42,515 nt of DNA, from the IMG/VR virus record IMGVR_UViG_3300019776_000970, positions 1 to 42,515 of that record; one strand, 5' to 3'. This document shows positions 1-42,515 of the stretch, piece after piece (position 1 is the stretch's first letter; every line of letters begins with the position of its first letter). The notes below the pieces were generated by a model. That model worked only from the letters and a program-made list of their open reading frames with translations, was not told the origin of the DNA and did no database searches. A program made the translations under genes and the position numbers. This DNA comes from a virus.

Positions 1-99
1 AGCACGCCGTAGGGGGTGGTAACGCTCTTGCGCTTGCCCTTCTCGGCCTCAGCCTTGGCAACCTCGCGAACCTGAGCCGCGTAGAGGAACTCTAGCCCG
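1..99. repeat. Terminal direct repeat (left copy), assembly circularity signature
   Basis: Bases 1-99 are identical to bases 42417-42515. A coding frame runs through the join without a break. An exact 99-bp end repeat is what an assembler leaves when it closes a circular or circularly permuted molecule, so it is more likely a k-mer overlap than a biological terminal repeat. The unit genome is then 42,416 bp. Confidence 0.95.
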
Positions 100-317
100 C
101 GCTTGTCGGTCTCGACCTCTGCGACCATGGCGGCGTAGTTGGCGGCTACCTGCTCGGCCTCGGCCTTGATCGCTTCGGCGAGCCGGTCCTTCTCCAGGAG
201 CTTCTTGAGATACCAGCGGACCCCTTCCATGTCCGTGATCTGGAAGCGAAGGTTCGAACCTTCGTCGTATCGCTCAGCTTCGGTGTCTTTGGGTTTTGGT
301 GTCTTTGTGTCTTCCAT
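1..317 (-). CDS. Gam-like host-nuclease inhibitor, N-terminal part (continues at the right end)
   Basis: The gene starts at ATG 315-317, behind AAGGAG with about 8 nt spacing, runs leftward off position 1 and continues in frame from 42416 to a stop at 42167. The joined product is 188 aa. It begins with a charged, Lys/Glu-rich stretch, followed by long helices likely to form a coiled coil (roughly residues 28-90). It then has a basic patch, a TTPYG turn and a FRDQP strand. This long coiled coil followed by a small beta element is the pattern of the Mu Gam family, which binds double-stranded DNA ends and blocks host exonucleases such as RecBCD. Assignment rests on pattern only. It is transcribed opposite to the early genes at the right end, and its own terminator lies at 42083-42120. 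Confidence 0.6.
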   Translation of the reverse strand, partial: MEDTKTPKPKDTEAERYDEGSNLRFQITDMEGVRWYLKKLLEKDRLAEAIKAEAEQVAANYAAMVAEVETDKRGLEFLYAAQVREVAKAEAEKGKRKSVTTPYGV

Positions 318-367
318 CAGTCCTATCTCCTTGCGGCGAAAGCGTGTCGCTCTCAGCCGGTGGTTTG

Positions 368-394
368 GTGGGGGAGGCTCACCGCCTCCCCCAC
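368..394. other. Perfect 11-bp hairpin upstream of the Gam-like gene
   Basis: GTGGGGGAGGC (368-378) pairs exactly with GCCTCCCCCAC (384-394) across a 5-nt loop. No T-run follows on either strand, so it is not a canonical intrinsic terminator. It lies between a small minus-strand ORF (ending at 400) and the Gam-like start (317), so on the minus strand it would sit in the Gam leader RNA. It may be a processing or attenuation structure. Confidence 0.6.
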
Positions 395-399
395 TCTCT

Positions 400-576
400 C
401 TAGAATCCCAGCCCCGGTACGTGCGGGTGATCTACACACCCCTCCGACCCCTCGCCGTCGCAGTAGCGCAGGTGGTAGCTGTCCTCCTCCTGCGCCCTCT
501 CCTGCTCCTTGATGTGGTTCTGCACGAAGTAGAGGTGCTTGCAGACCCCGAAGGCGGCGTTACTCGACGACCTCAA
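400..576 (-). CDS. Small hypothetical protein upstream of gam (58 aa)
   Basis: The frame ends in TAG at 400-402 and shows a plausible protein: a VCKHLYF element, a KEQERAQEED charged helix, and a CDGEG/GCVDHPH segment with Cys and His residues that could bind metal. No good start is evident. A TTG at 574-576 avoids overlap with the plus-strand gene that starts at 595. An ATG at 642 would overlap that gene head to head and has no Shine-Dalgarno site. It would be co-transcribed with the Gam-like gene. No family recognised, and coding status is uncertain. Confidence 0.4.
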   Translation of the reverse strand: MRSSSNAAFGVCKHLYFVQNHIKEQERAQEEDSYHLRYCDGEGSEGCVDHPHVPGLGF

Positions 577-594
577 AGCCCAGAGGGAGCAAGG

Positions 595-1017
595 ATGACC
601 ACGGATCAAGACGCGCTCGACACCGCCGCCCGCACTCTCCACATGGCCAAGCGTGCCACGCAGGAGGCCCTCGCCTGCGTCGCCACTGACCAGCTTGAGG
701 AGACAGAAGCGCTCCTGAGGGAGGCCAGCCAGAGGCAGCAGACCGCCCTTGGGCTTCTGGTGGACGTGCTCGGGGCCAAGCGTCCGGGCCTCTCCGTGAG
801 CCGCGATGCCCTCCCCCTAGAGATGCTCAACACCCCCGCGACTCGTGCCTACCTCGCGGCGCTGGAGGAGGCCACACGGGCCGCTGAAGCGGTGGACCGG
901 GAGCGCGGCTGGATCGACGAGGACGGGGAGTGTATCGGCTTCGGGGAGACGCTCGCGGGTATGGTGCTGGGCCTGCGGCGAGAAGTCTTTGGGGCTAGGG
1001 GGCGCGGGATGGAGTGA
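595..1017 (+). CDS. Hypothetical helical phage protein (140 aa)
   Basis: ATG at 595 follows a purine-rich GAGGGAGCAAGG leader. The frame stays open upstream to 139, but that part has the low-complexity look of a shadow of the Gam gene on the other strand. From MTTDQ onward the protein is coherent: three or four amphipathic helices rich in Ala, Glu and Leu, with a cluster of acidic residues (ERGWIDEDGE) near residue 115. No catalytic motif or membrane segment is seen. It is divergent from the Gam-like gene and is followed, after a gap of about 100 nt, by another small plus-strand gene. Function unknown. Confidence 0.65.
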   Translation: MTTDQDALDTAARTLHMAKRATQEALACVATDQLEETEALLREASQRQQTALGLLVDVLGAKRPGLSVSRDALPLEMLNTPATRAYLAALEEATRAAEAVDRERGWIDEDGECIGFGETLAGMVLGLRREVFGARGRGME

Positions 1018-1120
1018 TGCACGAGGCTAGAGAAATCGCCGGAACCTTCCGAGTCTTCTTAATGTTGATATTCCGGTGTGCGAGCCTACCCCAGGAGGGC
1101 TGGCCTGCAAGGAGCCCCCT

Positions 1121-1384
1121 ATGTTTCTGGAGATCGTTCTATGGACCAGTGTTGGGCTATCGGGCGACTGTGAGTACGCAGCTCAGGCAAGCCTGATGAT
1201 GCGGGGTGAGCGTGCCAACCGCACGATCCAGATGGGCTACTCTCAAGGCTCCTCCAGTGAGTTTCTAGCTGCTCGTGAGGCTCTGCGTGACCTTAGGGGG
1301 CGTGTGAGCGAGGAGCAACAAGCTTACCTCACTTCCGCCATCGCCGACCCCATGGGTGCGATTACGGAGAGGCGAGAGCGGTGA
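1121..1384 (+). CDS. Hypothetical small protein (87 aa)
   Basis: ATG at 1121 has AAGGAG (1109-1114) at 6-nt spacing, a much better start than the upstream in-frame ATG at 1076. The N-terminus (MFLEIVLWTSVGLSG) is hydrophobic. The C-terminal half is charged and helical (AAREALRDLRGRVSEEQQ). It could be a small protein with a weak membrane-anchored N-terminus, or a soluble regulator. A strong bidirectional terminator follows 35 nt after the stop, so it closes the short rightward transcript that contains the gene at 595. No family recognised. Confidence 0.6.
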   Translation: MFLEIVLWTSVGLSGDCEYAAQASLMMRGERANRTIQMGYSQGSSSEFLAAREALRDLRGRVSEEQQAYLTSAIADPMGAITERRER

Positions 1385-1419
1385 GAATTGTAGCGGCAGC
1401 AGGGGCTTCAGCAAGCAAA

Positions 1420-1450
1420 AAAGGCCAGCGAGGCAATCTCGCTGGCCTTT
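1420..1450. terminator. Bidirectional intrinsic terminator between convergent operons
   Basis: AAAGGCCAGCGAG (1420-1432) pairs perfectly with CTCGCTGGCCTTT (1438-1450) over a 5-nt loop. A-rich sequence on the left gives a U-tract for leftward RNA, and TTTCTCGTT follows on the right for rightward RNA. It separates the short rightward operon (595-1384) from the end of the leftward late operon (endolysin, ends 1643). Confidence 0.9.
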
Positions 1451-1534
1451 CTCGTTCGGAGGGAACCCTCCTCCATCCACCTTGCGCCGAAGACAGGCTC
1501 CGGAGTCATGTTTAAGCGGGCTGACGCGGGTGGT

Positions 1535-1546
1535 TACCCATGGGTA
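1535..1546. promoter_or_regulatory. 12-bp palindrome TACCCATGGGTA
   Basis: A perfect palindrome lies in the 258-nt gene-free stretch 1385-1642. It could be a protein-binding site. It may equally be chance, because no second copy was noticed. Confidence 0.3.
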
Positions 1547-1567
1547 TGCGTGTATTCTACCGCCTTG

Positions 1568-1595
1568 ATTCTTTCGTGAAAATTAACGAAAGAAT
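1568..1595. other. AT-rich 10-bp hairpin at the end of the late operon
   Basis: ATTCTTTCGT (1568-1577) pairs with ACGAAAGAAT (1586-1595) over an 8-nt AT-rich loop. It abuts the parS-like site at 1595-1608. It may help end leftward transcription downstream of the endolysin, or it may be part of a nucleoprotein site formed with the parS-like palindrome and the adjacent repeats. Confidence 0.6.
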
Positions 1596-1608
1596 TTCCA
1601 CGTGGAAA
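1595..1608. promoter_or_regulatory. parS-like palindrome, copy 1
   Basis: TTTCCACGTGGAAA is a perfect 14-bp palindrome. It matches the bacterial parS variant TGTTCCACGTGGAACA at every position except one symmetric base pair (T/A in place of G/C). It is one of four exact copies in this genome, and a ParB-family protein is encoded at 36926-38491. This copy lies between genes, beside a hairpin and direct repeats. Confidence 0.75.
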
Positions 1609-1649
1609 CTACACAACAAAACTACACACCACTCCAACAAAACTACACA
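1606..1649. repeat. Direct repeats AAACTACACA beside the parS-like site
   Basis: AAACTACACA occurs at 1606-1615, 1619-1628 and 1640-1649. The last two are part of a longer 15-nt repeat, CAACAAAACTACACA (1614-1628 and 1635-1649), spaced 21 nt apart, which is two helical turns. The last copy overlaps the endolysin stop codon. The arrangement looks like iterons for a DNA-binding protein. Confidence 0.6.
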
Positions 1650-2173
1650 TTGGCGAATCCCCAGCTCCACCAGCTCTTGAGACGCACCCGTCGGTAGAGC
1701 CCGTCCCCATCGCGTTGACTCCCGCCCTCGCCTGAGCTGGTGTTGCCCTCGATGGAGTACACAAGCGGCCCGAGCGCGCGGACCACGACGGCAATGTGCC
1801 CGGTACTGGCGCTGGTTTGGTGCATACAGATCGCGCCACGCCCCGGCTTGCTGGTCATAGCTCCCAGTTTCAGCGCCCACCGCCGCCAACCGATCACCGC
1901 GCCGCGACTCTCCGAAGGACAGGGCGCAGCGGCCACTAGGCTCACGAACGTGACAGCGGCAGCACACCAGGGGTCACCTGGTCCGATGCCTGCCGCTTCC
2001 TGAAAGATCTCAACCCACTTGCCCCGGTTATTCCCCACCTCGCGAACCTTGAGCGCGTCAGCCAGATAGGCCATGCAGAGTAGGCGGCGCTCGGGCGTAG
2101 GCAACTCCATGTAGCCCGAGTACTTCTTGGTCAGGACCGCACGAGTTTGCGTAATCGCTTCCTGGAGGTTCAC
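1643..2173 (-). CDS. Endolysin, CHAP-like / TIGR02594-type peptidoglycan hydrolase (176 aa)
   Basis: The start is GTG at 2173, behind AAGGAG with 9-nt spacing. After a helical N-terminal segment (residues 1-45), the catalytic region shows GNNRGKWVEIF, then GDPWCAAAVTFV with the likely nucleophile Cys near residue 69. It continues with STGHIAVVV carrying the likely catalytic His and an IEGNTSSGEGGS motif followed by YRRVR. This series (Cys, GHxxxV, EGN, Gly-rich, YRR) is typical of NlpC/P60-CHAP superfamily endolysins of the TIGR02594 kind, which cut cell-wall peptides. No signal peptide is seen, so export would need the upstream holin-like genes. It is the last gene of the late operon. Confidence 0.85.
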   Translation of the reverse strand: MNLQEAITQTRAVLTKKYSGYMELPTPERRLLCMAYLADALKVREVGNNRGKWVEIFQEAAGIGPGDPWCAAAVTFVSLVAAAPCPSESRGAVIGWRRWALKLGAMTSKPGRGAICMHQTSASTGHIAVVVRALGPLVYSIEGNTSSGEGGSQRDGDGLYRRVRLKSWWSWGFANV

Positions 2174-2175
2174 GT

Positions 2176-2388
2176 TTAGGACTCCTTGAGAGTAGCAGCC
2201 CGGCTACACACGCGGGCTAGGTCGCGAAGCTGCCAGACAGGGATGCTACCTCCGGCAAGCTGTTGCGCGAGCTGCTCGATCACGCTCTCTTCGATCCCTT
2301 GACTGATGCCAAGTTGACGTGTGAGGCGCTCCAAATCCTTGATGGGACTTGGGATATCGATTCGGATTTTAGGCCAGTTGATTTTCAT
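2176..2388 (-). CDS. Hypothetical small protein in the lysis cassette (70 aa)
   Basis: ATG 2386-2388 overlaps the stop of the nuclease gene as ATGA, so it is translationally coupled. The protein has a short basic N-terminus (MKINWPKIRID) resembling the start of the holin-like protein at 3129 (MKKINW). A helical region and a WQLRDLARVC segment follow. There is no membrane segment. It sits directly before the endolysin, with only 2 nt between stop and start. Function unknown. Confidence 0.65.
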   Translation of the reverse strand: MKINWPKIRIDIPSPIKDLERLTRQLGISQGIEESVIEQLAQQLAGGSIPVWQLRDLARVCSRAATLKES

Positions 2389-2870
2389 GTCGTTTTGATC
2401 TCTTTTCTCTCCAGGTATCCGTCCTTATGCCGCCGAACCAGCGCCAGTGGAGCCCTTCCAAGAGCCTCATCGGCATTGAGGTACTCGCAGATCTCCTCCC
2501 ACGCCGCCCGCCAACCCCAGCACACCACGGCGCGGTAGCCCACCGACTCAAGGTAGGTGAGCCAGCCCGCTTGCGCCTCTGAGGCCACGCCCTCCCGAAA
2601 GCGCTTGAGCTCGATCCACAGACCGTGGAAGGTTGCGCGGGGGACTGGCAGGAACATATCTGGCACGCCCGCCCGAACCCCTTGGCGCTGGAGTGCGGCC
2701 GCCGTGGCCTTGTGCCGAAAGCCCCCGTTGGGGATGGCGAAGAGGCTGGCCATGCTGGGAAAGCGCCCGCGCCAGAACTCAACCAGGCTGAAGACCCGCT
2801 CTTGGTGCTGTGCCTCAAGCGGGTCAGTCTCCTTGGGCTCTGAGAGCCTAAGGGCGGGCCTCCTAGCCAT
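2385..2870 (-). CDS. VRR-NUC domain nuclease (161 aa)
   Basis: The frame is open from 3080, but ATG at 2868-2870 overlaps the end of the upstream holin-like gene and gives a compact 161-aa protein. A conserved Glu near the N-terminus (LEAQHQ) is followed by AIPNGGFR, then GVRAGVPDMFLPV and WIELKRF. The VPD Asp and the IELK Glu-Lys are the catalytic residues of the PD-(D/E)XK fold. SEAQAGWL and GYRAVVCWGW complete the VRR-NUC pattern (PF08774). Phage VRR-NUC proteins resemble Holliday-junction or flap nucleases. Its place among lysis genes is odd, because such nucleases usually accompany replication or packaging genes. Confidence 0.85.
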   Translation of the reverse strand: MARRPALRLSEPKETDPLEAQHQERVFSLVEFWRGRFPSMASLFAIPNGGFRHKATAAALQRQGVRAGVPDMFLPVPRATFHGLWIELKRFREGVASEAQAGWLTYLESVGYRAVVCWGWRAAWEEICEYLNADEALGRAPLALVRRHKDGYLERKEIKTT

Positions 2871-3129
2871 CTTCGGCAGTCTTCCTGCGCGATGTGCCGG
2901 CCGATTTATAACCATCGCTGACGGACTTATAACCGGGGATGAAGAACCCCAGAGCGACCGGCCACGCCAAAGCCAGCCCCGCACTGGCCGACTTAGCGAC
3001 CGCCGCCTTGAGGAGCGGGACCGAGAGGGTGCCCATGCCATCGACGGCCGCACCAAACGTGCTGCCAAAGCCTGCCACAAACGCCCCGCCTACCGCGAGG
3101 CCAAAGTTACTCCAGTTGATCTTCTTCAT
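2863..3129 (-). CDS. Holin-like small membrane protein (88 aa)
   Basis: ATG 3127-3129 overlaps the preceding stop as ATGA. The in-frame ATG at 3177 would add residues overlapping the upstream gene. The protein begins with a short polar N-terminus, followed by a glycine-rich hydrophobic segment (about residues 8-30). A second hydrophobic segment (residues 45-66, with LALAWPVALGFF) and a positively charged tail (SRRKTAEDG) complete it. Two membrane segments, small size and position upstream of the endolysin suggest a class II-type holin, which would release the endolysin by forming holes in the inner membrane. This is inferred from topology and context only. Confidence 0.6.
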   Translation of the reverse strand: MKKINWSNFGLAVGGAFVAGFGSTFGAAVDGMGTLSVPLLKAAVAKSASAGLALAWPVALGFFIPGYKSVSDGYKSAGTSRRKTAEDG

Positions 3130-3341
3130 TTTGCATGATCCCCTTTCATGATCTCTACGACTTGCTCGCGAAGCCACTCGACCTCTCGCTCTAGGGCCTG
3201 CACTCGGTTCGTGAGGGCTTCTTTGATCTCAGATAAAGCCGACTGGAGAGAGCCGATATCGCGCCCATTTTTTGCCGCTGTGCCCACTACGGTGGCGATC
3301 ACGGCCAGAAAGCCCCCAAGGGCTTCAAGAGAAAGATTCAT
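3126..3341 (-). CDS. Single-span membrane protein with coiled coil (71 aa), lysis-associated
   Basis: An N-terminal hydrophobic segment (GGFLAVIATVVGTAA, about residues 9-23) precedes a long charged helix with heptad character (IGSLQSALSEIKEALTNRVQ and onward), which should form a coiled coil. This is the mirror arrangement of XhlA-type haemolysin proteins, which have the coil first and the membrane span last. It lies just upstream of the holin-like gene, so it may be a second holin, an antiholin or a spanin-like component. Confidence 0.6.
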   Translation of the reverse strand: MNLSLEALGGFLAVIATVVGTAAKNGRDIGSLQSALSEIKEALTNRVQALEREVEWLREQVVEIMKGDHAK

Positions 3342-3351
3342 AGGGGCTCCT

Positions 3352-5016
3352 TTACGAAAGAACCAGGTCCGCGTAGTAACGGGAGACGTTGCCGCTTAGC
3401 GTGCGAGTGAAGACGATCCGGTAGCGCCGACCGGCCACGAACGCGGAATCGGTGAGAGGCAGTGCCAGCTCGATCAGACCCTCATCCGCCAGCAGGGTCG
3501 TGATGTCGAGGTTGTCCTCGGCCACCGTGCTATCCAAGATCACCGTGCCAGAGAGGTCCTTGACCTGCGCCGTGAGGGTCGCCCCCGTGAGCGGGATCTT
3601 CTCCCCGGTGGCATCGACCAGGTTGCCCCGGATCGAGCCCGTGTCCCCCGCGATGGCCTGCACAATCCCCGCCGCGCTTGCCGAGCTGAGCTTGAACTGG
3701 AAAGGACCGCGGACCAAGAGGGTTGCGCTTCCGCTTCCCCCGCCGCCCGAGGGGGCGAGCTCCAAGGCATTGGCCGTGTACTGGTACACCGAGCCATCGA
3801 GGCCGATCATGGTAAGGAACCGCGCCGCCATGTTGGAGAGGTTGGCGGGGATGCCACTCCAGACAGCGGTCACAATGTCGGCGATCAGGGTGCCGAAGCT
3901 GGTGATGCTTCCAACAGCGCCCGTCACACTCCCAACAGCGCCTGTAACCGAGCTTGCTCGGACGCCATCGCCCGTGATAGTGCCCGTGCCTCCCCCAAGA
4001 ACTTTGCCCGAGACATCGCCTCCCACCCCGCCGACAACGCTCCCAACCGAGCCTGACACGCTGGCAACGCTCCCTGCGACACTCCCGGCAACTGAGCCAA
4101 CAGAGCCTGTAACGCTGCCCACTGCTCCTGTAACGCTGCCCACCGATCCTGAAACATTTCCATTGACATTTCCAACGAGGTTCCCTCCTACGTTCCCAGT
4201 GACGCTTCCCACCGCGCCCGTCACGCTGGGGACAGCTCCGGCGAGGTTTCCGGCGGTTAGGTTGATCTGGCCTGCACTTGTGCCGTACTGCACTTGCACG
4301 CGGCCCGAGCCATCGAGCACCATCGCCGAAAAGTTCGTCGGAAACGCCTGGTTGAGGCTATAGCCAGTCTTGTCGGCATTGGTGCCCACGGTCACTCGGC
4401 CTGTGCCATCAGTGGCCAGCTTGTTGGCTGGAGTTGCGAGGACTAGATCCGCAGGACTCTGCCCAGTCGCGTAGGCCCCCACCGTGACGTTGCCCGAGGC
4501 AAGGCGCGAGGTGATTGTCGCGTTGAGGTTATCGACAATTAGCTTGCCAATCGTGCTGGCCGTGGTGATGCCCGAAACGAGCTGGTGCCAGATCGCAAGC
4601 ACGCCCGCTGCGGAGAGGGCCACGGAATCAAATTTGCTGAGGCCCATCGAGGCGGAGTCGTCCGGGTTGTACGCCACGAGCTGGTAGTGAGCCGAGACCT
4701 CTTTGATACCTGCACCGCTGAACGTCACGATCACCTTGCGGCCCGTGTTTACGGCCAAGTTGGGTAGGTCAATCCGGTAGAGGCCGGGGACGAGAGTCTG
4801 GTCTACCTCACAAAACCCGCCATCAGCCCATGCGCCTGTAGGGGTCTGGGTCGCGAGATTGATCTGAACCGGAGCCGCTCGTTCTTTAGTGTAGTACGCC
4901 TTTAGGCCCGATGTGTTGTACAGCAGCCCTAGCATGGGGCCACCCGTAGACAAGTTGGAGATCTGGATGTACTCAGTCTGGGAGGACGAGCCAACTTTCA
5001 GTGTATCTTTGGCCAT
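3352..5016 (-). CDS. Tail fibre protein with Gly/Val/Ser repeat (554 aa)
   Basis: ATG overlaps the spike stop as TAATG. The N-terminal ~110 residues form a globular domain (KVGSSSQTEYIQI, then YRIDLPNL). Residues ~120-255 resemble a trimeric fibre region. Residues ~260-370 are a low-complexity repeat of units such as GSVTGAV, GSVAGSV and GNVNGNV. The C-terminal ~150 residues form another beta-rich domain (GRRYRIVFTRTLSG near the end) that may contact the host surface or pack as a sandwich. The GSVTG-type repeat is common in tail fibres of uncultured phages. Followed closely by the lysis genes. Confidence 0.8.
   Translation of the reverse strand: MAKDTLKVGSSSQTEYIQISNLSTGGPMLGLLYNTSGLKAYYTKERAAPVQINLATQTPTGAWADGGFCEVDQTLVPGLYRIDLPNLAVNTGRKVIVTFSGAGIKEVSAHYQLVAYNPDDSASMGLSKFDSVALSAAGVLAIWHQLVSGITTASTIGKLIVDNLNATITSRLASGNVTVGAYATGQSPADLVLATPANKLATDGTGRVTVGTNADKTGYSLNQAFPTNFSAMVLDGSGRVQVQYGTSAGQINLTAGNLAGAVPSVTGAVGSVTGNVGGNLVGNVNGNVSGSVGSVTGAVGSVTGSVGSVAGSVAGSVASVSGSVGSVVGGVGGDVSGKVLGGGTGTITGDGVRASSVTGAVGSVTGAVGSITSFGTLIADIVTAVWSGIPANLSNMAARFLTMIGLDGSVYQYTANALELAPSGGGGSGSATLLVRGPFQFKLSSASAAGIVQAIAGDTGSIRGNLVDATGEKIPLTGATLTAQVKDLSGTVILDSTVAEDNLDITTLLADEGLIELALPLTDSAFVAGRRYRIVFTRTLSGNVSRYYADLVLS
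3908..4240 (-). repeat. Imperfect short tandem repeat inside the fibre gene
   Basis: Reverse-complemented units of about 15-21 nt encode GSVTGAV, GSVTGSV and GNVNGNV-like heptapeptides, repeated about 15 times with interruptions. Runs such as actcccaacagcgcc and acgctgcccactgctcc recur on the given strand. Such repeats can expand or contract by slippage or recombination and so change fibre length. Confidence 0.8.
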
Positions 5017-6161
5017 TACTGCATCCCTCCATTCGTTCCGCCGTCAAAGAGATAGACCGTGCTCCCGCCTCCGCCAAACGCGGGGCAGATCGCGCCGACG
5101 TATCCCCCCTGAACACCCGTGCCGCGCAGCTTCAAACCATCCGTAGTTCCTGAAGGCGTGTAGTTGCCAGAACCAACAAACGGTGATGCAGAAAGTGTCT
5201 GAGGATCTCGTCCCGTTGTCCAGCCGACGCCCGAGACATTGCCTAAGCCTGCGCCACCCCACGCACAATCGACGATGGCAGGCTCAACGGCGCGGGTGCC
5301 TCCCACAAGGTTGTAGCCCCCATTGCCCCAGAAGGCACAATCGGTGATCAGCACGACGATGGAACCTGATCCACTAAGGCCAAGATCGAGCCCATCGCTT
5401 GTGTTATCAGCAAAGGTGCAGTGGTCAAACGTAAAATCAATGAAGGTGCGGTTCGAAACGTCTGCCTTTATGCCATCGCCTGCGTTACGGGTGATCTGAC
5501 AGTTCTTAAAAACGTTTGTCCTACTCGGGTTCGTGTTTGTGGTGTAGATAAGCCCAGAACCCGCGTTGTTGTCTATCCTACAGTCCAAAAAGGACCCGTA
5601 GGAAGACGCTTGCGGGCCGTTATAGGCGATGATGCCGCTGGAAGTAGAGTCATGGATATAGAGCTTCCTCCAACATCCCCACGTACCTAGTCGTGACGCA
5701 AAATCAATCGCGTTCAGGCAGCCTGCAATCTCAACGTTGTCGAGACATAGAAATGGGCCGAGTGTCCCCGCCCCGGTTGCTCCAGTAATCCCCTTGCCCC
5801 GCGTTGCCCCCGTGTGAGTCAGCTTCAGGTCGCAGAACTTGAAGAAGGTGGAGACAGTCCCCGCAAGGAAGTTGATAATGTTGACGGTAGTTGTGGCGCA
5901 ACTGATCTCCGCCACTCCTCCGTCACCCGCCGCCGATGTGTACCCCTGAATCACAGAGGCCAGCAAGCCTGTAGAGCCACCCATCGCGCCGGTCGGTTGT
6001 ATGGCTGTAGTTATCACGTGCTGGGCATTGTTCTTGAGGTTGATCCGGTCGGCGGGAGCCCAGACCGTCAGCGCTTTTGCCACGGTTTTATAAGGTGAGC
6101 CGATGGCTCCGGTTCCGGTCGTATCATCCCCGCCGGAATAGTCCACATACCACTCAGCCAT
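5016..6161 (-). CDS. Right-handed beta-helix tail spike / pectate-lyase-like protein (381 aa)
   Basis: ATG 6159-6161 overlaps the upstream stop as TAATG. The N-terminus (AEWYVDYSGGDD, then GSPYKTVAKAL) is the entry strand typical of parallel beta-helix proteins. From about residue 90 to 330 there are repeated turns containing Asn/Cys-rich elements (FKFCDLKL, LCLDNVEIAGC, FLDCRIDNNAGSG, FKNCQITRNAGDG, FDHCTFADNTSDG, ITDCAFWGNGG), which match right-handed beta-helix coils. It probably binds or cleaves host surface polysaccharide as part of the tail tip. Catalytic residues cannot be picked with confidence. Confidence 0.8.
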   Translation of the reverse strand: MAEWYVDYSGGDDTTGTGAIGSPYKTVAKALTVWAPADRINLKNNAQHVITTAIQPTGAMGGSTGLLASVIQGYTSAAGDGGVAEISCATTTVNIINFLAGTVSTFFKFCDLKLTHTGATRGKGITGATGAGTLGPFLCLDNVEIAGCLNAIDFASRLGTWGCWRKLYIHDSTSSGIIAYNGPQASSYGSFLDCRIDNNAGSGLIYTTNTNPSRTNVFKNCQITRNAGDGIKADVSNRTFIDFTFDHCTFADNTSDGLDLGLSGSGSIVVLITDCAFWGNGGYNLVGGTRAVEPAIVDCAWGGAGLGNVSGVGWTTGRDPQTLSASPFVGSGNYTPSGTTDGLKLRGTGVQGGYVGAICPAFGGGGSTVYLFDGGTNGGMQ

Positions 6162-6724
6162 TAGCGGCACGCCTCCACGTCAGCAGGTTCTAGTGCCAAG
6201 CCATCGGGGAAGAGCCGGTTACCCTGCCCATCCACCATCGCCTCTAGGGGGCAGGGGGCGCTCTCGTTGTGCGCTGGCTCGATGCGGGTGAGCAGCTCAT
6301 TGCGTTGCTGCTGCGTGGCAAAACTTGCCGCGACGAGCTGATCGGCAAGCCCGCGTAAGGTGAGATCCTCGGCAGGGTTGAGCACATCGGTATCGAGGGT
6401 CTTCGCAAGCTGCGCCCCGATCACAGAGAGCCACGTCTGAGCGGCGGCACTACCTTGCAGCGCCGCCGCCGTGATCTGGTTGATGGGGGTCGAGAGAAAG
6501 CGCTTCAGCTCAGTGCCTCGGAAGGTCCGCCAGACAACAGCCTGCTCGACCCAAACGACCTGGGGATCACGCAGGGCAACGAGCACCTCGACGGTGGTGA
6601 GACCGGAATACCGGGGCTTGGCGAGCTCCTGCGTGAGGGCAGCTACCTGCTCAGACGTGAGAGGGATGCTCTCACTCGCTAAGATCGCCTCAATGGTTGC
6701 TTCATTTCCGCCACACAGTTTCAT
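6161..6724 (-). CDS. Hypothetical tail-region protein (187 aa)
   Basis: ATG 6722-6724 overlaps the preceding stop as ATGA. The protein is mostly helical: an N-terminal ~60 residues with LTSEQVAALTQELAKP, a central segment with WVEQAVVWRTFRGTELKRFL, and a C-terminal region with a predicted strand (GQGNRLFPDGL). No catalytic or membrane motif stands out. It lies between the small membrane protein and the spike gene, so a tail accessory or fibre chaperone role is possible but unproven. Confidence 0.6.
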   Translation of the reverse strand: MKLCGGNEATIEAILASESIPLTSEQVAALTQELAKPRYSGLTTVEVLVALRDPQVVWVEQAVVWRTFRGTELKRFLSTPINQITAAALQGSAAAQTWLSVIGAQLAKTLDTDVLNPAEDLTLRGLADQLVAASFATQQQRNELLTRIEPAHNESAPCPLEAMVDGQGNRLFPDGLALEPADVEACR

Positions 6725-7041
6725 GTCGTTTCTCGCTTTTGGGTAAGGTGCTTTTGGGCTGTACTGAGGGGCCAGAGGGCCATACCAAGAGCAATGCCAC
6801 CAAGCAGCAGGGCAGTCTGCTTAGTGCGTGGGAACCAGTGTCCTGCCACCAGCCCCACGGCAATGGGCAACGGAGGCCACGCCTCGGCCACATCCCCTAC
6901 CAGCTCGCTGAGGGTGTCGGATCGCTGAGGGCGCACTACGGCAACCGCCTCGGCCAGCAGCCCCACGGCAAAGAGCACTCCCCAGGCTTGTCGCATCCGA
7001 TTGGTGGTAAGTCCGTGCGTCTTAGTGGTAAGTCCGCTCAT
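6721..7041 (-). CDS. Small membrane protein (106 aa)
   Basis: Three hydrophobic segments are visible: AWGVLFAVGLLAEAVAVV (about residues 19-36), PLPIAVGLVAGHWF (57-70) and ALLLGGIALGMALWPL (76-91). They are separated by charged loops, with a basic C-terminal tail (QKRETT end). Position between the tail hub and tail spike genes is compatible with a holin-like or superinfection-related membrane protein. The sequence gives no direct evidence for either. Confidence 0.55.
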   Translation of the reverse strand: MSGLTTKTHGLTTNRMRQAWGVLFAVGLLAEAVAVVRPQRSDTLSELVGDVAEAWPPLPIAVGLVAGHWFPRTKQTALLLGGIALGMALWPLSTAQKHLTQKRETT

Positions 7042-7053
7042 GAGTCTTCTCCT

Positions 7054-10000
7054 CTAGCCATCGCCAACCAGAGCTGAGGGGCCATCATCGCTGGTCGTAG
7101 TGGTAGTCGCGCTGGTGCGAAACTCAAGCAGAAAAAGTCCGAAGGTGAGCGTGTCGGTCGGGGTGGTGTTAAAGCGCACCACCGGCCTGAGCAACACATC
7201 CGCTTTCGCCCCGCTCACAAGAGATTTCCAGCCGCTCTTCTTGGTGCCAGCGCCGTTGATGCTCACAGAGGCAACATCGAGGCTTGTGAGAGCCTTCCAC
7301 GTGCTTCCGTTATCGTCCGAGTACTGCACGTAGGCCGCGCCGGTCACGGTGGTAGAAGCGGCGATATGCGCCGAAATGCGGCAGGTGGAAAAGTCGCTGA
7401 GGTCGGCCCATGCCCGGCGAAACGTCGCGCCTGCCAGCTCGTAGAGCCCCGTGCCAATGGTCTGGGTCACGACGCTATCGGCGGCCAAGAAGGGCACGAT
7501 CATCTGGTAGTTGGCTGATCCGCCTGAGCCGTTGCTCGCCGCCGTGATGCGCCCCTGGGCATCCACCGTGACGTTCGCATTAGTGTAGCTGCCCGGAGTG
7601 ACCGCCGTGTTGGCTAAAGCGAAGGTGCGGTTGGCGGTGAGATCTCCCCCACCCGTGAGGCCCGTCCCTGCCGTGAGCGTGCGCGAGAAGAGGGTAGCGA
7701 GCCGGGTGAGGAGTCCATCGAGGCGCGCCTTGAGGCTGGCGTAGGTCTGCCCCGCCGTGACCGGGCTTGTCGCGGGCTCCGTCCGTGCGGCCACCACCTC
7801 ACTGGCGGTGTCCGTCCAGCTCGTGCGCTCACTGGAGAGCACGTGCGGCCCTCCTGCGGGCGCGTAGGCATCGTGTAGGGTCCCGTCGGTTGCGGTACGG
7901 GGGGAGTCGCCCCAATAGCTGGGCGCACCGCCAGGGTAGGCTCCTGTGGCGGTTCCCGGTGTGCTGATGCTGCTCCCCCCGCCCGCGATACCGCCCTGCC
8001 CGAAGATCAGCAGGCCGCTCGCGCTTCGCACTGCCGCGTTCATCTGCCGGGCAAGGTCGGGGCGGCGAAGGCCTAGCTCAATGGAGAGGGAGAGCTGCCC
8101 CCCGGTGCGCCATGTGTAGCGAGAGCGAGCGGGCCACTCATCCGAAAGATCGACATCGAGCTCGGAGACACGCAATTTCTGCCCGAGCAGTGGATCTACG
8201 ATGCGACTCCACTCGGGAGCGACTTCTAGGCGGGGCAGATCCGGGATAGGAGCGTTGATATCAAACCACGCCTTGACCCAAGCCTGACTGGCCGCATCCC
8301 AGCGCTTTAGGGTGTCATTGCTGACAGTCGCCTCGCGCCGATCGAGGACACTTGCTGAATTATAGGCGAGCGTGCCAGGAGTGCAGACATCCTCCGCCCG
8401 AATGTAGCGCTCCCAGCTGGCGGCGGGGATGTACTCAAGGCTCGCTGGGTCCGCGTCGGTGTAGTCGGTGGCCACGCCGCCCCCACTGGTCAGAGGCACG
8501 CCCGCGCTGATATCTCGCACCTGCACCGCATCGATGAGGATGTCGGTCGAGCCCCGAAAGACAAGGCGCAGACCGCTGGCGTTGACATCGCTAGGCACGG
8601 TCCACGTGCGCCAGAAGAGCCGCCAGTCGTCGGTAATGGCCCCGGCGGGAAACTCCACATAGACCTGGCGGCCTTTGTTATCCTTGGTCTCGATGCGGAA
8701 CTTTCCCGTGGTGGCACTGCTGCCGGGGGTGCGCCGAGCTCTAAGGGCGAGGATCAGCACCTGGTTGGGGACAACGGAGAACTTAGCATCCGCCGAGGGC
8801 CAAAGCCCACAGTCTTGGCCGTTGACATCGGCCGCGGTGCAAGCAACCCTTAGGCAGGATTTGCCCTGATGGCTTGCTTTCCACGCATCGCCGGTGTAGA
8901 GGGGGTCGATCACCTGAAAGGCGGCGCTACCAAAGGCCCACGTCTCCCAGCCACGGGGCTTTAGCTGATCGAGCCAGTAGACGCTGGCATCGTCGATGAG
9001 CAGCCCCCCGATCTCTCCGGTGCCGGGGGAGCTCGCCTCAACAACAAACTTCCAGCTGGTCACCCCGGCGGGCACGACGCAGCTCCCGCGCCACTCTGCC
9101 CAGTAGCTGGCCGTGATCGGGGCAATCGGGATCACGGGCGAGCTCGACAGGTAGCCACTAGCCCCCCAGAACTCCACGCGCATCGATCCCGTGCGGGTAG
9201 AGCCTCCCACCTCGCGCCGTGCCCAGCAGGAGTAGGTGAGAGTCCGCCCGGCGGTCAAGGCTCCCTCCGTGCCCGTGCGGGTCTGCCAGACTACCTCGGC
9301 GGGGTTGTCCAGCTCAACCATGTTCTTGCCCGAGCGGCTAGGTCCCTCGTCGAGCCCTGTGCTCTTGAAGCTGGCTCCAGAGGCGGTATTCCAGTTCGTG
9401 TAGCGCGTCTCAAAGCTGCCATCGTGCAGCAGGTTGCCTACGGGACTTGAGCCAAAGCCCGCCGTCGGTCCGGCGATATCAGCCCGCTCAAAGCCCGTGT
9501 TGCCCGCCACGGCGGCCGCCAGTAGGTTGGGGGCATCGCTCTGCCCTCCGACAAACAGAGCCCCGTTAACGACCCTAGAGAGGTCCTCTGGGCGGCTGAT
9601 GCGCCGGACGGTACCGCCCACGAAGAACTGGTGCGCGATGGTGCCACTCTTTGGCCCAAAAACGAACTGATCGACCCCGGTGGCAGGGTCGATATTCCAG
9701 CCCCAGACAATAGAGCCCGCGCCCTGATCCGCCAAGAGCTTGAGGGCATCGCGGCACGTGCTCTGCGAAATCTCCACGGCTTCGCGCACAATGCCCGTCT
9801 CACTCACGAGGCTCGTCACGCGGCTGGGAGATCCCGTAGGCCGCATCCATGGCCGGGCCGCAAGGTAGGCATCGAGCACCCGAGCGGCAAAGACCGAGAC
9901 GTCTGCCCCTCCCGGCTCGATGAACTGCCCATCGAAGGCCACGTGCGCCATGTCCTCGGCCAGCCCGTAGGCGCTCAGGGTGCGGGTCTCTGCCCGGTCG

Positions 10001-10281
10001 AGCGTGGCTTCAGGCAGGGTGAGGATTCCCCGAGCGCGAGGGGCAGGCTCTAGGCCTCCCATCAGGACCAAGGGATCGCTCCAGACAAGGACCTCCACAA
10101 GGCAACCGGCGACAGGCGCAAAGGAGAGATCGTCGAAGCGCTTGGCGAGGGTGATGGTAATCTGCCCCGTGCCGCCGCCTTCTAGGATTTCCCAGTCGGC
10201 CCCCGTCACGTCCTCCGGCGCAAAGGCCAGCCGCGTGCCGCTCAGGCGGTCAAAGAAGCGCACCTCGATGTCTTGGGCCAT
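7054..10281 (-). CDS. Tail hub / tail-associated host-recognition protein (1075 aa)
   Basis: Residues 1-270 (MAQDIEVRFFDR, LAKRFDDLSF, ETRTLSAYGLAEDM) look like the hub domain of a Tal-type baseplate protein. Roughly residues 285-435 and 440-600 form two jelly-roll, carbohydrate-binding-like modules: each opens with a segment such as NLLHDGSFET, contains Trp/Tyr-rich strands and closes with a LIDDASVYWLD- or LIDAVQVRD-like strand. Residues ~640-760 contain an ADLARQM/LGLRRPD helical linker. The C-terminal ~200 residues include a LTGGGDLTANRTF fibre motif and a beta-sandwich (YVQYSDDNGSTWKAL). It follows the distal-tail gene, as expected for hub proteins. Confidence 0.75.
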   Translation of the reverse strand: MAQDIEVRFFDRLSGTRLAFAPEDVTGADWEILEGGGTGQITITLAKRFDDLSFAPVAGCLVEVLVWSDPLVLMGGLEPAPRARGILTLPEATLDRAETRTLSAYGLAEDMAHVAFDGQFIEPGGADVSVFAARVLDAYLAARPWMRPTGSPSRVTSLVSETGIVREAVEISQSTCRDALKLLADQGAGSIVWGWNIDPATGVDQFVFGPKSGTIAHQFFVGGTVRRISRPEDLSRVVNGALFVGGQSDAPNLLAAAVAGNTGFERADIAGPTAGFGSSPVGNLLHDGSFETRYTNWNTASGASFKSTGLDEGPSRSGKNMVELDNPAEVVWQTRTGTEGALTAGRTLTYSCWARREVGGSTRTGSMRVEFWGASGYLSSSPVIPIAPITASYWAEWRGSCVVPAGVTSWKFVVEASSPGTGEIGGLLIDDASVYWLDQLKPRGWETWAFGSAAFQVIDPLYTGDAWKASHQGKSCLRVACTAADVNGQDCGLWPSADAKFSVVPNQVLILALRARRTPGSSATTGKFRIETKDNKGRQVYVEFPAGAITDDWRLFWRTWTVPSDVNASGLRLVFRGSTDILIDAVQVRDISAGVPLTSGGGVATDYTDADPASLEYIPAASWERYIRAEDVCTPGTLAYNSASVLDRREATVSNDTLKRWDAASQAWVKAWFDINAPIPDLPRLEVAPEWSRIVDPLLGQKLRVSELDVDLSDEWPARSRYTWRTGGQLSLSIELGLRRPDLARQMNAAVRSASGLLIFGQGGIAGGGSSISTPGTATGAYPGGAPSYWGDSPRTATDGTLHDAYAPAGGPHVLSSERTSWTDTASEVVAARTEPATSPVTAGQTYASLKARLDGLLTRLATLFSRTLTAGTGLTGGGDLTANRTFALANTAVTPGSYTNANVTVDAQGRITAASNGSGGSANYQMIVPFLAADSVVTQTIGTGLYELAGATFRRAWADLSDFSTCRISAHIAASTTVTGAAYVQYSDDNGSTWKALTSLDVASVSINGAGTKKSGWKSLVSGAKADVLLRPVVRFNTTPTDTLTFGLFLLEFRTSATTTTTSDDGPSALVGDG

Positions 10282-10285
10282 TTCC

Positions 10286-11053
10286 TTATTTCCACCGTGG
10301 GTAGTAGGTCACGCTGGCCGCGCTTAGGGTCACGCCAACCGGGGTGAGCACAAGGTTGTTGGGGCCACTGCCATCGGGAACCAGTGTTGGGATGCGCCCG
10401 CGAAGGATACCGGGGGTGCTCGTGCCTCCCACGGCCACGCGGTAGCCATCGCGCGTCAGGGTGAGAATATTGCCACTGGCGAGACCCGAAACGTCGAGCT
10501 GGGCCGCTTCGCCAGTCCGTAGGTTGGTCAGGGCAATCACGGCCGTGGAAGAAGGCGCAGAGCCAAGGGTGAGCGTCCAGACTGGCAGGGCTGCGCTATC
10601 GCCACCGGGAGAGTGCGCCACCGTCCCGCCCGTGCCCGTGCTAAGGGCCACCGTGGTAGAGCTCGTGTCCCAAGCCTCTGGGTAGTCGGATGCCTCGAAG
10701 GTTAGGCTGTAGTTTGCGATCAGGCCAAAGAGCGGCCCCCCGCCATAGTCGGAGCCAAAGGAGGCAAGCTGGGCATCCTTGAAGTAGCGATCGTCTCGGC
10801 CAAAAAACAGGGGCTGCTTGCCGTTGTACACAGCGGCCTTGAGGGCTTGGTGCTTGCTTGCAAGATCGGTGGGCGTGTCGCCCTTGATGGCCCCCCGGAT
10901 ACTGAGGAGCGTTTTCTCGCGCCGGCCGATTTGTGTGATCGCACCCGAGGCGCGAGGGCGTTGCTGTGCCGCGAGATCCTGAGCACTGGCCTCCGAGGCA
11001 GGCATCAGGGTTGCGGGGAAGGTATAGGAGCCAAAAGAGAGCTGGTAGTTCAT
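10286..11053 (-). CDS. Distal tail protein, Dit-like (255 aa)
   Basis: ATG 11051-11053 overlaps the tape-measure stop by one base (TGATG). The longer frame from 11086 would run inside the tape measure gene. The N-terminus (MNYQLSFGSYTFPATLMPAS) and a following GRREKTLLSIRGAI strand match siphovirus distal tail or baseplate-hub adaptor proteins (sipho_tail-like). The C-terminal half (from ~residue 140) is a beta-rich domain with GEAAQLDVSGLASGN. Order tape measure, Dit, hub is the conserved tail-tip order. Confidence 0.7.
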   Translation of the reverse strand: MNYQLSFGSYTFPATLMPASEASAQDLAAQQRPRASGAITQIGRREKTLLSIRGAIKGDTPTDLASKHQALKAAVYNGKQPLFFGRDDRYFKDAQLASFGSDYGGGPLFGLIANYSLTFEASDYPEAWDTSSTTVALSTGTGGTVAHSPGGDSAALPVWTLTLGSAPSSTAVIALTNLRTGEAAQLDVSGLASGNILTLTRDGYRVAVGGTSTPGILRGRIPTLVPDGSGPNNLVLTPVGVTLSAASVTYYPRWK

Positions 11054-14000
11054 CAGGACACCTTCTGGCGCTGCTCGATGTGCCACGCCAAGTCTTGCGC
11101 CAGCCGTCCGATATCGGCGCTGGAGTCCAGCCCTCCATGCACGTGGACCGTGATCGGGGCATGGACGCTAGAGCCGCCCCCACCGGCCCCCATGGCCACG
11201 GCTCGACCGGCAATCTGATCGAGCATGGCGGCAGGGATAGCCAGCGAGGGCGAGCGGGGAACGATGAACTCCGCGCCCGCCTCTCCCACCAGAGAAGGGG
11301 TGCCCGTGGGGAGAATGCCCCCGTCGGCAAAGCGGAAGAGCTTGCCAAAGAGGGCTCCGCCAAGAGCGCCTCCGATGGGACCGCCGAGGCCATTGCCTAG
11401 AGCTGCGCCGATGGCGGGAGCAAGGCGCATGTTGGCCCCATCCGCCCCCGGAGCCCCCGCGCCAGCCCCTCCCATGATCTGCACCCGCGCCCAGTTGGTG
11501 ATGATCTGTGCGGCCAGGTCCTCGATCATGCGCCCCACGCGCATTTTCCAGCCACCAAGGAAGTCTTCAAGGCTCTTGAAGTGGCCGATAGAGTCCCCGA
11601 TCCCGGAGGCGAGGGACTCGTTAAACGAGCGCAGGGGGCCTTGGGTCAGCTCAGAGATGGCATCGTCGATGCCCTGTAGGTGCTCCTCAAGCCCTGTTGC
11701 CCACTTTTCCTCATCCTCATCGAGCCTGCGCTGCACCTCGATGGCCTTCTCAAGCCCCTCTGCCAGCTCCTCGGCATCGCGCTTCTTCTGCTGGTAGTTG
11801 TGGCTCCACTGCTTGAAGCCTTTCTGCACCGCCTCAGCCCGCTTTTTCTCGCCTTCCTCTTCGGCCCGCGTGATCTCCGCTTCTCGGTCTTGCGCCGCCT
11901 GCTTGGCTTGCTCGACCTCGGTTTCGTACTTGGCCTTTGCCGTCGCGCTTGTGCCGCCTACCCCTAGATCAAAGCGGGCAAGGCGCGTTTGGAGCAGCTC
12001 GATCCGGGCACTGGCTTGACCGATCTGCCCCGCTCGGGCTGGGTCTTGCCCTTGGTAGCCATCGGACAACTGCCGGAAGTCGCGGCGGGCATTGCTAAGG
12101 TCTCGCTCGATCTCTTCGCGATCTGCGCCTAGGACATCTTTGCTCTGCGCACCAAGCGCATCTTTTGTCTTGGAGCGGATCTGATCGTAGAGCTCTTGCT
12201 TGCCCTGGCCTGCTTTGTAGAAAGCGGCCTGCTTTTCTACAGCGTCCGTCAGGGGGCTATCCGAGCTACCGGAGGCCGCGATGCTGGCTTCGTCTTGCTC
12301 CGCACGGGTAATGAGCCCCGCCAGGCGCACCAGCTCGGCGCGACCGGCCGGATTAAGGCCATCCCATGCCTCCAAAGCGCCGTTGAACTGGTCTTTGAGC
12401 TTCTGGGTCTTGAGCTTGGCCTCGGCGGCGCGTGCCCCTTGCCGGTCGTCTGCGGCGCGTTTAGCAGCATCCTTTTCGGCCTTGGTGGGTGGGTGACCGC
12501 CACCCGCCCCACCAGTTTTAGCCTTGGGCTTGGTGGCTCCTCTCCCCTTAACATTTTGGCGCACGCTGGCCGTGATCCCCGCGTACTGGAGGGTCTCCAG
12601 CTCTTGACTGAGGGCCTCTACCTCTTTGATGTGCCCTGCGATAGCGGGGCTTCGCGGGGGAAGCTGGCTAATGATGCGCCCTTTTTCCTCAAGCCGTTTC
12701 TGAAGGTATGCGATGCGCTCCGGGTTGCTTAGGGAGTTATTGGCGATACTGCGCTCCGAGTCCGCGATGCTCTCCGAAGCGAGTCCGTAGCCCAACGCCC
12801 CGGCCAGAATCGCGGGGAGCGTCACTGGCAACGTACCGATAACCGCCCCGCCGAGCGCACTGCCAGCAAAGCGTGCCCCAACCCCTGTGGCAGCCCCTTT
12901 AACAGCCCCTAGAGCGCCGGACGCAGCCATCAGGCCCTGAAGCTCTTTGATTTTTATAATCAGGTCAGCCACGCGCCCGAAGACCAGCAAAAACACCCCG
13001 CCGATGGCAGTGAACTTCACGATCGCGCCTTGCGTGGCGGGATTAAGATCATGGAACGCCTTAGTCATTCCATGGATTTGGGCCATCACATCACGGGCAA
13101 CGGGCAAGAGGTGCTGGCCTATCTCGATGGCCATGCGCTCGATCTCTTGCTTGGCTTTGGCCGCTTGGTAGGCCGCGCCCTTCATCTGCTCGTTTAAGGC
13201 CGCTTGCGTGGCCCCTACGCCCTTGGTGGCATCCCCCATGCCCGCGAGCATCTCTTTGTAGAGTTTGCCGTTCTCGCTGGCAAGGATCAGCTCCCCACGC
13301 ATCCCCCGGAGCTCTGGCACGAGCTGCATGAGGGCATCCTTGTTGCCATGGGTCTTCTGGGAGACCTCCTCAAGCCAGCCCCCAAGCCCCTTAGCCTCAA
13401 GAGCCGATGCGCCGTAGGAAATCCCCAGCTCCTCCATGAGCTTCTGCGCTTCTTTGCCCGGCTTGGCAATGTGGGTGAGGAGGTTGTTGAGCGCTGTGGT
13501 GGCCTCGGCGGCACTGAGGCCCTGGCGGGTCATGGTGGCGAGCGCGGCGGCCACTTCTTGGAGGTTCACCCCCATCAGCTTGGCCTGGGGGAGCACCATG
13601 CCAATTGAGCCCGCGAGCTGCTCAAAGTTGTTAACCCCGAGATCTACCTCGCGGAAGAGCACATCCATGGCCTCTTTAGCGGAGTTGACGCCCCCAATCC
13701 CCGAGTTCAGGACCGCCATGAGCACCCGGCTTGAGGTCGCGGTCTCGGTGAGGCCCGCACTGGCCCCCATGGCCGCGACCTTGAGGTCTTCGATGGCCTC
13801 CGCGCCCGTTCTGCCCGAGCTGTAGATATCGTAGAGACCCTCCGCGAGCTTGGTGGGGCCATCGGTGATGCGCTTGTCATCGACGAGCCCGATCACGGCT
13901 TTGGTGGTCTCGCGAAACTGCGCCTCAGACTGCTTGGCGATGCTGTTGACGTTGCGCATGGCTCCGTCGAACTTAGAGGCGGCCGCCGTGGCCCCGACCA

Positions 14001-14304
14001 TCACCCCCGTGATCGCGCTCCCGGCAACCGTGGCCCCACGCCCGATCTCGCTCCACATCTGCATCTGCGCAGCATGGGTTTTCTGAATCTCCTGATGGTA
14101 GGCGCGGAGCTTCTTCTCATCGAGGCCTCGCTTGAGGGCCTCTTCGGTCCGCTTGCCATCTTTCTCGGCCTGATCCGCCAGCTTGTCTAAGGCTCCCCCG
14201 ATCTGGCCTAGCTCCGCCTTGAGCTGGTTGCGAGCGGCCAAGACCTGGCTGAGGCCGATCTTGACTTCAGCAGAGACGGTTCCGAGGGAGACAGTTTCAG
14301 GCAT
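11053..14304 (-). CDS. Tail tape measure protein (1083 aa)
   Basis: A very long helical protein follows the tail chaperone genes. The N-terminal ~100 residues form a coiled coil. Residues ~95-400 match the TP901-type core (KFDGAMRNVNSIAKQ, YDIYSSGRTG, LTETATSSRVLMAVLN, LLTHIAKPGKEAQKLMEELG). A hydrophobic stretch lies around residues 430-510. Residues ~590-900 are charged coiled coil (AKAKYETEVEQAKQAAQD, EEGEKKRAEAVQKGF). A Gly/Ala-rich C-terminus follows. The protein sets tail length and may form a DNA channel. The start lacks a Shine-Dalgarno site and shares the leader CTAACCCACCATGCC with the portal gene. Confidence 0.93.
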   Translation of the reverse strand: MPETVSLGTVSAEVKIGLSQVLAARNQLKAELGQIGGALDKLADQAEKDGKRTEEALKRGLDEKKLRAYHQEIQKTHAAQMQMWSEIGRGATVAGSAITGVMVGATAAASKFDGAMRNVNSIAKQSEAQFRETTKAVIGLVDDKRITDGPTKLAEGLYDIYSSGRTGAEAIEDLKVAAMGASAGLTETATSSRVLMAVLNSGIGGVNSAKEAMDVLFREVDLGVNNFEQLAGSIGMVLPQAKLMGVNLQEVAAALATMTRQGLSAAEATTALNNLLTHIAKPGKEAQKLMEELGISYGASALEAKGLGGWLEEVSQKTHGNKDALMQLVPELRGMRGELILASENGKLYKEMLAGMGDATKGVGATQAALNEQMKGAAYQAAKAKQEIERMAIEIGQHLLPVARDVMAQIHGMTKAFHDLNPATQGAIVKFTAIGGVFLLVFGRVADLIIKIKELQGLMAASGALGAVKGAATGVGARFAGSALGGAVIGTLPVTLPAILAGALGYGLASESIADSERSIANNSLSNPERIAYLQKRLEEKGRIISQLPPRSPAIAGHIKEVEALSQELETLQYAGITASVRQNVKGRGATKPKAKTGGAGGGHPPTKAEKDAAKRAADDRQGARAAEAKLKTQKLKDQFNGALEAWDGLNPAGRAELVRLAGLITRAEQDEASIAASGSSDSPLTDAVEKQAAFYKAGQGKQELYDQIRSKTKDALGAQSKDVLGADREEIERDLSNARRDFRQLSDGYQGQDPARAGQIGQASARIELLQTRLARFDLGVGGTSATAKAKYETEVEQAKQAAQDREAEITRAEEEGEKKRAEAVQKGFKQWSHNYQQKKRDAEELAEGLEKAIEVQRRLDEDEEKWATGLEEHLQGIDDAISELTQGPLRSFNESLASGIGDSIGHFKSLEDFLGGWKMRVGRMIEDLAAQIITNWARVQIMGGAGAGAPGADGANMRLAPAIGAALGNGLGGPIGGALGGALFGKLFRFADGGILPTGTPSLVGEAGAEFIVPRSPSLAIPAAMLDQIAGRAVAMGAGGGGSSVHAPITVHVHGGLDSSADIGRLAQDLAWHIEQRQKVS

Positions 14305-14322
14305 GGTGGGTTAGGGGGTGAG

Positions 14323-14336
14323 TTTCCACGTGGAAA
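14323..14336. promoter_or_regulatory. parS-like palindrome, copy 2
   Basis: An exact TTTCCACGTGGAAA lies in the 42-nt gap between the frameshifted tail-chaperone stop (14347) and the tape measure start (14304). Confidence 0.75.
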
Positions 14337-14346
14337 TCAGGGGGGA

Positions 14347-14960
14347 TCAGGAGGGTGTGGGGAGGTTGGAGAGGGAGGGGCGGGGAGCCCCAGAAGGCCG
14401 GGAGCCCTGACGGCTTCCCTCGTTGCCTTCCCCACCTCCCCACGGGTCGAACTTGGAGTAGCGCTCCATGAGGGAGCGGGCTACGGTCCACTTAGCGGAG
14501 CGGACCGACTCCTCGGTATAGCCGCAGCGCAGGATTAGGAAGGCGATGATGTCTCGCCAGTCGATGGGGGCTCCGGGTCCCCCGTCTCTTTTTTTTCGCC
14601 TTGGTCTTGGTCCTCACCCCCGTAGAGGCCACTGGCCCTCAGGATGGCAGCCACAAAGCGGAGCGTATCGGCACTGCGCAAGTCGCTGGCCTTGATCTGC
14701 GTGCCCACGTCGACCAGCGTGAGCCGCCAGTTGCAGGCGCGGCGCTCCGGTGGGGTGAGCATCTCATCGGCGCGGCGCAAGGCCAGCCAGAGGATCAGGC
14801 GCTGGTGTGCCGTCTTAGTGGGGTTGAGCTGGCCAATATCGCCAAGCTGCTCCTCGATATCGGCGATGTCGTTGAGGTCAAACTCCTCAAGCTGATAGAG
14901 CTTGCCCTTGAACTCAAAGGCAGTCTTTGCATTGCCCAACGCACTTTTTAAACCATTCAT
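14347..14960 (-). CDS. Tail assembly chaperone, -1 frameshift product (GT-like, ~204 aa)
   Basis: This product shares residues 1-124 with the shorter chaperone, then shifts -1 at the A-run (slip heptamer A AAA AAA, 14589-14595) and continues to TGA at 14347-14349. The shifted part reads RDGGPGAPIDWRDIIAFL, then a GYTEESVRSAKW helix, RSLMERYSKFDPWGGG and a Ser/Pro/Gly-rich tail. A DW..II.FL...GYTEE pattern after the slip is what lambda GT-type chaperones show. Two isoforms at a fixed ratio would coat the tape measure protein. The shifted frame has no start codon of its own. Confidence 0.8.
14535..14960 (-). CDS. Tail assembly chaperone, zero-frame product (G-like, 141 aa)
   Basis: The zero-frame protein (MNGLKSALGNAKTAFEF, YQLEEFDLNDIADIEEQLG, LILWLALRRADEMLTPPER) ends in a short acidic/Ser-rich tail after the slippery A-run. 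It is followed by the tape measure gene, the conserved G/GT to tape-measure order of lambda-like siphophages. Residues ~1-60 form a beta-rich domain and residues 65-115 a helical domain. No membrane or catalytic motif. Confidence 0.8.
   Translation of the reverse strand: MNGLKSALGNAKTAFEFKGKLYQLEEFDLNDIADIEEQLGDIGQLNPTKTAHQRLILWLALRRADEMLTPPERRACNWRLTLVDVGTQIKASDLRSADTLRFVAAILRASGLYGGEDQDQGEKKETGDPEPPSTGETSSPS
14566..14595 (-). promoter_or_regulatory. Programmed -1 ribosomal frameshift signal
   Basis: On the minus strand the zero-frame codons are GAA AAA AAA GAG, so the heptamer A AAA AAA (14595-14589) fits the X XXY YYZ rule exactly. After a 5-nt spacer (GAGAC), GGGGG (14583-14579) can pair with CCCCC (14570-14566) over an 8-nt loop, a suitable stimulatory hairpin. 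The new frame stays open for 80 codons. Confidence 0.8.
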
Positions 14961-15886
14961 TAGTTTTCAAACTCCCAGCTTGCCACAAGGGCGGAGGTCG
15001 GATCGAGGTTGGCCATGAACTGCGCTCCCTCGGTGGCGAACTGCCCAAGGGCAAAGTCGAGCTTAGCACCAGGACAGTAGAGGCGAGGGACGCGCAGCCG
15101 CATCCGCTTCCCACTGCTGGTAGTGCCCTCGAAGAGCCCTGAGAGGGCGGGGAGCTGGGTTGTGGGCGCGATGGGCTTGAGGGTAGCCCAGCTCACGCCG
15201 CTGATGGGATCACAACCGAGAGCCGCCGCAAGGGCTCCGTTCTCAATCTCCGCGTGCTTGGCATCGAGCACGATCGCGCCCGAGTGAAAGCCCGCATCGA
15301 TGGGAAAGCGCGACTGCCACGCCGTGGTAGGGAGTGGGGTGGACGCGAACTGGGCACTAACGGAGATCTGTTTCAGGACCGCAAAGCTAAAGCTCTGGGT
15401 AATGTAGACCTCAACCTCACTGAGGAGCGTGATGCCCGGTCCGGCTGGCACGGTGTAGTTAGGGCAAAGGTAGATGTAGCGCCCCGTCACCGCAGCGGCC
15501 GAACCATCGAAGGTGATGGGCTCGCCGGGGATGACCTGAGCGGCGGCGAGCGCACTGCCCGTCGTGGGGTTGCTCAGGCTGGCCGTGTTGCTCACGTAGC
15601 AGGTCATGGTGAGGTTTGCGGCAAAGCCCGAGCTCGTGACATCCCTAACCCGAACCAAGGAGACGGACTGAGCGCTCCCTAGATCAATGCGCAGAAAGTG
15701 GTAGTTGGTCCCATCGGCCACACGCAGGCTCATCGTGGTGGCACGGGAGCCATCGATGGCGTTGGCGGGAGTGTTGCCCCCGATGGCCGTCGGCGCGCCC
15801 ACTTGCCCCAGCGCGGCCGCACTAAGCGGCGCACGCTGGATTCCGGTGGCAGTAAGAAAGCCTGTGTCAAAAAGGTGAGTAGGCAC
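14960..15886 (-). CDS. Tail-tube-like paralogue with inserted discoidin-like domain (308 aa)
   Basis: GTG at 15886 follows AAGGAGACACC. The N-terminus (HLFDTGFL) and C-terminal region repeat the major tail protein encoded next door: SRFPIDAGFHSG against SRFAVDVAFHGG, and PGAKLDFALGQFA against PGLKQSFALGQWA. Between them, residues ~28-165 form a separate beta-sandwich (ATTMSLRVADGTNYHFLRID, VSLVRVRDVTSSG, GRYIYLCPNY) with the pattern of an F5/8 type C (discoidin, galactose-binding-like) domain. Such domains bind sugars. The protein may decorate the tube or form a tail-surface adhesin, though it may also be a second structural tube protein. Confidence 0.75.
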   Translation of the reverse strand: MPTHLFDTGFLTATGIQRAPLSAAALGQVGAPTAIGGNTPANAIDGSRATTMSLRVADGTNYHFLRIDLGSAQSVSLVRVRDVTSSGFAANLTMTCYVSNTASLSNPTTGSALAAAQVIPGEPITFDGSAAAVTGRYIYLCPNYTVPAGPGITLLSEVEVYITQSFSFAVLKQISVSAQFASTPLPTTAWQSRFPIDAGFHSGAIVLDAKHAEIENGALAAALGCDPISGVSWATLKPIAPTTQLPALSGLFEGTTSSGKRMRLRVPRLYCPGAKLDFALGQFATEGAQFMANLDPTSALVASWEFEN

Positions 15887-15897
15887 GCGGTGTCTCC

Positions 15898-16416
15898 TTA
15901 GTTCTCGGTCAGGATCGAGTAGGCCGGGGAGCCGTTTTTCTCGTAGCCCTCGATCTCAAACTCAGGCATCGCCCACTGCCCAAGGGCAAACGACTGCTTC
16001 AGGCCAGGTGCGGCCGCGTTCTCAAAGATGATGCGGACGTGCTTGCCATTGGTGTCCATGCCCTCAAAGATCACCTTGAAGAAGGCCGGAGCGCTGGTGC
16101 CTCCCACGTCGTATTTTGTCCAGCCCGCCGGTGGAGCACCGTTCACGGTGGCCCCTAGAAGGCGCGGCAGGAGGGTCTGCTCAAATTGGCCGGTCTTGAT
16201 CGAGAGCTTGGCTTGCCCACCATGAAACGCAACATCAACCGCGAAGCGAGAGGCCACGGCGGCAGTCATCATCTCGTTCTTCTGGTAGGAGCCATCAAAG
16301 CTCACGGACTGCAACTCGCCAATCAGGTTTCCAGCGACGGCAGTAAGCGCATCCGTAGTGCCCACGGCGGCGATGTAGAGCAGTCCGGTATCAAACAAGT
16401 GTCGGGTTGTAGGCAT
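15898..16416 (-). CDS. Major tail (tube) protein (172 aa)
   Basis: ATG at 16416 has TTAAAGGACACACACC upstream, the same leader as the major capsid gene. Compact beta-rich protein: HLFDTGLL at the N-terminus, VSFDGSYQKNEMMTAAV, SRFAVDVAFHGGQAKLSI, then FKVIFEGMDTNGK and a C-terminal EFEIEGYEKNG segment. Length and position, between the tail terminator-like gene and the chaperones, fit the major tail tube protein. Paralogous to the next gene. Confidence 0.8.
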   Translation of the reverse strand: MPTTRHLFDTGLLYIAAVGTTDALTAVAGNLIGELQSVSFDGSYQKNEMMTAAVASRFAVDVAFHGGQAKLSIKTGQFEQTLLPRLLGATVNGAPPAGWTKYDVGGTSAPAFFKVIFEGMDTNGKHVRIIFENAAAPGLKQSFALGQWAMPEFEIEGYEKNGSPAYSILTEN

Positions 16417-16428
16417 GGTGTGTGTCCT

Positions 16429-16914
16429 TTAAGGAAGTTGAATGAAGAGCTCGTAGGCGAAGAGGCCATACCAAGCGTTGGTGTCGCGGTCGAAGAGATC
16501 AGGCTGGCTGGTGACGAGCAAGGTGCGGAAGCAGCGCGAACCACTGCCAAGACTGAAGCCCTTGTTGTGCAGGAGCGCCTCGACGGTGCCCGCGATGGCG
16601 GCCACACCGGCGGTGTCGGCGCTCCCGCTCCATGCCTCGAACTCCAAGCGCAGGCGGATGACTGCCCCGGCCATCCCGGCTTCGCCCGTGCGCATCTGGT
16701 TATCCGGCGAGCTCGCCCCTACTCGGTAGGTCATGGAGGGGAAGACCGGCGGCGCTTGGCTTCGTGTGCCCGCAAAGAGGGCCGGAGCGCTGGAGTCGTC
16801 TGGGTCTGCCGCCAGAACGTTTAAGAGGCCCTCTAGCGAGCGCGAGGGGTCCCCCTGAATCAGGTAGGCGACAAGGGCGGTGCGGAGCAGCTCAGTGGCT
16901 TGCGTGAAAGTCAT
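16429..16914 (-). CDS. Tail terminator-like protein (161 aa)
   Basis: The protein starts with an alpha-helix (FTQATELLRTALVAYLI), then LLNVLAADPDDSSAPALFAG. A beta-hairpin region (PPVFPSMTYRVGASSP, RLRLEFEAWSG) follows, and the end is RTLLVTSQPDLFDRD then FAYELFIQLP. This alpha-then-beta plan, size and position just before the major tail protein match tail completion/terminator proteins (lambda U / DUF3168-like), which cap the tail tube and bind the head connector. Confidence 0.6.
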   Translation of the reverse strand: MTFTQATELLRTALVAYLIQGDPSRSLEGLLNVLAADPDDSSAPALFAGTRSQAPPVFPSMTYRVGASSPDNQMRTGEAGMAGAVIRLRLEFEAWSGSADTAGVAAIAGTVEALLHNKGFSLGSGSRCFRTLLVTSQPDLFDRDTNAWYGLFAYELFIQLP

Positions 16915-17321
16915 GATTGTGCTTTGAAAGCCTCGTAATCGGCGCGAAGGGTTGGGCTGATGCCTCCTCCCCCCCTGGCCGTAGCGCCAAGCTGCTCGGA
17001 GATGATTTCGAGGATGTCAGCGCGGTGGCGCTCGATCACGGGCCACAGGAACGCCCACTTGCCATTTCGGGCCAGCTCGACAAAGATGGCGTACTCCATG
17101 GTGGCCGTAAGGTAGCCCGTGGCCTCCGTGGGGCTTACCTGGCCAACCAGCCCCTTGATCGAGTTGGTGAGGTTGGTCGTCCGGTCCGTGTAGCCGTGCT
17201 CCGCTTTGGCCCAGCCTTCGAGGGCGGCTACCACGATCTTGATGCAGGTCTCTACACCCGAGTGAACCCCGCCGGCAAAGCGATCAAAGCCAGAGAGGAT
17301 ATCGCCGATACCTTGGGCCAT
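16911..17321 (-). CDS. Tail/neck component, gp10-like (136 aa)
   Basis: ATG 17319-17321 (MAQGIGDILSGF) is preferred over the 185-aa frame, whose N-terminal part is the shadow of the upstream gene. It contains KIVVAALEGWAKAEHGYTDR, TTNLTNSIKGLVG, TMEYAIFVELARNGKW and LWPVIERHRADILEIISEQ. The YA..VE.GT-like element (here YAIFVELARNG) is the mark of HK97 gp10-type head-tail joining or tail assembly proteins. Overlaps the next gene by 4 nt. Confidence 0.7.
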   Translation of the reverse strand: MAQGIGDILSGFDRFAGGVHSGVETCIKIVVAALEGWAKAEHGYTDRTTNLTNSIKGLVGQVSPTEATGYLTATMEYAIFVELARNGKWAFLWPVIERHRADILEIISEQLGATARGGGGISPTLRADYEAFKAQS

Positions 17322-17331
17322 GGGTTTCCTT

Positions 17332-17709
17332 CTAGGGGTCTTTGCCCTCGGCGACGGCCCCAACCTCAAGATCACACTGAAGCCCATTGCCATAGGCTCG
17401 CACGCGCTGGATACGAGCCCGCGTCTCGCCGGGGATGAGGCCTGCTGGGATAGTGACGATATCCCCAATCTTGATGTCGGGGATGCCTGCGATCTGGACC
17501 GGGACGGAGAGCACCCAGCTTTGCAGGCTAGTCACCCCCGCTTGCCCCTCAAGGCGGCCGCGAAACTCGGTCTTGCGCGGCATATAGACGCGGCATCCCA
17601 CAAAGGGAGAGCCCTCAAGGGCCACCTCGCTGGTCGTTTTGCCTGCTTGGGGCGTGCGCTGGCGCACCAGGTGCACCACCTCGATAGAGTGCTCCGTGAA
17701 GGCAGACAT
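17332..17709 (-). CDS. Head closure / stopper-like protein (125 aa)
   Basis: ATG 17707-17709 (MSAFTEHSIEVVHLV) is the better start, avoiding overlap with the upstream stop (17729). A beta-barrel-like protein: strands VALEGSPFVGCRVYMP, KTEFRGRLEGQ, WVLSVPVQI and DIKIGDIVTIPAG, then a IQRVRAYGNGLQCDLEV end. Size and position between the connector and gp10-like gene suggest a head-tail stopper, SPP1 gp16-like. Confidence 0.6.
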   Translation of the reverse strand: MSAFTEHSIEVVHLVRQRTPQAGKTTSEVALEGSPFVGCRVYMPRKTEFRGRLEGQAGVTSLQSWVLSVPVQIAGIPDIKIGDIVTIPAGLIPGETRARIQRVRAYGNGLQCDLEVGAVAEGKDP

Positions 17710-17728
17710 TAGAGCATCTCTCCCATCA

Positions 17729-18472
17729 TCAGAGCATCTCCCCACGGAGCTTGCGGAGCCTGCGCCCTTGGGGACGCTTAAAGAGGCCGCACTGCTCTAC
17801 AAACAGCTCGTGCCATCCCAGATCGGCATGGTCGAACTGCTTGTAGCGGCGGCGCTCATCGCCAAACTGCTCCTCGATGAGCTGCAAGCCTGCTGCATCG
17901 CCTGAGGCCACGCGCCCGCCCCCAAAGACGGCGGGGCGGATGAGCCGATAGGCCACCTCATGAGCAACGGCATCCCACAGGGCCTCTGGGATCGTGGCCC
18001 CGTAGCCAAAGCGGCCCGTAACCTCGATGTTCTGGCGGCCTGAGGGGAAGACCCAGTAGAGCGAGGGAGAGGCGGCGCTCGCCGGGCTACCATCGCTGCC
18101 CGCACTGGTGATGTAGGCAGAGAGCGTGCCCCGAACCGTGATGAGACGGGTGATGGGCTTGCCCGCCTCTTGCACCAGCTGCACATTGCTGAGGTCGTAG
18201 CCGGGGATACCAAAGCCGCCCACAATGGCCACGCGGGTCAGGCTGACAATCTCATCGATCTCCAGCTCGGCAGTGCCGGAGCCATCGAAGCGGCGCGTGG
18301 TGTCTGCCCCATCCGCCTTGAACTGGCGCACGGTATGCCGGGCGACTTCCCGCTCTACGGCCAACAACAACGCAGGGACACGCGCCGAAAGCGCAGGCGT
18401 GAGGCTATACCCCGCCGTCGCTAGGATCGCGTCGATGTCGTTGGCGCTTGGCCAGTCGGTGTAGTCAGGCAT
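17729..18472 (-). CDS. Head-tail connector/adaptor-like protein (247 aa)
   Basis: The N-terminal ~60 residues form helices (SANDIDAILATAGY, LLLAVEREVARHTV), as in gp6/gp15-type adaptors. A beta region (DGSGTAELEIDEIVSLTRVA, GFGIPGYDLSNVQLV, RQNIEVTGRFGYG) is followed by C-terminal helices (EALWDAVAHEVAYRLIRP) and a basic tail (RRLRKLRGEM). The GxGTxxLxLxE-like and GRFGYG features are typical of phage head-tail connector proteins. It sits two genes after the capsid gene. Confidence 0.7.
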   Translation of the reverse strand: MPDYTDWPSANDIDAILATAGYSLTPALSARVPALLLAVEREVARHTVRQFKADGADTTRRFDGSGTAELEIDEIVSLTRVAIVGGFGIPGYDLSNVQLVQEAGKPITRLITVRGTLSAYITSAGSDGSPASAASPSLYWVFPSGRQNIEVTGRFGYGATIPEALWDAVAHEVAYRLIRPAVFGGGRVASGDAAGLQLIEEQFGDERRRYKQFDHADLGWHELFVEQCGLFKRPQGRRLRKLRGEML

Positions 18473-18474
18473 CG

Positions 18475-18882
18475 TTACTCACCCGAAGAAGGCGGGGCGG
18501 GAGCTGCCCCGAGAGGGTCTTCGGCATCGCTCAGCAAGGCGAGGATTTCTGCCTTGTTAACGCCTTGAGGGATCGAGAGGCCGCGTGCTTTGGCAAGCTT
18601 CATCAGCTCGTTAAAGTTCAGCTTAGCGAGGGCCTCAGGGCTAGCGGAATCGCTAACAGGGTCTCCGGTGGGCTGGCTGGTTGCCTCGGCGAGGGCGCTT
18701 AGGCGGGCCTGAAGATCCTCCTCACTCAGGATCTCAAACCCCTCACGCCCCGTGAAGCTCTCCGCCTGCTGCTCCGTCAGGTGCGCAATGCCCACAAAAA
18801 CCCCAGCGACCAAGTGGGGCTCAAACTGGATACCCGTACGGATATCGAAGTGCTTTGAGGCATTGGCATAGAGTGCGATCAT
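18475..18882 (-). CDS. Small head-associated protein with SAP/HeH-like motif (135 aa)
   Basis: ATG at 18882 (MIALYANASKHFDIR) has GGAG at 8-nt spacing. An in-frame GTG at 18897 would put the start inside the preceding hairpin. The first ~60 residues are beta-rich (GIQFEPHLVAGVFVGIAHL). The C-terminal ~40 residues (LNFNELMKLAKARGLSIPQG, then NKAEILALLSDAE) form a LEM/SAP/HeH-like helix-extended loop-helix, often found in small phage proteins next to the capsid gene. A tail of Ala/Pro ends it. Role unknown, perhaps a head accessory factor. Confidence 0.65.
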   Translation of the reverse strand: MIALYANASKHFDIRTGIQFEPHLVAGVFVGIAHLTEQQAESFTGREGFEILSEEDLQARLSALAEATSQPTGDPVSDSASPEALAKLNFNELMKLAKARGLSIPQGVNKAEILALLSDAEDPLGAAPAPPSSGE

Positions 18883-18895
18883 AAAGGTAAACTCC

Positions 18896-18920
18896 ACCCC
18901 TCTGCCACAGGCAGAGGGGT
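18896..18920. other. Perfect 11-bp hairpin after the capsid gene
   Basis: ACCCCTCTGCC (18896-18906) pairs with GGCAGAGGGGT (18910-18920) over a 3-nt loop, 17 nt after the capsid stop codon. No U-tract follows on the minus strand. It may partially stop or stabilise the capsid transcript. Confidence 0.65.
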
Positions 18921-18937
18921 GTCAACAAAGTCCTTGC

Positions 18938-19936
18938 CTAGGCGGCGAGGACAACACCAGCAGGCAGGAGCAGCTTCCCGTGGTTCCACTCGGGCGCGTG
19001 ATCGAGGCCAATCTGGCCGTAGATCTGCTCGTTGTCGCTCGATCCCGTCTTGGCGAGAGCCTCGTTGAAGAGAATGCCCTTGCCCGGAACGGGCATCCCT
19101 ACGAGGCCCACCTGCGCCAAGTTGGTCACCATCACAGCGTTGGCGGGCATGTCGGGCTCCAGTACCAGCATGACGGTGCCAAAGTTGGTGTGGAGCTCGC
19201 GGATCTGCATACCGGCCACTTCACGCGAGTACGGCGGGGTAGTGAGGCCGTAGTAGGCACGCTGCAGGTTGGCATACTGCTGCGTGTCCGCAAAAACCAC
19301 CCAGAACTTATCCGGGTTGTAGCCGTTGGTGGCCACCACGCTCTGCATGAGGCTCTCGAAATAGCCCCGGTACATCGCCGCCGTGATGGTGCCTGCCACA
19401 ACCGCTGTCTGGTCGTTGATGTTGGTGGCAATCGAGGTGTAGATACCCCGGCTCTTGAGCGCCGTCGCAGTGGCGTCCGCCGGGTTCACGTACGCTCCCT
19501 GCACGCTGGTGAAGTTCACATCACGAGCGACCTTAGCCAGCTTCGCCATGAGCTGGAAGTCCATCGAGCGCGGGTTGATGACCTCGCCTTGCGCGGCCCC
19601 CTGGGGAATCGGCACAACGCCCGTGATCGTCTTGTCCCCCTCGGCCAGATAGGTCACGCCGACCGTCTCGTGGTAGATCTGGATCACGTTGGTGCTCTGC
19701 GTGATGGACTGGGTCCCTGCGGCAGGAGCGGCGGCCCCTTCCAGAATCGCGGGCTGACTTGGCGCGGCGATCTGGAAGTAAACGCCAATGGGAAACTCAC
19801 GGGAAGTGGTTTCAATGATCCCACCAATGCGCTCACCCTGAAACGCCCCAACGAGCTTCAGAAGAGTGTTGGGGCGCTCCCCGACTTGGAAGAGTTGGCC
19901 CAGCAGGGCGACGGTTGTGGTATTTGCAGCTGGCAT
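18938..19936 (-). CDS. Major capsid protein, SU10/DUF5309-like (332 aa)
   Basis: The leader CTTAAAGGACACAC, shared with the major tail protein, indicates strong expression. N-terminal strands (NTTTVALLGQLFQVGERPN) precede an E-loop-like region (SREFPIGVYFQIAAPSQP). The P- and A-domain features include SMDFQLMAKLAKVARDVNFT, TAAMYRGYFESLM, FWVVFADTQQYANLQRAYYG and VMLVLEPDMPANAVMV. YGQIGLDHAPEWNHGKLLLP closes it. The length and the VG..YL(A)EG, NF, HG.L(L)..P pattern fit HK97-fold capsid proteins of the DUF5309/SU10 type. A scaffold-like gene precedes it. Confidence 0.85.
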   Translation of the reverse strand: MPAANTTTVALLGQLFQVGERPNTLLKLVGAFQGERIGGIIETTSREFPIGVYFQIAAPSQPAILEGAAAPAAGTQSITQSTNVIQIYHETVGVTYLAEGDKTITGVVPIPQGAAQGEVINPRSMDFQLMAKLAKVARDVNFTSVQGAYVNPADATATALKSRGIYTSIATNINDQTAVVAGTITAAMYRGYFESLMQSVVATNGYNPDKFWVVFADTQQYANLQRAYYGLTTPPYSREVAGMQIRELHTNFGTVMLVLEPDMPANAVMVTNLAQVGLVGMPVPGKGILFNEALAKTGSSDNEQIYGQIGLDHAPEWNHGKLLLPAGVVLAA

Positions 19937-19987
19937 AAAGTGTGTCCTTTAAGTGGTTTTCAGAATCATCGCCCGGCGGGCTTTGAG

Positions 19988-20545
19988 TTATCGCCCGGCG
20001 GCTTGACGCTTGAGGCGGATGGCTAGCAAGACATTGCCCGACTTTTCCGCTTCGGCGATCTTGGCGGTGAGGTCCTCGGGGGGAGTCCCACCGGGGTTTG
20101 TCGTCGTGCCCGCAGGTGGTGGGGGCGGCGTAGGCGCAGGTGCTGCGGGCATGAGCCCCTTTAGCTTCTGGGCCTGGGCCCGCATCCCATCTTCATCGCT
20201 CGCCGTGATGAACTCGACCGCTTCTGGCGCGATCCCAACCTCTAGCGCGATCGTGCGCCGCGTGGCCTTCAGGTTCTGCTCTTCTAGGCGTGCGATGCGC
20301 TCATTGGCCTCTCGCAAGGCCTTCTGCTCGGGGGTTTCCCCTGCGGGAGGCTCTGGCTTCTTGGGCTCCGGAGCCGGAGGTGCGGACGGAGTTGGGGCAG
20401 GAGGTGCAGGGGGCGTAGGCGGCGCGGGTGTGGGTGGAGCTGGAGGAGCAGGCGGAGTGCCCGGATCGAAATAGAAGCCAGGCATCCCCAAAAGATCAAG
20501 GTAACTTGGAGCGAAGCTATCCGTATTATAGGCAAAGCGATTCAT
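19988..20545 (-). CDS. Capsid scaffold-like protein (185 aa)
   Basis: A Pro/Ala-rich N-terminal linker (residues ~30-65) is followed by a coiled coil (EQKALREANERIARLEEQN). An ITASDEDGMRAQAQKLKG segment, a second Pro-rich linker and a C-terminal helical segment (DLTAKIAEAEKSGNVLLAIR) complete it. Helical, low-complexity composition and position directly upstream of the capsid gene are typical of phage scaffolding proteins. It overlaps the preceding gene by 4 nt. Confidence 0.7.
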   Translation of the reverse strand: MNRFAYNTDSFAPSYLDLLGMPGFYFDPGTPPAPPAPPTPAPPTPPAPPAPTPSAPPAPEPKKPEPPAGETPEQKALREANERIARLEEQNLKATRRTIALEVGIAPEAVEFITASDEDGMRAQAQKLKGLMPAAPAPTPPPPPAGTTTNPGGTPPEDLTAKIAEAEKSGNVLLAIRLKRQAAGR

Positions 20546-21534
20546 TCTTGCGTATCTCCTTCAGAGCGATTTGCTCCGTAGTAGCGAAGTTGAGATTGTG
20601 GAACTTGGTCAGGGTAGGCAACTCGGCTCACGAACTGCTCCTGAGGCAAAACAGACAAGATGGTGACGGTGTAGCACTTGCAGTTGGGGTGGCCGATAGG
20701 CAAGTTCTGGGGTAGGTAGTTTCCCGCCCCTACCCCATCGGAGCTATCCGCGGCCCACCAATCACAGATGTCGATGCGCGGGTGCGCGGGGGAGAGCCGC
20801 CAGCCGATGGCGCTCACCCACGGCTGGAGCTGGCCCGTCGAGTCGGTGATGCTGGCAAGGTGGCCCTCGCGAAAGGCCGTGTTGATCTCCGTTCGGGCGA
20901 TGCGGCGGGCCTTGTAGGCCACGTTCTCGGCCCCATTGGCCTCAAGAACGGGCGCGATCCGCCTAGCCAGATTCCTTGCGCTCTCCCCCCGCGCGATCCC
21001 CTCGACCAGCGTGTCAGCCAGCTCTTTTCGGGCGTCCCGGTCCAAGTTGTAGAGGCGCTGGGAGAGAACAAGGCCGTCTTTGTAAGTGCGCTGGTAAGCC
21101 CGCTGAAGCGCGATCTGAGGGACTTCCCCAAAGCGGGTGACTGCTGTGCCAAGGCGAGCCAGTCTCTGCGCTTGGCCTAGGGTGGCTTCCGCGCCGGGCA
21201 AGATTCCGGCCTCTCGGTCGCGCTGGGCCAGAACGGCATCGAGGAGCGAGCGCTCCCGCTCGGCGGCAATGCGTGCCATCCCTACAATGCCCATGTCGAG
21301 CTGGTCTTTGTACTCCGCCCGAAAGCTCTCTAGGGTGGCTTCCAGCTTGGCAAGCAACTCCCGGCGGTAGCGCTCCCCCAAGATGCCACGCGGGGTGGTG
21401 CGAATCTCCGTGCGGAGCCGCTGCGCCGTGCGGGCAAGGAGTGCCTCTAGGCCTTGGGCGGCCTCGGCATCAAGGCGGGTTTGGGCACGACGAGCCGCGA
21501 GGATGCCCTTAACGTAGTCGCTACGAAGGCTCAC
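20542..21534 (-). CDS. Head morphogenesis protein, SPP1 gp7 / Mu F-like (330 aa)
   Basis: GTG 21532-21534 (VSLRSDYVKGILAARR) sits at a GTGA overlap with the upstream small gene and behind GGGGAG. The ORF opens further upstream, but that part overlaps a better-supported gene. Long helices occupy residues ~1-180 (RIAAERERSLLDAVLAQRD, YQRTYKDGLVLSQRL). The C-terminal Mu F domain shows ENVAYKARRIARTEINTAF and ends in IDICDWWAADSS, then PIGHPNCKCYTV. The HPNCKC motif and AR.E...A pattern are hallmarks of SPP1 gp7/Mu GpF minor head proteins, which act in head assembly or DNA ejection. Confidence 0.9.
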   Translation of the reverse strand: MSLRSDYVKGILAARRAQTRLDAEAAQGLEALLARTAQRLRTEIRTTPRGILGERYRRELLAKLEATLESFRAEYKDQLDMGIVGMARIAAERERSLLDAVLAQRDREAGILPGAEATLGQAQRLARLGTAVTRFGEVPQIALQRAYQRTYKDGLVLSQRLYNLDRDARKELADTLVEGIARGESARNLARRIAPVLEANGAENVAYKARRIARTEINTAFREGHLASITDSTGQLQPWVSAIGWRLSPAHPRIDICDWWAADSSDGVGAGNYLPQNLPIGHPNCKCYTVTILSVLPQEQFVSRVAYPDQVPQSQLRYYGANRSEGDTQE

Positions 21535-21695
21535 TCTCCCCACTCCAGAGGCAAGAACAGCCTGCGCCGGAGAAGATCGATGCCAATGCCCACCAAGCCA
21601 CAGACCGCACTGCACGCACCGGCAACAACCACCGGCGCGGCGATCAGCTCAAAGAACCAGACCCAAGAAGCGGTTTCCACGTGGAAAGTCAGCAT
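21531..21695 (-). CDS. Small membrane protein with parS-like site in its start (54 aa)
   Basis: ATG 21693-21695 follows GGAGGAGCAGTGATC. The product reads MLTFHVETASWVWFFELIA, then a Gly/Val/Ala-rich segment (PVVVAGACSAVCGLVGIG) and a basic end (DLLRRRLFLPLEWGE). One long hydrophobic segment suggests a single membrane span. The parS-like palindrome (21674-21687) encodes its FHVE residues. It lies between portal and head morphogenesis genes, both translationally close. The coding call rests on start signal and overlap, not on homology. Confidence 0.65.
   Translation of the reverse strand: MLTFHVETASWVWFFELIAAPVVVAGACSAVCGLVGIGIDLLRRRLFLPLEWGE
21674..21687. promoter_or_regulatory. parS-like palindrome, copy 3
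   Basis: An exact TTTCCACGTGGAAA lies inside the 54-aa gene (residues FHVE), directly after the portal gene. Confidence 0.75.
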
Positions 21696-21697
21696 GA

Positions 21698-23218
21698 TCA
21701 CTGCTCCTCCTCAGGTTCGGCGGTCTCCTTAGTGGGGTCCGTGGCCTTCTCAGTGGAGCTCGGGGCGGGTTCGTCTTCGAGCTCCTCTTTCAGGGCGGGG
21801 ATATCGCGCACTCCGTTGATCTGGGCAATGCGCTCGATGGCCCGCTCGTGGGTGATGTAGCCCGCCAGCTCCTCTTCCTGCGTACGGCCTACTTCAAGCT
21901 CTTTCTCCTCCGGGGAGAGCTCAAAGAACGGGGGCCAGCTCACCTGCACATCCCACGAGTCGGGAGCGGTCTCGCTGGCGGGGCCGATCAGCTCCGCACC
22001 CACCCCAATCTTGGCAAGGCCTAGTGCCAGCGCTTCGAGGAACGGCTCGATGCCGTTCTGCCCATACGACTTGCGCTTCTCCTGCGTGGTCTCGATGAGC
22101 AGAGCGTAGAGCTGCTCTAGAACCGCCGTGGTGAGGTTGCCCTTGTTGGTGAACTCCGCTTGGTCCACATTGACCGTGCCCGCCGCGTCGTTGAGCTGCT
22201 TTTCGAGGTCTTTGGCATACTGGCGCAGGGCCTCGCGGGTGTCGTTGGTGCCCGAGGGGAAGATCACCTTGCCCTGCTGGCCCTCGCCGTGGCTGTTGGT
22301 GCTCTGGAGCGCGATGGGCTGGCCGGGGCGAACCGGCTTGTCGATGTCCTCATCCTCAAGGTCAAGATCGATGAAGTACGGGTTGATGGTCGAGTCGAAC
22401 TGGTTGCAGCGCTTCTGGTGCCAGTAAGCAAGATTGACATCATCCAGGATGCGGTACAGCTCCCAGAGGTCTCCCACCCCCAGCGTGTCATCGACCTCTA
22501 GGTTCTTGATGTGGACAACGGGGATCACGCCAAAAGGATTGGGAGCGCGGCTGGATTCTGTCCATGTGAAGGTGTCGGGGTCCTGCTTGCCCAACGACTC
22601 GCTGGGCACGTCGAAGTAGTGTACTTCCTGCGTAGCAGTCCACTCCTCGCGGTACCACATCTTCTTTCCGCCGGGAGGCTGGTAGCAGTACTGCACACGC
22701 ACCATCAGAAGTCTGGATTTGTCGTGCGGGTCGTAGAAGAACTGACAGTCCGTAGCGGCGGAGAGGGTCTGAATCGAAACCGGGCACTTGGGGCGGCTAG
22801 GGTCCCACGCGAACTTGAGCGCGATCTGGCCCTCGATGGCCCCCTTCTCGGCGGCCGCGACCATCCGGGCAGGCATGTTGTTGCTGGCCCACACGTGGCG
22901 CAGAAACTCCTCCAGCACCTCGTTTCCCGGCGCGCTGATCTCGATCCCCTTACCAAAGAGGAACCGAGCTCCCCGGCGAACGATGCGCTTGGCATGGCTC
23001 ATGCAGCGTGGCAGTGGCCCCAAGTCCTCGGTCTTCCAGTTGCGAAACGCCCAGAGTGGGTAGGGCTTGAGGGTGTGGTAGGCCCATGCCTCCGCCGACG
23101 CGCTGCGCACACTATCGAGCCCAGCGGGGCGGGCCTTCACCCCAAGGAGAAGTACTCCGGGATCAGCAATGCCCTCAAGTGGCGGGGGCAGAGTGGCAGG
23201 TTTAGTTTTTCGTGGCAT
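21698..23218 (-). CDS. Portal protein, SPP1 gp6-like (506 aa)
   Basis: Residues ~45-160: ASAEAWAYHTLKPYPLWAFRN, MSHAKRIVRRGARFLFGKGI and NMPARMVAAAEKGAIEG, the typical wing start of portals. The middle part has YREEWTATQEVHYFDVP and NPFGVIPVVHIKN, then DLWELYRILDDVNLAYWHQK. The stem/crown has GTNDTREALRQYAKDLEKQL and NLTTAVLEQLYALLIETTQEK. The C-terminus is acidic (PEEEQ). The order Ter, portal, gp7 is canonical. The start has no Shine-Dalgarno site and shares CTAACCCACCATGCC with the tape measure start. Confidence 0.93.
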   Translation of the reverse strand: MPRKTKPATLPPPLEGIADPGVLLLGVKARPAGLDSVRSASAEAWAYHTLKPYPLWAFRNWKTEDLGPLPRCMSHAKRIVRRGARFLFGKGIEISAPGNEVLEEFLRHVWASNNMPARMVAAAEKGAIEGQIALKFAWDPSRPKCPVSIQTLSAATDCQFFYDPHDKSRLLMVRVQYCYQPPGGKKMWYREEWTATQEVHYFDVPSESLGKQDPDTFTWTESSRAPNPFGVIPVVHIKNLEVDDTLGVGDLWELYRILDDVNLAYWHQKRCNQFDSTINPYFIDLDLEDEDIDKPVRPGQPIALQSTNSHGEGQQGKVIFPSGTNDTREALRQYAKDLEKQLNDAAGTVNVDQAEFTNKGNLTTAVLEQLYALLIETTQEKRKSYGQNGIEPFLEALALGLAKIGVGAELIGPASETAPDSWDVQVSWPPFFELSPEEKELEVGRTQEEELAGYITHERAIERIAQINGVRDIPALKEELEDEPAPSSTEKATDPTKETAEPEEEQ

Positions 23219-23224
23219 GGTGGG

Positions 23225-24772
23225 TTAGTGGTCCGAAATGGAGGACTTGCCTCGCTGGCTCTTGCGGGTCTTGAGAGTTCCCAGTACCCGCTTGATGGCG
23301 TAGACAAACACGTCTACGAGGTCGTCATGGGTCCCCGTGGGGAAGGCGAGGAGCTGCCGGATGAGGTCTTGTACGCCCTGGCGCGTGGCAGGGAAATACG
23401 ACTCATCCGGCATGAGAAACCGCCCCGACTCACAAAACGGCGTGACGCCGTGGGCTCTCTCTTCCTTGCCCTCTCTGCCCGTGAGGATGGGAATGAGGAC
23501 GAGCTCCGGGTGAGAGCGCCGCACGTACTGCATTAGCGTCGTGCCAGAAACCTTGTCCTCAACAAAGTCCCCCCGGTATTTCTCCCCATAGAGCTTGCGA
23601 AAGAACGCCGCCTGATCGACGAGGAACTTCGCTACCTGTGGCGTCTCCCAGCGCCCATGAAGCACACGGAGCAGGTAGAGGTTCCCATCCTCGCCGAGGG
23701 CCACCGTAAGGCAGGCGGTCTCATCGTTCTCTTCTTCCGCCTTGAGGGCCGTGTCCCAGATCGTGAAGACTTCGCGGAAAACAGGAAGCTGCTTGTAGCG
23801 TGTGCTAAACCAGCTCTCGCGGAAGATCTTCCCTCCGGCAGGGAAGGGCCGCTGGAGGTGCTGGGCCGCGTAGTCCGCTTCACCAAGCTGGGAGCGTAGC
23901 TTCTTGAGGACCTCCGGCGTAAAGAGCTTGGGAAAGAGCAGCTCCCCCGTTTGCTGGCGAGGATCGCGCCAGAACTCGCACTTGTTGCCATCGATGACGT
24001 GGTAGGTCACTGCCCGAGCGCTGGGATCAAACTCGGTGGGCAGGATCAGCTGCTCATAACCTCCCAGCGTCTGCACATGGCCGGTCAGGTCCTCTTCGTG
24101 GAGGCGCTGCATGATGATGATGCGAACGCCGGTTCTTGGGTCGTTGAGGCGGGTGGGCATTGTTCTATCCCACCAGTCGATAACCTTCTTTCGGTGCAGT
24201 GCGTTGTGCCGATCTTTGGCATTGAGCGGGTCATCGACGATGATGGCGTCCCCGCGGTGGCCGGTTCCTTTGCCTGCGACGGTGTGGCAGAAGCGAAAGC
24301 CCTTCTGCGTGTTTCGGTAGAACGTCTTGGTGTTCTGGTCACGGGTAAAGCGCCAAGTGGGCTCAAACTCTCGCTGGAACCACTCGCTATCGATGACCTC
24401 ACGTGTGCGCACGGCATCGCGGATCACGAGGCTCTGATCATAGCTAGAACACAGCGCTCGCCACTCGGGTAGGTCGATCCAGACCCACGCGGGGAAGAGA
24501 ACAGACAGCACGATGCTCTTGGCGTGGCCAGGTGGGATGTTGATCACCAGATCGCGAATCTCCCCCCGCCGAACGGCTTCTAGGTGCTCACAGATCGCCC
24601 CGATGTGCCAGTTATCGATAAAAGGCATCCCCGGCTCAACTTGCCCCCAGCCCTCCTTGACGAACTGATACAAGGGCAAGCGCGGAGAGTGGCTAACCGG
24701 ACTAAGAGCGCTCGCGGCGGCTTCTAGCAGCTCGCTGGAGCTCCTCTGCGATGGCCGTTTGCGTCTCTTCAT
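23225..24772 (-). CDS. Terminase large subunit (515 aa)
   Basis: The ATPase half has INIPPGHAKSIVLSVLFPAW (Walker A variant PPGHAKS), SSYDQSLVIRDA, and IIVDDPLNAKD (Walker B-like DDP), followed by RIIIMQRLHEEDLTGH (coupling motif). The C-terminal nuclease half has FTIWDTALKAEEEND (first acidic residue) and GDFVEDKVSG, and ends with GTHDDLVDVFVYAIKRVL, carrying the last pair of Asp residues of the RNase H-like site. It cuts concatemers and drives packaging through the portal. The start overlaps the small subunit gene by 71 nt, so a later start cannot be excluded. Confidence 0.95.
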   Translation of the reverse strand: MKRRKRPSQRSSSELLEAAASALSPVSHSPRLPLYQFVKEGWGQVEPGMPFIDNWHIGAICEHLEAVRRGEIRDLVINIPPGHAKSIVLSVLFPAWVWIDLPEWRALCSSYDQSLVIRDAVRTREVIDSEWFQREFEPTWRFTRDQNTKTFYRNTQKGFRFCHTVAGKGTGHRGDAIIVDDPLNAKDRHNALHRKKVIDWWDRTMPTRLNDPRTGVRIIIMQRLHEEDLTGHVQTLGGYEQLILPTEFDPSARAVTYHVIDGNKCEFWRDPRQQTGELLFPKLFTPEVLKKLRSQLGEADYAAQHLQRPFPAGGKIFRESWFSTRYKQLPVFREVFTIWDTALKAEEENDETACLTVALGEDGNLYLLRVLHGRWETPQVAKFLVDQAAFFRKLYGEKYRGDFVEDKVSGTTLMQYVRRSHPELVLIPILTGREGKEERAHGVTPFCESGRFLMPDESYFPATRQGVQDLIRQLLAFPTGTHDDLVDVFVYAIKRVLGTLKTRKSQRGKSSISDH

Positions 24773-25250
24773 TTGTAACGTGCTTCTTCACGATGCTGAC
24801 AAACTCGGCCAGCAGCTCCTCGATATCGTCATCGTCGTAGGTGCCCTTGAGCAGGAGCACCATGTCCGTTGCGGCCTTGGCAGCCATTACAAGATCGCGG
24901 AAGGTGGCCTCAAGACGAGCCGCTTTTAGGTCCTCAAAGCATGCCGTCCGAAGCTCCTCCCAGAGGCGGAGCACCTCCCCCTTGGAGCTTCCCCCTGCCC
25001 GAAGCGCCGTGCCCGTAGAGAGTGCCCGAAGTGCCCGACTTGCGGCACCCTCCTGATCCTCCCCGCTTCCGCCCTCAGGGGGGCTTTTCTGCTCCCCGAG
25101 TTGGACTACAGTTCGCTCGCTCACCCACCGCTGGAGAGTCTGTCGTGGGACATTGGAGAGGCGGGCCGCTTGGCTGAGATTGCCCCGCGCGGCATCGTAG
25201 AAGGCCAGTGCCGCCGCCTGATCCTCTGAGGAGTACTGCCGTCTTGCCAC
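24702..25250 (-). CDS. Terminase small subunit-like protein (182 aa)
   Basis: GTG at 25250 follows a GGGG element directly after the upstream small gene. The N-terminal ~45 residues form a helix-turn-helix (GNLSQAARLSNVPRQTLQRW), suited to recognising the packaging site. A low-complexity linker (SPPEGGSGEDQEGAA) precedes central helices (VLRLWEELRTACFEDLKAAR), and the C-terminal coil ends in RAARSRRER. The gene precedes and overlaps the large subunit, so identification rests on context plus the HTH. Confidence 0.75.
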   Translation of the reverse strand: MARRQYSSEDQAAALAFYDAARGNLSQAARLSNVPRQTLQRWVSERTVVQLGEQKSPPEGGSGEDQEGAASRALRALSTGTALRAGGSSKGEVLRLWEELRTACFEDLKAARLEATFRDLVMAAKAATDMVLLLKGTYDDDDIEELLAEFVSIVKKHVTNEETQTAIAEELQRAARSRRERS

Positions 25251-25256
25251 TTGCCC

Positions 25257-25418
25257 CTACTTGGTCCAAGGGTCGTAGATATCCACCGCCCCTGGACGGG
25301 AGTGCCATAGACACCCCCCAAAGTAAAGCAGAACAGCGATGCAACACCATGCACAAGCACGAGCCATCAGGGGACTGGCACAAATCGCAATAGGTAGGTT
25401 GTACGAACGGTACGGCAT
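25257..25418 (-). CDS. Hidden small membrane/lipoprotein-like gene (53 aa)
   Basis: ATG 25416-25418 has AGGAGT at 6-nt spacing, a strong start. The frame reads MPYRSYNLPIAICASPLMAR, then a hydrophobic ACAWCCIAVLLYFGGCLW segment and a polar end with VDIYDPWTK. The TAG stop (25257-25259) lies 7 nt before the GTG of the terminase small subunit. It looks like a small inner-membrane or lipoprotein-like peptide. No family recognised. It lies between the sigma factor and terminase genes. Confidence 0.6.
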   Translation of the reverse strand: MPYRSYNLPIAICASPLMARACAWCCIAVLLYFGGCLWHSRPGAVDIYDPWTK

Positions 25419-25434
25419 AAGCAACTCCTGAAAG

Positions 25435-25463
25435 GTTCTCTCCCGGACGCCACGGGAGAGAAC
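25435..25463. other. Perfect 11-bp hairpin between sigma factor and terminase genes
   Basis: GTTCTCTCCCG (25435-25445) pairs exactly with CGGGAGAGAAC (25453-25463) over a 7-nt loop. On the minus strand it is followed by CTTTCAGGAGTT, with no U-run but including the Shine-Dalgarno site of the 53-aa gene. It is a possible attenuator or RNA-processing site at the head of the packaging genes. Confidence 0.65.
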
Positions 25464-25482
25464 AAATCCCCAGCTTGGGGCA

Positions 25483-26154
25483 TTAATCCGGAGAATCAGG
25501 TGGCATGGGGACCGATCCCTTGCACTGAGGGTCCCTATCCGGGGCGTCGAGGATCAAATGAGCGAGGCGCTCACGTAGGAGAGCACGGCCTTGGGAGTCA
25601 ATCTGCTGGACCCGCGCCCGCGTCACCCCTATCTCGAGAGCAATCTCATCCAAGGTGAGGCCATCCAAGTAGCGCATCTCGATCACTCGGCGCGTGCGCT
25701 CTGGCAGAGACGTGAGTGCCTGGTACAGATCAAGATGGAGCTCAATATCATGGCAGTCTTGGGCAGAAACACTCTCTCCCAGTTCCTGAGGAGTCTCACG
25801 CACGATTTTACGCAAGGCATCCCGAAGGGCGGAGCGAACGCACTGATAGCACCATGTCCAGTAGCGTCCCTTGCTCGGCTCCCAACTCTCCAGAGCCTTC
25901 AGTACCCCGAGTCGAGCGTGCTGAAGGGCGTCCTCAAGCTCTAGCTGCTGATGCGAGATACGACACGCGCGGCGGGCTTGCGTACCCAAGAAGGGTTCCA
26001 ACGCGTCTAGGATCGCATCGGTGATCCGGTCTTGATAAGACGCACATCGTGGATCACGACGCCAGAGGGCCGCGTTCTCCAAGCCCCCGCTTGTCGGCGT
26101 GACCCAGACACGGTGTGGAGCTCCTCCACTTGAATTATGCAGCGAAGGGGGCAT
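25483..26154 (-). CDS. Phage-encoded sigma-70 family RNA polymerase sigma factor (223 aa)
   Basis: ATG 26152-26154 lies behind GGGAGG. Region 2 is recognisable at residues ~70-115 (EDALQHARLGVLKALESWEP, then RYWTWCYQCVRSALRDAL), the -10-recognition and core-binding helix set. Region 4 at ~residues 145-195 (LTSLPERTRRVIEMRYLDGL, then TLDEIALEIGVTRARVQQID) is the -35-binding HTH. There is no clear region 1 or 3. A phage sigma of this kind usually redirects host RNA polymerase to late promoters, here probably the packaging and structural operon. It lies just upstream of the terminase genes on the same strand. Confidence 0.85.
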   Translation of the reverse strand: MPPSLHNSSGGAPHRVWVTPTSGGLENAALWRRDPRCASYQDRITDAILDALEPFLGTQARRACRISHQQLELEDALQHARLGVLKALESWEPSKGRYWTWCYQCVRSALRDALRKIVRETPQELGESVSAQDCHDIELHLDLYQALTSLPERTRRVIEMRYLDGLTLDEIALEIGVTRARVQQIDSQGRALLRERLAHLILDAPDRDPQCKGSVPMPPDSPD

Positions 26155-26590
26155 TGTACAAGCCTCCCGCCAAAAAGAGGAGCCCTAGGTTTAAACCCGA
26201 CTCTTCTGAGGGCAGCGGGTACTCTTCTGAGGGCAGCGCATGAGGTGCGATGGGCGGTTTAACCTTCCACTCAGTCAGAGGGCCAGAGATGCTACTGAGC
26301 TCAAAAGCGGCGATTTCTTTTAGAGTGAGGGCATCACGCCGGATAAAGCTCTCCTCCCGTGTCTCTGTCACCAAAACGGGCCGGAACCAGAGATCACAGC
26401 GGACATTGGGGCCACCATCGAAGCGACAAATATCGCCATGACCCACCTGTGGCTCAGCCACATCGATCTCATAGCGCCAGAGGGCTGTGTGCTCTCGCAG
26501 AATGTAGCCATCATCCGTGGGGATGATCACGGAGCGCTTACCGTAAAGCATGAACCCTACCAAGCATAGGGCAGGGATGAAGGGAGGCAT
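26135..26590 (-). CDS. Membrane-associated hypothetical protein (151 aa)
   Basis: ATG at 26590 has AAGGAGATCTTC in front. The N-terminus is hydrophobic (PALCLVGFMLYG). The body is beta-rich (RYEIDVAEPQVGHGDICRF, CDLWFRPVLVTETREES). Residues ~118-131 contain a duplicated LPSEEYP/LPSEESG segment from an 18-bp direct repeat. The C-terminus is again hydrophobic (LLFLAGGLYNAPFAA). It overlaps the sigma factor start by 20 nt, so the two are probably coupled. No family recognised; an anti-sigma role could be suggested by position only. Confidence 0.6.
   Translation of the reverse strand: MPPFIPALCLVGFMLYGKRSVIIPTDDGYILREHTALWRYEIDVAEPQVGHGDICRFDGGPNVRCDLWFRPVLVTETREESFIRRDALTLKEIAAFELSSISGPLTEWKVKPPIAPHALPSEEYPLPSEESGLNLGLLFLAGGLYNAPFAA
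26200..26238. repeat. 18-bp direct repeat with 21-bp period
   Basis: ACTCTTCTGAGGGCAGCG occurs at 26200-26217 and 26221-26238 and keeps the reading frame (7-codon period). It duplicates the LPSEE(Y/S) element in the 151-aa protein. Confidence 0.8.
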
Positions 26591-26618
26591 GAAGATCTCC
26601 TTTTCTCAGTGGAGGGGC

Positions 26619-26918
26619 TTAAGTTAGGCGACTCATCGGGCACCCATCGGAAAACTGGAAGCGGCTGTGTTGCCGACGAGCTCTGGCACGACACCGCTGG
26701 ATTGCAGAGTCGTAGACGGCGGCCAGAAGCTTAGTCTTAGGCTCACCAAAGGCAGCCAAGCGAGTCTCCTTGAGCAGCCAGTCCCGAACCTTGTGAACAC
26801 GGCCCTTACCGTTGGGACTGTTCAGGTTGGACAAAACACGCAACCGGTGAAGCTCACGACGGGTTAGGCCACAGGGACGAACACCACCCGTGGCGGACGG
26901 AGGAGTAAGCAGGATCAT
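26619..26918 (-). CDS. Hypothetical basic protein (99 aa)
   Basis: The longer 150-aa frame contains an unlikely Ser/Pro/Arg-rich N-terminus. ATG 26916-26918 (MILLTPPSATGG) has GAGG at 7-nt spacing. The product is basic and helical: GLTRRELHRLRVLSNLNSPN, GRVHKVRDWLLKETRLA, then CRARARRQHSRFQF. It could bind nucleic acid. It lies between the HTH protein and the 151-aa gene. No family recognised. Confidence 0.55.
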   Translation of the reverse strand: MILLTPPSATGGVRPCGLTRRELHRLRVLSNLNSPNGKGRVHKVRDWLLKETRLAAFGEPKTKLLAAVYDSAIQRCRARARRQHSRFQFSDGCPMSRLT

Positions 26919-26972
26919 TTTGCGCCTCAGGGGCAGGGGTAGGTGGGGAAAGGAGGCGGGCTGGGGAGGAGA

Positions 26973-27006
26973 GCCTACGGCGGCGCTCCCCAGTGCCGCC
27001 GTAGGC
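26973..27006. other. Perfect 12-bp GC-rich hairpin upstream of the 99-aa gene
   Basis: GCCTACGGCGGC (26973-26984) pairs exactly with GCCGCCGTAGGC (26995-27006) over a 10-nt loop. There is no U-tract on the minus strand. It lies in the 216-nt gap 26919-27134, which also holds a smaller GAGTCC/GGACTC stem (27090-27106) and two near-identical 15-nt repeats, CTATG(T/C)GGCATCGCT. Confidence 0.65.
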
Positions 27007-27134
27007 CATGACCGAGATTCGAGTGCTCGGGGTTTGAAGAGTAGCCTACCCCTCAGAGAGGAGGACGTCAACGAAACGAGGAGGAGCTTGAGTCCTACGT
27101 GGACTCACCTTGGCCCTATGTGGCATCGCTGGCT

Positions 27135-27392
27135 CTATGCGGCATCGCTCTGCCCCTGTGAACGACGTAGGGCAATGCCGATCTTTGTGCGCAGCGCCGC
27201 TTGCCAACGACAGACCGTTTCACGCCCATGGCCCGTTTGGCGGGCTAGGCGGCGGCTACGGCCCTGAGAGAGAGCGGCCTCAAGCAGCTCAAGCTCATCT
27301 TCTTCGAGGGCTAGCGTCAGGTAGATAGTTCGGGTAGCGATGTTGGTGAAACTCCTTGCCAGGCATGCACATTCCGGCGATGTGGGGAGCAT
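27135..27392 (-). CDS. Small helix-turn-helix protein, first gene of the leftward late region (85 aa)
   Basis: The protein carries RTIYLTLALEEDELELLEAA, then a basic HTH-like part (SRRLARQTGHGRETVCRWQA, LRTKIGIALRRSQ). The annotated ATG at 27390-27392 lies only ~10 nt after a TATATAAT element (27401-27408), so the mRNA would be nearly leaderless. A good AAGGAG lies further in at 27352-27357, but only an ATC codon (27341) stands at the right distance in frame. The start is therefore uncertain. It may regulate the late operon. Confidence 0.5.
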   Translation of the reverse strand: MLPTSPECACLARSFTNIATRTIYLTLALEEDELELLEAALSQGRSRRLARQTGHGRETVCRWQAALRTKIGIALRRSQGQSDAA

Positions 27393-27400
27393 CTAAGGGC

Positions 27401-27411
27401 ATTATATAGCA
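27401..27411 (-). promoter_or_regulatory. Putative leftward promoter, extended -10 TGCTATATAAT
   Basis: On the minus strand TGC is followed by TATATAAT, an extended -10 pattern, in an AT-rich patch between the methyltransferase and the HTH gene. No good -35 is seen (a weak TTGGTA lies nearby at short spacing). It would drive the leftward genes that follow, including the sigma factor. Confidence 0.5.
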
Positions 27412-27431
27412 CTAACTACCAAAAGGGCGCA

Positions 27432-28193
27432 TCATTCCAATCGTGCTTTGGCTACTTGGTGGTAGTGAGCGCTCTTCTCAATACCAAGGTAGCCAAGGCC
27501 CTTGCGCTTTGCCGCGAGGAGCGTGCTGCCTGAGCCTGCAAAGGGATCGAGCACGACCCCGCCCGGCTCCACAATCTGAAGCAGGTCTTCCATGAGTGCC
27601 ACCGGCTTGCCCGTCAGGTGCAGCTTCTCACCGGGTCTTTCCACCCCGTGGCGAAAGACTCCCGGTAAGGTAGACACACCCCGCTCGACCGGCATCTTGC
27701 CCTTGCTGCCCCAGACGATGTACTCCGCCTGGTGGGAGAAGCGCCCCTTCATCGGGCGGCAGCCACCGCCCTTGTCCCAGACCGCACACCCACGGCGGAT
27801 GAAGCCCGCGTGCTGGATCACATCCACTGTGGTGCCGATCTGTCGCCAGTCGGTAAAGATCAGGATCACCGCGCCCTCCGCCGCGATCCGGTGGCACTCA
27901 GCCAGCCAGCGGTAGCACCAGCTCGTGAAGGCTCGCTGGTCCATCGTGTCGCCGTCGAAGTCTTCCCAGACTAAGTGCTGCCCCCCTTGAACGTACTTCT
28001 CGCTAGGCTTACGGGCTCGATCCGAGGCACTCTGACCACCGGAGTTATAGGGCGGGTCCGTGATAATGGCTTGAACGGAGCCTGCGGGAAGCTGTGAGAG
28101 GAGCAGGAGCGCGTCGCCGTGAAGGACTTGGTTGGTAGGCAGTACTAGATAGGGGCTTGGTGGGAGCTGTGTGATCTCGTTTTTCTCTGTCAT
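27432..28193 (-). CDS. Site-specific DNA methyltransferase, beta-class N6-adenine/N4-cytosine (253 aa)
   Basis: An ATG (28193) is preferred to the GTG at 28208. QVLHGDALLLLSQLPAGSVQ precedes IITDPPYNSGG, which holds the DPPY catalytic motif IV. The target-recognition region follows (RWLAECHRIAAEGAVILIF, SHQAEYIVWGSKG). Near the C-terminus EPGGVVLDPFAGSGSTLLAA holds the AdoMet-binding FxGxG motif I. Motif IV before motif I defines the beta class. No restriction gene is adjacent, so it is probably an orphan methylase that protects phage DNA or regulates expression. Transcribed from a promoter at 28232-28260. Confidence 0.9.
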   Translation of the reverse strand: MTEKNEITQLPPSPYLVLPTNQVLHGDALLLLSQLPAGSVQAIITDPPYNSGGQSASDRARKPSEKYVQGGQHLVWEDFDGDTMDQRAFTSWCYRWLAECHRIAAEGAVILIFTDWRQIGTTVDVIQHAGFIRRGCAVWDKGGGCRPMKGRFSHQAEYIVWGSKGKMPVERGVSTLPGVFRHGVERPGEKLHLTGKPVALMEDLLQIVEPGGVVLDPFAGSGSTLLAAKRKGLGYLGIEKSAHYHQVAKARLE

Positions 28194-28231
28194 CCTGTCG
28201 GTAAACACCTGTTTTCTTTAAGATTAAGGTG

Positions 28232-28260
28232 AGTCTATCGAGAGAGGCAGGCAGCGTCAA
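28232..28260 (-). promoter_or_regulatory. Putative leftward promoter for the methyltransferase
   Basis: TTGACG (28255-28260) and TAGACT (28232-28237) stand 17 nt apart on the minus strand, a sigma-70-like arrangement, 39 nt before the methyltransferase ATG. Confidence 0.5.
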
Positions 28261-28331
28261 CGAGGAGGAAAGTAGAGGTAGGCCACTGTGGCCTCGTTTT
28301 CTTCTCCGCTGATACCAAATTCCAAACCTAA

Positions 28332-29276
28332 CTATCCGACCAAAACCAGCTCCTCTTCAGCAGGTTTACTATCAGCATTTACCAGATCAACCAGCCTCGT
28401 TCGCATTTCTTCTTTATCAACAGCAGTTGCTAAATTTAACACTAAGGATCTATTTCTAAGCAACTTCAAAATCTTTTTTACCGTATCTTTATCAATTCTG
28501 TTCTGGCTAACGTGCACCAAAGATATTTTCTCTGAGATATCTTTTCGATTTCCAACGTGTTCAAATTTCCAAGCAGCAGACAAGGCGCTCCTATTCATAC
28601 TTGGATTGGAACTTGGTAAAGGAACAATTTCCACAACAACGGTGTCCGATGGCATTTCCATGCCATAAGAAAACGTGACATCTTCTTCATTCACGGGTAT
28701 TGAGTAATCTTTTTTTAATCTTGGGTTCTTAGACGTACCTACCTGCTTAAAAAGCTTAGATAATTCCCAATCAACTCGTTCTTTAGAAGGTTCCGTTGAC
28801 GCGGTATCCTCTCCTTCCAAAACAAAAATATCAAATAGATACTCACAAGCATCCTGATGAGATGCTATATCTTCTAAAAATCCTCCGGGGCTGAGCACAA
28901 AAGATTCATTAGAAAAATGTGAAAATTCAGCAAGAAACTCAACGGATCTTATCGGTACCAGAGTACCTCCTTTCAAAGGTTTTATCGCATCACCACTTAT
29001 TAGGAACCGCCATGTTTTTACCCAATGTGCATATATCTTCTGATTAAGAACGAATGAAGGTGGATTATCAAGAATACCCGGCTCATCCAAAGATTCACCG
29101 CGAAAACATGCCGATACACCTTCAGGTGACCAAACAAGCACTCCAATATTGCGAACTTCCTGACGCCAAGAATCTTGCACATACTGAATAAGCATGTACC
29201 GGGGACAAGTATTTCTTTTATCGTAAAAATCGGAGTACGATACCATATGATCAGAAACCCACTCGTCTTTGCTCAT
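28332..29276 (-). CDS. DUF3037-like protein paired with HipA-like kinase (314 aa)
   Basis: The start is 3 nt after the kinase stop. Near the N-terminus CPRYMLIQYVQDSWRQEVRN followed by IGVLVWSPEGVSACF matches the DUF3037 pattern (short tyrosine-rich strand, RxEV.NIGV). Residues ~75-200 contain a helical region (NQKIYAHWVKTWRFLISG). The C-terminal ~60 residues form a helix-rich tail (TVKKILKLLRNRSLVLNL). Base composition is much more AT-rich than neighbours, as is the kinase gene, showing that both came in together. From recollection of family neighbourhoods, DUF3037 proteins are often encoded beside HipA-family kinases. A partner or antitoxin-like role is inferred, not shown. Confidence 0.7.
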   Translation of the reverse strand: MSKDEWVSDHMVSYSDFYDKRNTCPRYMLIQYVQDSWRQEVRNIGVLVWSPEGVSACFRGESLDEPGILDNPPSFVLNQKIYAHWVKTWRFLISGDAIKPLKGGTLVPIRSVEFLAEFSHFSNESFVLSPGGFLEDIASHQDACEYLFDIFVLEGEDTASTEPSKERVDWELSKLFKQVGTSKNPRLKKDYSIPVNEEDVTFSYGMEMPSDTVVVEIVPLPSSNPSMNRSALSAAWKFEHVGNRKDISEKISLVHVSQNRIDKDTVKKILKLLRNRSLVLNLATAVDKEEMRTRLVDLVNADSKPAEEELVLVG

Positions 29277-29279
29277 TTT

Positions 29280-30134
29280 CTACACGTCCTTTGCGGTGAC
29301 GCCACCAATATTTGGCAATCCCCACTGATTTATATTCTTGAATTCATGTGAGTTATCCTGAATAAGATTCCACATCTTTCGCTTTCTCTTTTTAAGAAAG
29401 TCGGCTATGGCTATCCGTTCATCTTTATTTATGCCTATGTCAAACGGAACAAAACACAGATTATCAATTTGATAATCTGGCAAATTCTCAATCTTGTGAA
29501 TCCACTCTCCAAAAAACTTATCACTGCCGATGCAATCTAGGAAAACATGGCGATTATAGGGGAAACAACCTGATGGGAAATACTCTACAGAAACCAGCTC
29601 AGGTCCAGAGCATCCCAGCCGATCTTCAATATCTTTCAGGCGTGTAATTCCATAATTTGGAACTACTCCCAGTAGTGAATAGCCATGATCGTACAACCAA
29701 TAGTGGTCATCCTCGAGATAAGATATATTGCCTCCGTGCCTATCACCATTGCCCACAAATATGTCAAAAATTAGAGATCCACTACACTTTTTAAGTTGAT
29801 TTTCCAAGCAACTTTCGACATCGATGACTGGGCATCTTCCTCCATCACAGGCAAAATTAAAAGTAGTAAAATATGGACCGGGAGGCATAGCTCTCTCTAC
29901 TTGAATCAGCCCATGAGGGGATATAGGCAACCCCAAGTAATCAGCCAAACGAGTAGCAATATATTCGTTTGCCAAGGTCTGAATATAATCCCGCTTGTTG
30001 GGGCCAGGCTTCGCATACCCTCTGATCATCACCTGAAAAGTCCCGGTCACCCCATCGGTCCTAGGCTCTCCAGGTTTCGGCGTCTTGATGATTGCTCTGA
30101 AGGGAGTATTTTGATTTATACCAGTATCTGCCAT
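29280..30134 (-). CDS. HipA-like Ser/Thr kinase (284 aa)
   Basis: ATG 30132-30134 has GAAGG upstream. HipA_2-type kinase features are visible: TGTFQVMIRGYAKPGPNKRD near the N-terminus, where the usual strand lysine seems replaced by Arg; LANEYIATRLADYLGLPISP, carrying the conserved Glu; IFDIFVGNGDRHGGNISYL with catalytic Asp and Asn; and YWLYDHGYSLLG, a DFG-like Asp. Length is shorter than E. coli HipA (about 440 aa). HipA toxins phosphorylate glutamyl-tRNA synthetase, but other HipA-like kinases have other targets. The gene is AT-rich and the pair forms a cargo island in the lysogeny region. Confidence 0.8.
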   Translation of the reverse strand: MADTGINQNTPFRAIIKTPKPGEPRTDGVTGTFQVMIRGYAKPGPNKRDYIQTLANEYIATRLADYLGLPISPHGLIQVERAMPPGPYFTTFNFACDGGRCPVIDVESCLENQLKKCSGSLIFDIFVGNGDRHGGNISYLEDDHYWLYDHGYSLLGVVPNYGITRLKDIEDRLGCSGPELVSVEYFPSGCFPYNRHVFLDCIGSDKFFGEWIHKIENLPDYQIDNLCFVPFDIGINKDERIAIADFLKKRKRKMWNLIQDNSHEFKNINQWGLPNIGGVTAKDV

Positions 30135-30222
30135 ATTTGACCTTCACCCATGATATTAAAATGCAACACGTCTGCCACGCGTGCCATTTTCGTGGCATTG
30201 GTAACTAACCTTCCGCAAGCAC

Positions 30223-30618
30223 TCACGCGCCCCCAGCAAACAACCCCAACTCCGGCACTTGCTCCCACGCTTGGACGAGCAGCCTCTCCACATCCCGCGC
30301 CAGACGGTGGTGCTCCTCATCGACCGGCCCTTCGTAAAAATAGACCACGGGCTCTCCGCACAGCCACTCCCCTCGCGCTTGATGGAAGAAGAAGTGTGCC
30401 AGCTCGTGCGTGAGAGCCTGCGCCTGCTGCACTCGCGAGTAAGCGATGTTGTAGTAGATGGTCCATGTGTCCCGCTCCTCATCGTAGGCAAGCCGCCCTC
30501 GCCCTTCCCCTGGCCGGTAGAAGGGCACCATCCCGATCCCGAGGCCCTGCGCCACGCTCACCCACGTCTCCGGGGCGTGTAGCTTCCGATCCCCCGCAAG
30601 CCGCTTGAGCTCTCCCAC
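30223..30618 (-). CDS. ImmA/IrrE-like metallopeptidase (131 aa)
   Basis: GTG at 30616-30618 is the first usable start. The frame is open further upstream to 30796 without a start codon. The key motif is QALTHELAHFFFHQ, an HExxH zinc site, after AETWVSVAQGLGI-like and YRPGEGRGRLAYDEERDTW segments, and followed by a EEHHRLARDVERLLVQA helix. ImmA-type proteases cleave a cognate XRE repressor after DNA damage and trigger induction. The repressor here is 2 kb away, separated by three cargo genes. Size matches the short, catalytic-domain-only phage form. Confidence 0.8.
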   Translation of the reverse strand: MGELKRLAGDRKLHAPETWVSVAQGLGIGMVPFYRPGEGRGRLAYDEERDTWTIYYNIAYSRVQQAQALTHELAHFFFHQARGEWLCGEPVVYFYEGPVDEEHHRLARDVERLLVQAWEQVPELGLFAGGA

Positions 30619-30761
30619 GGTCTGGCGTATGGCCTGAGCACAGTGCTCTGGTGTGACGATAGGTCCCGGAAGCCAGCAAAGGGGCGTTCGGGGGTAAGGC
30701 GATAATGTTGGAGTGGCGAGCTGAGGCGAAGTGTTGGGGTGTGTGATCTCGGCGTTCGTGG

Positions 30762-31022
30762 CTACTTCGTCTTTCTCGCTTGGTCGCCGGGCTTACCTTG
30801 TTGGTCGCCGGGCTTGGTGGGCTTCTCCGGCTTGGGCTTGCACACGCCACAGGTTCCGCCGCCTTTACAGTGCTTGCAGTACTTGCAGTTTGTGCACGCT
30901 CGGCAGCTCGCAGAACCCTTGCAGGTAGCACGGCCTTTGTGCCCCCCATGGGCGTAGGCACAGGAGATAAGGACAAGGAGTGCCATTGCGAGCGTCGTTG
31001 TCTTCAATAAGAAAATCTTCAT
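30762..31022 (-). CDS. Secreted cysteine-rich protein (86 aa)
   Basis: ATG 31020-31022 (MKIFLLKTTTLAMALLVLIS, then CAYAHGG) gives a clear signal peptide, cleaved near AYA-H. The mature part carries CKGSASCRACTNCKYCKHC and CGVCKPKPEKP, nine cysteines in CxxC-type spacing, and a Lys/Pro/Gln-rich tail. It could bind a metal or form a disulphide-rich surface protein. The stop of the lipoprotein gene upstream lies 5 nt away, and both would be translated from one leftward mRNA. This looks like host-derived cargo. Confidence 0.7.
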   Translation of the reverse strand: MKIFLLKTTTLAMALLVLISCAYAHGGHKGRATCKGSASCRACTNCKYCKHCKGGGTCGVCKPKPEKPTKPGDQQGKPGDQARKTK

Positions 31023-31027
31023 TCCGG

Positions 31028-31768
31028 TTACCGTCCCCGTCCCCGTCCTCGGCCGGAGCTTCGCGATGTCGAACTCTTGGTTCCAGGAGCGCTTCGTGTG
31101 TGCGAACGAACATACGTGCCGTCTTTGCGATAGTAGCCATTTACGTGCACGGGACCGTGGTAGCTCAACTCTGGGCGTGAGGGCGAAGTAGAACTGCCAG
31201 CGGCAATGGGCTCCCAACCAGCAACGCGAACCCGAGTAGATGCAACGCTAAACTCTTGCCCCGATTGTGATCGTAAAAAAAGTGCCTTGAGTTTCCCACG
31301 GTTAGACTCAATGCGAGTAGTACCGATCCAAGTGGCTCTTGATGGAGAAAACAAGTAAACCACGTAGTTCGGTGCTTCTTCAGAGCCATTATCTGCTATC
31401 ACCTTTTCTACAAACGCAGTGATATCGTCGTCCGCTAAGGGAGTGGCTGAACCAGATACATTTACAATTTGTGCCCGCGAAATGTTTTCTGCTAAAGACT
31501 GTCCTGATAAAGGAATTCCTTTGATTTTCACTTTGCTTGTGGTCGAGGTAAATACCCACGCAGGTATCTGTTTCCCCGATGCTACTCGTTGCTGAATCTC
31601 CTCGATCCCACCAACTCCAGCAGGAACCACGAGCATTGTTACCTGTCCCGCAGGTGCTCCAGATGCATCTTCTAGAGTGAATTCAACACCATCGTTCTGT
31701 CCTTTTGAGCACCCCAACACAAGAAATGCTAAAAGGAAAGTAATGAGAAAACGCGCATGCCGGTACAT
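31028..31768 (-). CDS. Lipoprotein with C-terminal GYYRKDGTYV motif (246 aa)
   Basis: ATG 31766-31768 (MYRHARFLITFLLAFLVLGC) carries a lipoprotein signal, with LVLG-C as lipobox and Cys20 as the acylated residue. A GTG at 31783 would add five residues. Residues ~30-190 form a beta-rich domain (GVEFTLEDASGAPAGQVTML, NYVVYLFSPSRATWIGTTRI). The C-terminus has VHVNGYYRKDGTYVRSHTRS, a motif frequent in small secreted bacterial proteins, and ends in an Arg/Gly repeat (GRGRGRGR) encoded by a tandem ggacgg repeat. Surface-exposed cargo, possibly affecting the lysogen's envelope. Confidence 0.7.
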   Translation of the reverse strand: MYRHARFLITFLLAFLVLGCSKGQNDGVEFTLEDASGAPAGQVTMLVVPAGVGGIEEIQQRVASGKQIPAWVFTSTTSKVKIKGIPLSGQSLAENISRAQIVNVSGSATPLADDDITAFVEKVIADNGSEEAPNYVVYLFSPSRATWIGTTRIESNRGKLKALFLRSQSGQEFSVASTRVRVAGWEPIAAGSSTSPSRPELSYHGPVHVNGYYRKDGTYVRSHTRSAPGTKSSTSRSSGRGRGRGR

Positions 31769-31818
31769 TCTTAATGTGTCCACCTTTGTTTATTCTTCAG
31801 CGCCTCAATACCATGCTT

Positions 31819-31850
31819 GCGTTAGCAAAGCGTTAGCAAAGCGTTAGCAG
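31819..31850. repeat. 11-bp tandem repeat GCGTTAGCAAA (about 3 copies)
   Basis: GCGTTAGCAAA (31819-31829 and 31830-31840) is followed by a partial third copy, GCGTTAGCAG (31841-31850). It lies in the 127-nt gap between the lipoprotein start and the end of the zinc-ribbon membrane gene, in the likely promoter region of the lipoprotein. One turn of the helix per repeat suggests an operator, or slippage. Confidence 0.75.
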
Positions 31851-31895
31851 CTCTTCTGGCCGCTTTGTAGGAAAGAACATGAGCGCCCCTCGCTA

Positions 31896-32570
31896 CTATC
31901 GTTGAGGCATGACTCCCTGAAGCGCCTCTGCGGCTCCTATGCCCATGGCCCAAACAAGAGCAAGCAGGAAGATGACGATCCAAACAATCCCTGCTGCAGG
32001 ACCGGATTTTGTCCGCTCACCCCGCATGAACATATAGACAGGAAAGAGGAAAATCGCCGCGACGGCTAACCCCTCAGTCTTAAACCCCGCGTTTTTCACC
32101 TTATCGATGTCCACCGCTATAAAAATGACATTCAGAACAACAGTCACCCACCACAAATCACTGACTTTCATTGAAAGTGGGCCGGAGAGCGCCAGTTCGA
32201 CAGCTACCCCAATCAAGGGCAGAAATGCCATCGTCCAAAACACACTGTTGTCAATCTGTCGGTAAGCTTGGGGATCTTCCCCTGCCATAGGGAGATCGCG
32301 GCCACAGTAGCGGCAAACCTTGGCCTCGGCCTTGATAGTCTCAGCGCAGAAGGGACACGCTTTTTCGCCTGAAGTTTGAAGGCGCGATCTCAGTAAAGCG
32401 AAGGTTGGTTTTAGATAGATCGACTGCTTTGCTACTAGCTCTGCACCATTCTCTTCATCTATCAGAATGGTGTCTTCGATGATAAGACCATCCTCAACCC
32501 ACTTGATTAATTGGCTGTTTTGCGTAGCATGTCGAATTGATCCATCAGTAAGCGTCACTTTTATTTTCAA
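31896..32570 (-). CDS. Zinc-ribbon membrane protein (224 aa)
   Basis: Residues 1-60 (MKIKVTLTDGSIRHATQNSQ, LIKWVEDGLIIEDTILIDEE) resemble a GYF-type or regulator domain. A zinc ribbon follows (ACPFCAETIKAEAKVCRYCG), then four hydrophobic segments (FWTMAFLPLIGVAVELALSG; LWWVTVVLNVIFIAVDI; GLAVAAIFLFPVYMFM; AGIVWIVIFLLALVWAMGIG). Mixed soluble-ribbon-membrane proteins of this kind occur widely in bacteria with unknown role. In this phage it is a likely lysogenic cargo gene beside the repressor. Confidence 0.65.
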   Translation of the reverse strand: MKIKVTLTDGSIRHATQNSQLIKWVEDGLIIEDTILIDEENGAELVAKQSIYLKPTFALLRSRLQTSGEKACPFCAETIKAEAKVCRYCGRDLPMAGEDPQAYRQIDNSVFWTMAFLPLIGVAVELALSGPLSMKVSDLWWVTVVLNVIFIAVDIDKVKNAGFKTEGLAVAAIFLFPVYMFMRGERTKSGPAAGIVWIVIFLLALVWAMGIGAAEALQGVMPQR

Positions 32571-32581
32571 CTACGGATCTC

Positions 32582-33130
32582 CTACTCCTCAGGCGGTTTC
32601 CCTTTAAGTCGATCAGCTTTCTTCCCTACAATGTCAGTACGCAGCTCGTACATGGCATCGAGCATCGCCTCGGTCTGCTCGGTGATCACCGCTTGGATCT
32701 TCAGAGGCAGCTTGTCATAAGCCGCGACCATCCGCATGCGTATCTCTTCGCCCGTGTCATCTTCGGGATCGCGAATACGCTCGATACGCTCCTCGGTGTC
32801 GTGTTTGGGAGTTGGTTGCCGCTGAAAACCAAAGCCTTCTACGGTCGGATAGCCCGCCGCTTCAAGAAGAGGGTTGGGGTCGATTCGATACCCGAGCGCA
32901 AACCGCAGGATTATCGGCTGGGATACTCGATCCCCTTGCCACATCCTGATTACGGTGTCGTGGGAAATCCCACCGCGCCGAGCGGCGACACGCGAAGCGA
33001 CTTCACCTGTCACCTCCCGCACTTTTTTTGCGAACTCTGGATACGCGCCAACGATTTCCGGCAATGAAGCCATAGCTGGCATACTCGCCCTCCCAATCAT
33101 GGGGGTGTTAACCCAATACCCTTGTGTCAT
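32582..33130 (-). CDS. XRE-type phage repressor (182 aa)
   Basis: ATG at 33128-33130 has GACAGGAGC at 9-nt spacing. An inner ATG (MASLPEIVGAY) is possible but has no such site. The N-terminal ~85 residues form the HTH (HDTVIRMWQGDRVSQPIILR, FALGYRIDPNPLLEAAGYP). A charged linker (PKHDTEERIERIRDPEDDTG) leads to a C-terminal helical domain (AAYDKLPLKIQAVITEQTEA). It is divergent from the rightward early genes across a short operator region, as a CI/ImmR-type repressor should be. It has no LexA-like peptidase domain, which fits control by the ImmA-like protease. Confidence 0.75.
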   Translation of the reverse strand: MTQGYWVNTPMIGRASMPAMASLPEIVGAYPEFAKKVREVTGEVASRVAARRGGISHDTVIRMWQGDRVSQPIILRFALGYRIDPNPLLEAAGYPTVEGFGFQRQPTPKHDTEERIERIRDPEDDTGEEIRMRMVAAYDKLPLKIQAVITEQTEAMLDAMYELRTDIVGKKADRLKGKPPEE

Positions 33131-33138
33131 TATTCCGC

Positions 33139-33255
33139 GCTCCTGTCAGTTTCTCGACAGACAGACGTACTTCTTACAAAAAAGTTACGTCAGAACATTG
33201 ACACTGTCTACGTTCTTACGCTAACATTGATTGTAAGAAGTTCGACGACAGGAGC
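33139..33255. promoter_or_regulatory. Divergent control region with nested inverted repeats
   Basis: The 131-nt region between repressor and early genes has two nested inverted pairs: GCTCCTGTC (33139-33147) with GACAGGAGC (33247-33255), and ACTTCTTACAA (33169-33179) with TTGTAAGAAGT (33231-33241). A third TTCTTAC lies at 33213-33219 and AACATTGA is repeated at 33194 and 33223. These are likely repressor operators, and the outer repeat supplies a matching Shine-Dalgarno site to both genes. Confidence 0.75.
33198..33227 (+). promoter_or_regulatory. Putative rightward early promoter (PR-like)
   Basis: TTGACA (33198-33203) and TAACAT (33222-33227) stand 18 nt apart, with the TTCTTAC operator half-site lying between them, so a bound repressor would block it. 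Transcription would begin near 33234 and lead into the gene at 33262. Confidence 0.65.
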
Positions 33256-33261
33256 CCTTTC

Positions 33262-33450
33262 ATGCTGACCGCAGACCAACTAGAAAAAGCCAACCAACTC
33301 TTCGCTGAGGGAAAAACTCCCGAAGACGTTGCCCGCGAGCTGGGCCTCGCTCACACCACCTTTCGCCTACGCCTAGCCCAGAGCGGCTACCGGATCGAGG
33401 TCACTCGTGCCCTTGTCCCGATTGTCCCGGTCGAAGTGAGCGTGAAATGA
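33262..33450 (+). CDS. Cro-like small helix-turn-helix protein (62 aa)
   Basis: ATG 33262 has GACAGGAGC at 6-nt spacing. The protein is almost entirely a helix-turn-helix: DQLEKANQLFAEGKTPEDVA, then RELGLAHTTFRLRLAQSGYR. The pattern is like the resolvase/Fis-type HTH more than XRE. It is the first gene after the rightward promoter and diverges from the repressor, so a Cro-like role is likely by position. Confidence 0.7.
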   Translation: MLTADQLEKANQLFAEGKTPEDVARELGLAHTTFRLRLAQSGYRIEVTRALVPIVPVEVSVK

Positions 33451-33671
33451 AAGGTCTCCAGCTCCCCCACGCCACGCAGGTTGCCGTCGCCACACGCAGG
33501 CGTACCCCTCGCTTCAAAGTTAGCCAGTTCGACCGAGAGGGCAACTGGGTGCGTGACATCCCTGAGCACAGCCCGCTTCACGCGGAGGCGGTAGAGGATT
33601 TCAAACGCCTGCGCTGTCCTCGGCGCTTGGTGATTGAGGGCATCTGCTACGGCGTGCAGGAGGACAACTAG
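33447..33671 (+). CDS. Hypothetical small protein (74 aa)
   Basis: ATG overlaps the stop of the HTH gene as ATGA. Basic N-terminus, then RTPRFKVSQFDREGNWVRDI and a PRRLVIEGICYGVQEDN end. A beta-strand-rich, small early protein. No family recognised. Confidence 0.55.
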   Translation: MKGLQLPHATQVAVATRRRTPRFKVSQFDREGNWVRDIPEHSPLHAEAVEDFKRLRCPRRLVIEGICYGVQEDN

Positions 33672-33673
33672 CC

Positions 33674-34015
33674 ATGAACCTGCCTATCCCGAAGACCGGC
33701 GCTGCTATCGTGGTGTTGGCGTTCTTCATGCCCGACGGCTCCCTCTCCATCTGCATCCAAGATGCCGGGCATGACGCTCCCCTTGAGATCGCTTTGCTGG
33801 GGCAGTGGCTCCATGACTCTGAGGGGCGCGTGGTGGCTCCGGGCTTCTGTTCCCTCTCCAACGACGATGCGGAGAAGATGCTCGCTCTGGTGTGCCGGAT
33901 CGGATCGCCCCCCCGGATCGGTGATGAACCTAGCGATCCCGTGAGATGCATCGCGGATGTCCTCATCGCGCACCTGGGGGAGCTTACGCCCCAGAAGGTA
34001 GTCACGCGGGCCTAG
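33674..34015 (+). CDS. Hypothetical early protein (113 aa)
   Basis: AGGAGG lies 10 nt before ATG 33674. The N-terminal strand (AAIVVLAFFMPDGSLSICIQ) precedes a helical part (PLEIALLGQWLHDSEGRVVA) and ends with CIADVLIAHLGELTPQKVVT. No domain recognised. Followed by a terminator-like hairpin and a tRNA gene. Confidence 0.55.
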   Translation: MNLPIPKTGAAIVVLAFFMPDGSLSICIQDAGHDAPLEIALLGQWLHDSEGRVVAPGFCSLSNDDAEKMLALVCRIGSPPRIGDEPSDPVRCIADVLIAHLGELTPQKVVTRA

Positions 34016-34070
34016 AGCTCGCCACGATCCCCATGGGCGCGGGGGTGTCGCGCCAGCAACGTATAACTCT

Positions 34071-34110
34071 CCCCGGTTTGAGGACCGCACACCAAGGGCC
34101 GGGGCTTTTT
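34071..34110 (+). terminator. Terminator-like stem with T-run immediately before the tRNA gene
   Basis: CCCCGG (34071-34076) pairs with CCGGGG (34099-34104) around a 22-nt loop that can form a smaller stem. CTTTTT follows (34105-34110) and the tRNA starts at 34111. It may end the small early transcript or separate it from the tRNA. Confidence 0.55.
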
Positions 34111-34182
34111 GGGAGGTTGGGGCAATTGGGAGCCCGCTGCGCTACGAGTGCAGAGATGGCGGTTCGAGTCTGCACCCTCCCC
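34111..34182 (+). tRNA. tRNA-Arg (ACG)
   Basis: A full cloverleaf can be drawn. The D stem is GGGC/GCCC with loop AATTGGGA (A14, G18-G19 and A21 present). The anticodon stem is CTGCG/TGCAG with loop CTACGAG, giving anticodon ACG (CGT, and by inosine CGC/CGA). The T arm has loop TTCGAGT, U8 and U33 are right, and the acceptor is GGGAGGT/CCCTCCC. Two mismatches (7:66 and 49:65) weaken the acceptor/T junction. No CCA is encoded and the discriminator is C. A phage-borne tRNA for arginine codons, with some doubt about function. Confidence 0.75.
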
Positions 34183-34206
34183 ATTCAGAAGACCAGACAG
34201 AGGAAA

Positions 34207-34237
34207 GGGCCGGGGCGGAACCACCCACCACCGGCCC
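34207..34237 (+). other. Hairpin GGGCCGG/CCGGCCC downstream of the tRNA
   Basis: GGGCCGG (34207-34213) pairs with CCGGCCC (34231-34237). It lies between the tRNA and the SWIM gene and could guide tRNA processing or end transcription (no T-run). Confidence 0.4.
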
Positions 34238-34271
34238 AATGACCGCACCGTAGGAGGGTGCAACCAACGCC

Positions 34272-35105
34272 ATGAGTATATCATTGACACCTCAGGAGTG
34301 GGCCCAGCGAGACGTGAAGTCGCTGGCAACGAGCCTCGCTTTGGGTAAGACGCTCTTCACCACCGGCAACTACACGCTGGAGACTCTCCACGAGCTCGGA
34401 CCGGGGAAGTACTTTGTGCGTCGCCCTGAGCCCCTGATCAACACGAAAACCGGCGAGCTCATCGAAGGCTATGAGGTTGACCTCGTCACCGCTACCTGTA
34501 CATGCCCCTTGTTTGTGCGTCTCGCCAGCCGTGCCCACTTACCCGGCTATGAAGACCTGAAGCCCTGCTGCAAGCACCTCTGGGCCACTCAGGCAGATCT
34601 ACTCGCCTTCTACGAGCGCCACCACCCGCTCATCAAAGCGGACATCCCTCTACTGCTAGGCTCCCAGCCCCACTTTAGCGCCTCGCTCGTTCCCAGTGTC
34701 AGTGCACCGCAGATACCGAACTGCCCCGACTGTGGAAAGCAAATGCGCTCCATGGCCAAGCAGGGGCACCCGGAAGCCTATCACTGCTCGCGCTGCGTCC
34801 GTTTCTGGGACGATGCCAGCCTGATGCTGCGTGAGGACGCGCTCCACGTCCCTGGTCCTCTGCTGAGGGCTGGCTCTCCTCCTGCGTTCGCCACGGCTCC
34901 TAACCCTGTCCCTCCTTCGCCTCGCTCAACGCGCTCACGCCGCTTTGTGACCTGCCAGCGGTGCCATGTGGCCATGGATGAGTCCACCAATGAGCGAACC
35001 GGGCAGGAGGGCCATCGATGCGCCGTGTGCGGGGATTTCCTCCCGCTCGGCTCTCTTCGCCCCATCCCTGCGCCTCAGGCGCACGCCCTGACCGTGAGCT
35101 ACTGA
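34272..35105 (+). CDS. SWIM zinc-finger protein with two zinc ribbons (277 aa)
   Basis: The start ATG 34272 has a weak leader (AGGAGG 14 nt upstream). Residues ~35-110 carry KYFVRRPEPLINTKTGEL, then ATCTCPLFVRLASRAHL and LKPCCKHLWATQADLL, a SWIM finger of the CxC...CxH type. Then a ribbon (NCPDCGKQMRSM, YHCSRC) and near the end a second ribbon (VTCQRCHVAMDESTNE, HRCAVCG). SWIM domains bind DNA or proteins and occur in recombination-linked and transposase-linked proteins. Function in the phage unknown. A three-zinc-site early protein of this kind may act on nucleic acids. Confidence 0.7.
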   Translation: MSISLTPQEWAQRDVKSLATSLALGKTLFTTGNYTLETLHELGPGKYFVRRPEPLINTKTGELIEGYEVDLVTATCTCPLFVRLASRAHLPGYEDLKPCCKHLWATQADLLAFYERHHPLIKADIPLLLGSQPHFSASLVPSVSAPQIPNCPDCGKQMRSMAKQGHPEAYHCSRCVRFWDDASLMLREDALHVPGPLLRAGSPPAFATAPNPVPPSPRSTRSRRFVTCQRCHVAMDESTNERTGQEGHRCAVCGDFLPLGSLRPIPAPQAHALTVSY

Positions 35106-35118
35106 AAGGACTCTCTCC

Positions 35119-35661
35119 ATGGAACCAAGCACGATTTCTCTCTACGACCTAGCCCAGCCCCAGTGCTGGGCAAAAATTTCCCTCATGGGCCACCGCGTTG
35201 AGTGGGGCACAGTGCAGCTCGTCAACATCGGGTCTGTTTTAGTGCCCGTCCCCATGCTCTTGGTGGAGATCCCCGCCATCGATCCCGCCCCCTCCCTCCT
35301 GCGCCGCAATGAGATGCCGCGCTCCGATGGCTCCCACTATTGGTGGGTGAGCAAGCCCTTTGCCGGGCAGAAGGCAGAGGAGTACCTCTTCAGCCCTCAG
35401 GCCGTCTTCAGCATCGAGCCGACCACGAAGGCGGAGGTGATCGAGCACCACCTCATGCAAGCGGGCGGGATGGACATTGGAGCTTGGGGACAAGCCTCCC
35501 TCTGCCGGGCGTACCAGATCGCCCTAGCCAATGCAGACCTGCTCAATCCCGGCCCTTGGACAGAGGCGCATGAGGCCGTGATCCAGTTGGTGGATGCCGA
35601 AAAAGAAGCGGAGATTGAGGCGCTGAGCTCAGACCCCTTCTCTGAGGATGACGAGAAGTGA
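35119..35661 (+). CDS. Conserved-looking hypothetical protein (180 aa)
   Basis: AAAGGA at 8-nt spacing before ATG 35119. The N-terminal half is beta-rich (WAKISLMGHRVEWGTVQLVN, VPVPMLLVEIPAI). SHYWWVSKPFAGQKAEEYLF and AVFSIEPTTKAEVIEHHLMQ follow. The C-terminus is acidic (EAEIEALSSDPFSEDDEK). No family recognised. Overlaps the next gene by 4 nt. Confidence 0.65.
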   Translation: MEPSTISLYDLAQPQCWAKISLMGHRVEWGTVQLVNIGSVLVPVPMLLVEIPAIDPAPSLLRRNEMPRSDGSHYWWVSKPFAGQKAEEYLFSPQAVFSIEPTTKAEVIEHHLMQAGGMDIGAWGQASLCRAYQIALANADLLNPGPWTEAHEAVIQLVDAEKEAEIEALSSDPFSEDDEK

Positions 35662-35957
35662 GCGCGGCCCTCGATTTCCACGTGGAAACGCCCCGCTGCG
35701 CCAATCCCGCGTGTCAGCGGAGGACCACTGCGGAGCGCTCCTTCTGCTCCGGGTGCTGGTCCCGTCTTCGCGTTGGCACCCGCAAGCGCATCATCGCCAG
35801 CCATGCCCACCGCGCGGGCAGGCTCCACACCGTTCGCATGGCCATCTCGGAACTGAGGGGAGCGACCAGCGCCGCGCATGGGCTCCAAGGTAAGGCCAGC
35901 TCGACCACCAACCCTACCCATTCGACCGCACACCGCACCAATGGAGGTTTACGATGA
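35658..35957 (+). CDS. Small zinc-ribbon protein, N-terminus encoded by a parS-like site (99 aa)
   Basis: GTG 35658 overlaps the upstream stop as GTGA. The N-terminus MSAALDFHVETPRCANPACQ is followed by SFCSGCWSRLRVGTRKRII, giving two CxxxxC/CxxC pairs of a zinc ribbon. Basic, helical C-terminus (RTTAERSF, RMAISELRGATSAA). Small ribbon proteins like this are frequent in phage early regions. The parS-like palindrome (35675-35688) encodes FHVE. Confidence 0.65.
   Translation: MSAALDFHVETPRCANPACQRRTTAERSFCSGCWSRLRVGTRKRIIASHAHRAGRLHTVRMAISELRGATSAAHGLQGKASSTTNPTHSTAHRTNGGLR
35675..35688. promoter_or_regulatory. parS-like palindrome, copy 4
   Basis: An exact TTTCCACGTGGAAA inside the 99-aa zinc-ribbon gene, 1.2 kb upstream of the ParB-family gene. 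Confidence 0.75.
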
Positions 35958-36355
35958 TCTACAACCCGCTGGACACGACCGCTAATCGGATCCTGCTCGA
36001 TCCCGCGTCCCTGAAGACCGAGGCTCCCGGTGATCTCGGCTTGCCCCTTACCCAGACCTGCGCCCGCTGCGGCGCTCAGGCCGTCGTGAAGCTGGCAGAT
36101 CTCGGAGGTGAGGCCGCCTGCTACTGCAACGCCTGCCACGTGATCGGCACGCGCTTGGTGGCTAAGGCCATGGCTCTGGGCATCGAGGTGCCTCGCTGGA
36201 CTCACCCGGACAGCCCCACCGGAGATAGTGCCGAGGTCCTTGCCCGCCGGATGGACCGGCTCACCCGCTGGCTGGCCGTGGGGATCATCCCGCTACTCGC
36301 CATCCTCATCGTGCGCAACCTCCCCGGTCTGCGCGATCTCCCGTGGTGGCCCTAG
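35954..36355 (+). CDS. Zinc-ribbon protein with C-terminal membrane segment (133 aa)
   Basis: GGAGG lies 6 nt before ATG 35954. A CxxC ribbon (TCARCGAQAVVKLADLGGE, YCNACHVIG) is followed by a helical region (AEVLARRMDRLTRWLAVGI) and a hydrophobic C-terminus (IIPLLAILIVRNLPGL), probably one membrane span. Role unknown; adjacent small ribbon protein gene overlaps by 4 nt. Confidence 0.6.
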   Translation: MIYNPLDTTANRILLDPASLKTEAPGDLGLPLTQTCARCGAQAVVKLADLGGEAACYCNACHVIGTRLVAKAMALGIEVPRWTHPDSPTGDSAEVLARRMDRLTRWLAVGIIPLLAILIVRNLPGLRDLPWWP

Positions 36356-36412
36356 CCCCACTCACATGGTGGCCGTAAAGGCCGCCCCTCTCCCAGAAAG
36401 GACAAGTACTTC

Positions 36413-36862
36413 ATGGCTTCGGATTTGATCAAGGCTGGCGGTCTCTGGACCAACAAGGACAAGAACGGAAAGACCTACCTCACCGGCAAGCTCTCACCCA
36501 CGGTGCGCATCCTGATCTTTGCGAACGAGTTCCGCGAGTCGGAGAACCAGCCCACCCACATCCTCTACTTCTCGCAGGTGGAGCAGCAGAGGGAAGGGGA
36601 TGACCCCGATGAGTTCTTCGACCCGAATCAGGCTCCCCGGCCTGGCTATGGTGCGCAGCGCACCGATACGCAGGGCTATGGGTCGCAGCGCTCCCAAGCG
36701 CCGGAGGATGTCCCTGCCGCTCGACCGGCTCCCCTGGCCCCAAGACCACCCGCTCGTCAGCCCGCTCCTGCGCCACGGCAAGGACCTGCCGGGCGTGGTG
36801 GATATCGTCAGCCCTCCCCACCGCCGGACTTCGACGACCTTCAGGACCCCTTTGCCGAGTAA
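36413..36862 (+). CDS. SSB-like protein with acidic C-terminal tip (149 aa)
   Basis: AAAGGA at 9-nt spacing before ATG 36413. The N-terminal ~55 residues (SDLIKAGGLWTNKDKNGKTY, LTGKLSPTVRILIFANEFRE) form a small beta-barrel-like domain. The rest is a Pro/Gln/Gly/Arg-rich disordered linker (ARPAPLAPRPPARQPAPAP) that ends in PDFDDLQDPFAE, an acidic/aromatic tip like that of single-stranded-DNA binding proteins (DDDIPF). The fold differs from classical SSB in length. It lies just before the ParB-like and replication genes. Confidence 0.6.
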   Translation: MASDLIKAGGLWTNKDKNGKTYLTGKLSPTVRILIFANEFRESENQPTHILYFSQVEQQREGDDPDEFFDPNQAPRPGYGAQRTDTQGYGSQRSQAPEDVPAARPAPLAPRPPARQPAPAPRQGPAGRGGYRQPSPPPDFDDLQDPFAE

Positions 36863-36925
36863 TACCAATTTGCTCAGGCACCGCTAAGGGCGTGGCGAAG
36901 CTCCCCGCCTAGAGAGAACGACCAG

Positions 36926-38491
36926 ATGACCGCACCCCGAACCACAAAACCAGATGATGAAGCAGGGCCAAAGCATACGGAAGGGCCACTGCTCAAAGAA
37001 CTTCCCCTCGCCAGCCTACGGCCCTCAGACTTCAATCCCCGCACACGCTTCGACCAAGAGGCATTGCTCGAGCTAGCTGCATCGATCAAAGAACAAGGCG
37101 TGCTTGAGCCCATCCTTGTACGTGCCCGCCTGGACCTGCCTCTTTCGGATCAGGGGCGCATCTTTGAAATCCTTGCAGGTGAGCGTCGCTTCCGTGCAGC
37201 CCAACTGGCAGGCATCGATACGATCCCCTGCCTGATCCGCGTTGCCGATGATAACGAAGCACGGATGATCGCCGTCACGGAGAACCTTCAGCGCAAGGAC
37301 CTCGATCCACTCGACACTGCAAGAGGCTACCAGATCCTCAAAGCGGGAGGGATGCCTCAGGACCAGATCGCCGCAAAGCTCGGAGTTTCCCCCGGTGAGG
37401 TGAGCAAGAGCCTGGTGCTCCTGCACACTCCCGATCTCGTTCAGGACCTGCTCCGCCGTGGCCAGCTCGCCCCTAGCGCTGCCCGCATCATCCAGATGAA
37501 GTTTGGCAAGTTTCCCGCCTTTGTTGAAGCTTTCGCCCAACATGTCGCCACCACTGGAATGAGCATGCGCGAGCTGGAGGAGGCTCTGGGCCCCAAGGGA
37601 CGTGTTCCCTACTCCTTCACCTACAAAATGCCCGATACTGCGGCCCGGCGGGTTGAGTGGAATACCCCCTTCAAGGCTGAGTGTGGCCAGTGTCCCCATG
37701 GCGCTCTCTATGGTGGGGACCTCTGCTTAATGCCCACTGAGTTCGACCGCAAGATGGCCGAGCACAGGGCCAAGGAGGAACAAGAAGCCCGCACCTTAGC
37801 CGCCAAACTCAAGGCGCGGGGCAAGGCACTTCCCATGTCAGGGGATAGCCAGAGTCCTCAGCCAGAGCCTACGCTTCCTGTGCTGGGTAAAGACCTCAAG
37901 TACGGTCAGTACGAGCAGCTCTACGGCAAAGCTCCGGCAGGGTGCTCCGAAGAGTGTGAGTGCCGCTGCGCCGCCTTAGACGGTAAGCGAGTCGTGCAGA
38001 TCTGTCTTGATCCCAAGAAACTCCAAAGATGCAAAACCGCTGAGACTAAGGCGCAGAACAAGCTCGCCAAGGAGGCAGGTAAGGCCCGGATCAGGCAGAT
38101 ACTAAAGCTCCAGCACACCGATCGCGAGAGTATGGGCCGCTCCTACGCTATGGCTCTAAGAGCACTGTTAGCAACCGCTAGCACTGAGGCCCGGCGAGAG
38201 GCGCTTCCCATGCTCCCAACGGCTAGCGAACTGGATATCGTGCGTTCCAAGTACTTCGCTACCATCCGCGCTGCCTTCGATAGCAATGGCACCTCTGGCC
38301 CGTGGGAGCAGATCCAAGCCAAGCTGGCGGAGGCTATGGGAACAATCACTCCCATCGAGCGCAACCAGGTGTTTCTGGCGGCCGCGAGCGCGGTGGGAAT
38401 CTATAGCACGAACAAGCAGATCGCGGAGCCCCGTCACTATACGGCCCCGGAAGCTCGCTTTCTGCTCGGAGAGGTGGAGGCTATCCGATGA
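36926..38491 (+). CDS. parB-like: ParB/RepB/Spo0J-family DNA-binding protein (521 aa)
   Basis: ParBc N-terminal domain at residues ~20-125: LKELPLASLRPSDFNPRTRF, then FEILAGERRFRAAQLAG (CTP motif GERRFR) and AVTENLQRKDLDPLDTARGY (second CTP motif ENLQR). The HTH at ~145-165 (MPQDQIAAKLGVSPGEVSKS) and a following helix (GQLAPSAARIIQMKFG) should bind the parS palindrome. The C-terminal ~300 residues are an extra module with a Cys cluster (CGQCPHGALYGGDLCLM, CSEECECRCAALDG) and long helices. No Walker-type ParA gene is seen in the window. Four exact TTTCCACGTGGAAA sites are likely targets. Possible roles are partition through a host ParA, silencing or DNA organisation. Confidence 0.85.
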   Translation: MTAPRTTKPDDEAGPKHTEGPLLKELPLASLRPSDFNPRTRFDQEALLELAASIKEQGVLEPILVRARLDLPLSDQGRIFEILAGERRFRAAQLAGIDTIPCLIRVADDNEARMIAVTENLQRKDLDPLDTARGYQILKAGGMPQDQIAAKLGVSPGEVSKSLVLLHTPDLVQDLLRRGQLAPSAARIIQMKFGKFPAFVEAFAQHVATTGMSMRELEEALGPKGRVPYSFTYKMPDTAARRVEWNTPFKAECGQCPHGALYGGDLCLMPTEFDRKMAEHRAKEEQEARTLAAKLKARGKALPMSGDSQSPQPEPTLPVLGKDLKYGQYEQLYGKAPAGCSEECECRCAALDGKRVVQICLDPKKLQRCKTAETKAQNKLAKEAGKARIRQILKLQHTDRESMGRSYAMALRALLATASTEARREALPMLPTASELDIVRSKYFATIRAAFDSNGTSGPWEQIQAKLAEAMGTITPIERNQVFLAAASAVGIYSTNKQIAEPRHYTAPEARFLLGEVEAIR

Positions 38492-38865
38492 AAGGCCCAA
38501 CGCCTCGCAGGCCCCTCACCACTATCAAGACGCTCCCTACTCGCTTGACTCCGGAAGAGCGCAACGACCGCGGCCGCACGCTAGCGCTTCGCCTCGCCCA
38601 CAAGCTCAAGGTTCAGGCAGACGCCAAGACGGTTGCCGCTGAGTACAAGGAGCAGCTCAAAGAAGTCGAGACAGAGATCCTCGAGCTCCAAGACGCGGTG
38701 AACAACAGTGTCGAGCGGCGCCAAGTGGAGTGCGAGATCCAGCTTGAGGGAAACCTCGCCCATGTGATCCGCAAAGACACCGGGGATATCGTCGAGACGC
38801 GCCCCGCCACAAAAAAAGAACTGGCCAGCTTACAGACCACGATCTACGACATGGGAGCAGGGTAG
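38488..38865 (+). CDS. Conserved hypothetical phage protein with coiled coil (125 aa)
   Basis: ATG overlaps the ParB-family stop as ATGA. A coiled coil (AKTVAAEYKEQLKEVETEIL, ELQDAVNNSVERRQVECEI) precedes a beta region (LEGNLAHVIRKDTGDIVETR) with R-x-x-T-G-E-V-V-like elements. I recall this pattern from small phage early proteins found near replication genes, but no function is established. Co-transcribed with the ParB-like gene. Confidence 0.65.
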   Translation: MKGPTPRRPLTTIKTLPTRLTPEERNDRGRTLALRLAHKLKVQADAKTVAAEYKEQLKEVETEILELQDAVNNSVERRQVECEIQLEGNLAHVIRKDTGDIVETRPATKKELASLQTTIYDMGAG

Positions 38866-39279
38866 ATGTCTCGCCCGCCAACCTCCACTCGCCTGTCTGC
38901 CCTCCGTGAGGCTGCCGGGCTCACCCTGCTTGATGCCGCGCGCCACGCCGGTGTCACCCCCGATTACTTGCGCCGGATCGAGCGCCAAGGCCAGGCCCCC
39001 TATGTCTTGGCCCAGAAGCTCGCACGGCGCTACGGCTGTTCCTCGATGATCTTTGCCCACAAGATCAGTTCAGAACGCAAGATCAGCGCAGGGACTACCT
39101 CCCCACAGAAAGGAGATCGAGCAACAAGCAAAAAAAGAGGCACCCAATCAAGGCAGGGGGCACGCGCCAAAGTCCCCTGCCTTGCCCTTGCTACACCCCC
39201 CCAAGCTTCTGTGGCAACCATCCAAGCCTCTGCTGCCTCGGCAGGCACAGCGGCCATCGAAGAAGGACTTCAGGCATGA
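38866..39279 (+). CDS. XRE-family helix-turn-helix protein (137 aa)
   Basis: The stop of the upstream gene (TAG) and ATG 38866 are adjacent. The N-terminal ~65 residues form an XRE HTH (TRLSALREAAGLTLLDAARH, AGVTPDYLRRIERQGQAPYV), while the C-terminal half is a Ser/Ala/Thr-rich, low-complexity tail. It ends in front of attP, so a directionality or control role for integration is possible, although excisionase features are not seen. Confidence 0.65.
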   Translation: MSRPPTSTRLSALREAAGLTLLDAARHAGVTPDYLRRIERQGQAPYVLAQKLARRYGCSSMIFAHKISSERKISAGTTSPQKGDRATSKKRGTQSRQGARAKVPCLALATPPQASVATIQASAASAGTAAIEEGLQA

Positions 39280-39295
39280 AGAGAATAACGAACAA

Positions 39296-39306
39296 AGGAC
39301 GCCTCC
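39296..39306 (+). promoter_or_regulatory. attP arm-type repeat, copy 1 (left arm)
   Basis: AGGACGCCTCC lies at 39296-39306 and again at 39465-39475 and 39529-39539, all in the same orientation, flanking the tRNA-like core at 39380-39426. Their placement, one on the left and two on the right arm, fits integrase arm-binding sites. Confidence 0.65.
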
Positions 39307-39379
39307 ATAAGGGCGATCTCACAGGCAATACAACGCAATTTGTGAGGGAGAAAGCGGTTTTCCTGAGGAAAAACGGACT

Positions 39380-39426
39380 TCTCCCTTTCACGGAGGAGAC
39401 CAGGGGTTCGATCCCCCTACGGGCTA
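39380..39426 (+). other. attP: attP core: 3' half of tRNA-Glu (TTC)
   Basis: The sequence forms the anticodon stem-loop TCTCC-CTTTCAC-GGAGG with anticodon TTC, then a perfect T arm AGGGG-TTCGATC-CCCCT and the 3' acceptor strand ACGGGCT plus discriminator A. The 5' half of the tRNA is missing. A 3'-half tRNA next to an integrase gene is the usual attP core of phages that insert into a tRNA gene and restore its 3' end. So the host attB is probably tRNA-Glu(TTC) with 5' acceptor AGCCCGT. Confidence 0.85.
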
Positions 39427-39464
39427 TCTTCTCTCCCTCTTTTGGCGCAACTTTAGAGGGAGAT

Positions 39465-39475
39465 AGGACGCCTCC
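39465..39475 (+). promoter_or_regulatory. attP arm-type repeat, copy 2 (right arm)
   Basis: Second AGGACGCCTCC, 39 nt after the core and just before the integrase start region. Confidence 0.65.
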
Positions 39476-39480
39476 TCTTT

Positions 39481-40518
39481 TTGCATGTGTTGCCGGTTTA
39501 TGGGTGCCACGTGCCAAAAATAGTCAAAAGGACGCCTCCTTCGCCAAAAATCGCGGCGAGGGATTTTCTTCCTACGTCTCGCTTGGATCGCCTGATTCAG
39601 AGCTTTCTTCTTCACGGCGATGTTTCGGGCCACTCTCCACGCACAATATCCACGCGTCGGGAACGTCTGGCTGCGCTCTCTTGGTTCGCTACAAACCGGC
39701 AACTGGAGACCATTGGCCTTCAGGAACTCAGGGCTTTTTTCCAGTACATGCGACATGGCCACGAGAGTGCCGAGGGGCTTTGGGGGCTGGAGAATCACAA
39801 AAAGCCCCTCTCCTCGGGCACGATCAAGAGCTACCACGCCACGATCCGTACCTTTTTCAACTGGCTGGTGGCGGAGGGCGATCTGGACAGCTCCCCCATG
39901 GAGCGCATCACGCCCCCTGTGGACCGTCCCGACCAAGTCCAGCCCTTCACCGATGCTCAGCTCAGGGCAATGCAGGTTGCGGCCCAAAAAGCGAGCAGGC
40001 GCGAGGCGGCGGTCTTCGCAGTTCTTCTAGATACGGGTATCCGGGCATCAGAGCTATGCGCTCTCACGGTAGCCGATGCGGATCTCACCGATGGCCAGCT
40101 CAGGATTCGCTCGGGCAAGGGCGGCAAGGGGCGCTCGGTCCCAATTTCTTCAGATGCCAAGCGGGCTCTCTACCAGTGGCTAAAAGAGAGGGGCGATGCC
40201 GAGGGGATCGATCCCCTCTTTCCTTCAACTCGAGGGGTTCGTGCAGGCGAGCACATGACCAAGGAGGGAGCCCTCAAGATGGTAGGCCGCTGGGGAGCTG
40301 CAGCAGGCTTTCAGCGCACCCGTCTTTCTCCCCACACCTTCCGGCATACCTTCGCGGTGACGTTCTTGCGCCTAGGAGGCGATGTGTTCACGCTAAAGGC
40401 GATCCTGGGGCACGAAAGCCTTACGATGGTCAATCGTTACGTAGCGCTCGCACAGGCCGACGTGACGCGCAAGCACGCCCAGTTCTCCCCACTTGGCAGC
40501 ATTCGCCGCAAAAGGTAA
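39481..40518 (+). CDS. int: Tyrosine integrase / recombinase (345 aa)
   Basis: The frame can start at TTG 39481 or GTG 39511. Neither has a clear Shine-Dalgarno site. Residues ~30-115 form the core-binding domain (RLDRLIQSFLLHGDVSGHSP, LEKTIGLQELRAFF-like, SYHATIRTFFNWLVAEGDL). The catalytic domain carries LLDTGIRASELCALTVAD (first Arg), GKGGKGRSVPI (Lys loop), LSPHTFRHTFAVTFLRLGGD (HxxR), ILGHESLTMVNRYV (GH.S, catalytic Tyr). The protein catalyses integration and, with partners, excision at attP. The third arm repeat lies within the start of the gene. Confidence 0.93.
   Translation: MHVLPVYGCHVPKIVKRTPPSPKIAARDFLPTSRLDRLIQSFLLHGDVSGHSPRTISTRRERLAALSWFATNRQLETIGLQELRAFFQYMRHGHESAEGLWGLENHKKPLSSGTIKSYHATIRTFFNWLVAEGDLDSSPMERITPPVDRPDQVQPFTDAQLRAMQVAAQKASRREAAVFAVLLDTGIRASELCALTVADADLTDGQLRIRSGKGGKGRSVPISSDAKRALYQWLKERGDAEGIDPLFPSTRGVRAGEHMTKEGALKMVGRWGAAAGFQRTRLSPHTFRHTFAVTFLRLGGDVFTLKAILGHESLTMVNRYVALAQADVTRKHAQFSPLGSIRRKR
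39529..39539 (+). promoter_or_regulatory. attP arm-type repeat, copy 3 (right arm, inside int start)
   Basis: Third AGGACGCCTCC, 53 nt after copy 2, within the first codons of the integrase frame. Confidence 0.6.
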
Positions 40519-40546
40519 ACATGACCGCTCAGGGGGGGAGAAGCTG

Positions 40547-41611
40547 ATGAGTGCGATAGCAGCTCGAGGTCAACTCTCCCTCTACTTGCCAGAGGTCTCG
40601 TTCTCTCTCCCTGAGTCGCGGCGTGATCGTGACGACCACGTGGCCAAACTTGTAGCAGATGTTCAGTTCCAGTTCGCCCGAGGAAAGACAATCTTGGATA
40701 ACTCGTGGCTGGCCAAGCGTCTTGGCGTCGCGTCAGAAAGCACTGTCAAGCGATGCCTAGCCGACGCGGCTGCCTGTGGTATTGTCGAGGTCTCCTTCGA
40801 CTCCGCCGGAAATCGCCACCTCACGCCCCTAGTGCATCCGGAGGACCTGCTCACGGCGGGCTGGAAAGCGTTCGCTCGTGTCATCGTTAATCGTGGCACT
40901 CAGCTCGGTTGGGACAAGAAGATAGTCCGAATGGCCGAGCGCGTCTTGGCCACCACAAGGTGCTGTAATTGGCGGGTTTTGGACTACCTGCGCCGCCCCT
41001 CAGACCACCAAGGCGGCTCTTCTCAGCCTGATAAATGCACCCCTCCTGCACCCCTAAATGCACCCCCCTATTCCTTATCAAGAGAGCGAAGCAAAGAAAC
41101 AACAATCAGCAAGCCTCCTGCAAAATCCAAAGAGCTGGAGCAGCTCCCCCAGGTCGATCCTGTTGTTGTTTCTTTGCTGACGCAGGAGGTCGGAGAGCCG
41201 CTTACCCAGACGCTGGTTGCTGATCGAGAGGTCCAGCGGAAGGGCGGATTCACCCAGCAGGCCATCAAGCACATCTTGGGCATCTTCCGGGCGCAGAAAG
41301 CCGCGGGCAAAATTCAAAACCCTGGAGGCTGGCTACGTCAGGCACTGCGAAACCATGCCAGCTATGAGGCATCCATCGCCCCACCGAGCCATCCAAGTGA
41401 GGTACGGCCCGATCAAAACGTGAAACCCGCCAAAATCCGTGCCGTTGTGCCTGAGCGCCCCGCCCTAGCGTCGATAGAGGAACGTGTCTCTACCGCTGTC
41501 GATCCAGCCCAGCGGCGCATCCTAGAAAGATTTGCGGCAGCACAAGCAGCGGGCAGAGATCGGGGAAATTCGGAGGGGACAGCCCCGAGATCAGAGGTCA
41601 AAACACCATGA
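40547..41611 (+). CDS. Replication-initiator-like protein with winged helix (354 aa)
   Basis: GGGGGGAG lies 6 nt before ATG 40547; the longer frame from 40493 overlaps the integrase. The N-terminal ~115 residues look like a winged-helix replication domain (LVADVQFQFARGKTILDNSW, LAKRLGVASESTVKRCLADA). WDKKIVRMAERVLATTRCC follows, then a low-complexity linker that holds Pro-rich repeats. The C-terminal segment has GGFTQQAIKHILGIFRAQKA and NPGGWLRQALRNHAS, reminiscent of plasmid/phage initiators. No helicase motif is present, so it is an initiator/loader rather than a helicase. Confidence 0.6.
   Translation: MSAIAARGQLSLYLPEVSFSLPESRRDRDDHVAKLVADVQFQFARGKTILDNSWLAKRLGVASESTVKRCLADAAACGIVEVSFDSAGNRHLTPLVHPEDLLTAGWKAFARVIVNRGTQLGWDKKIVRMAERVLATTRCCNWRVLDYLRRPSDHQGGSSQPDKCTPPAPLNAPPYSLSRERSKETTISKPPAKSKELEQLPQVDPVVVSLLTQEVGEPLTQTLVADREVQRKGGFTQQAIKHILGIFRAQKAAGKIQNPGGWLRQALRNHASYEASIAPPSHPSEVRPDQNVKPAKIRAVVPERPALASIEERVSTAVDPAQRRILERFAAAQAAGRDRGNSEGTAPRSEVKTP
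41033..41066 (+). repeat. Iteron-like repeats inside the initiator gene
   Basis: TGCACCCC occurs at 41036-41043, 41047-41054 and 41059-41066. Copies 1 and 3 extend to AAATGCACCCC. Spacings are 11 and 12 nt, one helical turn. An AT-richer stretch (ttccttatcaagag and onward) follows. Lambda keeps its origin inside the O gene in a similar way, so this could be an origin. The repeats also encode a Pro-rich linker. Confidence 0.5.
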
Positions 41612-42084
41612 CACCACGTGGGATTTATGCGGCGGAGACCACTGTCTCTGTCGAGAAGAGCCTGGCCGAGCTACGCCAGATCCTCAAACGCTACGAAAGC
41701 AGCGGCTTTGCCTACTTGGAAGATGGGGAGAACCAGTGCGAGACCGTTGCCTGGAAGATGGGCGGTCGGCCCTACCGCATCACCATATCAGTCCCCCACT
41801 ACGCCTCTAACGAGTGTTGGTTCACGGATACGGGCAAGCGTCGCACAGAGGCCCAAGCTAAAGCCTACGCAGGCCAAATACACCGCCAGCGCTGGAGGGC
41901 GGTCGTCCTAGTGGTCAAGGCCATGCTGGAGGGCGGGGAAGCAATGGGCTTCGATCCGGAGCAGCTCATGATCCCCTACCTTGTTCTGACCGACGGTCGT
42001 ACCCTAGCCGAGCTCGCACCCGAGCACGTTCCCCAGATTCAGGCTCGCGGATGGGTCGGCCTGCTCGGCGCGAAAGATGAATAA
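41608..42084 (+). CDS. Conserved hypothetical phage protein (158 aa)
   Basis: ATG overlaps the initiator stop as ATGA. The pattern ETTVSVEKSLAELRQILKRY, then KMGGRPYRITISVP, then RQRWRAVVLVVKAMLEGGEA and IPYLVLTDGRTLAELAPEHV resembles a protein commonly seen in environmental phages, with no known function. It is the last early gene, ending at the strong terminator. Confidence 0.7.
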   Translation: MTPRGIYAAETTVSVEKSLAELRQILKRYESSGFAYLEDGENQCETVAWKMGGRPYRITISVPHYASNECWFTDTGKRRTEAQAKAYAGQIHRQRWRAVVLVVKAMLEGGEAMGFDPEQLMIPYLVLTDGRTLAELAPEHVPQIQARGWVGLLGAKDE

Positions 42085-42120
42085 AAAAAGCCCCGGTACT
42101 CTGTGCGAAAGAGTCCGGGG
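42083..42120 (-). terminator. Strong intrinsic terminator for the Gam-like transcript
   Basis: On the minus strand CCCCGGACTCT (42120-42110) pairs with AGAGTACCGGGG (42102-42091), with a one-base bulge and a short loop, followed by CTTTTTTT (42090-42083). It stops leftward transcription after the Gam-like gene and lies at the convergent junction with the early operon. Confidence 0.85.
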
Positions 42121-42166
42121 CCAAGCACCTTGTTCAGGGGCAAGGAGAAACCACGTTTGCGGGGTG

Positions 42167-42515
42167 CTACTCCCCCGACACCTCCTCACCCGGCAAAGTC
42201 GCGCCCTTTCTGCTCTGTCTTATGCTGAATCGCTCCTCGCTGGGCTTGAACTCGAAACCGGGGAGCGGCTCACCCGTCTGGGCGAAGTGGGCCTCAGCGT
42301 GCTTGCGGTAGGCGGTGAGGTCTGCCGCTGTGGTGGTCATGCCAAGGGTGACAGCAACGTCGGCGGCGGTGCCACGGTCGGCGAGCTCCAGCCGGGCGGG
42401 TTGGTCTCGAAAGCTCAGCACGCCGTAGGGGGTGGTAACGCTCTTGCGCTTGCCCTTCTCGGCCTCAGCCTTGGCAACCTCGCGAACCTGAGCCGCGTAG
42501 AGGAACTCTAGCCCG
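42167..42515 (-). CDS. Gam-like host-nuclease inhibitor, C-terminal part (joins the segment at 1-317)
   Basis: The frame enters from the right edge (its last 99 bases duplicate bases 1-99) and stops at 42167. Unique residues are VLSFRDQPARLELADRGTAA, DVAVTLGMTTTAADLTAYRK and a LPGFEFKPSEERFSIRQ end, which supply the beta element and tail of the Gam-type fold. The internal GTG at 42421 is not the true start. The full-length gene is 188 aa when the circle is closed. Confidence 0.6.
   Translation of the reverse strand, partial: GLEFLYAAQVREVAKAEAEKGKRKSVTTPYGVLSFRDQPARLELADRGTAADVAVTLGMTTTAADLTAYRKHAEAHFAQTGEPLPGFEFKPSEERFSIRQSRKGATLPGEEVSGE
42417..42515. repeat. Terminal direct repeat (right copy)
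   Basis: Identical to bases 1-99; see the left copy. Confidence 0.95.

What the first reader, a model, noticed from the sequence alone, without database searches (positions are those of the whole stretch)
28332..30134. AT-rich cargo pair: HipA-like kinase plus DUF3037-like protein
Both genes are strikingly AT-richer than the rest, lie 3 nt apart, and sit between the methyltransferase and the ImmA-like gene. The kinase keeps NGDRHxxN and YDHG motifs but its usual nucleotide-binding Lys seems to be Arg. A two-gene kinase/partner module in a prophage is a good candidate for a toxin-antitoxin or anti-phage defence system expressed in the lysogen.
Basis: partly seen in the sequence, partly recalled or inferred. 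Interest (0 to 1): 0.85.

Follow-up and report, generated by a model that had tools for sequence, protein, structure and literature searches.

The report
Phage-borne HipA-like kinase/DUF3037 defence pair
This phage genome carries an imported two-gene unit, a HipA-like kinase and its DUF3037-type partner, that belongs to a recently tested class of anti-phage toxin-antitoxin systems and that in many other phages sits right behind the repressor gene kept on in dormant phage, where it probably protects the infected bacterium from rival phages.

Summary
In detail: two complete genes, 3 nt apart, GC 0.43 and 0.40 in a 0.60 genome, between a DNA methyltransferase and an ImmA-like gene. They are a divergent HipA-like kinase plus DUF3037-family protein. 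One detail is wrong: the nucleotide-binding lysine is not replaced by arginine. It is Lys42, invariant in 35 of 35 aligned kinases.

The pair is a recurrent unit. In viral contigs, 50 of 77 testable NxDRH kinases have a DUF3037-like gene directly downstream, and the two proteins co-diverge (Mantel r 0.91). The closest relatives are an environmental phage pair and pairs in temperate Gordonia phages ZiggyZoo, EMsquaredA and Marteena. Published relatives (PDC-M66; DS-6/HipAD; the pair beside Retron-Sda1) are anti-phage systems in which the kinase is needed for defence and loss of DUF3037 is toxic.

New here: 25 of 46 distinct viral pairs lie downstream, same strand, of a repressor-type gene (CI in most of those typed), the position of lambda rexAB; an E. 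coli lambda-like prophage shows it exactly. The window pair is in a same-strand run headed by a repressor-like gene. No integrase was found, so lysogeny here is inferred. Best reading: lysogen-expressed HipAD-like toxin-antitoxin defence.

The parts
29280..30134 (-). HipA-like Ser/Thr kinase gene (284 aa), first gene of the pair; predicted toxin/effector
   Evidence: E 4.8e-19 to profile of DUF3037-paired kinases; fold: CtkA, HipT
28332..29276 (-). DUF3037-like partner gene (314 aa), second gene; predicted antitoxin/sensor
   Evidence: 14.3 bits; E 3e-7 to L156 partner; group hhalign 95%
30009..30011 (-). codon of Lys42, the conserved nucleotide-binding lysine (motif GYAKP)
   Evidence: invariant in 35/35 kinases; aligned with YILKP of HipT(Lp)
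29727..29744 (-). catalytic loop D131-R-H-G-G-N136
   Evidence: D131, R132, H133 and N136 invariant in 35/35
29688..29690 (-). metal-binding Asp149 of the YDHG motif
   Evidence: invariant in 35/35
30150..30178 (-). weak sigma-70-like promoter match just upstream of the kinase
   Evidence: 9 of 12 matches; 6 such sites found against 4.8 expected in the scanned region, so not significant
30223..30618 (-). ImmA/IrrE-like (Peptidase_M78) gene, upstream neighbour on the same strand
   Evidence: PF06114 22.2 bits, HELAH motif; a metalloprotease gene also neighbours the pair in Gordonia phage EMsquaredA
32582..33130 (-). repressor-like HTH protein heading the same-strand run that contains the pair
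   Evidence: phrog_3949 transcriptional repressor E 0.0023 only; no Pfam match
33131..33261 (.). divergent intergenic region with operator-like repeats (TTCTTAC/GTAAGAA)
   Evidence: 3 of the 4 copies of this 7-mer in the 42.5 kb window lie in this gap; inverted repeats
27432..28208 (-). solitary DNA methyltransferase gene, downstream neighbour (context)
   Evidence: PF01555 118.5 bits; phrog_67

Best explanation
The pair is a phage-carried HipA-like kinase/DUF3037 module of the PDC-M66 / DS-6 (HipAD) kind. Shown here: homology of both proteins to that kind, a co-diverging recurrent two-gene unit, intact kinase motifs, foreign base composition, and a position in a run headed by a repressor-like gene, which is typical for such pairs in other phages. 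Inferred from published relatives: in the lysogen the DUF3037 protein holds the kinase inactive; infection by another phage disturbs this hold; the freed kinase phosphorylates an essential host target and growth stops before the invader completes its cycle. The kinase's target, the trigger, and expression in this lysogen are not shown.
For: Kinase: profile E 4.8e-19, hhalign 98.8-99.5% to DUF3037-paired kinases against at most 2.8% for shuffles, CtkA/HipT fold, K42, E57, D131, N136 and D149 invariant. Partner. Unit: 50 of 77 kinases followed directly by a DUF3037-like gene, most overlapping by 4-8 nt; Mantel r 0.91, 0 of 2000 permutations. Function of relatives: kinase deletion abolishes defence against Bas51 and DUF3037 deletion is toxic (PMC12548924); a kinase-site mutation abolishes DS-6 defence and AlphaFold3 predicts a kinase-partner complex (PMC13092281). 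Lysogenic position: 26 of 46 distinct pairs have a repressor-type HTH gene within 1.5 kb, 25 of them upstream on the same strand, random expectation 15%; several are CI (HTH_3 plus Peptidase_S24) with divergent Cro; E. coli ES2 lambda-like prophage; ZiggyZoo immunity repressor-kinase-partner.
Against: The window pair is remote (about 22-28% identity to its nearest relatives) and below the Pfam cut-offs; PADLOC gives PDC-M66A only at E 0.04 and no PDC-M66B. The experimentally tested systems could not be placed in the trees made here and may be in other clades. No integrase or clear CI was found in the record. Toxicity and defence of this clade are untested.
Confidence: 0.68

Rival explanations
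1. Pure addiction or stabilisation module: a toxin-antitoxin pair that keeps the phage genome in the cell (for example a plasmid-like prophage) without an anti-phage role.
For: Same two-gene toxin/antitoxin logic; the window has a ParB_N/HTH_ParB gene and no integrase, which could mean an extrachromosomal prophage; relatives occur on a plasmid.
Against: Relatives tested in E. coli protect against phage; more than half of the phage-borne relatives sit in repressor-type immunity regions, the usual place of lysogen defence genes.
Confidence: 0.13
2. Lysogeny-switch kinase: the kinase and partner regulate the phage's own repressor or induction rather than attacking other phages.
For: Adjacent to repressor and ImmA-like genes; a Pf prophage kinase module controls lysogeny as well as defence (PMC11341870, title and abstract).
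Against: The same pair is found on a plasmid and in published defence settings. A CI 90% identical to that of L100 carries other cargo genes in another E. coli prophage, so the pair is not a fixed part of the switch.
Confidence: 0.1
3. Lytic host-takeover kinase, or another phage function with a HipA-like fold unrelated to DUF3037 systems.
For: HipA-like kinases lie in late-gene regions of some gut phages ('Gratiaviridae', PMC8008677); the partner match is weak when taken alone.
Against: Group profile match and co-divergence of the partner; gene order identical to DUF3037 pairs; foreign base composition as in cargo genes.
Confidence: 0.09

Closest known systems
DS-6 / HipAD and PADLOC PDC-M66 (HipA-family kinase + DUF3037), including the pair beside Retron-Sda1
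   Same: Two adjacent genes, HipA-like kinase and DUF3037 protein; kinase catalytic residues kept.
   Different: Window clade is remote, below PADLOC and Pfam cut-offs, and phage-borne in a run headed by a repressor-like gene; not tested experimentally.
Gordonia phage ZiggyZoo gp42-gp41 and EMsquaredA gp41-gp40 (annotated serine/threonine kinase + hypothetical protein)
   Same: Nearest named relatives, with the environmental phage pair in L156; same gene order; in a temperate-phage immunity region next to repressor, metalloprotease/HTH and integrase genes.
   Different: Only 22-25% identical. In the window the ImmA-like gene is upstream of the pair, not downstream, and no integrase was found.
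Lambda cI-rexAB and Gordonia CarolAnn 43/44
   Same: Two-gene defence cassette co-oriented behind the phage repressor; position matches many DUF3037 pairs.
   Different: Unrelated proteins: RexA-like (DUF4747) plus a membrane protein, no kinase.
HipBA and HipBST toxin-antitoxin systems
   Same: Same kinase superfamily; kinase toxin with a partner encoded beside it.
   Different: Antitoxins HipB/HipS are not DUF3037 proteins (established knowledge); here the kinase gene comes first and the partner is a 314-aa protein.

Membership tests
HipAD / DS-6 / PDC-M66 | HipA-family kinase with complete catalytic residues | tested here: met
   K42, E57, D131, N136 and D149 invariant with 34 relatives; profile E 4.8e-19
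HipAD / DS-6 / PDC-M66 | adjacent co-oriented DUF3037 partner | tested here: met
   3 nt downstream; homology by group profile hhalign 95%, E 3e-8, though the single-sequence Pfam match is below cut-off (14.3 vs 22.6 bits)
HipAD / DS-6 / PDC-M66 | recognised by PADLOC models PDC-M66A and PDC-M66B | tested here: inconclusive
   M66A E 0.041, M66B none. The models also score weakly on an annotated HipA/DUF3037 pair (Rahnella kinase M66A 0.044), while the L156 kinase reaches 4.9e-8
HipAD / DS-6 / PDC-M66 | DUF1829 domain in the partner (reported for DS-6B) | tested here: not met
   no DUF1829 match in the window partner or in six relatives; it is not reported for the Retron-Sda1 pair in the passages read, so it may not be a defining feature of the whole class
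HipAD / DS-6 / PDC-M66 | kinase toxic without the partner; kinase-dependent protection from phage | not testable with these tools
   needs expression and plaque assays
HipBA type II toxin-antitoxin | small HTH antitoxin HipB encoded directly upstream of the kinase | tested here: not met
   upstream gene is ImmA-like; the partner is DUF3037-like and downstream
Lambda RexAB-type exclusion | RexA/DUF4747 protein plus membrane protein RexB | tested here: not met
   partner matches DUF3037, kinase HipA-like; only the genomic position is comparable

The most novel reading that the evidence does not exclude
The window, L156 and Gordonia pairs form a separate, repressor-linked branch of kinase/DUF3037 systems. 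In it the partner is a degenerate PD-(D/E)XK-like protein that reads DNA or DNA-end signals, and the kinase couples detection of an invading phage to the prophage's own repressor/ImmA circuit, so that defence and induction are one switch.
Probability: 0.12. Interest if true: 0.75.

Novelty: new member of a known kind. Interest (0 to 1): 0.5.

Why it matters
It ties a recently tested defence class to the repressor operons of temperate phages. Many phage-borne kinase/DUF3037 pairs occupy the lambda rexAB slot, and a near-identical CI carries different cargo in another E. coli prophage. That makes prophage-encoded HipAD-like defence directly testable in cultured Gordonia phages and in a lambda-like E. 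coli prophage, and shows that PADLOC and Pfam cut-offs miss divergent phage-borne members.

Tried and rejected
Direct searches with the two window proteins found no relative in 2.9 million viral contigs or in phage records, and one remote kinase without partner on a plasmid; the genome-contig scan with the kinase found none. An alignment-based scan and a fragment scan also failed. My first motif pattern had the wrong spacing (9 instead of 12 bases), so one search is void. The strict NGDRHGGN pattern found nothing in genome contigs, so cellular genomes were not surveyed. The genome search refuses relatives of a virus record. CarolAnn 43/44 was considered as a relative of the Gordonia pair and rejected: RexAB-like, no kinase. 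The partner's AlphaFold model is poor (pLDDT 60, pTM 0.40); its PD-(D/E)XK-like Foldseek matches are kept only as a lead, since no conserved (D/E)xK motif appears in the aligned region and the profile finds no solved structure. An E. coli match for the L040 cassette was sought and not found.

Full report
Observation. Both ORFs are real, complete and 3 nt apart on the minus strand: kinase 29280-30134, partner 28332-29276. GC is 0.426 and 0.397, GC3 0.404 and 0.327, in a 0.603 window whose other genes mostly have GC3 of 0.60-0.78; the AT-rich block has edges near 28200 and 30200. This suggests imported cargo. A DNA methyltransferase lies on one side and an ImmA/M78-like gene on the other.

Kinase. 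Pfam gives HipA_C and HipA_2 just under cut-off and PHROG 3162 at E 1.7e-12. A profile built from viral kinases that are followed by DUF3037 genes finds the window kinase at E 4.8e-19, with no other window protein near. The AlphaFold model (pLDDT 69, pTM 0.72) matches CtkA and Legionella HipT kinases in the PDB, as does the sequence profile. R38 lies four residues before and was probably mistaken for it. The enzyme looks active.

Partner. Alone it matches only the first 26 positions of DUF3037 (14.3 bits, cut-off 22.6). The motif (D..R.E.RNIGV) recurs in its nearest relative L156:6584-7336 (E 3e-7) and, slightly varied, in Gordonia phage ZiggyZoo gp41 (E 9e-5). The four-member group aligns with the main DUF3037-like set at 95% probability (E 3e-8), against at most 1.2% for shuffled sequences.

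Recurrent unit. A motif scan of viral contigs gave 120 loci and a second added 18 new ones. Of 77 kinases with room downstream, 50 are followed directly by a DUF3037-like gene, usually overlapping by 4-8 nt. Kinase and partner distances correlate at r 0.91 (0 of 2000 permutations, 39 pairs), and both trees put the window nearest L156 and the Gordonia phages, with modest support and long branches. A Rahnella plasmid carries the pair as 'HipA family kinase' plus 'DUF3037 domain-containing protein'.

Position. In ZiggyZoo the order is immunity repressor, kinase, partner, HTH genes, integrase; in EMsquaredA kinase, partner, metalloprotease, HTH, integrase. Kinase and partner occur together in the same three of 50,697 phage records. 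L156 has an HTH gene, then the kinase and partner. Across 46 distinct viral pairs, 26 have a repressor-type HTH gene within 1.5 kb against 15% for random placements in the same loci (binomial P about 1e-10), and 25 of the 26 are upstream on the same strand, 18 within 150 nt. Caveats: contigs are not independent, and the HTH profile was seeded partly from genes upstream of such kinases. Of ten HTH genes typed, five are CI-type (HTH_3 or HTH_31 plus Peptidase_S24) and two divergent ones are Cro. E. coli ES2 has an exact lambda-like layout: CII, an HTH gene in the Cro position, an XRE-family repressor in the CI position, kinase, DUF3037, then gam-bet-exo. Five other E. coli genomes carry a repressor 90% identical to that of L100 without the pair; in the one examined, two other small genes follow it. 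This slot seems to exchange cargo.

In the window the pair is part of a same-strand run from a repressor-like gene (32582-33130; weak match, E 0.0023) down to the methyltransferase. The divergent gap above it holds three of the window's four TTCTTAC/GTAAGAA 7-mers, as expected of an operator region. No integrase was found and the record may be incomplete, so lysogeny is inferred.

Function of relatives. In the Retron-Sda1 operon, deleting the HipA kinase abolishes defence against phage Bas51 and deleting DUF3037 is toxic, while retron parts are dispensable (PMC12548924). DS-6, renamed HipAD, defends E. coli, needs the kinase site, and its two proteins are predicted to bind each other and DNA (PMC13092281). 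The same mechanism is the most likely for the window pair: partner restrains kinase; infection frees it; growth stops. Trigger and target are unknown.

Lead, not finding. The partner's C-terminal half is modelled with helix-strand-strand-strand-helix-strand order, and its Foldseek matches are mostly PD-(D/E)XK-type nucleases (Can2, Card1, Bax1, XisH). The model is poor (pTM 0.40) and no (D/E)xK motif is conserved. If real, it would be a dead nuclease fold, in keeping with the predicted DNA contact of DS-6B.

Verdict. A divergent, phage-borne member of the kinase/DUF3037 (HipAD) defence class, probably expressed in the lysogen.

Noticed in passing
L161 (E. coli ES2) 3778-6764; L162 (E. coli 2018-10-1CC) 4141-6220: Cargo exchange behind the repressor: ES2 carries the kinase/DUF3037 pair behind its XRE repressor, while a prophage with a repressor about 90% identical to that of viral contig L100 carries two other small genes (WP_016247090, WP_016247089) in that slot, possibly another defence cassette.
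   Followed up: partly
window 31028-32570: Second, milder AT-rich stretch (GC about 0.50): a lipoprotein-like gene (31028-31783) and a zinc-ribbon protein (31896-32570) between the repressor-like gene and the ImmA-like gene; likely further cargo.
   Followed up: no
window 36926-38491: ParB_N plus HTH_ParB protein (521 aa) and no integrase found in the record; could fit a plasmid-like prophage or an incomplete record.
   Followed up: partly
L043 and L078 (same contig IMGVR_UViG_3300045011_000017): Several NxDRH kinase motifs in tandem on one viral contig.
   Followed up: no
window 28332-28820 (C-terminal half of the partner): Low-confidence model with PD-(D/E)XK-like topology but no conserved (D/E)xK motif; may be a dead nuclease fold.
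   Followed up: partly
window 25483-26154: Phage-encoded sigma-70-like factor (regions 2 and 4) just upstream of the terminase genes; may direct late transcription.
   Followed up: no
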